Of a stretch of 29,120 nt of DNA, positions 1-29,120 are shown piece after piece. Each line of letters begins with the position of its first letter. Position 1 is the first letter of the stretch. Origin of the DNA: a virus; the IMG/VR virus record IMGVR_UViG_3300034104_003861, positions 1 through 29,120 of that record. One strand, written 5' to 3'. The notes under the pieces were generated by a model. That model searched no databases. It was not told where the DNA came from and saw nothing but the letters and a program-made list of their open reading frames with translations. The position numbers and the translations under genes were made by a program.

Positions 1-126
1 GATGAGAAAAGAGCTGGAGATTTAGTAGTCCAGTGAGTAGTTGAATTCACCGAATAGCGGCTCGAAGTCATAGATGACCTTCGGTTTTTTACGCAATAGA
101 TTGCCGAGCTCAAGGATTGGGAACTT
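1..126. repeat. Direct terminal repeat, copy 1 (contig circularity)
   Basis: These 126 bases are repeated without change at 28968-29093. The copy carries the last codons of the plus-strand gene ending at 28992 and the 3' end of the minus-strand gene 22-447, so joining the ends restores both gene contexts. This is what a circular or circularly permuted genome gives after assembly; a true packaged terminal repeat is possible but cannot be told apart here. Confidence 0.95.
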
Positions 127-447
127 CTGCGCCAAGTCAGCCACATACATTCCGTACATTTCAGCAATCAATCCATTCATCTCAAGTGCGTTGTTGAATT
201 TCTGCACCAAATCGAATGGAGCGATGGTTGCTGTACCATTGTTCAGGTAGCCAAAATAGTAAGCAGCAACAATCTGAATGCGGAGATTACCCTCTGTGGT
301 CACCTTGGCATTGATACGCACTGAATCATACAAGGTGTATGTGTCGATGAGTGCTTCATCCTTGATGATTTTCTTGAGAGTGTTGGCGACTCGCCTTCTC
401 AAAGGATATTTGAAGTTGTACTCTCCAGTGTTTGCGTAGCGTGCCAT
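22..447 (-). CDS. Putative head-tail connector or tail completion protein
   Basis: A 141-residue soluble protein with a basic N-terminal third (RRRVANTLKKIIKDE near residues 17-31) followed by a mixed alpha/beta part and a tyrosine-rich C-terminus. I recognise no named family. It is the last gene of the minus-strand packaging/tail block, downstream of the tape measure and a second small protein; small neck, tail-terminator and completion proteins are common there. The ATG is preceded at 450-459 by the motif GCAATATAAG (minus strand), which also precedes three other genes. Its TAA stop (22-24) overlaps by 4 bases, across the circular join, the TAG stop of the plus-strand gene 28255-28992, so transcription from both sides converges here. 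Connector role is inferred from position only. Confidence 0.6.
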   Translation of the reverse strand: MARYANTGEYNFKYPLRRRVANTLKKIIKDEALIDTYTLYDSVRINAKVTTEGNLRIQIVAAYYFGYLNNGTATIAPFDLVQKFNNALEMNGLIAEMYGMYVADLAQKFPILELGNLLRKKPKVIYDFEPLFGEFNYSLDY

Positions 448-449
448 TA

Positions 450-459
450 CTTATATTGC
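450..459 (-). promoter_or_regulatory. Start-proximal motif GCAATATAAG
   Basis: On the minus strand GCAATATAAG ends two bases before the ATG at 447. Exact copies also sit directly before the genes starting at 8880, 25138 and 27709. It lies in a 14-base gap inside an operon, which suggests a role in translation initiation rather than as a promoter. Confidence 0.6.
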
Positions 460-461
460 AA

Positions 462-911
462 TTAGTCCCCGATTTGTTTAGGAATCTGGCAATCGGTCCA
501 TGAATCCATGGTGAATGTGATGGTCATCAACCATCCAGCAGCGTAGTCGAGGAGGTCATTGTTGAGCGGCACCAAAGCTGGGAATCCGACCACATCAAAA
601 TCACGATCATTGAGGCTGAATGTGTAGTTCAAATACAAGTCCATGAGTATCTGATGGCAGTCACTCAATATGACATTGATATTGGCTCTGTCCTTTTGGA
701 TGATGTCGAAGCAGTAAATCTCAAGCGTGAAGTCATTGGTGTTCTCGGTTGGAATGGCATCCACTGGCACGATGTACACAATCGGATACTTCTCATCCTT
801 GGTGGCGAAGTTGAAGAGCTGCTCCTTGAAGTCAGAGCCTACCTTTTTGACTTGAAGATGGGCGTTGTAGAATGCAATGATTTCGTTGACGAGTGCTTGG
901 TAGCTTATCAT
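462..911 (-). CDS. Putative tail completion/terminator-like protein
   Basis: A 149-residue protein of unknown family. It looks like a compact alpha/beta fold: an N-terminal helix (MISYQALVNEIIAFYNAHL) and then alternating strands, with many aromatic and acidic residues and no membrane segment or signal peptide. The start codon overlaps the tape measure stop by four bases (ATGA, 908-911), so the two are probably translationally coupled. Size, an N-terminal helix followed by strands, and a position beside the tape measure resemble tail-terminator or minor-tail proteins of siphophages, but no diagnostic motif is visible. Role is inference from context. Confidence 0.55.
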   Translation of the reverse strand: MISYQALVNEIIAFYNAHLQVKKVGSDFKEQLFNFATKDEKYPIVYIVPVDAIPTENTNDFTLEIYCFDIIQKDRANINVILSDCHQILMDLYLNYTFSLNDRDFDVVGFPALVPLNNDLLDYAAGWLMTITFTMDSWTDCQIPKQIGD

Positions 912-2959
912 AGTACTGAGTTTTTCATGATTTTGTTGACCTTGTTCTGTGTGGCTGTGATTTCTGTCTCACTCACCACAGCAGTGACAGTGATATTCTG
1001 ACCTGACTCCATGCCAGTTGGTGCGGTTACGTTGTTCGCTGCGTTGCCTTGACCGAATAGGTTACCAGGTACGAATGATGGAACGGATGAACCTCCGCTT
1101 GCGCTGCTGCTTGTTCCTCCACCTCCTCCGGCAGATGCCGCAGATGTGTTGGTTGGGTTCATCAAGATTGACTTCGCCTTCGCAATGTTGGTCACAATCT
1201 GAACGATACCAGCAGCGTATTGAGCAAGACCAGCCGCACCAGCAGTTACCGAGTTGAGTGGGTTGGCTTGAGACATCGCAACCAATGAACTGATTGCTTT
1301 GGCTGTGTCGATACCTATCTGGATAAGTGCTTGCGCCTTGTTGAATTTCTCGAGCTTCTCTTGGTCCTTGATGAATGCCTCACCAATAGCACCAAGACCT
1401 TGAGCAACTGAAGATGCAATCTCAATCTTGGCATCTCTGATGGCTTGTTCTTGAGCTATCTTTTCAAGTGCAACTTGTTTCTCTTGGTCGTCAAATTTCT
1501 TGTTAATGTCAGCGAGTTCCTTTCTGCGTTGCTCTTCAAATACTTTGGTGTCAACACCATATCGGTTGGCTTCAGCAATTAGGTTATCGTAGTAGTATGT
1601 GCGCTCTTCAATTTCTTTTTGTCGAGCAGTCAGTCCGGATTGATATGCTTGCTCCTGGATTGCTTCTGCTCTATCGAGCTCTTCATTTCTGAAATCAGCT
1701 AATTGCTTTGCGAGATTCTTTTGTATTTCAAGTTCAGCATCAGCGGCAGCTTTGTTGATAGCATCAATCTCCAACTTTTCTGCTGCTTTAAGTGCAGTAG
1801 TATCTTGCTTATATTTTTTAGCTTCCTTGATGAGAGCATCATATTTAGCCTTGACATCATCAATTTCTTTTTGCTGTTGTGTCTTTCCAGAATCTACAAC
1901 CAACTTATTGGCTGCGGCAATCTCTTTTTGAATCGCTGTTCTTCCTTCTCGGTATGCCTTGGCTGCATCTTCAGCTCTTTTCTTTGCATCTTCAGCATCC
2001 TTTGCCTCCTTTTCTTTAGCCTCATCAGCTTCCTCTTTTGCGGCTTTGTTTAGGATGACCTTACGATCAACCTGTGCCTGACGGATGAGTGCATTCTCTT
2101 CCTTGAGTTGTTTCTTGAGTCTGGCTCTTTCTTCTTCGGCTAAAGTACCACGCTTATCTTTTAATTCTTTAAGGTCTTTTTCGGTTTGCTTCAATCGCTT
2201 TTTGGACTCCCTTTCCGTTACCTTGGTCTTTTCAATTTCAAGGTCAGTCGTTTCTTTGCCTAATGATTGAGCAAGCTGAATCTCTTGGTCGATTGACTTG
2301 CTTTGTGCTTCAGCTCTTTCTTTGGAAGATGCAACAATCTTCTCATTGTTGGCTTTGACCTTTTCCGCTGCGTCATCTGATGCAGCCGTACTCAATCCCA
2401 ACCATTCAGTCAGTTGCTTGAATCCATCAATCAATGGCTTCAGTGCCGCATTGATGGCATTGAATATCTTATCAAGTACACCAATTTTTTTCAAGAAAGC
2501 AACTACTGCAACCACGATTGCGGTGATGACAGCAGCAAGTAAGAAAATTGGATTCACGAGAAGTTGCATTCCCATCTTAACGAATGCGCCACCCATAGTT
2601 GTGACAGTGCTCGTGAGACCTTTCAATCCCTTGCTGATGTCAGCGGCATTCAATCCACCAAGTGACTTGCTGAATACCTTTGCTTTCTCAGATGCCTCTT
2701 CGAAGTCGAGTGACATCAATGAGTCACGGATGCCACCAAATGAGTTGCTGATTTGTTCGAATTTCGAACCAGATGCGAACACATTCACAGCATCATTCGC
2801 ATCCTTAATCCTATCCGCTACCTCACCAGCTCGTTGGGCGAGAGCCGCCATTTGTTCAGGGTCAGACGCTTCAGCAATGGCTGCCTTGAGTGAACGGAGC
2901 TCTGCCTTGAGTGACTGAACACCCGAGAGCTTGAGAGGTATTTCTATTTCATTAGCCAT
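908..2959 (-). CDS. Tail tape measure protein
   Basis: A 683-residue protein that fits a short tape measure, which sets tail length and is packed inside the tail tube. A hydrophobic stretch near residues 134-156 (LLAAVITAIVVAVVAFL) is the kind of membrane-active segment such proteins carry. From about 195 to 540 the sequence is dominated by charged heptad-like coiled coil rich in K, E, A and Q, including repeated QQKEIDDVKAKYD and RQKEIEERTYYYD type units. A glycine/serine linker follows near 602-620. It overlaps the upstream tail gene by 8 bases and the downstream gene by 4. At 683 residues it would fit a short siphovirus-type tail. Main uncertainty: coiled-coil tail proteins of other kinds could look similar. 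Confidence 0.75.
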   Translation of the reverse strand: MANEIEIPLKLSGVQSLKAELRSLKAAIAEASDPEQMAALAQRAGEVADRIKDANDAVNVFASGSKFEQISNSFGGIRDSLMSLDFEEASEKAKVFSKSLGGLNAADISKGLKGLTSTVTTMGGAFVKMGMQLLVNPIFLLAAVITAIVVAVVAFLKKIGVLDKIFNAINAALKPLIDGFKQLTEWLGLSTAASDDAAEKVKANNEKIVASSKERAEAQSKSIDQEIQLAQSLGKETTDLEIEKTKVTERESKKRLKQTEKDLKELKDKRGTLAEEERARLKKQLKEENALIRQAQVDRKVILNKAAKEEADEAKEKEAKDAEDAKKRAEDAAKAYREGRTAIQKEIAAANKLVVDSGKTQQQKEIDDVKAKYDALIKEAKKYKQDTTALKAAEKLEIDAINKAAADAELEIQKNLAKQLADFRNEELDRAEAIQEQAYQSGLTARQKEIEERTYYYDNLIAEANRYGVDTKVFEEQRRKELADINKKFDDQEKQVALEKIAQEQAIRDAKIEIASSVAQGLGAIGEAFIKDQEKLEKFNKAQALIQIGIDTAKAISSLVAMSQANPLNSVTAGAAGLAQYAAGIVQIVTNIAKAKSILMNPTNTSAASAGGGGGTSSSASGGSSVPSFVPGNLFGQGNAANNVTAPTGMESGQNITVTAVVSETEITATQNKVNKIMKNSVL

Positions 2960-5636
2960 ATATTCTGACTTCTATTGGTGAGTTTAATAATTGTGAATCA
3001 GTGTGTGCATGATTCTGTGTTTTGGTTGTGTGCACCACAATGTCACCATCGCTGTTGACGTAGGCAGTAGCAATGTAGTCATGTTCTACATTGCCGATTA
3101 TGACGAAAGTGTTTAGAGCATCGAATGGGCTGATAGGAGTGCCGAGATATTGACCAACAGCTGTGCGAGTCCAGGTGATTATTCCGATGTTCTCAGCCAA
3201 TACAGAAGCAGTCGGTGCAGCAGTACCGCTCTGCGTTAGTAACGCCACATAAGTCTGCGCCACAGCAGCCGCTCCATTGATTCGAGGCGTGATGATTCCA
3301 TCCTCCTGGAGTGTTCTGTTGTCACCGATGACCACGCCACGCAGACCATCACCGATGTTGTTGCCAGTGCCACGCACGATGACATCGATGCCAGATAGGT
3401 TGACATTCGCCTCTGTTGATCGTGTTTCAAGATTTGACTCACGAGATGCGGCAGTGATGGGTGGTGATACTGGTGTGCCTGGATTCGTTACGAATGGAGC
3501 GAGGTCAATCTCGGTGTCGATGCTGATGAGTTCCACCTTGGTTGGCACCTCTGCATTGGCATCATAGTCGATGACCTTGTTGATGTTCCACCATGAGTTG
3601 TCAATGCGAATCTTGTCATTGAGCTTGAGCGTCTGAATGTCAGCCTCAGTCAAATGGAAGTAAGCCACCAACATCTTGCCGACATTTATCTGGTTGACTG
3701 TTCTGCGCCAGTACAGATTGTACAGGTTGTTCGCAGTCAGTGTGCTCGGTGAATAGTAGTAGTAATCGCACGTTGCGAAGTTTATGTCGAATGTAGGTGT
3801 GAGCGCATCATCGAAGTGACCAAGCATCGGATAGGTAGTGATGCCGAGCTCACCCGTTGTGCCGTACTCAATGAGGTCCCATGAGCCGCACGTCTGCTCG
3901 CCACCATCATACAAGATGCGGATGTTGGTCTTTGGTGCTTCACCATTCAGCGATGGCACATAGGCATCGAATGTCGTGGCTACCACTGGAGTCGGTGAGA
4001 AGATGAGCTCCTTGGTATCGGTATCTCTGACGTACTCATTCTCAAAGGTGTACTCGAGCTGACCATAAATCTCGTCAGTCATCTGGGTGTATACTTCATT
4101 CGGTGAGTCCTTGTCTGCCTTGTATGTGAGCTTGAGTTTCTTGGCAGTGAGGTCAGGGAGGAAGATTAGATTCTGCTCTCTGTCCTTCATTAGTTTCTGC
4201 GACCAATCCTTCTCTGCTCCGCTGTCATAATATTCGTCACGATGGCGAAGGATGAGCTTGTTGGGTTGGTCTGTGTCCGTATCAGCGTAGAGGTTGTACA
4301 TCTGGAAGATTGACTTCACATAGTCGCTCTGCTTGATTTTGAGCGGCACATATTGGTTGATGTCCAGGATGCCACCAATCACTTGGATGTTGGCTGTCGG
4401 AGTAATCTTGATACGCACCGAGTTGACTATCAGCTCCACGTTGACGGGCAACGCACCAGTGAACTGGCAGTATCCGTTCTGCCATCCAACCACAACATTG
4501 GCTACTTGAGCAGCGGTCAACGTTGCTGGGACAGTTCCATCGCTCATGAGAGCAACGCTACCTGTGACAATTCCGCTGGTCAACGCAGTGACTCCAACCG
4601 GAATGATACTGCCCTGGTTGATGACTTGCTCTGCTGATAGATTCGAGTACTGACCATTGTAGCCGAGTATACTGAATCCGATGACTGGAGTTGCCTTGAA
4701 TGGTGACAATGAGTTGAGGACAACCGTTGCATTGGTATTGTCGATTTGGAATTCATAGTCAATCTGATACTCCATGATGTATGCCTCACCAGCCGCTGCG
4801 TTGGTTGAGAATGGAACGGTGAACTCACCAGTTGTTGGATTGAATGAGCCTTGCACGTCAGTGATTTCAGTCCATCCAGTAGCATCCTCTCGGTAGTTGT
4901 TGGCTGATGTCGAAGCAACTGATGCAGTGAATGGAGTGGTGTTCTCTTCATCCACCAAATAATCAGCGGTGTCGAATGTGTTGCTGTCCCCATTGTAAGG
5001 AATCAGCAGCTTGTCGAAGCGAGCAGCAGCCAGGTCACTCCACTCGTATTGAAAGCCAGCAGTGGCAAAGATGCGGTCAAGATATGTCTTGGCGTAGATG
5101 GCTGGCTTCATCTGACGCACGTTGTAGATGTTGTCGGTATCGTATGGCAGCACATACTTGAAGCCGTCAGTGATCGTGTTGTCAAATGTTGCCACGATGT
5201 CAGCCGCAGTGAAGGTATGGTTGAGGTCAGTGAAGTCGAGGTCAGTCAGCTCCTTGTTGGCGATGGCTGTAAAGAACTCCACTCTCGTATCCTTGATGAG
5301 GACCTCATACTCGACAGCTTGCTCGTATGCATCTGTCTGCTGATTCTTGTTGACCGATAGCAACTGAAGCAGCGCATCCTCCATGATTGGCACGTTGTTC
5401 TGAATCACGCTGCACTTTGTGAGTGCATTGATGTCGAAGGTACCAGCGGAGATGTTGACATCATAGTAGTGATTGAGCAGCTCGTGGTTGTTCTTGCTAC
5501 CCACCAAGGTGATGGTCTTGGAGAATGCTCCGCTGCGCTTGGTGAGGTCACGGATATCTCCGACAGCAAAGTTCAAAGGGAATACTGTCCCCTCCTTCAC
5601 ATCAAGGAATCCATTCTCAAGTTGTATTCTAACCAT
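2952..5636 (-). CDS. Large phage tail/baseplate structural protein
   Basis: An 894-residue protein, the largest in the genome. The N-terminus (MVRIQLENGFLDVKEG, then RDLTKRSGAFSKTITLVGSK) is typical of large tail proteins in Bacteroidota phages, where the first domain resembles a tail-hub or baseplate beta domain. The middle is beta-rich with many NAT/TAS-type threonine segments. The last 150 residues contain repeated loop-strand units (GTGNNIGDGLRGVVIGDN) and end in a short beta segment with a histidine motif (NHAHTDSQLL). It overlaps its neighbours by 8 bases on both sides and lies between a second tail protein and the tape measure. A role as distal-tail or tail-hub protein is inferred from position; the exact function is unknown. 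Confidence 0.65.
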   Translation of the reverse strand: MVRIQLENGFLDVKEGTVFPLNFAVGDIRDLTKRSGAFSKTITLVGSKNNHELLNHYYDVNISAGTFDINALTKCSVIQNNVPIMEDALLQLLSVNKNQQTDAYEQAVEYEVLIKDTRVEFFTAIANKELTDLDFTDLNHTFTAADIVATFDNTITDGFKYVLPYDTDNIYNVRQMKPAIYAKTYLDRIFATAGFQYEWSDLAAARFDKLLIPYNGDSNTFDTADYLVDEENTTPFTASVASTSANNYREDATGWTEITDVQGSFNPTTGEFTVPFSTNAAAGEAYIMEYQIDYEFQIDNTNATVVLNSLSPFKATPVIGFSILGYNGQYSNLSAEQVINQGSIIPVGVTALTSGIVTGSVALMSDGTVPATLTAAQVANVVVGWQNGYCQFTGALPVNVELIVNSVRIKITPTANIQVIGGILDINQYVPLKIKQSDYVKSIFQMYNLYADTDTDQPNKLILRHRDEYYDSGAEKDWSQKLMKDREQNLIFLPDLTAKKLKLTYKADKDSPNEVYTQMTDEIYGQLEYTFENEYVRDTDTKELIFSPTPVVATTFDAYVPSLNGEAPKTNIRILYDGGEQTCGSWDLIEYGTTGELGITTYPMLGHFDDALTPTFDINFATCDYYYYSPSTLTANNLYNLYWRRTVNQINVGKMLVAYFHLTEADIQTLKLNDKIRIDNSWWNINKVIDYDANAEVPTKVELISIDTEIDLAPFVTNPGTPVSPPITAASRESNLETRSTEANVNLSGIDVIVRGTGNNIGDGLRGVVIGDNRTLQEDGIITPRINGAAAVAQTYVALLTQSGTAAPTASVLAENIGIITWTRTAVGQYLGTPISPFDALNTFVIIGNVEHDYIATAYVNSDGDIVVHTTKTQNHAHTDSQLLNSPIEVRIYG

Positions 5637-7113
5637 TTACGTTATCCTGGTTTGCGAGGCGCACGGTGATTGAGTGGCGCATCAAGTTCTTATTGCGTTG
5701 GTTGAGCATCTCGTATGCGTTGTTGTCCACGATGCATGGCTGATATGCCGTTGACTCGGGGATGTGAATCGGACAACCATCCTCATCGATGAGTGGGATG
5801 CCATCCTCTGTGGTGACGTAGGTCACAATCTTGAGGAAGGTCTGCGGTGATGTGACCAGCTCCTCGAAGTATGTTGCCATGTTCTGCGTCATCCAGTTCG
5901 TGTTGAGGTCGATGCGCTTGGTGACGTTGGTGTTGAATGTTCTGAATCCGAACTCCTCGGTTTTATATGTCCACTCATCCAAGGCGTTGACGTAGCCAGC
6001 GACATCTTGGTTGAATATCTCACGAGTCACTTCACCACGCTCATATGATTTGAGTTGGAAAGCGAATGATGACCACGAGCCTAATCGGTCCAGGAACAAC
6101 ACATGATACTCGGAGATGAGCACTCGTCTGTCGAGGTAGATTCTGTATTTCACAGAGTCTTGGATTTGCAATGTGGTGCCGTTGTTGAACCACACATCAT
6201 ACCACTCAACAGTGTTGTCTATGAGGTCTCCAGTGCCTACCAAGATTCCATAGTTGTTCGGACCACATGGCACCTGAAGGATGTCAGCACTCGAGATGAC
6301 TGCCTTGTAGAACACAGCACCATTCGAGTTCTCGAAGTAGATGCGGTCAGTACCTTTCGGATTCTGGAGGTTGAGATATAAGTCTTGACCCAATGTGCAG
6401 TAAAAGTCTGCCGTTGGTTGGTTGGTCAGCCACAATGCAGTGGGTGTGTTGAGCTTGTAGTCGAGCTTGTCATACGTTGTCCAGTCCAACCATCTGAACG
6501 CTCCATTGAATACACCGTAATCTTCGAACAGAGTGATGTCCCTGGTGATGGTCTTTCGCTTGTCAGCATAACTCACCGAGCCATTGATGGTCGCATCAGT
6601 GATCGTGGACCAGTTGACATTGACCACGAATGCCGAGCCCGTTGCGCTGACCACGGTGTGCAGCCCTTCGAGCTGTGGGTTAGCCACCCCACCATCAGCC
6701 TGTGTGATGATGACCTGGTCTCCAGCAGCGAATGAGTTGGTGACGTTTATCTGCACGCTACCACTCGCATTGGTGAGGCTGCTCGTGTAGGCTACCTCAT
6801 AGACGTACTCCTCACCGACCTTGACATCGTATGCATAGAATGAATTCGGTGCGCCATAGTTGGACGTGAGCTCTGTATCGAGGTCCCAGCTCACCTGGTT
6901 CTGGAGTAGCTTGGATAGGTCCTCCTCGCCATAGCCAGTGCCGTAGGTTGGAAGCACCTTGTACTCCGCTATCTTGGTTGCCGTTCCAGCAGCGTAGACA
7001 TCAAAGATATATCGAAAGCCAGCCAATGATTTGTTGGTGGAATCGATGATGAACTTGAGTGGGTTATATGCCGGACTAAACGTCTGCGGACTCGCTATGG
7101 TTGTCTGCGCCAT
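5629..7113 (-). CDS. Phage tail structural protein (distal tail-like)
   Basis: A 494-residue beta-rich protein. It starts MAQTTIASPQTFSPAYNPLKF, then runs FIIDSTNKSLAGFRYIFDVYAAG, which resembles the first beta domain of a family of tail proteins seen in Bacteroidota phages. Around residues 115-165 a segment (SGSVQINVTNSFAAGDQVII) looks like an inserted beta domain. The C-terminal part (RVLISEYHVLFLDRLGSWSS, then ATYFEELVTSPQTF) is conserved-looking and charged. No enzymatic motif is visible. Its 5' end overlaps the 48-residue gene 7076-7222 by 38 bases in another frame, and its 3' end overlaps the large tail gene by 8 bases. A virion role is inferred from neighbourhood. Confidence 0.65.
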   Translation of the reverse strand: MAQTTIASPQTFSPAYNPLKFIIDSTNKSLAGFRYIFDVYAAGTATKIAEYKVLPTYGTGYGEEDLSKLLQNQVSWDLDTELTSNYGAPNSFYAYDVKVGEEYVYEVAYTSSLTNASGSVQINVTNSFAAGDQVIITQADGGVANPQLEGLHTVVSATGSAFVVNVNWSTITDATINGSVSYADKRKTITRDITLFEDYGVFNGAFRWLDWTTYDKLDYKLNTPTALWLTNQPTADFYCTLGQDLYLNLQNPKGTDRIYFENSNGAVFYKAVISSADILQVPCGPNNYGILVGTGDLIDNTVEWYDVWFNNGTTLQIQDSVKYRIYLDRRVLISEYHVLFLDRLGSWSSFAFQLKSYERGEVTREIFNQDVAGYVNALDEWTYKTEEFGFRTFNTNVTKRIDLNTNWMTQNMATYFEELVTSPQTFLKIVTYVTTEDGIPLIDEDGCPIHIPESTAYQPCIVDNNAYEMLNQRNKNLMRHSITVRLANQDNVNG

Positions 7114-7222
7114 TCTCTTTGAGTTTCTCTATGAACTGCAATAACGGCAGACCATACTTGGTTGGCAATTCATTGGCGAATTCCACCAATGCTTTCACAT
7201 TCTCTTCAGTGAGCTGAATCAT
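7076..7222 (-). CDS. Small hypothetical protein, 48 aa
   Basis: Begins MIQLTEENVKALVEFANELP and is a mostly helical, acidic polypeptide of 48 residues. The start codon at 7222 lies four bases after the stop of the upstream gene (7227), and upstream bases TTTAATATAAG resemble the start-proximal motif found before other genes. The 3' part overlaps the start of the 494-residue tail gene by 38 bases in a different frame, as is usual in this compact genome. No function can be assigned; a minor tail or chaperone role is only a guess from position. Confidence 0.6.
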   Translation of the reverse strand: MIQLTEENVKALVEFANELPTKYGLPLLQFIEKLKENGADNHSESADV

Positions 7223-7226
7223 AATC

Positions 7227-7496
7227 TTATATTAAAGTTACGCCAATAGCGGCAGCAACGACCTGATTCACGTAGTTGTTGTCAGTACCCCAAGCTGCGA
7301 ACTCTTCCTCAGTCAAAGTGTAGTTACCTTGCGATAGTTGTAGTCCGTCTTCAGTTAGGAGCTGCCAGTACGTTGTGCAAGTCGTTGCTTCGGTTGTAAA
7401 GTTAAGAACTAAAACGGATAATTGCGTAGCCGTTCCTGCGTTTAGTGGGTATACAATTGGTTCAATTGCTACTCCTTGTGTTGGTTGTGTTGTCAT
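7227..7496 (-). CDS. Hypothetical tail-cluster protein, 89 aa
   Basis: An 89-residue protein starting MTTQPTQGVAIEPIVYPLNAG. It appears to be a beta-rich domain (ATQLSVLVLNFTTEATTCTTYWQLL) followed by a helix (LTEEEFAAWGTDNNYVNQVV). Similar short proteins accompany fibre genes in Bacteroidota phages, and here it directly follows the fibre gene 7510-8880 by 13 bases, so it may be a fibre-associated or virion protein. Its base composition matches the AT-richer fibre gene rather than the tail genes downstream, consistent with the two having been exchanged together. No catalytic or binding motif is visible. Confidence 0.6.
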   Translation of the reverse strand: MTTQPTQGVAIEPIVYPLNAGTATQLSVLVLNFTTEATTCTTYWQLLTEDGLQLSQGNYTLTEEEFAAWGTDNNYVNQVVAAAIGVTLI

Positions 7497-7509
7497 ATTT
7501 TTATTTAGT

Positions 7510-8880
7510 TTATGCTAATAAGATTTTTCTTGCTACTCCGTTTATTACTACGTTCCAAACTTGTGTTGAAGTATTTACTTCGCTTGTTACGCTTCCTGCG
7601 TTTGTGGTGGATGAACCTACAACAAATTGATTTGAATCAGTAGCATTTAACGCAACTGCATCCTTACCAATAAAAACATTTCCGCTTCCTGTTGTAGTTG
7701 TGTTTCCTGCGTTATGCCCAATACTTGTGTTACTTGCGCCTGTTGTATTATTATATAAAGAAAAATACCCTACTGCCGTGTTATTAGCCGCTGTATTAAA
7801 ACGGAGTGAATCATTTCCTAAGGCAACATTTTGTGCAGAATTTGAAGCAAATAAAGCTCTTCTACCTACTGCAACATTTGCAGTTCCTGTGGTATTTGAA
7901 AACAATGCAGATTCACCTATGGCAGTATTATTTTGCCCGCTTGTGTTTGAGTTGAAAGCAACATTACCAACAACAGTATTGGAAACTACTGCGCCTCCAC
8001 CAAGACCAACTGTCATTCCTTGAACTGTTAACTGGTTTACCACCCTCGCAGTCCCGTTAACGTCAAGTTTATAGCCTGCGTCTGTGGTGGTGCCTATTAA
8101 GACGTTTCCATTAGTTCTAAATTGTACATTATTTGCACCATTAGCAATGAACCATAAAGACCCACCATTTGAACGGAGTTGCCAAGTGTGATTTATTAAA
8201 GTATCAAGTAAATTGAAAACAGGAAGATTGGACACTGCAACAGTAAGTGCTGCATTTATAGTCGTATTCCCACTCACCCTCGCAGTACCATTGACGTCTA
8301 AACGGAAGCCTGCATCGGTTGTTGTGTTGATGCCGATGTTACCCGTTGAAAAGATTCTTGCTTTCTCAGTACCTGCAGTATACAATGCGAGTCTTGAAGC
8401 TCCGTTTACAATTGCTTCAGTTGAACTAACTTGAACATAACTACCCGTTGCATCTGCTCCACTTGAGAAAAAAGCGGAAGTTCCACCCGTTGCTAAATAC
8501 CCCGAAACTGAACTTGAAGCACCTTTAAATTTAATAGCATCAAACGTGTTTCCACTTACGATTGTTAAACCCGTATCTGGCGTACTCGTCCCAATCCCCA
8601 AGCGGTTGTTAGTTGAGTCCCAAAATAGATTACCGCTCTGCTGCAACACATTCCCCGTACCTTGAAACAATACTCTTCCGTTTGTACCCGAAGATATCGG
8701 TGTAGTGCCGACTGTTAAGCCTGAAGGAGGTAGCGGTATCGCATCAATGAGTTCTTGACCAGTTATAGATCGTGTGACGTAGCTTCCACTCTCAATGGTG
8801 GAGACTTCGATGAGGTCGGTTGCTTCCAGGTCGGCTCCCTTGGGAGTCATCTGGGATATCTTCTGAGTTCTAAATGCCAT
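7510..8880 (-). CDS. Tail fibre/adhesin with YadA-like repeats
   Basis: A 456-residue fibre-like protein. Residues about 1-50 form an attachment region (MAFRTQKISQMTPKGADLEA). A GIGTSTPDTGLTI unit lies near 92-105, then two copies of a TTTDAGxxLDVNGTARV unit near 180-205 and 258-280. From about 300 to 415 come short degenerate repeats of the type NNTAVGYFSLYNNTTG and ANVAVGRRALF, the left-handed beta-roll pattern of trimeric YadA-type adhesin heads. No chaperone domain is seen at the C-terminus, which ends NVVINGVARKILLA. It would bind the host surface as a trimer. The start is fixed by the motif GCAATATAAG one base before the ATG. Codon use and base composition differ from flanking genes. 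Confidence 0.75.
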   Translation of the reverse strand: MAFRTQKISQMTPKGADLEATDLIEVSTIESGSYVTRSITGQELIDAIPLPPSGLTVGTTPISSGTNGRVLFQGTGNVLQQSGNLFWDSTNNRLGIGTSTPDTGLTIVSGNTFDAIKFKGASSSVSGYLATGGTSAFFSSGADATGSYVQVSSTEAIVNGASRLALYTAGTEKARIFSTGNIGINTTTDAGFRLDVNGTARVSGNTTINAALTVAVSNLPVFNLLDTLINHTWQLRSNGGSLWFIANGANNVQFRTNGNVLIGTTTDAGYKLDVNGTARVVNQLTVQGMTVGLGGGAVVSNTVVGNVAFNSNTSGQNNTAIGESALFSNTTGTANVAVGRRALFASNSAQNVALGNDSLRFNTAANNTAVGYFSLYNNTTGASNTSIGHNAGNTTTTGSGNVFIGKDAVALNATDSNQFVVGSSTTNAGSVTSEVNTSTQVWNVVINGVARKILLA

Positions 8881-8881
8881 G

Positions 8882-8891
8882 CTTATATTGC
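8882..8891 (-). promoter_or_regulatory. Start-proximal motif GCAATATAAG
   Basis: Minus-strand GCAATATAAG ends one base before the fibre ATG at 8880, inside the 29-base gap after the terminase stop at 8910. One of four exact copies, each next to a start codon. Confidence 0.6.
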
Positions 8892-8909
8892 AGAAAGCGA
8901 GCCAAATGT

Positions 8910-10070
8910 TTAGAAGGCGAAGTATGAGTCATCGGTGTAGTACTCCTGGCGGATGTGCGTGGCAGCGTAGCGGATGGCATCCATGGCATCATCGAACAGC
9001 TTCACGGGCTCATCGGTTATGATGTCACCGACCTTTTTCCATTTGTAGTTCTCATACTCTTTCTTGATGCGTGGGTCATCCTCACAGAACACCCCGAAGG
9101 TCTTGATGTTGTCGATGCCCTTCTTGACCACCTTGTTGGCGTTCTGCACGTCATAGCCAGCATTGTTCATCTCGGCAATGATTTCAGGGCGTGCGTAGTC
9201 AGCCACGATGGTGACGTGCTTCTCGATGCCGAGGTTGCCCATCTTGTCGATGAGGTTGGTGGTGGTGAGGTAGCTCTCGTATATCACCGGCTCGATGTAG
9301 ATGTCATTGTCGCACCAGTAGACTCGCACCAGTGCAGTCGGGTGATTGTACCCGAAGTCGAGCCCATACACAAAGTTGACGAACCGAGCCGGGCGATGCT
9401 TCACGAATGTCCAGTTGGAGTAGATGTTGCTCTTCGAGATGGCTTTCTCTCCGAGCGCATAGATTTGATACAAGGCTTCATCGGTGCGCTTGAGGTCCTC
9501 AATCTGTCGCTTGATGCTGTCGGGCAGAAATGGGTTGTCTTTGTAGGTTGACTTGATGATGACGCTCTCCTCCATCGGCAGCTCATAGAGCCAGGATGAT
9601 GACTCACTCGGGTTGTAGTCGAAGATGAGCTTTTGCTCGGTCCTCATGTTGAGCTGCTGAAAATCTTCGAACCATAGCTCATTGGCTTCATTGCACCACC
9701 CAAGGTCACGCTTACGACCTCGAATCTTCTGCTCATCATCCACGCTGAAGAACTCCACGATGGACCCATTGCTGAATGTGTAGATGTGCTCTGACTTGTT
9801 GTGGCTCTGCACGTCATATATCTCCATTGCCTTCATGATTTCAAAGAAGTCACGCATCACCGTTGCCCTCAGAGCTGGGAAGGTCTTGCGTACGATGCTG
9901 ACCACCTTGCCAGGATGTTGGAGGCAGTACACCACGATCATTTGGCACAGCGAGTAGGTCTTGCTCGAGCGGCTTCCACCCTCATTAATGATGAAGCGCA
10001 CACCAGGGTCAGCCAGTGCTGTGTAGTTCTTTTCGAAGATGACAGTGCTGTCGATTGAGATTTCAGCCAT
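8910..10070 (-). CDS. terL: Terminase large subunit
   Basis: A 386-residue DNA-packaging motor: an ATPase that pumps DNA into the prohead plus a nuclease that cuts it. The Walker A-type loop GGSRSSKT is at residues 31-38 and the Walker B region LGWCNEANEL at 123-132 with catalytic Glu128. The C-terminal RNase H-like nuclease shows GLDFGYNHPTA with Asp238, VADYARPE with Asp291, and FDDAMDAIRYA with Asp361/Asp364. This is the Terminase_3/PBSX-type arrangement, at a normal if slightly short length. It lies 77 bases downstream of the small subunit, with a -7-like promoter element between them at 10131-10138. It is about 13 kb from the portal gene, an unusual separation. Confidence 0.95.
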   Translation of the reverse strand: MAEISIDSTVIFEKNYTALADPGVRFIINEGGSRSSKTYSLCQMIVVYCLQHPGKVVSIVRKTFPALRATVMRDFFEIMKAMEIYDVQSHNKSEHIYTFSNGSIVEFFSVDDEQKIRGRKRDLGWCNEANELWFEDFQQLNMRTEQKLIFDYNPSESSSWLYELPMEESVIIKSTYKDNPFLPDSIKRQIEDLKRTDEALYQIYALGEKAISKSNIYSNWTFVKHRPARFVNFVYGLDFGYNHPTALVRVYWCDNDIYIEPVIYESYLTTTNLIDKMGNLGIEKHVTIVADYARPEIIAEMNNAGYDVQNANKVVKKGIDNIKTFGVFCEDDPRIKKEYENYKWKKVGDIITDEPVKLFDDAMDAIRYAATHIRQEYYTDDSYFAF

Positions 10071-10130
10071 AGGTCAAGTTTAGGCAATAGGGATGCTATA
10101 CGAGTATTTCTCTCATATAGCCACTTCCCA

Positions 10131-10138
10131 CAAATATA
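10131..10138 (-). promoter_or_regulatory. Bacteroidota-type -7 element before terL
   Basis: On the minus strand TATATTTG matches the TAnnTTTG -7 consensus of Bacteroidota primary-sigma promoters exactly, preceded by GC. It lies in the 77-base gap between the two terminase genes, about 60 bases before the terL start. No clear TTTG -33 element is found at 19-22 bases upstream, so it may be weak or activator dependent. Confidence 0.5.
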
Positions 10139-10147
10139 GCAATAATA

Positions 10148-10576
10148 CTATTCAGTAGGTCTAATTATGTTCACCTTCACCTCGGAGATGCTCTGCCCTC
10201 CAGAAGTGATGTCAGTCTTTTCAGTCAGACCATTCAGTCGTTGAGTGATGGAAGCATTGAACTGTCCAACCATGCCGCCCTTGATTTGGTCATCTCTGAT
10301 TTCATCGCTTATATGCGTACAGATTGTAGTAAACGTTGAATATCTCCCATCTGTATTCGCAAAGTAATCATTCACCACAAGACCTTTGTCATGACAGAAT
10401 ACTCTGAATCCACTCATTGTCAATGGCACCTCAAGTGGAATCGGTTCAGCCTTCCCAGTCTTATTTGAAAGAGCATAAGAATATCGTGGATTCTCTTTGA
10501 CGTGCTTTTTATACTCAACGAAAAGCTGATATAGGTCCTCTGGCTCTTCGAAATTTCTTGGTCTACCAGTTTTCAT
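10148..10576 (-). CDS. terS: Terminase small subunit
   Basis: A 142-residue protein immediately upstream of the large terminase. The N-terminus MKTGRPRNFEEPEDLYQLF and the pattern of a helix, then YKKHVKENP, then LTMSGFRVFCHDKGL, are typical of DNA-packaging gp3-like small terminases of Bacteroidota phages, which recognise the packaging site and form a ring. Residues about 80-115 (YSTFTTICTHISDEIRDDQIKGGMVGQ) form the usual central helices, followed by NASITQRLNGLTEKTD near the C-terminus, commonly seen in this family. Its ATG overlaps the stop of the 158-residue gene by four bases. The assignment rests on these patterns and on adjacency. Confidence 0.85.
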   Translation of the reverse strand: MKTGRPRNFEEPEDLYQLFVEYKKHVKENPRYSYALSNKTGKAEPIPLEVPLTMSGFRVFCHDKGLVVNDYFANTDGRYSTFTTICTHISDEIRDDQIKGGMVGQFNASITQRLNGLTEKTDITSGGQSISEVKVNIIRPTE

Positions 10577-11049
10577 ATCAATCCTAAGCCTTTAAGTTTA
10601 CTTTCTGCCCAATCCTTTCCCGTTTTGCCACCCCACAGAAGGAATGAAACGTATCCGCAGTCCTCAGGTGCTGAGTCCTCGAATGTAGGCTCTGCCCTGG
10701 AGAGGTATGAGTACATTCGTTTGATTGTGTCCACAGATATTGGCTCCTTGTTTGCGAGCTGCTGTCCTCTGACCTTACCGACTTGCGTGGCGCATTTGTT
10801 CCCGAGTTCTTTGTTGAGCTCGATTCCTCTGCGTGCGTTGTTGCGAACCGAGTCAGGATAGTCGGAGTATGTTTTCTCTGCGAATGCCGCTCTGTATTTT
10901 GAGAATGCGCTCATCTTTGACTCTTCCCACATAGAATTGCACACAGCATATCGCTGGTCATTCTCTGGAAAGTCCTGGAGTGCCTCCTCATCGCCCATGC
11001 AGCGATTGAGGAAATCATCCTTGGTTTCGTTTGGTGTTGGCTTTGGCAT
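10573..11049 (-). CDS. Conserved phage protein next to terminase, unknown function
   Basis: A 158-residue protein with two recognisable parts. Residues 1-45 (MPKPTPNETKDDFLNRCMGD, then QRYAVCNSMWEE) form a short module with two cysteines that I recall as a stand-alone or C-terminal module in phage structural and protease-type proteins. Residues about 55-158 contain YPDSVRNNARRGIELNKELG, VGKVRGQQLANKEPIS, IKRMYSYLSRAE and FLLWGGKTGKDWAESKL, a pattern I have seen in diverse phage proteins near packaging and capsid genes. The arginine-rich helices could bind DNA. It is coupled to the small terminase by a 4-base overlap, which suggests a packaging or head role. No function is proven. Confidence 0.6.
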   Translation of the reverse strand: MPKPTPNETKDDFLNRCMGDEEALQDFPENDQRYAVCNSMWEESKMSAFSKYRAAFAEKTYSDYPDSVRNNARRGIELNKELGNKCATQVGKVRGQQLANKEPISVDTIKRMYSYLSRAEPTFEDSAPEDCGYVSFLLWGGKTGKDWAESKLKGLGLI

Positions 11050-11296
11050 TGGTTTTTCTTTTTCGTTTTGGTTTTGTTACTTTCGGAGCTTCCGTCTGCT
11101 CATCTGCCTCGATGCCTTCATATCGAATGCACTGCTCTGGTGCAGTTGTGGTCTCCTTTTCGAACAAATAGCCGAATCCGATGCTGACATAGTATCGGTA
11201 TCTGTTCACATCTATATTGTCAACAACCACTGTCATGTTTCCGAGCGTGGTATTCTTGACGATAGTCTTGCCCTTGTATTCATCTTTTATTTTCAT
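11015..11296 (-). CDS. Hypothetical basic-tailed protein, 93 aa
   Basis: A 93-residue protein. The first 55 residues look like a small beta domain (KIKDEYKGKTIVKNTTLGNM, then VNRYRYYVSIGFGYLFE), and the last 25 are strongly basic and disordered-looking (KVTKPKRKRKTNAKANTKRN). A folded domain with a lysine/arginine tail suggests nucleic-acid or capsid binding; a small beta domain beside the terminase is a head-completion or decoration candidate. It overlaps the next gene by 35 bases and the upstream sigma-like gene by 17 bases. The family is not recognised. Confidence 0.55.
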   Translation of the reverse strand: MKIKDEYKGKTIVKNTTLGNMTVVVDNIDVNRYRYYVSIGFGYLFEKETTTAPEQCIRYEGIEADEQTEAPKVTKPKRKRKTNAKANTKRNQG

Positions 11297-11813
11297 AGTG
11301 TATGGATTTAAGCGTGTTTTTTATGTCTGCGATTAGGTAGTGTGCTGAGGTGTTTGGTATATTGAAGTAACTCGCCATAGATCGTGCCGTTGTGAGTCCC
11401 TTGTCGAAGTATGCATTGGCGACTGCAATCTTGACGTTGTCTGTGAGCCCATCTCGGTAGATGTCCACCGATGACTTCCATCCCTGGTATTTCTGTTCGA
11501 TTGCGATTTTGTAGTTGAGGTCCTCCCCATCATCGAAAGTGTCAGGAACTGAGAGTTCTGATGCCAGGATTCGCTCATCCTTGAAGCTGTTGACGTTTTT
11601 CCAAATGACTTGCCGCTTGATTGAGTTGAGGATATAGCTCTTGACCTTGCCGACATCCTCGGTGTTGTCATTGATTTCGAGACAGTGAAGGTATGCGTTG
11701 GAGATGACCGTATCGATTGTGAGTTTCGGATTGTACTTGGAGCAGAAATACCTGGTGTATCGGTACAGCTCCTCATAGTGGGACGATATGTAGCGGTCAA
11801 GCGTTGCTTTCAT
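11280..11813 (-). CDS. Putative sigma-70-like regulator
   Basis: A 177-residue protein. The N-terminal 75 residues (MKATLDRYISSHYEELYRYT, then KSYILNSIKRQVIWKNVNSF) resemble sigma-factor region 2, a helical core for polymerase binding and -10 recognition. The C-terminal part (TTARSMASYFNIPNTSAHYL, then IADIKNTLKSI) resembles a helix-turn-helix like region 4. An upstream in-frame start exists at 11873, but 11813 is preferred because it leaves only a 17-base overlap with the upstream gene. A place at the head of the terminase and tail genes would suit a late-gene regulator. Resemblance is by eye and weak; a plain DNA-binding protein is the alternative. Confidence 0.45.
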   Translation of the reverse strand: MKATLDRYISSHYEELYRYTRYFCSKYNPKLTIDTVISNAYLHCLEINDNTEDVGKVKSYILNSIKRQVIWKNVNSFKDERILASELSVPDTFDDGEDLNYKIAIEQKYQGWKSSVDIYRDGLTDNVKIAVANAYFDKGLTTARSMASYFNIPNTSAHYLIADIKNTLKSIHYENKR

Positions 11814-11997
11814 ACCAGTTAGTGAAATCTTTGTACCAGATTTTGCGTCTGATTTGCGAGCAGAAGCACTCACGGTCGGGCTGTCCGGTCACGCTGACCT
11901 TGATAGCCTTGAGTCTGTTCAGCACTTTCTTGGTGAGACGTTCTTTCTCATCCATTTCTTGCACTGCTGTGATGTATTCTATTTGCTCTCTATCCAT
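11797..11997 (-). CDS. Small hypothetical protein with C-x-C motif, 66 aa
   Basis: Starts MDREQIEYITAVQEMDEKER and has a helical, charged first half and a C-terminal CFCSQIRRKIWYKDFTNWYE segment with two cysteines and many aromatic and basic residues. Short proteins ending with this C-x-C and F-x-x-W-Y pattern occur in Bacteroidota phages, without known function. The start at 11997 is chosen because it overlaps the upstream membrane-protein gene by only 19 bases; the frame is open farther upstream but would overlap the neighbour heavily. Confidence 0.55.
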   Translation of the reverse strand: MDREQIEYITAVQEMDEKERLTKKVLNRLKAIKVSVTGQPDRECFCSQIRRKIWYKDFTNWYESNA

Positions 11998-12227
11998 TCG
12001 CTGATGATGTAGGCACCCATCGCTGTGATTGCTGCCGTATATATATTGCCTGAGAGTATCAGAGCAGTCCAAAATGAGGTACACTTCCAGCATCCGAATC
12101 CAGCGTGAATGTAATCACCGAGCTTGGAGCTTGGGATGACTCTCATAAACGTGAAGTCGATGACCCAGTGCAGAGGCTCGAAGTTGGCAATCAGCCACCC
12201 GAGTGCGAGGTATTGTATCAGTTCCAT
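11979..12227 (-). CDS. Small membrane protein with CWKC motif, 82 aa
   Basis: An 82-residue hydrophobic protein. The N-terminal segment (MELIQYLALGWLIANFEPLH) and the C-terminal segment (FWTALILSGNIYTAAITAMG) look like membrane helices, and between them lies GFGCWKCTSFWTA with a C-x-x-C pair. A conserved C-x-x-C followed by an aromatic motif in a short membrane protein resembles the DUF1360 group of phage proteins of unknown function. It overlaps the preceding 38-residue membrane protein by 10 bases and the next gene by 19, so all are cotranscribed. A role in the membrane is likely; a lysis-related role is possible but not supported. Confidence 0.6.
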   Translation of the reverse strand: MELIQYLALGWLIANFEPLHWVIDFTFMRVIPSSKLGDYIHAGFGCWKCTSFWTALILSGNIYTAAITAMGAYIISEWIESK

Positions 12228-12334
12228 AGGTCAAAGATAGTTTTAATAATTAAAATGATAGCAACTGCTGTCAAGAGTATCATGGTGCCGATTGCAGCCA
12301 TCTCCTCACGTTGATCGTTTTGGTTTAGTTTCAT
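12218..12334 (-). CDS. Tiny single-pass membrane protein, 38 aa
   Basis: A 38-residue product: a charged N-terminus MKLNQNDQREEMAAIG followed by one membrane segment TMILLTAVAIILIIKTIFDLW. Charge distribution predicts the N-terminus in the cytoplasm. The ATG overlaps the stop of the 52-residue gene by four bases, and its 3' end overlaps the 82-residue membrane protein by 10 bases, which supports real translation. Function unknown. Confidence 0.55.
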   Translation of the reverse strand: MKLNQNDQREEMAAIGTMILLTAVAIILIIKTIFDLWN

Positions 12335-12489
12335 TGTTCGTCTTTTACTATTTCTAATGTTCCATTGATTGAATAGCCAGTCAATCGAATCAACTGCTCG
12401 ATGTGATAAATCAAGTCCTCAAGTTCCACATCCTCGTGGTCAAACTCATAGCTTGCTTTATGTCCGTAGTGGGTTATTTCTATTTTCAT
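12331..12489 (-). CDS. Small acidic protein, 52 aa, first gene after the terminator
   Basis: A 52-residue acidic protein starting MKIEITHYGHKASYEFDHED, with a helix ELEDLIYHIEQLIRLTGYS and a final strand (GTLEIVKDEQ). It is the first gene of the packaging/tail block: its ATG is 15 bases after the T tract of an intrinsic terminator (12508-12534), so any transcript reaching it must read through that terminator or start just inside the gap. It overlaps the next gene by four bases. No family is recognised. Confidence 0.6.
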   Translation of the reverse strand: MKIEITHYGHKASYEFDHEDVELEDLIYHIEQLIRLTGYSINGTLEIVKDEQ

Positions 12490-12507
12490 TGTTCTTGTTG
12501 TTTAGTT

Positions 12508-12534
12508 TAAAAAAGCCTTTTTTCTCGGAAGGCT
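12508..12534 (-). terminator. Intrinsic terminator before the packaging/tail block
   Basis: Minus-strand AGCCTT (12534-12529), a 9-base loop, AAGGCT (12519-12514), then a run of Ts. It follows the last early gene (12648) and the structured leader and stands 15 bases ahead of the next start codon at 12489. Confidence 0.75.
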
Positions 12535-12640
12535 AACCTATCTCCCTACGTTGAGAACCGCAGCCAATGCACGGCAGTCTACGTTCAACTCGTCAGTTGC
12601 ATCTCTCGTTTACATTTCGTGTTTAGATATGTGGCAATTT
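12535..12640 (-). ncRNA. Candidate structured RNA / attenuator leader
   Basis: The non-coding gap 12490-12647 on the minus strand folds by eye into stable elements. One is a stem CAACT/AGTTG with a GACG loop (12586-12599). Another is a hairpin whose arms are 12571-12578 and 12557-12564 (ACTGCCGT/GCTGCGGT, seven pairs counting wobbles and one mismatch, 6-base loop). A closing stem GTTGA/TCAAC (12585-12589 with 12550-12554) surrounds that hairpin. The first and closing stems share GTTG and are mutually exclusive, and the RNA ends at an intrinsic terminator. That is the layout of a riboswitch, attenuator or small RNA. No known class is recognised and no energy was calculated. Confidence 0.45.
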
Positions 12641-12647
12641 TTACCCC

Positions 12648-12872
12648 TTATCCTTGTCCAGTTTTTTGCTCAATAAACTTGACATCTGCCTTCAGCTTCT
12701 CAATATACAGCGTGGCATCCATCAATTCCTCCTGGAGATGATTCAACCAATCGGTGAGGTTTAGGTCGTCACGATCTAAAGTGCGCCCATATTTCTCGAT
12801 CCCGAGCTGGCTGCGCTCATAATACTTCGCCAGTACCTTGAGAACGATTGGGTCTTGTATTTGCTGTTCCAT
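12648..12872 (-). CDS. MazG-like small protein, 74 aa
   Basis: A 74-residue helical protein: AKYYERSQLGIEKYGRTLDR, then LTDWLNHLQEELMDATLYIE. The E-E-L-x-D (EELMD) sequence followed by a second helix is the metal-binding half of MazG/dATP pyrophosphohydrolase-type all-alpha nucleotide hydrolases, which cleave (d)NTPs to (d)NMP and pyrophosphate. Short versions like this are common in phage genomes and may act as dimers or only share the fold. It is the last gene of the early block, overlapping the preceding gene by one base, and is followed by the structured non-coding segment. Activity is not established from the sequence. Confidence 0.55.
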   Translation of the reverse strand: MEQQIQDPIVLKVLAKYYERSQLGIEKYGRTLDRDDLNLTDWLNHLQEELMDATLYIEKLKADVKFIEQKTGQG

Positions 12873-13060
12873 TAGTTAAGGCTTGACCATTGTTCATAGA
12901 ATTCTTCTGGAGTCACTTCCGAGATGTGTACTTCATCCGAGAAGGTGAGCACGATGCAAGTGTTGACACCTGGCATCATGTTGAATAAGTCGTGCACCCT
13001 TGCAACCAAGCTATCGAGGTTGTCATTTTTGGTGCCTATGTATGCGATGAAATACTTCAT
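12872..13060 (-). CDS. Small hypothetical protein, 62 aa
   Basis: Starts MKYFIAYIGTKNDNLDSLVA and ends SEVTPEEFYEQWSSL. It looks like a compact alpha/beta unit with a strand at each side of one helix (ARVHDLFNMMPGVNTCIVLTF). The ATG at 13060 overlaps the previous stop (TAATG), preferred to a GTG at 13072. It shares one base with the start of the MazG-like gene. Function unknown. Confidence 0.5.
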   Translation of the reverse strand: MKYFIAYIGTKNDNLDSLVARVHDLFNMMPGVNTCIVLTFSDEVHISEVTPEEFYEQWSSLN

Positions 13061-13431
13061 TAATATATCCACTTGAAAAATCTTCGAATGAGACCGAGCT
13101 CTTTTGAAGGTGAAGGTTTTGAGACAACCACTTTATGGTTGTTTTTGATATCATTATTAGCTCTCAATTCTTTATTTATATGAGACACATATGCTCTAAA
13201 TTCACGAAGCATTTTGACATCTGGTTGATGAGATTCATTCCAAATATATAGTCCTTTTTTATCTTTATACACAATTCCTTTCTTTTTCAAGAATGTCTCC
13301 CATTGACTATTGACTCTATATTTATCAACATATGGTCTAATCACAGACACATTATTGAATTTCATTTCAAATTTCAATTCGTTAAGGAATGAGATGTACT
13401 TTTTTTCTGTTATTTTTTTCTTTTGATTCAT
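13060..13431 (-). CDS. Hypothetical basic protein, 123 aa
   Basis: A 123-residue lysine-rich protein (MNQKKKITEKKYISFLNELK). The middle reads like a winged-helix-like or small alpha/beta domain (SVIRPYVDKYRVNSQWETFL, then KKGIVYKDKKGLYIWNES), and the end has aromatic and basic residues (LIRRFFKWIY). Strong positive charge suggests nucleic-acid binding. It is more AT-rich than neighbouring genes, for example in its K/N codons, which may mark later acquisition. It lies 16 bases after a small helix-turn-helix gene in the early block. No family is recognised. Confidence 0.55.
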   Translation of the reverse strand: MNQKKKITEKKYISFLNELKFEMKFNNVSVIRPYVDKYRVNSQWETFLKKKGIVYKDKKGLYIWNESHQPDVKMLREFRAYVSHINKELRANNDIKNNHKVVVSKPSPSKELGLIRRFFKWIY

Positions 13432-13447
13432 AATTTGTTGTTTTAAT

Positions 13448-13648
13448 TCATTTCATTAGGAAGTTGAAGGCTTGAATATAGAACTCATCGCCCACCCCAT
13501 TGCCTTTCATGAATCTGGTCAATGTGTAGTAGTTGAGATTCATATCTTCAGCCAAGTGAGTCATCCGATATCTCTTGGAGAGTCGGGACCTCAACTCTTT
13601 ATGGATGAAGTCCCGAATGTTCTCGCCATCAGAAAGGTAAATCGTCAT
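13448..13648 (-). CDS. Small helix-turn-helix protein, 66 aa
   Basis: A 66-residue protein beginning MTIYLSDGENIRDFIHKELR. The middle (SKRYRMTHLAEDMNLNYYTL, then TRFMKGNGVGDEFYIQAFNF) fits a Cro/C1-like helix-turn-helix: helix, turn with hydrophobic L-A-x-x-M, recognition helix with N-Y-Y-T-L-T-R. The frame is open up to 13786, but starts at 13657 or 13648 are preferred because longer versions would overlap the SSB-like gene by over 100 bases. It probably regulates early genes or aids replication. Target unknown. Confidence 0.55.
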   Translation of the reverse strand: MTIYLSDGENIRDFIHKELRSRLSKRYRMTHLAEDMNLNYYTLTRFMKGNGVGDEFYIQAFNFLMK

Positions 13649-13943
13649 CGATTTCATCTGAGATAGGTTTTGATGGTGCTGCGATGCGGATATCCCATGC
13701 ATTAAGGCTGACATAATACTTGCCGTTGTACTCTCTGCCTCGAAGGTCAAACTTGACCTCGCATTCTTGACCGACTTTGGCTCCATCCAGGAACTTCACT
13801 CGCTCATTAACTGCTTGGAACTGTACCAACTGCGGATACTTGTCACCGATTGAGAGCACGAACTCTCTGATGTTCATTTTCTCACTTACTTGTTTGGCTT
13901 CACCGAGTAGGTGAATGGTGCCTTTTGCTTTTAGCTCTTCCAT
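13629..13943 (-). CDS. SSB-like protein (DUF3127-type) with acidic C-terminal tip
   Basis: A 104-residue protein. Residues 1-85 match the DUF3127 style of single-domain OB-fold-like proteins from Bacteroidota: KGTIHLLGEAKQVSEKMNIR, EFVLSIGDKYPQLVQFQAV, DLRGREYNGKYYVSLNAWDI. The last residues SDEIDDDLPF form an acidic tip ending in a proline and aromatic residue, like the C-terminal tail by which bacterial SSBs recruit repair and replication enzymes. It sits with an ERF annealing protein and a PD-(D/E)XK nuclease upstream. A role in coating single-stranded DNA during replication and recombination is therefore likely. The fold is inferred, not shown. Confidence 0.75.
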   Translation of the reverse strand: MEELKAKGTIHLLGEAKQVSEKMNIREFVLSIGDKYPQLVQFQAVNERVKFLDGAKVGQECEVKFDLRGREYNGKYYVSLNAWDIRIAAPSKPISDEIDDDLPF

Positions 13944-13945
13944 TT

Positions 13946-14563
13946 TTATTTGTTATTTAATCGTTCATAATATTCATGATATAAATCTGATGCTTCCTTC
14001 AATCGAGCAATCATCTTCTCCTCAAGCAACTCATCTCTGTCAAACCAAAGGGCTGTGATTCTTTTCTCTGGCGCATGGTGGTCAACTCTATGGAGCTGGA
14101 GGTTCTCGTATTCGTTTAGGAACTCATCCCAAGTGGTGACCATGCAGTATACAAGCTCGGCACATGGTTTGTCATAAAGCATCATGTATGCTCGAAGCTG
14201 CCATTCATACTCTGGCTTGTATGCATCCTCTTCAAACTCTGGGAATGTATCTAATGACCACGATGTTTTGACATCGATGATGCGGTCCTCTATTACGATA
14301 TCAGCCGTACCAATGAGATAGTCATTCTCAATGGTGATATCGTTCTTGACGTAGTTGGTGAACCTAACCGAGTTGAGCAGATTGATTGACTCCAGCTCTT
14401 GCTCTCTACCTTTCCAGATGTACTTATTGTTGAGTTCTGTGGTGTAGTTGTAGAAGTCCTCCTTTGCACACTGCTTGATGTAGCTTTTGGCTGTCTCTCC
14501 GATGCTGTCCTTGGCTCTGCCATTTGTCATCAGCTTACCGATTTGCGATGGATGCCATTTCAT
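13946..14563 (-). CDS. PD-(D/E)XK nuclease (YqaJ/RecB-like exonuclease)
   Basis: A 205-residue nuclease. After an N-terminal KWHPSQIGKLMTNGR it shows the PD-(D/E)XK core: a helix glutamate in WKGREQELESI (about 50-57), GTADIVIEDRIIDVKTS (about 84-100, Asp and D-V-K giving the metal-binding D...D-x-K), and the glutamine helix EYEWQLRAYMMLYD (about 114-127). This is the lambda-exonuclease/YqaJ/RecB-like pattern that chews duplex ends to make 3' single strands. It starts four bases inside the ERF annealing gene (ATGA overlap), forming a nuclease plus annealing-protein pair as in phage recombination modules, with an SSB-like protein next. Confidence 0.8.
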   Translation of the reverse strand: MKWHPSQIGKLMTNGRAKDSIGETAKSYIKQCAKEDFYNYTTELNNKYIWKGREQELESINLLNSVRFTNYVKNDITIENDYLIGTADIVIEDRIIDVKTSWSLDTFPEFEEDAYKPEYEWQLRAYMMLYDKPCAELVYCMVTTWDEFLNEYENLQLHRVDHHAPEKRITALWFDRDELLEEKMIARLKEASDLYHEYYERLNNK

Positions 14564-15093
14564 AGTGCGAGAGCTTTGAGTTGTACTTCAGTGAGCGCAT
14601 AGTTGGAAGCCAACTGTTCTGCTGTGTACTTGCCAGCTTCGATTGCTTCGAGTGCTGATTTGAATCGCTCTGCATTGATTGTTGGCTTTCCTTGAGGAGC
14701 AGCAGCCGTTGTATTGCCATCATCATCCACAGCTTGAAGTGATAGAAGTGACTGCAAAGTACCTCTACGGAAGTAAGTGACGGCAGCGAGCACCTTTTGT
14801 GGGTCTGTGATGACTGGAAGGCTCATGAATGACTCGATGACCTCACCAGAGTCGATGTCGATGATACGAGTCACCACATCATTGCCAACCACTGGCTGCA
14901 AGAGTAGCAGTCCATGCTCGTGGAGGATAGGCTCCACCGTTGTGAGCAGCGCATTGATGTCAGCATAGCTCTTTTTGAAATGAGGATTCGTTGCATTCTT
15001 TGCAACCTTTCCGATCTGCTGCTTGGCAGCGTGTAATTTTTGCCAAATGTTCATTGGCTCTGCGAGTGTAGCCTCCGCTTTCTTTGTACTCAT
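14560..15093 (-). CDS. erf: ERF-family single-strand annealing protein
   Basis: A 177-residue protein of the ERF superfamily, which anneals complementary single strands in phage recombination. The core (NIWQKLHAAKQQIGKVAKN, then NPHFKKSYADINALLTTVEP, then EHGLLLLQPVV, then SGEVIESFMSLPVI, then DPQKVLAAVTYFRRGTLQSL) matches the family pattern, including the K-x-x-Y-A-D-I-N motif and the Y-x-R-R-x-x-L segment. The C-terminal 45 residues after AVDDDGNT are a flexible linker plus a small helical tail. A promoter-like pair (TTTG 21 bases before TATATTTA) lies at 15120-15152, so this gene may start a recombination subunit of the early block. Confidence 0.85.
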   Translation of the reverse strand: MSTKKAEATLAEPMNIWQKLHAAKQQIGKVAKNATNPHFKKSYADINALLTTVEPILHEHGLLLLQPVVGNDVVTRIIDIDSGEVIESFMSLPVITDPQKVLAAVTYFRRGTLQSLLSLQAVDDDGNTTAAAPQGKPTINAERFKSALEAIEAGKYTAEQLASNYALTEVQLKALAL

Positions 15094-15119
15094 AATTGTT
15101 TTTTTGTTGTTTTGAATTG

Positions 15120-15152
15120 TAAATATACGCTTTTATTTGATTGATTCACAAA
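15120..15152 (-). promoter_or_regulatory. Early promoter before the ERF gene
   Basis: Minus strand: TTTG (15152-15149), 21 bases, TATATTTA (15127-15120), preceded by GCG. This fits the Bacteroidota -33/-7 layout. It overlaps the 3' end of the nuclease gene 15133-15591 and lies 27 bases before the ERF start. Confidence 0.6.
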
Positions 15153-15591
15153 ATTGCTCATAAAATTTCAAGAATCCTTCAAAATCTTTTGCAATAACAT
15201 ACACACCACCAGCCTCTTCAATGGCTTTCTGGTATGCTTTCTGCGCTTCAGACTGTCTATCCTTGCCATACTTGACCTCAATCTTGACTGAACGCCCCTT
15301 GATCGTGGCGGAGATATCTGCCGAGCCTGGTGTGCCGGTTCCCTTGGTCCACTGCCCACCGATGGCGACTCCATCAGTGCGGTATTTCTTGCGATATACT
15401 CCCATGGTATTGATTCGCTCGGCTTGGCATCCGCTGAACTGAAGGAATGCGATGATTGACTTGGTCAGTGCATTGGCGGAGTTGTCATTCCATTGGTCCA
15501 GGGCGATGAGATGCGGTGGGATGGTTGGATACTTTTCCATTTTGTGCTTCAATTGTAAATCTTTTAGGATTTGTCGGTGTTGTCGTGTCAT
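15133..15591 (-). CDS. VRR-NUC-like nuclease
   Basis: A 152-residue protein. The first 50 residues are charged and helical. The rest carries the VRR-NUC form of the PD-(D/E)XK nuclease: GTPGSADISATIKGRSVKIE near 87-106 with the Asp and then E-V-K at 106-108, followed by KDRQSEAQKAYQKAIEEAGG, the usual Q-x-x-x-Q region, and VYVIAKDFEGFLKFY. Such phage enzymes are thought to cut branched or specific DNA structures during replication. It overlaps its upstream neighbour by four bases. It is the second PD-(D/E)XK enzyme in this genome, the other being at 13946-14563. Confidence 0.75.
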   Translation of the reverse strand: MTRQHRQILKDLQLKHKMEKYPTIPPHLIALDQWNDNSANALTKSIIAFLQFSGCQAERINTMGVYRKKYRTDGVAIGGQWTKGTGTPGSADISATIKGRSVKIEVKYGKDRQSEAQKAYQKAIEEAGGVYVIAKDFEGFLKFYEQFCESIK

Positions 15592-15827
15592 TTTTTGTAT
15601 GTTTCATTATAGTAATTAATTGGATGCAATCCATCTTGCATATTGATTCCATATGCAGAACCATATACATAGGCATTGCATATCTGATCCTTTTCCATTT
15701 CTTTGGATTGGTCAAGAACATTAGATAATTGATTAAGCATTTCATTCATTGATATATTTCCTTTTGCTTTTTCTATTTCTAATCGCATTGCTTGTTCTGC
15801 ATACCATTCGAGTGCTGTCTTTTTCAT
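15588..15827 (-). CDS. Small conserved phage protein, 79 aa
   Basis: A 79-residue helical protein beginning MKKTALEWYAEQAMRLEIEK and containing KEMEKDQICNAYVYGSAYGI. Short proteins with the K-T-A-x-E-W start and a M-E-K-x-Q-I...Y-x-x-G centre are very common in phage genomes of Bacteroidota, without assigned function. It overlaps the helicase stop and the nuclease start by four bases each, so it is tightly coupled to the replication genes. Confidence 0.6.
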   Translation of the reverse strand: MKKTALEWYAEQAMRLEIEKAKGNISMNEMLNQLSNVLDQSKEMEKDQICNAYVYGSAYGINMQDGLHPINYYNETYKK

Positions 15828-18223
15828 TGCTTCGCTTTTTCGTTAAGTTCATCCCAAATATCATCAGATTCTGGAGTCGGCTTGGGATTTCCCGAATCGA
15901 GAATGAAGTATCTTCCATTGTGATTGCGACCTTTGGTGATGTTGTAGCCTTTATAGTCAGCATACGATTGCACCCATTTGAGGAATCTGCGTGGCTCGAG
16001 CTCCTTGAATGATGTGAATTCTGATGTGAACTCTTGAATCTTGGTGCCGTTGTAGTGGTACACATCGAGAGCGAGGTTGCCTTCCTCCACCCAATCAAAG
16101 AAATCCTTGCACGTTGCCTGGATGAGTCGCTTGGCATCTGCGTTGATGCTGATGGCTTTCATCAATCCATTGGTGAGGTACTTCTGAAGGTTCTTGACCA
16201 TGTAGTTGTCGAACTTCAACCAATCCTCATCGGTCCAGGAGTCGAATAAGAGCCGACCATACTCATCGAGTGGGCTGCGCTTTGAATGAAAGTACTGATA
16301 GAACTCCAGCTCATGCCTTCTGCGATCATGAGAAGAGCCTGCACCACTGATGACATAGTTGGTGGTGATGACAATCTTTGGCGAGCGATTGAATGGAATG
16401 AATATCTCGTCTTTATTTTTGCGGTTGACGGTGATTCCCTCGGTGATGAGGCTGAATAGCTGCTCGAAGTCGAATGCTTTGCGCACATCATCGAATGCCA
16501 GAATCTGCGTGTCCAGGTTTACTCGCTGATAAACGAAATCAGACTTGGATGGATTGAAGCTCTTGCCATCTATCTTGACGACTCTGCGAAGATTGCCGAG
16601 TGCTGCCAGCATGAGTGACTTTCCAGACCCTCCATTCGGGTTGTCATCGATTTCTTGGTCATTGAAGATGATTGCTTTCTGGTCAGTCTTATCCTTGAAG
16701 GTGTGCATGAGGTAGCCGAGCGTGGTCTCAAGCGCATTGATTCTGCCTCTATCATCTGCTGACACCTTGCTGACGAAATCTTGAAAGTCATTGGTGCAGT
16801 CATCCAGCAGCGTGAAATCTCGCTCGATGATTTGATTCTCCCAGATGTAGCCATCCACATCGATGTAGCTCTTTAGCTCGACTTTATTCTTGGATATCTT
16901 TGCCACACCATTCTTGAATGGGATGTATGACGCATCCTTGCTATCCTGGAGCATCATGATATTGATGCTGTCAATCATATTGATAAAGTTCTCATTGAAT
17001 AGAAACGCATTCCTGGAGCAGTAGTTCCAGACATCCATCTCACCCTTGCTTTGCAGATAGTTCAGCACAAAGTCCTTGATTTGTTCAGCCGATGATATCT
17101 TAACCTTATTCTCCTTGACTCTTACAAAGGTTGGCTTCTCTGCATTCTCTGGATAGTACTTATTGAATCCGTTCTTGACCAGAAATTCAGAGTAGTTGGA
17201 TGGCTTGATTGTGATTGTTCCCTTCTCATTGACAGACCAGAATATATCATCGCCAGTTTGAATCTCTTTCTTGATGTCCTCAATGACATCCTCTCGCACA
17301 TTCAGTTGTTTCTTGATATCATCGTCAGCGATGCCGCTCTTGAGCTTTTGACGTACCCTTTGGAATGTATCCTTGTCCTCGAAGTATTTAATGCCGTAGG
17401 AAGCCTTTTTGTAAGCAGAGCGAATGGTTGTTACCATCTCTTGCTCGCTGAAGCTGGTTCCTTGAGCATACTTTGTCCAAATGTACTGTTCTGCCGTATC
17501 TTTCCCAATGCCATACTCGCAGAGCACAGCTGCCAATTTGAACACAAATTCATTACGGCTGCCCTCCTCGAATTGACATCCATGGTCGAATCGTTCAATC
17601 AAGCTGATGATTTTGTCCTCATCGGATAGGATGCAGATGGGAGTGCGCTCGGTGTAGCTGAAGCCTTGGTCTTGCTCGATGCCTTCAAATACCTGGCAGA
17701 ACTCATTGAAGTAGATGTCAGGGTCATAGGACTCGAAGCATACCCGACTCACGTTGCTGTTCTTTGTGTCGAAGTATTCGCTCTGGAAGTACTTGCCGAA
17801 TGCAGTGAATCTGCGCTTGTGCTCGACCTTGTCTGATTTTGGTATTCGGATGACAGCTTTCAAGCCATTTCCAGATGGCGATGTGAATACCATCATCACA
17901 TGAGGGTCAGCAATCAGCCGTTTGCGTTCCTCCATCATTTTCTTTTTGGTTGGATATTGGTCGAAGTCCAGGATGCACAGACCAGAATGCTCGACCAGGC
18001 TGCTGTCATTTCGCTCGGTGAAGGTACCATTGAACATGATGGCATTGAGTGATGACTTCAGGCGGTCATGCTCGGGGTCAGCCTTCTCCAGTGATCGTAT
18101 GGTTGTGACCTTTTTAATGAGCTCGGGGTTGCCGTGCTTTATGCGGTTACACACCTCGTGAATGGACAATTCAAAAGGCGTTTCTTTGATGTTAAATAGT
18201 GATTTAAAGATTGAAACTTTCAT
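15824..18223 (-). CDS. Primase-helicase fusion (BT4734-like N-terminus, SF3/D5 helicase)
   Basis: A 799-residue replication protein. The N-terminus carries a BT4734/VirE_N-like primase-type domain: LCILDFDQYPTKKKM near 80, then TSPSGNGLKAVIRIPKS near 112 and NVSRVCFESYDPDIYFN. The C-terminal half is a superfamily 3 (D5/P4-type) helicase: Walker A NPNGGSGKSLM near 530, Walker B ILAFDD near 573, and sensor motif KIVITTNY near 618. Together they would prime and unwind DNA for phage replication. The ATG at 18223 is chosen over an upstream frame extension to 18310 because a promoter-like element and iterons occupy the upstream bases. It overlaps the downstream gene by four bases. Confidence 0.85.
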   Translation of the reverse strand: MKVSIFKSLFNIKETPFELSIHEVCNRIKHGNPELIKKVTTIRSLEKADPEHDRLKSSLNAIMFNGTFTERNDSSLVEHSGLCILDFDQYPTKKKMMEERKRLIADPHVMMVFTSPSGNGLKAVIRIPKSDKVEHKRRFTAFGKYFQSEYFDTKNSNVSRVCFESYDPDIYFNEFCQVFEGIEQDQGFSYTERTPICILSDEDKIISLIERFDHGCQFEEGSRNEFVFKLAAVLCEYGIGKDTAEQYIWTKYAQGTSFSEQEMVTTIRSAYKKASYGIKYFEDKDTFQRVRQKLKSGIADDDIKKQLNVREDVIEDIKKEIQTGDDIFWSVNEKGTITIKPSNYSEFLVKNGFNKYYPENAEKPTFVRVKENKVKISSAEQIKDFVLNYLQSKGEMDVWNYCSRNAFLFNENFINMIDSINIMMLQDSKDASYIPFKNGVAKISKNKVELKSYIDVDGYIWENQIIERDFTLLDDCTNDFQDFVSKVSADDRGRINALETTLGYLMHTFKDKTDQKAIIFNDQEIDDNPNGGSGKSLMLAALGNLRRVVKIDGKSFNPSKSDFVYQRVNLDTQILAFDDVRKAFDFEQLFSLITEGITVNRKNKDEIFIPFNRSPKIVITTNYVISGAGSSHDRRRHELEFYQYFHSKRSPLDEYGRLLFDSWTDEDWLKFDNYMVKNLQKYLTNGLMKAISINADAKRLIQATCKDFFDWVEEGNLALDVYHYNGTKIQEFTSEFTSFKELEPRRFLKWVQSYADYKGYNITKGRNHNGRYFILDSGNPKPTPESDDIWDELNEKAKQ

Positions 18224-18245
18224 AAAATGTTGTTTTTTTGGGCTA

Positions 18246-18253
18246 TAAATATA
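18246..18253 (-). promoter_or_regulatory. Early promoter -7 element before the primase-helicase
   Basis: Minus-strand TATATTTA preceded by GCG, 22 bases before the primase ATG. It is the same GCGTATATT core as before the ERF gene and the 61-residue gene at 20216. No clear TTTG is found at the expected -33 spacing; the CGTGAC iterons occupy that region. Confidence 0.5.
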
Positions 18254-18257
18254 CGCA

Positions 18258-18448
18258 TTTCGTGACAATAAATGGGTGTTTCGTGACGATGCGTGACGGT
18301 AAATATGCAAATCTTGAGGGTTAAAACCTTGGTATTGTGCGACTTAACGATTTTCCGTGACGATGACGCTCTCAAAAATTTTTTGCTCTTGATGTGTTTG
18401 CCATCACTGTAGTAATCGGTACAATAGAGCAATCGTCATTCCGTCACG
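18258..18448. repeat. CGTGAC iteron cluster, candidate replication origin
   Basis: Five copies of the hexamer CGTGAC lie in 191 bases: plus-strand copies at 18261, 18282, 18292 and 18356, and an inverted copy at 18443-18448. Two share TTTCGTGAC, and two read CGTGACGATG. Start-to-start distances of 21, 10 and 64 bases are close to whole helical turns. The cluster lies between a DnaA-domain-IV-like gene and the primase-helicase, overlaps the region upstream of its -7 element, and the interval 18224-18435 has no convincing gene. It could be an origin or a repressor operator. Confidence 0.6.
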
Positions 18449-18852
18449 CTTGTGAACTCACCATACACCCCTCTCTTGATGTCAGTTTGTATCTTTTTTA
18501 GCTCCCAATATGCGCTGCATTGCATCACATCATGGATGAGATTTCTTGTGATTGGGTAGTTGAGTGCTGTGTATTTCTCAAATTTCTGGCGTAGGTCATC
18601 AGTCATCTTGAGGAAGAGTCTGTCTTTTTTCAACCATTCAGCTTGTTGCGCTCCATACAACACAGTGCAATGCTTGAGACCGAATAGATCGCCAATCTCT
18701 TGTAGCGTTAGCTTATGCTTTCTCAAATAGTGCATGAGGTAGTATTTCTGATATACTTTGTATCTCATGCGGTTGTTGGCTCCATGGCGATACGCCAGGT
18801 CTCTTGCCTCGATTTCTTGCTTGACTTCGTCAATTAGGTCTTGTATTGTCAT
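18436..18852 (-). CDS. DnaA domain IV-like replication initiator candidate
   Basis: A 138-residue protein. The centre (LRKHKLTLQEIGDLFGLKHC, then TVLYGAQQAEWL, about residues 43-73) resembles the DNA-binding signature of DnaA domain IV, which in the bacterial initiator reads ...IG-x-x-F-G-x-R-D-H-T-T-V-x-x-A. The flanks are helical and charged; no ATPase domain is present. Because the next feature downstream is an iteron cluster and then the primase-helicase, this protein is a candidate initiator that binds those repeats, or a regulator of the same promoter. It overlaps the upstream 65-residue gene by four bases. The domain match is by eye. Confidence 0.65.
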   Translation of the reverse strand: MTIQDLIDEVKQEIEARDLAYRHGANNRMRYKVYQKYYLMHYLRKHKLTLQEIGDLFGLKHCTVLYGAQQAEWLKKDRLFLKMTDDLRQKFEKYTALNYPITRNLIHDVMQCSAYWELKKIQTDIKRGVYGEFTSVTE

Positions 18853-19046
18853 TTCAAATAGTATTTCTTGTGGTTGTCTTTGATTAGTTGGTAGCCGAGT
18901 TGCTCATACATCTTGAGGTATCTGTAAACTGAACGCTCACTGATTCCAAGATATCTGACCATCGCTTGCACTGGTCTTGGCTTTTGCTTGAGGAATTCCA
19001 TCAGCTTGATGACTCGCATGATTCGATGCTGATTCATATTAGCCAA
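18849..19046 (-). CDS. Small winged-helix/HTH protein, 65 aa
   Basis: A 65-residue protein that is almost entirely one helix-turn-helix: RIMRVIKLMEFLKQKPRPVQ, AMVRYLGISERSVYRYLKMY, EQLGYQLIKDNHKKYYLK. The middle block fits HTH_11/DeoR-type domains (first helix, turn at G-I-S, recognition helix ERSVYRYL), and the end has the wing strands. It would be a transcriptional regulator of the phage, or help the initiator. It overlaps a wHTH-like gene upstream by 13 bases and the DnaA-like gene downstream by four. Confidence 0.7.
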   Translation of the reverse strand: MANMNQHRIMRVIKLMEFLKQKPRPVQAMVRYLGISERSVYRYLKMYEQLGYQLIKDNHKKYYLK

Positions 19047-19291
19047 ATTTTTAAACGTTCAAAAAAATCAATAGGATTCTCAAATTTCACACCTCTTATT
19101 GATGACATCCATTCATCATCTGCATCAAGATTCATTTTCATGAAATCCATATCTTTCTCAATAGTGCTTCTGCAATAATTAGCACATAATTTATCATTGA
19201 CTTTTTCAACTATATCTTTGAGTTCATGATATTGGCAATCATTCATGATGTCAAAAATTGTTTTAATACGTTGCAGTTGTGGAATTTTCAT
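19034..19291 (-). CDS. Winged-helix-like protein (WYL-type N-terminus), 85 aa
   Basis: An 85-residue protein: MKIPQLQRIKTIFDIMNDCQ, then YHELKDIVEKVNDKLCANYC, then RSTIEKDMDFMKMNLDADDE. The first 55 residues follow the winged-helix pattern at the start of WYL-domain regulators (R-I-x-x-I-x-x-I..., then helix, then S-x-x-T-I-x-x-D-x-x-x-x). No ligand-binding domain is attached. Its start overlaps the 48-residue gene by four bases, and its end overlaps the HTH gene by 13. It is likely DNA-binding, but the target is unknown. It is somewhat more AT-rich than flanking genes. Confidence 0.55.
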   Translation of the reverse strand: MKIPQLQRIKTIFDIMNDCQYHELKDIVEKVNDKLCANYCRSTIEKDMDFMKMNLDADDEWMSSIRGVKFENPIDFFERLKIWLI

Positions 19292-19434
19292 ACCGGTGTA
19301 ACTTTAAATTTCCCCATGTTATAGCTTCCCGAATTCATCAGCACTGACTTCTGCCAGTATGCGAGTGATTTGGAAACAAACAGCCACTCCTGGACCACTT
19401 GCTTGCCGACTTGGTATGTTAGTTTGAATCTCAT
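19288..19434 (-). CDS. Small hypothetical protein, 48 aa
   Basis: A 48-residue protein beginning MRFKLTYQVGKQVVQEWLFV and ending MGKFKVTPV. It looks like a small beta/alpha/beta unit with aromatic residues (SLAYWQKSVLMNSGS). It is supported by four-base overlaps at both ends (start with the stop at 19431-19433, stop with the next ATG at 19291). A longer frame over the same bases (19319-19528) is less likely because it does not couple with neighbours. Function unknown. Confidence 0.55.
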   Translation of the reverse strand: MRFKLTYQVGKQVVQEWLFVSKSLAYWQKSVLMNSGSYNMGKFKVTPV

Positions 19435-19541
19435 AGCTCTTGCATTTTGATTTCACAGATTCGATTGTATAGATCGTGGTTGAATGATGTCCAGAATCGG
19501 TCAATCTGGTACTTGTTAAATGAACCAACTAAACTCATCAT
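19431..19541 (-). CDS. Possible tiny protein, 36 aa
   Basis: Reads MMSLVGSFNKYQIDRFWTSF then ends RICEIKMQEL. It starts inside the last codons of the 105-residue gene (overlap 26 bases) and its stop overlaps the next start by four bases. Its frame is open farther upstream, but that part is a shadow of the 105-residue gene. Coupled overlaps and a balanced composition argue for translation; the shortness keeps confidence modest. No function can be given. Confidence 0.4.
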   Translation of the reverse strand: MMSLVGSFNKYQIDRFWTSFNHDLYNRICEIKMQEL

Positions 19542-19833
19542 CTCTCGGGTCATAGTGGAAGCACTCGAAGGCGAACTCGTGGAAGTTTTCGGTTGCGTTG
19601 TCAATAAGCTCTTGCATTGCGTCATCGCATTCTTTAAGGGTGAGCTCTTTGTCCCATTCTGTTGATTCGATTGTCCATTCTTCATAATTGTTGTTTTTGT
19701 CATAGTTATAAATTAGTTCTATTTCTCCGATTTTCTCATCATCCTGGCGAGTGTAAACTTCAACGATGATGGTGTGGGTTGCGATGTCAGATGACAACTC
19801 TGTAAACCAGTATTTACTTTCCGTATTTTTCAT
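19516..19833 (-). CDS. Hypothetical acidic protein, 105 aa
   Basis: A 105-residue acidic protein starting MKNTESKYWFTELSSDIATH. Strands alternate early (TIIVEVYTRQDDEKIGEIEL), followed by helix-rich, strongly acidic sequence (LKECDDAMQELIDNATENF) ending in aromatic residues (FECFHYDPRDDEFSWFI). No motif is recognised. Starts at 19860 or 19878 are possible, but 19833 gives a 20-base overlap with the previous gene, which is normal here. Many small acidic early proteins of phages bind and inhibit host proteins; nothing in this sequence proves that. Confidence 0.55.
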   Translation of the reverse strand: MKNTESKYWFTELSSDIATHTIIVEVYTRQDDEKIGEIELIYNYDKNNNYEEWTIESTEWDKELTLKECDDAMQELIDNATENFHEFAFECFHYDPRDDEFSWFI

Positions 19834-20044
19834 TGTAGATTCTGTTTGAATATTTGCCATATGAAGCTGGGAGTTCATAGCTCTGCTTCACTTCTGTCTT
19901 TTGCTGAACCTCTGCTCGATGCGTTGTGGCTGTATCGAGTAAGTACACAAAGAAAGCAGCACCCAAAATAAACACGATGCCACTGCCAAGAATCTGACGC
20001 TCATCTTGGTTGAGGTCTTGGAATAGGAATTTAATTGTTTTCAT
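19814..20044 (-). CDS. Small single-pass membrane protein, 76 aa
   Basis: A 76-residue protein: a charged N-terminus MKTIKFLFQDLNQDERQILG, a membrane segment SGIVFILGAAFFVYLLDTA at about 21-39, and a basic, tyrosine-rich tail (QSYELPASYGKYSNRIYNEK). The frame is open up to 20161, but starts other than 20044 would overlap the upstream 61-residue gene heavily. It overlaps that gene by 14 bases. An early membrane protein can act in exclusion or inhibit a host process; that is speculation. Confidence 0.55.
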   Translation of the reverse strand: MKTIKFLFQDLNQDERQILGSGIVFILGAAFFVYLLDTATTHRAEVQQKTEVKQSYELPASYGKYSNRIYNEKYGK

Positions 20045-20216
20045 GCTCTTCGATTTTTTCAAGTAGTTGATTGACAGAAAACCAAGCAGCCGATGCTCTG
20101 AATATAGCCGCATCTTTTGCATCCCTTGCATCACGATACTGATAACACTCAAGCAGCTCATTGTAAAGCTCTGCCTCTGTGGCTCTAATTAGTTCTAAAA
20201 TTTGTTCTTTGTCCAT
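20031..20216 (-). CDS. Small hypothetical protein, first gene of early block, 61 aa
   Basis: A 61-residue acidic helical protein beginning MDKEQILELIRATEAELYNE and ending SVNQLLEKIEEHENN. It is the first gene of the early block: upstream lies a 215-base gap with a -33/-7 promoter pair at 20238-20271 and an operator-like array at 20307-20360. It overlaps the next gene by 14 bases. Leading genes of phage early operons are often host-takeover proteins, but no homologue is recognised. Confidence 0.55.
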   Translation of the reverse strand: MDKEQILELIRATEAELYNELLECYQYRDARDAKDAAIFRASAAWFSVNQLLEKIEEHENN

Positions 20217-20237
20217 AATAAATTGTTTTTGTTTCTG

Positions 20238-20271
20238 CGAATATACGCAACATTTGCAAATATGTTACAAA
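20238..20271 (-). promoter_or_regulatory. Early promoter, TTTG-N22-TATATTCG
   Basis: Minus strand: TTTG at 20271-20268, 22 bases, TATATTCG at 20245-20238 (TAnnTTTG with one change), preceded by GCG and followed 21 bases later by the ATG at 20216. It shares the GCGTATATT core with the elements before the ERF and primase genes. Confidence 0.6.
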
Positions 20272-20306
20272 TTATGAACATTTTTTTAAACTTTTTTTTT
20301 GGAGTG

Positions 20307-20360
20307 TACCCGAGAAGGTGTCAAATTTCCACTTTAAAGTGGTATTATACCCGATTAGGT
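20307..20360. promoter_or_regulatory. Operator-like dyad array
   Basis: Two copies of TACCCGA-NN-AGGT (20307-20319 and 20348-20360, each a dyad ACC-N6-GGT) flank a perfect 14-base palindrome CCACTTTAAAGTGG (20329-20342). The repeats start 41 bases apart, about four helical turns. The array lies between the terminator of the head/lysis block and the early promoter, about 36-90 bases upstream of its -33 element, which suits binding of a dimeric activator or repressor. Confidence 0.55.
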
Positions 20361-20374
20361 ATGTTTAAACCAAC

Positions 20375-20398
20375 AAAAAAGGGAGCCCGAAAGCTCCC
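20375..20398 (-). terminator. Intrinsic terminator of the head/lysis block
   Basis: Minus strand: GGGAGC (20398-20393), loop TTTCGG, GCTCCC (20386-20381), then TTTTTT (20380-20375). It starts 34 bases after the metallophosphoesterase stop. A classic, strong rho-independent terminator. Confidence 0.9.
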
Positions 20399-20431
20399 CC
20401 AAAACAACGTATTATGAATACGGATATAAAT

Positions 20432-21310
20432 TTACAAAGGAAATTTCATTGAGTCGATAGACTTGGCGGTTTTTTTCACCTTATCTTCCTCATATCTTCC
20501 GCACTCAATCGTGAGGATACGCCCTCCAGTTGGCTTGATGGGAGCACCACGCTCAACGTGCCATCCTTTTGAGCCATCACCATACTCTTCTTTATATGTG
20601 CCTGTGAGCATCATGTGAAGTTCTTTGTGATGATGGCGATATCCAGTCTTTGAATGATATGTGATTGTGTCACGCACATCATTTCGGGCTGCATTCTCGT
20701 GGATGTGTCCCATCGTGAACACATCGAAGTCCTCATACATCTCCAAAGCCCTCGTCAAGTTGAGTGCTCCTTTGGTAACTACACCACCACCACCACTGCC
20801 GTGAAAGTATTTGATTTTGGTAGCCATCTGCACGTTGCCATTGAATGTTTGGCGAACAATCAGCCAACCACCATATCCACCAGCGAACACATTGCTCCCA
20901 GCTTTGTAGTTGAGAAGGTCCACGAATCGCTGAAGGATGTCAGTCTCTTGATACTTGATGATTGCGGTTTCGTGATTGCCGTATCCGATGACTGTCAGGA
21001 TGTGAGCATACGGCAGAAACCACTCAACAGCGGTGTCGACTATGCTATCCAGGTACTTTGCATTGTTGTGCTCTGGTCGGATATCAGACTTGTTGCCTCT
21101 ACGATCACCACGCCCTTGCATGAGGCAGAACATATCGCCATTTATCATGACGGGAATGTTGTGCTCCAGGCAATAGTCGAGGTCACGCTTGAGGAGCTTC
21201 CAATCGCTTTTTGGATTGTCCCAATGGACATCTGATAGCATCGCTATCTTCACCAAGTTGCCCTCGAGTTGAAGCTCGTGGATGTTCTTGGCGTGCTTTT
21301 TTAATATCAT
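20432..21310 (-). CDS. Calcineurin-like metallophosphoesterase
   Basis: A 292-residue enzyme with the metallophosphoesterase blocks in order: SDVHWD near residue 26 (D-x-H), NGDMF near 57 (G-D), GYGNHE near 108 (G-N-H-E), a histidine in KYFHGSGGGG near 168, and MGHIHE near 195 (G-H-x-H). These residues bind two metals and hydrolyse phosphoester bonds in DNA, RNA, protein or small molecules; the substrate cannot be told from the sequence. Length and motif spacing are normal for the family. It is the last gene of the head/lysis block, overlapping the spanin candidate by four bases, and is followed by a strong terminator. The placement beside lysis genes rather than replication genes is unusual. 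Confidence 0.85.
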   Translation of the reverse strand: MILKKHAKNIHELQLEGNLVKIAMLSDVHWDNPKSDWKLLKRDLDYCLEHNIPVMINGDMFCLMQGRGDRRGNKSDIRPEHNNAKYLDSIVDTAVEWFLPYAHILTVIGYGNHETAIIKYQETDILQRFVDLLNYKAGSNVFAGGYGGWLIVRQTFNGNVQMATKIKYFHGSGGGGVVTKGALNLTRALEMYEDFDVFTMGHIHENAARNDVRDTITYHSKTGYRHHHKELHMMLTGTYKEEYGDGSKGWHVERGAPIKPTGGRILTIECGRYEEDKVKKTAKSIDSMKFPL

Positions 21311-21717
21311 ATATTGGATTTAGAGTATCTGAAAAGATACATTGTTCCCATGCCAATCACAAAACCAAGAATCAGCACCCAAAAATTAGGCTTTTCTTTT
21401 TGTGATTTGTACTTCGCCACCTCAATCTTCTGCACCTGGCGAATGGTGTCACGCTTGAGCTTGTATTCGATGCGAGTCTGCCATCTTGTTTTGGGCACAT
21501 AGGACGTCTTGTAGCGCACTATCGTATCTTTTTGGACCAACACCTTCTCCCAAACGATTGAATCGTTTACAACGTATGGAATCGAGTCGATTGAGGTGAT
21601 GCGGATGGTGTCCCCAACCTCATCGCAGCGGTATCCTTTTTTGATTGCTTTGCGTAGGTGATAGTTGGCTGTGCAACTTGTCGCAAATATTGCCAATATT
21701 AGAGACAGAATCTTCAT
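21307..21717 (-). CDS. Candidate unimolecular spanin (lipoprotein with C-terminal membrane helix)
   Basis: A 136-residue protein. Residues 1-15 (MKILSLILAIFATSC) are a lipoprotein signal peptide: Lys2, a hydrophobic core, then lipobox A-T-S-C. The middle (about 30-108) is charged, with beta-like repeats (DTIRITSIDS, WQTRIEYKLKRDTIRQVQ). At the C-terminal side lies a membrane helix (FWVLILGFVIGMGTMYLF, about 112-129) with a positive end. A lipid anchor at one end and an inner-membrane helix at the other is the architecture of unimolecular spanins, which fuse outer and inner membranes in the last step of lysis. It overlaps the amidase stop by four bases. Confidence 0.7.
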   Translation of the reverse strand: MKILSLILAIFATSCTANYHLRKAIKKGYRCDEVGDTIRITSIDSIPYVVNDSIVWEKVLVQKDTIVRYKTSYVPKTRWQTRIEYKLKRDTIRQVQKIEVAKYKSQKEKPNFWVLILGFVIGMGTMYLFRYSKSNI

Positions 21718-22361
21718 AAGTTCTCAAGCATTTGAATCATTCTCGGGCATGGATAGATGTCACTCTTGTCCTTTCTGACCGAATTGTGAGTATAGATACC
21801 AGGAGTGCCCTTGAATGCCTCCTTGTCGAGCGAGAATATCTGCGCTCTATATTCTCTCGGTATGTTATAGGTATCGCAGAGATACACCAGCAACTGGCGA
21901 GTGCTTTCAATTTGTGCATCGGTATATTTGTACCAATGCTTGAATCCCTTGAATGGCTCATCCAAGGTGGTCACCATAGATTCAGGAACTCGAGTGTTGA
22001 CATAGTTGTAGAACTTGCCATCTTTCTCCTTGAGATATCCCCAGTTGCAGACCTCGATTCCAACAGAAGCCTTGTCAAGATTTTGATATTTGGCACCTTG
22101 ACCTTTAAATTCTGCTTTGCTAATACCGAGATGCCACGCCCAATGCTTGGATGAGAAGCACTGAACAATCAATCCATCTTGACCAACCACAAATGCAGTG
22201 GCTACTCTATCGCTGGTGCCGTTCCAATATCTACTCACTGCCTCTGCATTGCCGTTGCCAGCAGTGTGGTGCAAATAGATTTGAGTCTTGGCTGACTCCT
22301 CGGCAAAGTACTGCGACTCTTTGAGTCTTACTTGCTTGATTTTTGAGATGTCTAATTCCAT
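21714..22361 (-). CDS. N-acetylmuramoyl-L-alanine amidase (endolysin)
   Basis: A 215-residue amidase_2/PGRP-type enzyme that cuts the bond between MurNAc and L-Ala in peptidoglycan. Key features are IYLHHTAGNGN near residue 31 (zinc-binding His), WAWHLGISK near 71, the E-V-C-N-W-G segment near 103, and a C-terminal THNSVRKDKSDIYPCPRM with a His and a Cys as remaining ligands. There is no signal peptide, so export depends on the holin encoded just upstream at 22463-22888. Downstream is the spanin candidate, giving a complete holin-endolysin-spanin lysis cassette. It is normal length for the family. Confidence 0.9.
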   Translation of the reverse strand: MELDISKIKQVRLKESQYFAEESAKTQIYLHHTAGNGNAEAVSRYWNGTSDRVATAFVVGQDGLIVQCFSSKHWAWHLGISKAEFKGQGAKYQNLDKASVGIEVCNWGYLKEKDGKFYNYVNTRVPESMVTTLDEPFKGFKHWYKYTDAQIESTRQLLVYLCDTYNIPREYRAQIFSLDKEAFKGTPGIYTHNSVRKDKSDIYPCPRMIQMLENL

Positions 22362-22375
22362 TTGTCAAGTTTTTT

Positions 22376-22424
22376 GTCCAATAAACTGGACTTTAATAAA
22401 CCCCGACAACAGTATCATCGGGGG
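22376..22424 (-). terminator. Paired hairpins between holin and amidase
   Basis: The gap 22362-22462 holds two stems on the minus strand. The first is CCCCGA...TCGGGG (22423-22418 with 22406-22401, 11-base loop) followed by TTTATTAAAG. The second is GTCCA/TGGAC (22391-22387 with 22380-22376) with loop GTTTAT. The first is terminator-like, but its T run is short; partial termination or RNA processing is possible. Confidence 0.45.
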
Positions 22425-22462
22425 ATTCTCGGTGTTCAGTTATCGTGAGCAGTCGAGTGGAG

Positions 22463-22888
22463 TTACTGCCATTTATCGAGTTCTGCTTTAGATCGTGTAA
22501 CGAATCTACGCATGGCAGCGAGGATATTCTTGCCGGTCACGCTTTCATATGATTCGTTGATACTCTTGACTTCAACTATCACGCAAAAGAAAGCCACAAA
22601 TTTTGTCATGATGAGCTCAACTGCGATGAAGTGAGCAATGATATCACCAGCGATGTACTTCTCAATGAGGAATGTGAAGATGATACCGCCACAATAGAGC
22701 AATGACTTGCCGATTGTGTCAGATAGTCTGCGAGATTTGAATGCTTTCCAGCCTCCTTTCTTTACGCTTCGCCATACTCCGAATATGGTGTCAATGAATA
22801 TGGCAAGAATGGCAACCAATACCATGGGCTGCACTGGTGCGAGTATTGTAACGAATGAAGCGGTCAAAATAAAAAGGCTGTTTTTCAT
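22463..22888 (-). CDS. Phage holin (holin-4/TcdE type)
   Basis: A 141-residue membrane protein. The start MKNSLFILTASFVTILAPVQ is at 22888, overlapping the previous stop by one base, although the frame is open farther upstream. Hydrophobic segments near 5-34 (PMVLVAILAIFIDTIFGVW) and 60-105 (LLYCGGIIFTFLIEKYIAGD, then ELIMTKFVAFFCVIVEV) are membrane helices, and the motif D-T-x-x-G-V-W with the later S-I-x-E is typical of the phage_holin_4 family. It would form pores that release the amidase. A charged tail (MRRFVTRSKAELDKWQ) follows. It is adjacent to the amidase and spanin genes. Confidence 0.8.
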   Translation of the reverse strand: MKNSLFILTASFVTILAPVQPMVLVAILAIFIDTIFGVWRSVKKGGWKAFKSRRLSDTIGKSLLYCGGIIFTFLIEKYIAGDIIAHFIAVELIMTKFVAFFCVIVEVKSINESYESVTGKNILAAMRRFVTRSKAELDKWQ

Positions 22889-23454
22889 CAGATGACAAGA
22901 ATTTGATTGTTGTATCCGTTGTTGCGTGGATATCCGCAGTTCCATTCGCCATTGAACCAACAGTCACCAAGGCACTGGAGGCACTCGATTTGTGGGCGAA
23001 GGTCAGTGTCACGATTCTCGTGGCTGATGAAGATAGGATATTCCGCTTTGTTTTTGATTAAGTATTTGATGAGGCGCATCTCAAAGAATGACGCCTTCTG
23101 TGCGTAGTGCTCCATGCCGAATGCCACCTCACTGCGAGATACTGGCTGTGAGAAGTCACCACTCTGCTGCTGGAGTCCCTTATTCTTGAGCTGATAGGTC
23201 AATCCAAAGACAGCATCTTCAGCGGACCTCCATGCGATGACAGGCTGAATGAATGCAACGAGCTGCTCCTCTTCAGGTGTCAACGTCTGGTTGTTGTAAG
23301 CATCGAGCAAGTGGTTGTAGAATACGGTGCCCAATATCGGCATCACTCGGAGCTGTGCTTGAGTGGCTACATATGGGAACACATCAGTCACGTCCACATT
23401 AGCAGTGATTGGCGTGTTGGTCTTGAGGTAGTTTTCTGTGATAAAATACAACAT
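22888..23454 (-). CDS. Head-tail adaptor-like protein
   Basis: A 188-residue protein directly following the portal. It begins MLYFITENYLKTNTPITANV, then runs VATQAQLRVMPILGTVFYNHL, LTPEEEQLVAFIQPVIAWRS, typical of Bacteroidota-phage proteins next to the portal that are taken as adaptor (gp6-like) or head-completion proteins. The C-terminal tail has four cysteines and W/N-rich sequence (CLQCLGDCWFNGEWNCGYPR), an unusual ending that may bind metal or form disulphides. Adjacent gene boundaries touch: the stop overlaps the holin start by one base, and the ATG overlaps the portal stop by one base. The role is from position. Confidence 0.55.
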   Translation of the reverse strand: MLYFITENYLKTNTPITANVDVTDVFPYVATQAQLRVMPILGTVFYNHLLDAYNNQTLTPEEEQLVAFIQPVIAWRSAEDAVFGLTYQLKNKGLQQQSGDFSQPVSRSEVAFGMEHYAQKASFFEMRLIKYLIKNKAEYPIFISHENRDTDLRPQIECLQCLGDCWFNGEWNCGYPRNNGYNNQILVI

Positions 23455-24794
23455 TACGCTTGAGGTATTTGAGGTTGTGCGGCTGCTGCTGCTTGTGTTT
23501 GGGTTACATCACCACCTTCAATCGGTGGAAGTGATGCGAGTGCTCTGACCTCATTGATGGTCATCTGCTCAAGTACTTTGGTAGCAACCAATGGGCTGAG
23601 TGAGTTGAGCGCATCAGATGTTTTGCTTGCATCTCCTTCAATTTCAACGATGGTCTCATTGATGATTTGGAAGTTGTTGATCGTGAAGTCAGCGAATCCG
23701 AGCTTGGCGATGTGAAGAATCTCATTGAAAATATCTTGCACTTGCTCACGCAATGGCATGACAACGTTTTTCTCGAAGATGACATATGCTTGCTTGATGT
23801 CGCTACCAGAACCAAGTGAACCAGTGGTGCGGACACCCATCAAGATTGGGTCGATGGTGTGAGCGAAACAGATTTGCTCTGTGTTCAATGCGGATGCTTC
23901 CTGGAAGAGCTTGTCATTTGAGTTGGTTGGAATGCTCTCAATCTTTGGAAGCTGGTCTTGTGAGTTTGCAAAGAATGCGGCAGTCTTGCCAGCGTTTTGT
24001 GCACCTTTTAGCTTGTCGATAGTGTTACGCAGCACGTTCTTTTCCTCCTCCGATTGCGGACGTTTTGGGAACATGATTGCAAAGGATGGGAAGATGCTGT
24101 TCTGAATGTTGCTCTTTGCAAAAAATGAAAGGTCGCCACTCAAAAATGCGAAGTTAAGGGCACTCGAATATTTTGGCAGCGGATACCAATCTTGACCAAG
24201 GGTCTCAACCTCATAAACGAACAACTGTTCTGTGTCAGTGCAAGTCGGATGGTGTCTCTTAATTTCTTGGACATTGATTCGAGCCGACCAATCCTCACAG
24301 ATGAAGTACTGATTTGGTTGACGACCACGTCTCACTTTCTCTGGCGATACGTTGTGCACTCTCTTGAGCTTCATTTTCTCATCAAATACCAAGCGAAAGT
24401 AAACACGATTGTGCACAATCAACTGCTCGGTGACTGCTCTTGCAATCTTTTTGATGTTGATTTTCTTCTCGAATGTGTAGAGGTCAAGCAAATCCTTGGC
24501 TGTTGCGCCCTCAACTTTGATGTCGAAGCCACCACCAATGACAGCATTGGTCTTGTAGTCCACAATGGCACCATGAAGTGGCGAGCTGAATACCATTTGA
24601 TTGAGTAGCTCTGGATACATATTGTCCTGGCCAAATGAAATCCATCCAGCAGTTGTGTATCTACCGTTGACGTATGGCAAAGAGAGGTTTGCACCACCAA
24701 CTTTCAAGAATGGTGTGCTGAATGCCTCATAATTTGGCGAGATGACTTCCATCTCTGCTGGTTTTTGTGCTCTGAATCTATCGAATATGCCCAT
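23454..24794 (-). CDS. Portal protein
   Basis: A 446-residue protein with features of HK97/PBSX-type portals, the dodecameric ring through which DNA enters and leaves. The region VDYKTNAVIGGGFDIKVEGA near 60-80 is the classic early portal segment. SPEKVRRGRQPNQYFICEDW follows near 150. LSFFAKSNIQNSIFPSFAIM lies near 225. TTGSLGSGSDIKQAYVIFEK then NVVMPLREQVQDIFNEIL near 325-365 is the long stem and crown helix. The C-terminal 20 residues are rich in Q/A (TQTQAAAAAQPQIPQA). It is followed by the adaptor-like gene, but the terminase genes are about 13 kb away. Confidence 0.85.
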   Translation of the reverse strand: MGIFDRFRAQKPAEMEVISPNYEAFSTPFLKVGGANLSLPYVNGRYTTAGWISFGQDNMYPELLNQMVFSSPLHGAIVDYKTNAVIGGGFDIKVEGATAKDLLDLYTFEKKINIKKIARAVTEQLIVHNRVYFRLVFDEKMKLKRVHNVSPEKVRRGRQPNQYFICEDWSARINVQEIKRHHPTCTDTEQLFVYEVETLGQDWYPLPKYSSALNFAFLSGDLSFFAKSNIQNSIFPSFAIMFPKRPQSEEEKNVLRNTIDKLKGAQNAGKTAAFFANSQDQLPKIESIPTNSNDKLFQEASALNTEQICFAHTIDPILMGVRTTGSLGSGSDIKQAYVIFEKNVVMPLREQVQDIFNEILHIAKLGFADFTINNFQIINETIVEIEGDASKTSDALNSLSPLVATKVLEQMTINEVRALASLPPIEGGDVTQTQAAAAAQPQIPQA

Positions 24795-24796
24795 GA

Positions 24797-25138
24797 TTAA
24801 TCGTAAATTGATGATGTCGATGCGCCACTCACAACCATTCTGCCCTCTTCAATCACAACGCCAGTAGTGTCGCTGATTTCTGTTGGAGGTATGGTGGATT
24901 CATACACCGAGTATGTATATTGTCCCTTCATTAGCTCGACATCAACGGGCTCATCCAGGTAAAAGAGATTGAATCTCTCTGGATAGTCGGAGTCATCGGG
25001 TGCTGTGAAGAGTATTGGGTCGGATGTTGGGTTCATTTCGTTCTGAAAAACGAACAAATAAAATGGCGAAGTCAATGTCGACACCTCTGTGAGTGTCAGC
25101 ACAATCGAATTCACCTCTCCCTTGTTAATGTAAATCAT
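24797..25138 (-). CDS. Hypothetical structural-cluster protein, 113 aa
   Basis: A 113-residue beta-rich protein: MIYINKGEVNSIVLTLTEVS, then SPFYLFVFQNEMNPTSDPIL, then ELMKGQYTYSVYESTIPPTE. It looks like a small beta sandwich with an acidic centre, similar to short proteins found upstream of portals in Bacteroidota phages. A decoration, joining or minor tail role is possible. It follows the terminator after the tail-tube gene and has the motif GCAATATAAG three bases before its ATG. It ends two bases before the portal start. Confidence 0.55.
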   Translation of the reverse strand: MIYINKGEVNSIVLTLTEVSTLTSPFYLFVFQNEMNPTSDPILFTAPDDSDYPERFNLFYLDEPVDVELMKGQYTYSVYESTIPPTEISDTTGVVIEEGRMVVSGASTSSIYD

Positions 25139-25141
25139 TTA

Positions 25142-25151
25142 CTTATATTGC
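25142..25151 (-). promoter_or_regulatory. Start-proximal motif GCAATATAAG
   Basis: Exact copy three bases before the ATG at 25138, right after the terminator at 25173-25201. One of four copies, all adjacent to a start codon. Confidence 0.6.
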
Positions 25152-25172
25152 AATGAGGTCAAATTTTGTTCA

Positions 25173-25201
25173 CAAAAAAAAAGCCACCCGAATGGATGGC
25201 T
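25173..25201 (-). terminator. Intrinsic terminator after the tail-tube gene
   Basis: Minus strand: AGCCATCC (25201-25194), loop ATTC, GGGTGGCT (25189-25182; 8 bp with one G-T pair), then a run of nine Ts. It begins 23 bases after the stop at 25224. Confidence 0.9.
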
Positions 25202-25223
25202 CTTTGTAGTAGGTTAATTAAGA

Positions 25224-25745
25224 TTAAGCAATGACAGCATTCACAGCAGCCTCTTCAATCTCGTATGCAAGGAAGTCATTCTCTGCGATCAATGTCACAG
25301 AGTACTTGCTACCATCTGCACGAGTAGTACCTGAACCTTCACCAACAGCACTCAACTGAAGGAATGGGAAGTACCAGTACTTGCCGTTCATATCCTTAAC
25401 GATTGCGTTGAGGTATTGTTGACCAGCACCCAAGATTTTGATTGCTTGAGATTTGTCTTGGTCACGGCGGTGGAACATCAAAGAGATTGTCGCAGTCACA
25501 TAAGATGAACCGTTCACGAGGTCGATGGCAGCATCTTCAACATAGCTTCCAGTGTTTCTGCGTATCTCGAATGGAGTATAGTCAGGAGCACCACCAGCTA
25601 AAGTGATCGCATCGATTGTCCATGTGTTGGTTGCATCCAAAGTGAATGACGCAATATTGTCTTGCTGATTAATCCAAATCTTTTCAATGCCACCACTATT
25701 GTTGTCGCATGATTTCACGATTGTTTCTAAAGCTTCACAAGCCAT
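25224..25745 (-). CDS. Putative major tail (tube) protein
   Basis: A 173-residue protein between the capsid and portal genes. It starts MACEALETIVKSCDNNSGGI, then runs EKIWINQQDNIASFTLDATN, TWTIDAITLAGGAPDYTPFE, TATISLMFHRRDQDKSQAIK and YWYFPFLQLSAVGEGSGTTR. This beta-rich build, with charged helix-loop then strands, is common to tail-tube proteins of Bacteroidota phages. It ends in an acidic helix (YEIEEAAVNAVIA). It is flanked by hairpins with T tracts on both sides, which suits a gene made in high amounts. The tail-tube name is inferred; a head decoration protein is the main alternative. Confidence 0.6.
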   Translation of the reverse strand: MACEALETIVKSCDNNSGGIEKIWINQQDNIASFTLDATNTWTIDAITLAGGAPDYTPFEIRRNTGSYVEDAAIDLVNGSSYVTATISLMFHRRDQDKSQAIKILGAGQQYLNAIVKDMNGKYWYFPFLQLSAVGEGSGTTRADGSKYSVTLIAENDFLAYEIEEAAVNAVIA

Positions 25746-25763
25746 AATTTTTGATTTATCAGT

Positions 25764-25793
25764 TTAAAAAATAGGGGGGAATTTCACCCCCCT
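25764..25793 (-). terminator. Terminator-like hairpin after the capsid gene
   Basis: Minus strand: AGGGGGG (25793-25787), loop TGAAATT, CCCCCCT (25779-25773), then ATTTTTTA. It lies 8 bases after the capsid stop and 28 before the next start. The GC stem is strong and the T run short but adequate. It may partly terminate or protect the capsid mRNA. Confidence 0.8.
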
Positions 25794-25800
25794 GGATATA

Positions 25801-26721
25801 CTATGAGTAAAGTACGATTTGCGCACCATTCACGTGAGTGAAACCAACTTTCATGTTGGCACGAGTGCGGATGTACGGCTCAGCAACAGTGTCAGAAAGG
25901 TTGACAGCTTTCAACGCTTTAGAGTCACCTTCAGCATCGAATGCATAGATAAGCGAGCCTTTGAGTGCCAAGACAGCAGTGTCATTCGGCATACCTTCAC
26001 AAACAACAACTTTAACACCAAGGTAAGTCAATGCCAATGGAGTAGTCACATATGTCATGGTGTTGCCAGAAGCAGCAGCCAATTCGTATGCGTTTGCGAT
26101 GTTTGTAGAAACATACAAGCGGAGGTCAGCTTTCTTGCGCACGATTGCAGCTGGAGCTACTGCGAAAATTTTTGCAAGCTCTGTCAAAACGTTTCCAGCA
26201 TTTACCGTTGTATTGTTTACATCGATGACAGTTGAGTCAGCCAATAAGCCTTTGATGTAACCATCACAAAGAGCCAAAGTAGCGTTCTCACTTGTTGTGT
26301 CACCTTGCCAACGGATAAGCTCGATGTCTTGACCGATTTGCAAAGCCATTTCATTCCAGTAGAAATCCATGAAAGAAGCAACAGTAAAGTCACCATTTGA
26401 ACCTTTAGCCATTTGAAGGGCGAGGAATGATTGCTCAAGGTCGAATTGACAGATTTGAGCCATTGCGCTTAATGCACAAACATCGATTTCAACTGCGCTC
26501 AAGTCATCAGTTGGAGCATCGAATGGGCAAGAAGATGCTTGCAATACATTACCAAAAAGCACAGTTGCTAATTTGGTTTTTGATTTAACACCTGGTAAAA
26601 GGCGGTAGTTGTCAGCGATTGATTCTTCTGCTAAATATGCTTTAGAGTAGAATGCCTCTGGGTTCGCTGCCAATAAAGCGGATGCGTCAACATCCAAATC
26701 GAAACGGAGTTTTCTTGACAT
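25801..26721 (-). CDS. Major capsid protein
   Basis: A 306-residue protein just downstream of the protease-scaffold, the usual place of a major capsid protein. It starts MSRKLRFDLDVDASALLAAN and has an N-arm-like charged segment, a central domain (DAPTDDLSAVEIDVCALSAM, AQICQFDLEQSFLALQMAKG, FYWNEMALQIGQDIELIRWQ) and C-terminal strands (TPLALTYLGVKVVVCEGMPN, TRANMKVGFTHVNGAQIVLY) consistent with the HK97 fold. The start at 26721 is preferred over 26766 because the latter overlaps the protease gene by 32 bases. It is followed by a terminator-like hairpin. The family is recognised by context and fold-like pattern only. Confidence 0.75.
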   Translation of the reverse strand: MSRKLRFDLDVDASALLAANPEAFYSKAYLAEESIADNYRLLPGVKSKTKLATVLFGNVLQASSCPFDAPTDDLSAVEIDVCALSAMAQICQFDLEQSFLALQMAKGSNGDFTVASFMDFYWNEMALQIGQDIELIRWQGDTTSENATLALCDGYIKGLLADSTVIDVNNTTVNAGNVLTELAKIFAVAPAAIVRKKADLRLYVSTNIANAYELAAASGNTMTYVTTPLALTYLGVKVVVCEGMPNDTAVLALKGSLIYAFDAEGDSKALKAVNLSDTVAEPYIRTRANMKVGFTHVNGAQIVLYS

Positions 26722-26734
26722 TTTTATTTGTTTT

Positions 26735-27709
26735 TTATTGATTACTGAATTGTTTAAATGCGGCAAATTTTTGGCTCATAGAAACCTCGGCAATTTGCTC
26801 CTCTGCCTTCTCTTCTTCTTTCTCTGCATACATCTCTTCCATTTGATTGCGGAGGTCAGCGATGATGGCAATCAATGCCTTCTCACGCTCCTCAATCACT
26901 GGCAAGACGATTGCAAGGATAGCTTCTGCGTCTGTTGCTGGGTCGATAGCCATCTCCTCTTCGGTAGTGGTAGACTCTTCAGTTGTCTCTTCAACTGTTG
27001 TTTCTTCCATTGCAACCTCTTCAGTTGACATCTCTTCCTCAACCACTTCTTCAGTTGGTTCTTTTTCCACCTCTTTGATTTCAACAACCTCACCGTCTTT
27101 CACGACATAGATTTTGTCCTCAATGGTGTGCTCTCCATCAGGTAACTTCATTGTATTAAGATTTAATTGTTCCGAAAGTTTCAGACCAAGGAAGCCTTCG
27201 ATGGAAAAACCAACTTGACCCTCTTCAACCAATTTGTTGTAGTACTCTGGGTCAGTCACTTGAGCAGTCACCATGAGAGTTCCTTCCGGTACCTCGATGC
27301 CAAATGTGCTGAATGCTTTGTCTTTGGTTGGGTTGTCCACGATCCATGTCTCAAGGATGTAGGCTGGTACCTTCTTATCAGTGTCATGCTCCAGATTGAA
27401 GATGTCACGATTGCGGAGGTCAGCCATAAACTTGGCGTGAATCTTCTCAATGACATCAGCGGTGAACTGCACATAATAGTCACCCTCTTCAGAATCTCTG
27501 CGATAGATGTCCATTGGTATCATGGCTGGTGCAGTGATGCGATACTTCACATCATCAGCGAAAAGCATCTTATTCTCGCTATTGAAAGCAAGTCCCTTCA
27601 CCTTTATGGCTGGCATATTGGTGAAAGCAATCATCTCGATTCCCAAATTCTCGCCATCGGCATATTCATCCTCGATGGTGATTTTGTAAATTGGAAGGTC
27701 TTTGGTCAT
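26735..27709 (-). CDS. Prohead protease with fused acidic scaffold region
   Basis: A 324-residue protein. Residues about 5-180 resemble the XkdF/S78-type prohead serine protease: YKITIEDEYADGENLGIEMI, then IFNLEHDTDKKVPAYILETW with the catalytic-type His near 105, then VGFSIEGFLGLKLS with Ser near 171. The rest (about 195-324) is a strongly acidic, E/T-rich repeat (EEVVEEEMSTEEVAMEETT) and a helix-rich coil (KALIAIIADLRNQMEEMYAE), like a scaffolding domain. A protease fused to its scaffold is known in several phages. It cleaves itself and the capsid precursor during maturation. It is the first gene of the head block, with the motif GCAATATAAG one base before its ATG. Confidence 0.8.
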   Translation of the reverse strand: MTKDLPIYKITIEDEYADGENLGIEMIAFTNMPAIKVKGLAFNSENKMLFADDVKYRITAPAMIPMDIYRRDSEEGDYYVQFTADVIEKIHAKFMADLRNRDIFNLEHDTDKKVPAYILETWIVDNPTKDKAFSTFGIEVPEGTLMVTAQVTDPEYYNKLVEEGQVGFSIEGFLGLKLSEQLNLNTMKLPDGEHTIEDKIYVVKDGEVVEIKEVEKEPTEEVVEEEMSTEEVAMEETTVEETTEESTTTEEEMAIDPATDAEAILAIVLPVIEEREKALIAIIADLRNQMEEMYAEKEEEKAEEQIAEVSMSQKFAAFKQFSNQ

Positions 27710-27710
27710 G

Positions 27711-27720
27711 CTTATATTGC
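27711..27720 (-). promoter_or_regulatory. Start-proximal motif GCAATATAAG
   Basis: Exact minus-strand copy one base before the protease ATG at 27709, inside the 43-base divergent gap between the two strands' genes. Confidence 0.6.
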
Positions 27721-27728
27721 TTTTTTTT

Positions 27729-27736
27729 TATCTTTG
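27729..27736 (+). promoter_or_regulatory. Promoter -7 element for the plus-strand genes
   Basis: TATCTTTG matches the TAnnTTTG consensus exactly and stands 16 bases before the ATG at 27753. No TTTG -33 element at the standard spacing is obvious upstream; a T-rich run (27721-27729) and a TTG at 27717 are near. The divergent gap probably also holds the promoter for the minus-strand head block. Confidence 0.55.
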
Positions 27737-27752
27737 TTCAAAAATTAGTATT

Positions 27753-28301
27753 ATGATACAGATATTCGACCAGGAGATTCCTAACAAAATGAGCGAGCTG
27801 ACCATTGAGCAGTTCGAAAAAATCAGCCAAATCCTTAACAACCAAGACTTCGACAACATCGAAAAGTATGTGGAGATGTTCAAATATCTTGGCATCAAGG
27901 AGGAGATGTGGGATGACTACCCATTCAGCGAGTTCATCAAGCTCGTGCAAGAATTCAACCTCGATTCATACACACCAAATGAGGCGCAGACAACCATCGA
28001 GTTGGAAGGATACACCTATGAGGCGCAGTTGAAGTTGTCAGTGAAGGAGACCAAGCTCATCGAGAAGATTGTGAACACCAAGCCCAACCACTACATCAGT
28101 GACATCATGGCAATCATGTTCAAGCGCAGTGACCTATCCAACACCGAGCACTTCACCGATGCCCACCTCAAGCACAAAGCAAAACTATTTCGCACACAGA
28201 AAGCGGAGCTCTGCGTTCCTTACATTGTATTTGTCACCGAGAAGATAGCTGAATATGCCCAAGCCAATACTGCCCAAGGGGTGGAAGGAAGTCAGTCTTG
28301 A
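27753..28301 (+). CDS. Putative tail assembly chaperone-like protein, copy A
   Basis: A 182-residue protein starting MIQIFDQEIPNKMSELTIEQ (an earlier ATG at 27702 would extend it into the divergent gap and protease gene; the -7 element at 27729 favours 27753). The build is ELTIEQFEKISQIL, then a run of charged helix, YPFSEFIKLVQEFNLDS, a short strand LEGYTYEAQLKLSV, and a helix DIMAIMFKRS. This same order occurs in the next gene, so the two look like diverged copies. It is alone with that gene on the plus strand between head and tail blocks. Tail-assembly chaperones are often overlapping pairs near the tape measure, but here a frame shift does not join them; this is a hypothesis. Confidence 0.5.
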   Translation: MIQIFDQEIPNKMSELTIEQFEKISQILNNQDFDNIEKYVEMFKYLGIKEEMWDDYPFSEFIKLVQEFNLDSYTPNEAQTTIELEGYTYEAQLKLSVKETKLIEKIVNTKPNHYISDIMAIMFKRSDLSNTEHFTDAHLKHKAKLFRTQKAELCVPYIVFVTEKIAEYAQANTAQGVEGSQS

Positions 28302-28992
28302 GCAGTTCATTGAGCTGCGCCAACTCAAAGCAGAGGATGGTGCATTCAACCACAACATCGATATCCTCTGTGCGCTCACAGATGCCGTACCAGATGACTT
28401 CGATGACCTGGACATCGCAGAGGTAGCCGAGATATTCAAGGACCTTCAGTGGCTCTACACCGAGCCGAGCAAATTGTATACCGATAGGATTGGCAAGTTC
28501 TATCTCAAGCCAATGACTGACCTCACTCTCGGTGAGTTCATCGACCTCGAGCACTACTTCACAAGTGACTACATCAAATATCTTCCAAACATCTGCGCTC
28601 TGCTGTATCGCATCCCCGAGATCGTGGAGGATGGAGTTGTCGCAAAATGGGAGTCAACTGATTTCAAGACATCGAGTCGAGTGCATTACTTCCTGGAGCA
28701 TCCAATCACCAAGATGTATGGTGTGCTGACCGAGTATATTAAGTTCAGAGATAACTTCATCACCAGCCACAAGAACCTAATGACCGAGCAAGTGGTGGAT
28801 GACATCGATGACATCACTGACCCTGAAGAAAAGAAAGAAGCAGAGCGTGAGAAGTCATCACAAAAGTGGGGATGGGAGCAGCTCATCTGGTCGATGTGCA
28901 ACGGGGACCTCACCAAATACGACCAAGTCATCAACATGAAGCTCGTGCTTGTGTTTAATTTCTTGGCGATGAGAAAAGAGCTGGAGATTTAG
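28255..28992 (+). CDS. Putative tail assembly chaperone-like protein, copy B
   Basis: A 245-residue protein that starts MPKPILPKGWKEVSLEQFIE, 47 bases inside the previous gene in another frame. The first 120 residues repeat the layout of copy A: VSLEQFIELRQLK, DDLDIAEVAEIFKDLQWLYT, then RIGKFYLKPMTDLTLGEFID, then KYLPNICALLYR. The remaining part (YFLEHPITKMYGVLTEYIKF, then DDIDDITDPEEKKEAEREKS, WGWEQLIWSMCNGDLTKYDQ) is specific to this copy. The TAG stop falls at 28990-28992 (equivalent to 23-25), overlapping the stop of the opposing gene at 22. Tail or scaffold-related roles are possible; none is proven. Confidence 0.5.
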   Translation: MPKPILPKGWKEVSLEQFIELRQLKAEDGAFNHNIDILCALTDAVPDDFDDLDIAEVAEIFKDLQWLYTEPSKLYTDRIGKFYLKPMTDLTLGEFIDLEHYFTSDYIKYLPNICALLYRIPEIVEDGVVAKWESTDFKTSSRVHYFLEHPITKMYGVLTEYIKFRDNFITSHKNLMTEQVVDDIDDITDPEEKKEAEREKSSQKWGWEQLIWSMCNGDLTKYDQVINMKLVLVFNFLAMRKELEI

Positions 28993-29093
28993 TAGTCCAG
29001 TGAGTAGTTGAATTCACCGAATAGCGGCTCGAAGTCATAGATGACCTTCGGTTTTTTACGCAATAGATTGCCGAGCTCAAGGATTGGGAACTT
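28968..29093. repeat. Direct terminal repeat, copy 2
   Basis: Exact copy of bases 1-126. The unit length from base 1 to the start of this copy is 28,967 bp. Identity ends at 29093, after GGGAACTT, where the original sequence continues CTGC but this copy continues ATTGCG. Confidence 0.95.
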
Positions 29094-29120
29094 ATTGCGT
29101 AAAAAACCGAAGGTCATCTA
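29038..29120. repeat. Inverted repeat at contig end (foldback)
   Basis: Bases 29094-29120 are the exact reverse complement of 29038-29064 (27 bases, also equal to 71-97), with 29 bases between the arms. The right arm has no counterpart after base 126 at the contig start, so it is extra sequence hanging off the circular join. The most likely cause is a chimeric or foldback read or a wrong step in the assembly graph. Confidence 0.9.

Follow-up and report, generated by a model that had tools for sequence, protein, structure and literature searches.

The alpha protein of phage P4 has a winged helix that binds the repeats of its origin (PMC4234260, in its available parts). In SaPI Rep and SCCmec Cch2, iterons are bound by the C-terminal domain of the protein, and the origin is downstream of the gene (PMC7581432, available parts). 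A third system belongs to the PLE satellites of Vibrio cholerae: the DNA-binding domain of RepA covaries with the ori iterons, there is exchange of modules, and selection for change is suggested to come from an origin-directed nuclease (as given in the available parts of PMC8263062).

The DNA analysed here, referred to as the window, is a whole virus record of 29,120 bases from a tailed phage with a terminase, an ERF-type annealing protein, an exonuclease and an SSB-like protein. A minus-strand gene (15824–18223) encodes a primase-helicase of 799 aa, and upstream of it lies an array of short repeats. A modest balance of probability favours the view that this array is both a replication origin and an operator, bound by the C-terminal winged helix of the primase-helicase. 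As in iteron origins, several copies of a short repeat are confined to one region beside the primase-helicase gene, and we infer that the primase-helicase is the initiator.

The primase-helicase and the described initiators

The primase-helicase contains a BT4734-like_N domain, a PriCT_1-like segment (20.5 bits; cut-off 21.1) and the Walker A motif GGSGKS, which we take to place it in the SF3-type helicase class. Going by BT4734-like_N, PriCT_1 and an invariant GGSGK, primase and SF3-type helicase are thus joined in one protein. The proposed reader of the iterons is a C-terminal winged-helix domain (∼residues 703–778; 15890–16117, minus strand), identified from an AlphaFold model and from covariation. 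The model of residues 655–799 is a winged helix with mean pLDDT 80 and pTM 0.56. It aligns with the P4 origin-binding domain, 1ka8, with Z 6.0 and rmsd 2.5 over 70 aligned residues at 17% identity, and 1ka8 is rank 8 among many winged-helix matches. Foldseek with the C-terminal model gave nothing under E 0.001, the C-terminal profile found nothing up to E 5 among PDB chain sequences, and profile comparison with P4 alpha, including hhalign, was not significant.

Like P4 alpha, the window protein is a single polypeptide with primase and SF3-type helicase and a predicted C-terminal winged helix; DUF5906 is matched by P4 alpha and by the relative L224, above cut-off in the latter, but not by the window protein. 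The P4 primase, however, is of the Zn-ribbon/Toprim kind, whereas only BT4734-like_N and PriCT_1 were found in the primase part of the window protein and the relatives tested, and the Pox_D5 C-terminus (PF03288) of P4 was found in neither the window protein nor four relatives. Because Toprim/Zn-ribbon primase and Pox_D5 were not found, the protein is not classed as a homologue of P4 alpha. The type-1 repeats of P4 ori and crr resemble those of the window in being octamers in both orientations with neighbours often 9–11 bp apart (P4 annotation), but crr adjoins the 3′ end of alpha with ori elsewhere, while the window array is 5′ of the primase gene. SaPI Rep and Cch2 read iterons with the C-terminal domain of a helicase, as is proposed here; the likeness is drawn from their description, and their downstream origin is a difference. 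The PLE system shares initiator–iteron covariation and module exchange with the present one. Its RepA differs in being RepA_N-type, with helicase and primase activity not predicted (PMC7145576, available parts), and in having its specificity domain at the N-terminus.

The array, its conservation and its surroundings

Five CGTGAC copies had been reported in 191 bases, and all five were found in the places given. Four are on the plus strand, at 18261–18266 (minus strand ATTGTCACGAAA; matrix score 14.2), 18282–18287 (minus strand ATCGTCACGAAA, identical to the consensus; 18.0), 18292–18297 (10 bp from the previous copy; 16.5) and 18356–18361 (minus strand ATCGTCACGGAA; 17.2), and the start-to-start spacings of 21, 10 and 64 originally listed are correct for them. 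The fifth copy, 87 bp beyond the fourth, is inverted (18443–18448, minus strand; 12.6) and forms part of the last codons (GTG ACG GAA TGA) of a DnaA-like gene, with a degenerate copy, CGTCA, 8 bp away at 18434–18438. The full repeat, read on the minus strand, is ATCGTCACGAA, and the array contains both orientations. The position first described, with the DnaA-like gene on one side and the primase-helicase on the other, therefore holds for four copies, the fifth being inside the DnaA-like ORF (18436–18852). The suggested helical phasing is only partly borne out, as spacings in relatives are 8, 10, 11 and 12 bp.

Could the array arise by chance clustering or from coding-sequence bias? The window contains 20 copies of CGTGAC against 10.8 expected; every one of the 15 non-array copies is on the minus strand, the carrier of most genes, as such a bias would have it. 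Five copies per 191 bp were reached in 0/1000 first-order Markov simulations and four copies in one, figures to be read with the post hoc choice of the hexamer in mind. Somewhere in the window, two hexamers attain this density of five per 191 bp, compared with a simulated mean of 0.68 (n = 50). Against chance stands the conservation of the array. A 12-column matrix was built from 69 sites in 11 relatives, with the window left out of training, and its four top-scoring sites in the window are the array itself (18279, 18353, 18289 and 18258); a non-array site at 4233 scores above the fifth copy (18440), which is sixth. The array is accepted as real because it is conserved among relatives, whose matrix finds it first, and the probability of chance or coding bias is practically negligible.

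The relatives came from a scan of viral contigs with the primase, which gave 347 matching stretches, the best 80 of which were fetched. Six of these 80 loci were excluded since the match begins inside the primase, and 65 of the remaining 74 have at least 260 bp upstream. An array of four or more GTCAC cores precedes the primase gene in 51 of the 65, as in the window, and in most of them the copies agree in position and orientation. Of the remaining 14, nine were read; in these an insertion precedes the primase, and the array, partly degenerate, is beyond it where the DNA extends that far. The expected conservation of hexamer spacing thus holds for most relatives but not for a group at 82–83% primase identity, in which the array is rearranged, with different spacings and one extra inverted copy. 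Among 56 sequences, the window included, 50 have a DnaA-like gene whose third-last and second-last sense codons are GTG ACG, and the DnaA-like proteins in these sequences are of several dissimilar types. Since GTGACG is retained though the proteins differ, it is the DNA site that is conserved rather than the protein. In L070 and L073, whose DnaA-like proteins differ, the shared DNA starts inside the inverted iteron copy.

A separate search of viral contigs for the array pattern gave 68 stretches, 56 with a primase match. The 12 without were set aside; their GC content is 53–68% and, among those listed, several have the repeat in coding genes. Tandem CGTCACGAA-like repeats were seen inside putative replication-protein genes in phages that are richer in GC and apparently unrelated (L121:1739–1777 and L149:1673–1691). 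L100, L101 and MW202828 have relatives of the DnaA-like protein or primase, and the repeat finder detected no CGTCAC array near those genes.

Several relatives have a NUMOD4-HNH endonuclease gene between the array and the primase (e.g. L037:4597–4995 and L041:4597–4995), with Pfam matches in both of the two inserts tested. Its place beside the array brings to mind the origin-directed nuclease of ICP1 (available parts of PMC8263062).

A leader of ∼100 nt was seen upstream of the primase in L016, L025, L037, L041, L069, L071, L075 and others, and also in L170, L172, L224 and L229. Presumably it starts after a promoter of the TAnnTTTG type. Its 5′ segment, mostly a hairpin loop, pairs into a terminator-like stem followed by T's, making a pseudoknot, and the arms covary (CCTTCGAC, GGTCTCAC, GCTCTCACA, GGTTCGAC, CTCTCGAC, GTGGAAG and TGCCAAAGAC, each with its complement). 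No leader of that type was seen upstream of the window primase. Rfam gave no match at the gathering score for leader RNAs from nine loci, and in five loci a single RNAI match below it.

The first iteron copy adjoins a promoter-like TATATTTA (18246–18253, minus strand), which recurs in identical or similar form in the relatives listed (the 82% group has TACATTAG) and which we liken to the Bacteroidetes −7 box TAnnTTTG. Going by its sequence, it is the probable promoter of the primase gene. Because the array overlaps this promoter-like region, it would also be an operator of the primase-helicase gene. Directly after the inverted iteron is an element, CTCTATTGTACCG (18417–18429, minus strand), whose counterpart in relatives (L067, L070 and L074) is CTCTTATTATACCG and which is retained by most loci of the window family that were read.

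The copies that flank or overlap TATATTTA, together with a small HTH gene nearby (18849–19046), would also suit a purely transcriptional operator for another regulator of phage or host, with no part in replication. We regard such an operator as unlikely. In many of the relatives listed, other genes stand in place of the small HTH gene, and both the copies in two orientations up to 225 bp upstream and the tracking of the primase-helicase by the repeat word, described below, suit an initiator better.

An A/T-rich stretch within the array (18371–18390), chosen by eye, is a candidate unwinding element. The best 50-bp window around the array has 82% A+T, more than 99.8% of all windows of the genome, a comparison with the genome at large and not with other intergenic DNA. 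The GC-skew switch predicted at 18.2–18.5 kb is not seen; in none of six genomes does cumulative skew reach an extreme at the array, and in four of the six its minimum is ∼15–16 kb away.

Five related contigs of ∼29–30 kb begin at differing points of one map, and both ends of the window match overlapping bases in each of them (126 in G002). As related contigs span the window ends, the record is approximately a full, circularly permuted genome. Circular permutation is what headful packaging or circles would give, and would allow the array to be a site for packaging, partition or recombination, beside the primase gene by happenstance. This is very unlikely, given that the large terminase gene is 8 kb off (8910–10070) and that the repeat word covaries with a replication gene.

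Which protein follows the repeat word

The neighbouring gene (18436–18852, minus strand) encodes a stand-alone protein of 138 aa, described as DnaA-domain-IV-like from its predicted fold and, from its natural swapping, as a modular neighbour. Its predicted structure matches the DnaA–DNA complexes 3pvp (Z 9.7) and 1j1v (Z 9.5) over 85 aligned residues, the best structure other than DnaA being 1vz0 (Z 7.6), and Foldseek puts DnaA at ranks 1–3 (probability 0.97–0.98, E 0.25–0.36). The structural model thus supports a DnaA-domain-IV fold. The Pfam model Bac_DnaA_C gives the window protein 20.7 bits against a curated cut-off of 31.5; of 13 records from relatives, 10 have a DnaA_C match and 4 have one above cut-off, and of 43 records, 30 and 11 do. 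No match at E ≤ 0.1 was found in 13 of the 43 records, which may be fragments or hold members that the model misses; they include G042 and G047, whose loci (L224 and L229) carry arrays. Unlike DnaA itself, the 138-aa ORF is too short for the AAA+ part.

Such a neighbour is an attractive reader of the array, and the original prediction had it working in that way: the DnaA-domain-IV-like protein would bind the iterons and recruit the helicase. Its fold and the leading positions of the DnaA–DNA complexes among the matches fit this role, as do its location upstream of the array in most loci of the window family and the DnaA_C matches in the relatives. Several repeat words end in CACATT, which we take to recall the CACA half of the DnaA box. 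The recognition segment nevertheless changes (KHCTV, DHSTV, RDHAT, HHALV, AHCTV) while the word of the window family is constant, the records without a DnaA_C match include array-bearing phages, and there is no TTWTNCACA box near the array, the single one being at 13265.

Covariation bears on this more directly. It was examined in 23 phages with an assigned word and a DnaA-like protein, L229 and L236 being analysed apart. Words were assigned by eye; the mixed array of L188 was coded GGGGCAGATT in this set and GGGGCACATT in a comparison of nine phages. Within the set, different words stand beside DnaA-like proteins that are 95–99% identical in five pairs, approximately four events because L186 and L188 are closely related, and the same word accompanies DnaA-like proteins only 22–37% identical in 24 pairs, an N-terminal extension lowering the identities of some of these ORFs (L184). 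No pair has C-termini of the primase that are 90% identical and words that differ at two or more positions. Mantel correlations with iteron distance are 0.70 for the C-terminus of the primase, 0.77 for the rest of the primase and 0.33 for the DnaA-like protein (each p 0.002), the pairs including relatives and hence being non-independent. The last value might seem to favour the DnaA-like protein as reader before the primase is accounted for; given the rest of the primase, it falls to 0.07 (p 0.20), and the protein, unlike DnaA, no longer follows the repeats. Reading of the iterons by the DnaA-like protein is thus quite unlikely: the word is unchanged across swaps of the protein, and the protein across changes of the word. 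The same natural swaps led us to reject the idea that the array marks the DnaA-like gene. Perhaps the protein contacts host factors or serves its own regulation.

The boundaries of exchange give the same picture. Alignment of four pairs gives 92–97% identity for the DnaA-like genes and 70–75% for the array regions; by eye, identity runs through a terminator-like run and stops at the first iteron, so that the shared DNA of the DnaA-like gene ends at the edge of the array. From the swap pairs and this break, the DnaA-like gene is seen as an exchangeable cassette, and the array and the primase-helicase as a module. Breakpoints at the edge of the array are as compatible with a linked module as with a functional pair, and, as the array adjoins the primase, linkage alone could yield covariation.

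Within the primase-helicase, the nine-phage comparison shows the C-terminal stretch to diverge most with the word (0.52 for phages of different word classes, 0.74 and 0.88 for those of the same class). The partial Mantel test gives 0.13 (p 0.046) for the C-terminus given the rest and 0.48 (p 0.002) for the rest given the C-terminus, and does not single out the C-terminus. The two primases of L229 and L236 bear on the winged helix, though the pair is not a clean case: they differ at five of 799 residues, all within 702–794 (T702K, S735I, N759I, F791V and V794E), their C-termini remaining 95% identical, and N759 falls in the recognition helix of the winged-helix model. The array of L229 consists of CAGTACGAATC copies and that of L236 of two CGCAACACATT copies and one AAGTACACATC. 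The array region, within ∼600 bp, is not aligned by blastn, whereas the flanks are 98.5% and 96.6% identical, so the array has changed as a segment. No DnaA-like protein was detected in either phage. The recognition helix LEPRRFLKWV is constant in the eight members of the window family listed, and so is their word. Some changes of the word nonetheless come with no change, or hardly any, in the protein: L165 and L166 have identical C-termini, yet one base differs in three copies, and L206 and L181 have largely the same recognition helix while the right half of the word differs. L242 has S instead of I at the position of N759, together with CACATT.

The mechanism that we favour is modelled on P4 alpha, SaPI Rep and Cch2. 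The array would be the iteron part of the origin of the phage. The primase-helicase would attach to the iterons by its C-terminal winged helix and assemble there, the neighbouring A/T-rich DNA would be opened by the assembled protein, and the primase-helicase would then load its SF3 helicase and prime synthesis. Bound at the copies around TATATTTA, it would also limit its own transcription. It is from sequence and analogy that we infer physical binding, origin firing and autorepression. The early description of the locus as an origin or autoregulated operator remains its best reading, the array being a conserved cis-element beside a protein with a predicted DnaA-domain-IV fold and a primase-helicase.

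Distant relatives and the meaning of the array

Arrays extend well beyond the window family. In L133, whose primase is 37% identical, tandem copies of GCGTCACGAA are upstream of the primase and a DnaA_C match is downstream of it. A scan with the L133 primase gave at least 80 further loci, and in many of them arrays with other words were found upstream of the primase: AGGTACACATT, AGGTACTTATC, AGGTACAAATA, CGGGGCAGATT, CGGGGCACATT and CAGTACACATT, and also CAGTACGAATC, GCGGCACGAA, ATTCCACATT, CGGCACATTG and CGCAACACATT. The largest distant clade has a regular layout, with direct copies at about −320/−310, an inverted copy at about −220 and copies spaced by 12 bp from about −175 to −150. Scoring covered 76 wider loci, namely 69 of the L133-scan loci, L298–L303 and L102; 11 L133-scan loci with little upstream DNA or an incomplete match were omitted. 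With 25 shuffles each, the score of the best word was reached by none in 51 of the 76 loci, by one to three in 14 and by more in 11, in which shuffle scoring did not detect an array; in L213, L227 and L102 the best-scoring word is not the iteron. Six loci on cellular contigs (L298–L303; 38–56% identity), several labelled Bacteroidota, were among those scored. L298 and L300–L303 exceed all shuffles with further words, and the Pedobacter locus L299 does not. In the MAG-borne L298 (1169–1633), the 3′ end of the DnaA-like gene holds several copies of GTGACAAC/ATGACAAC, the word of that array. Judged by these upstream regions, distant phages keep an array, and the repeat word is clade-specific.

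Among the papers listed in our searches, which largely leave out subscription journals, none was found on iterons at this primase family, nor on phages of this kind with a stand-alone DnaA-domain-IV protein. Covariation of the DNA-binding domain of an initiator with its origin is already known from PLE RepA (PMC8263062, available parts). As far as these searches show, what is new is the setting, the range of words within one family and the uncoupled DnaA-domain-IV cassette.

More speculatively, the family may consist of self-addressed replicons, in which each clade has its own word, a switch of word takes a few changes in the C-terminal winged helix and matching ones in the copies, and exchangeable DnaA-like adaptors read nothing in the array; we think this possible but rather doubtful. 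Nucleases or satellites that take advantage of the array may drive this switching, by analogy with the ICP1 origin-directed nuclease. If the array is indeed an origin read by the primase-helicase, there would be a testable origin for a richly represented group of phages from the environment (347 matching stretches, with relatives in Bacteroidota-labelled genomes), and the attractive idea of the DnaA-like neighbour as initiator would be overturned. The family would also offer a ready set of initiator–iteron pairs, including two primases five residues apart, from which the way a winged-helix initiator changes its DNA target could be worked out.
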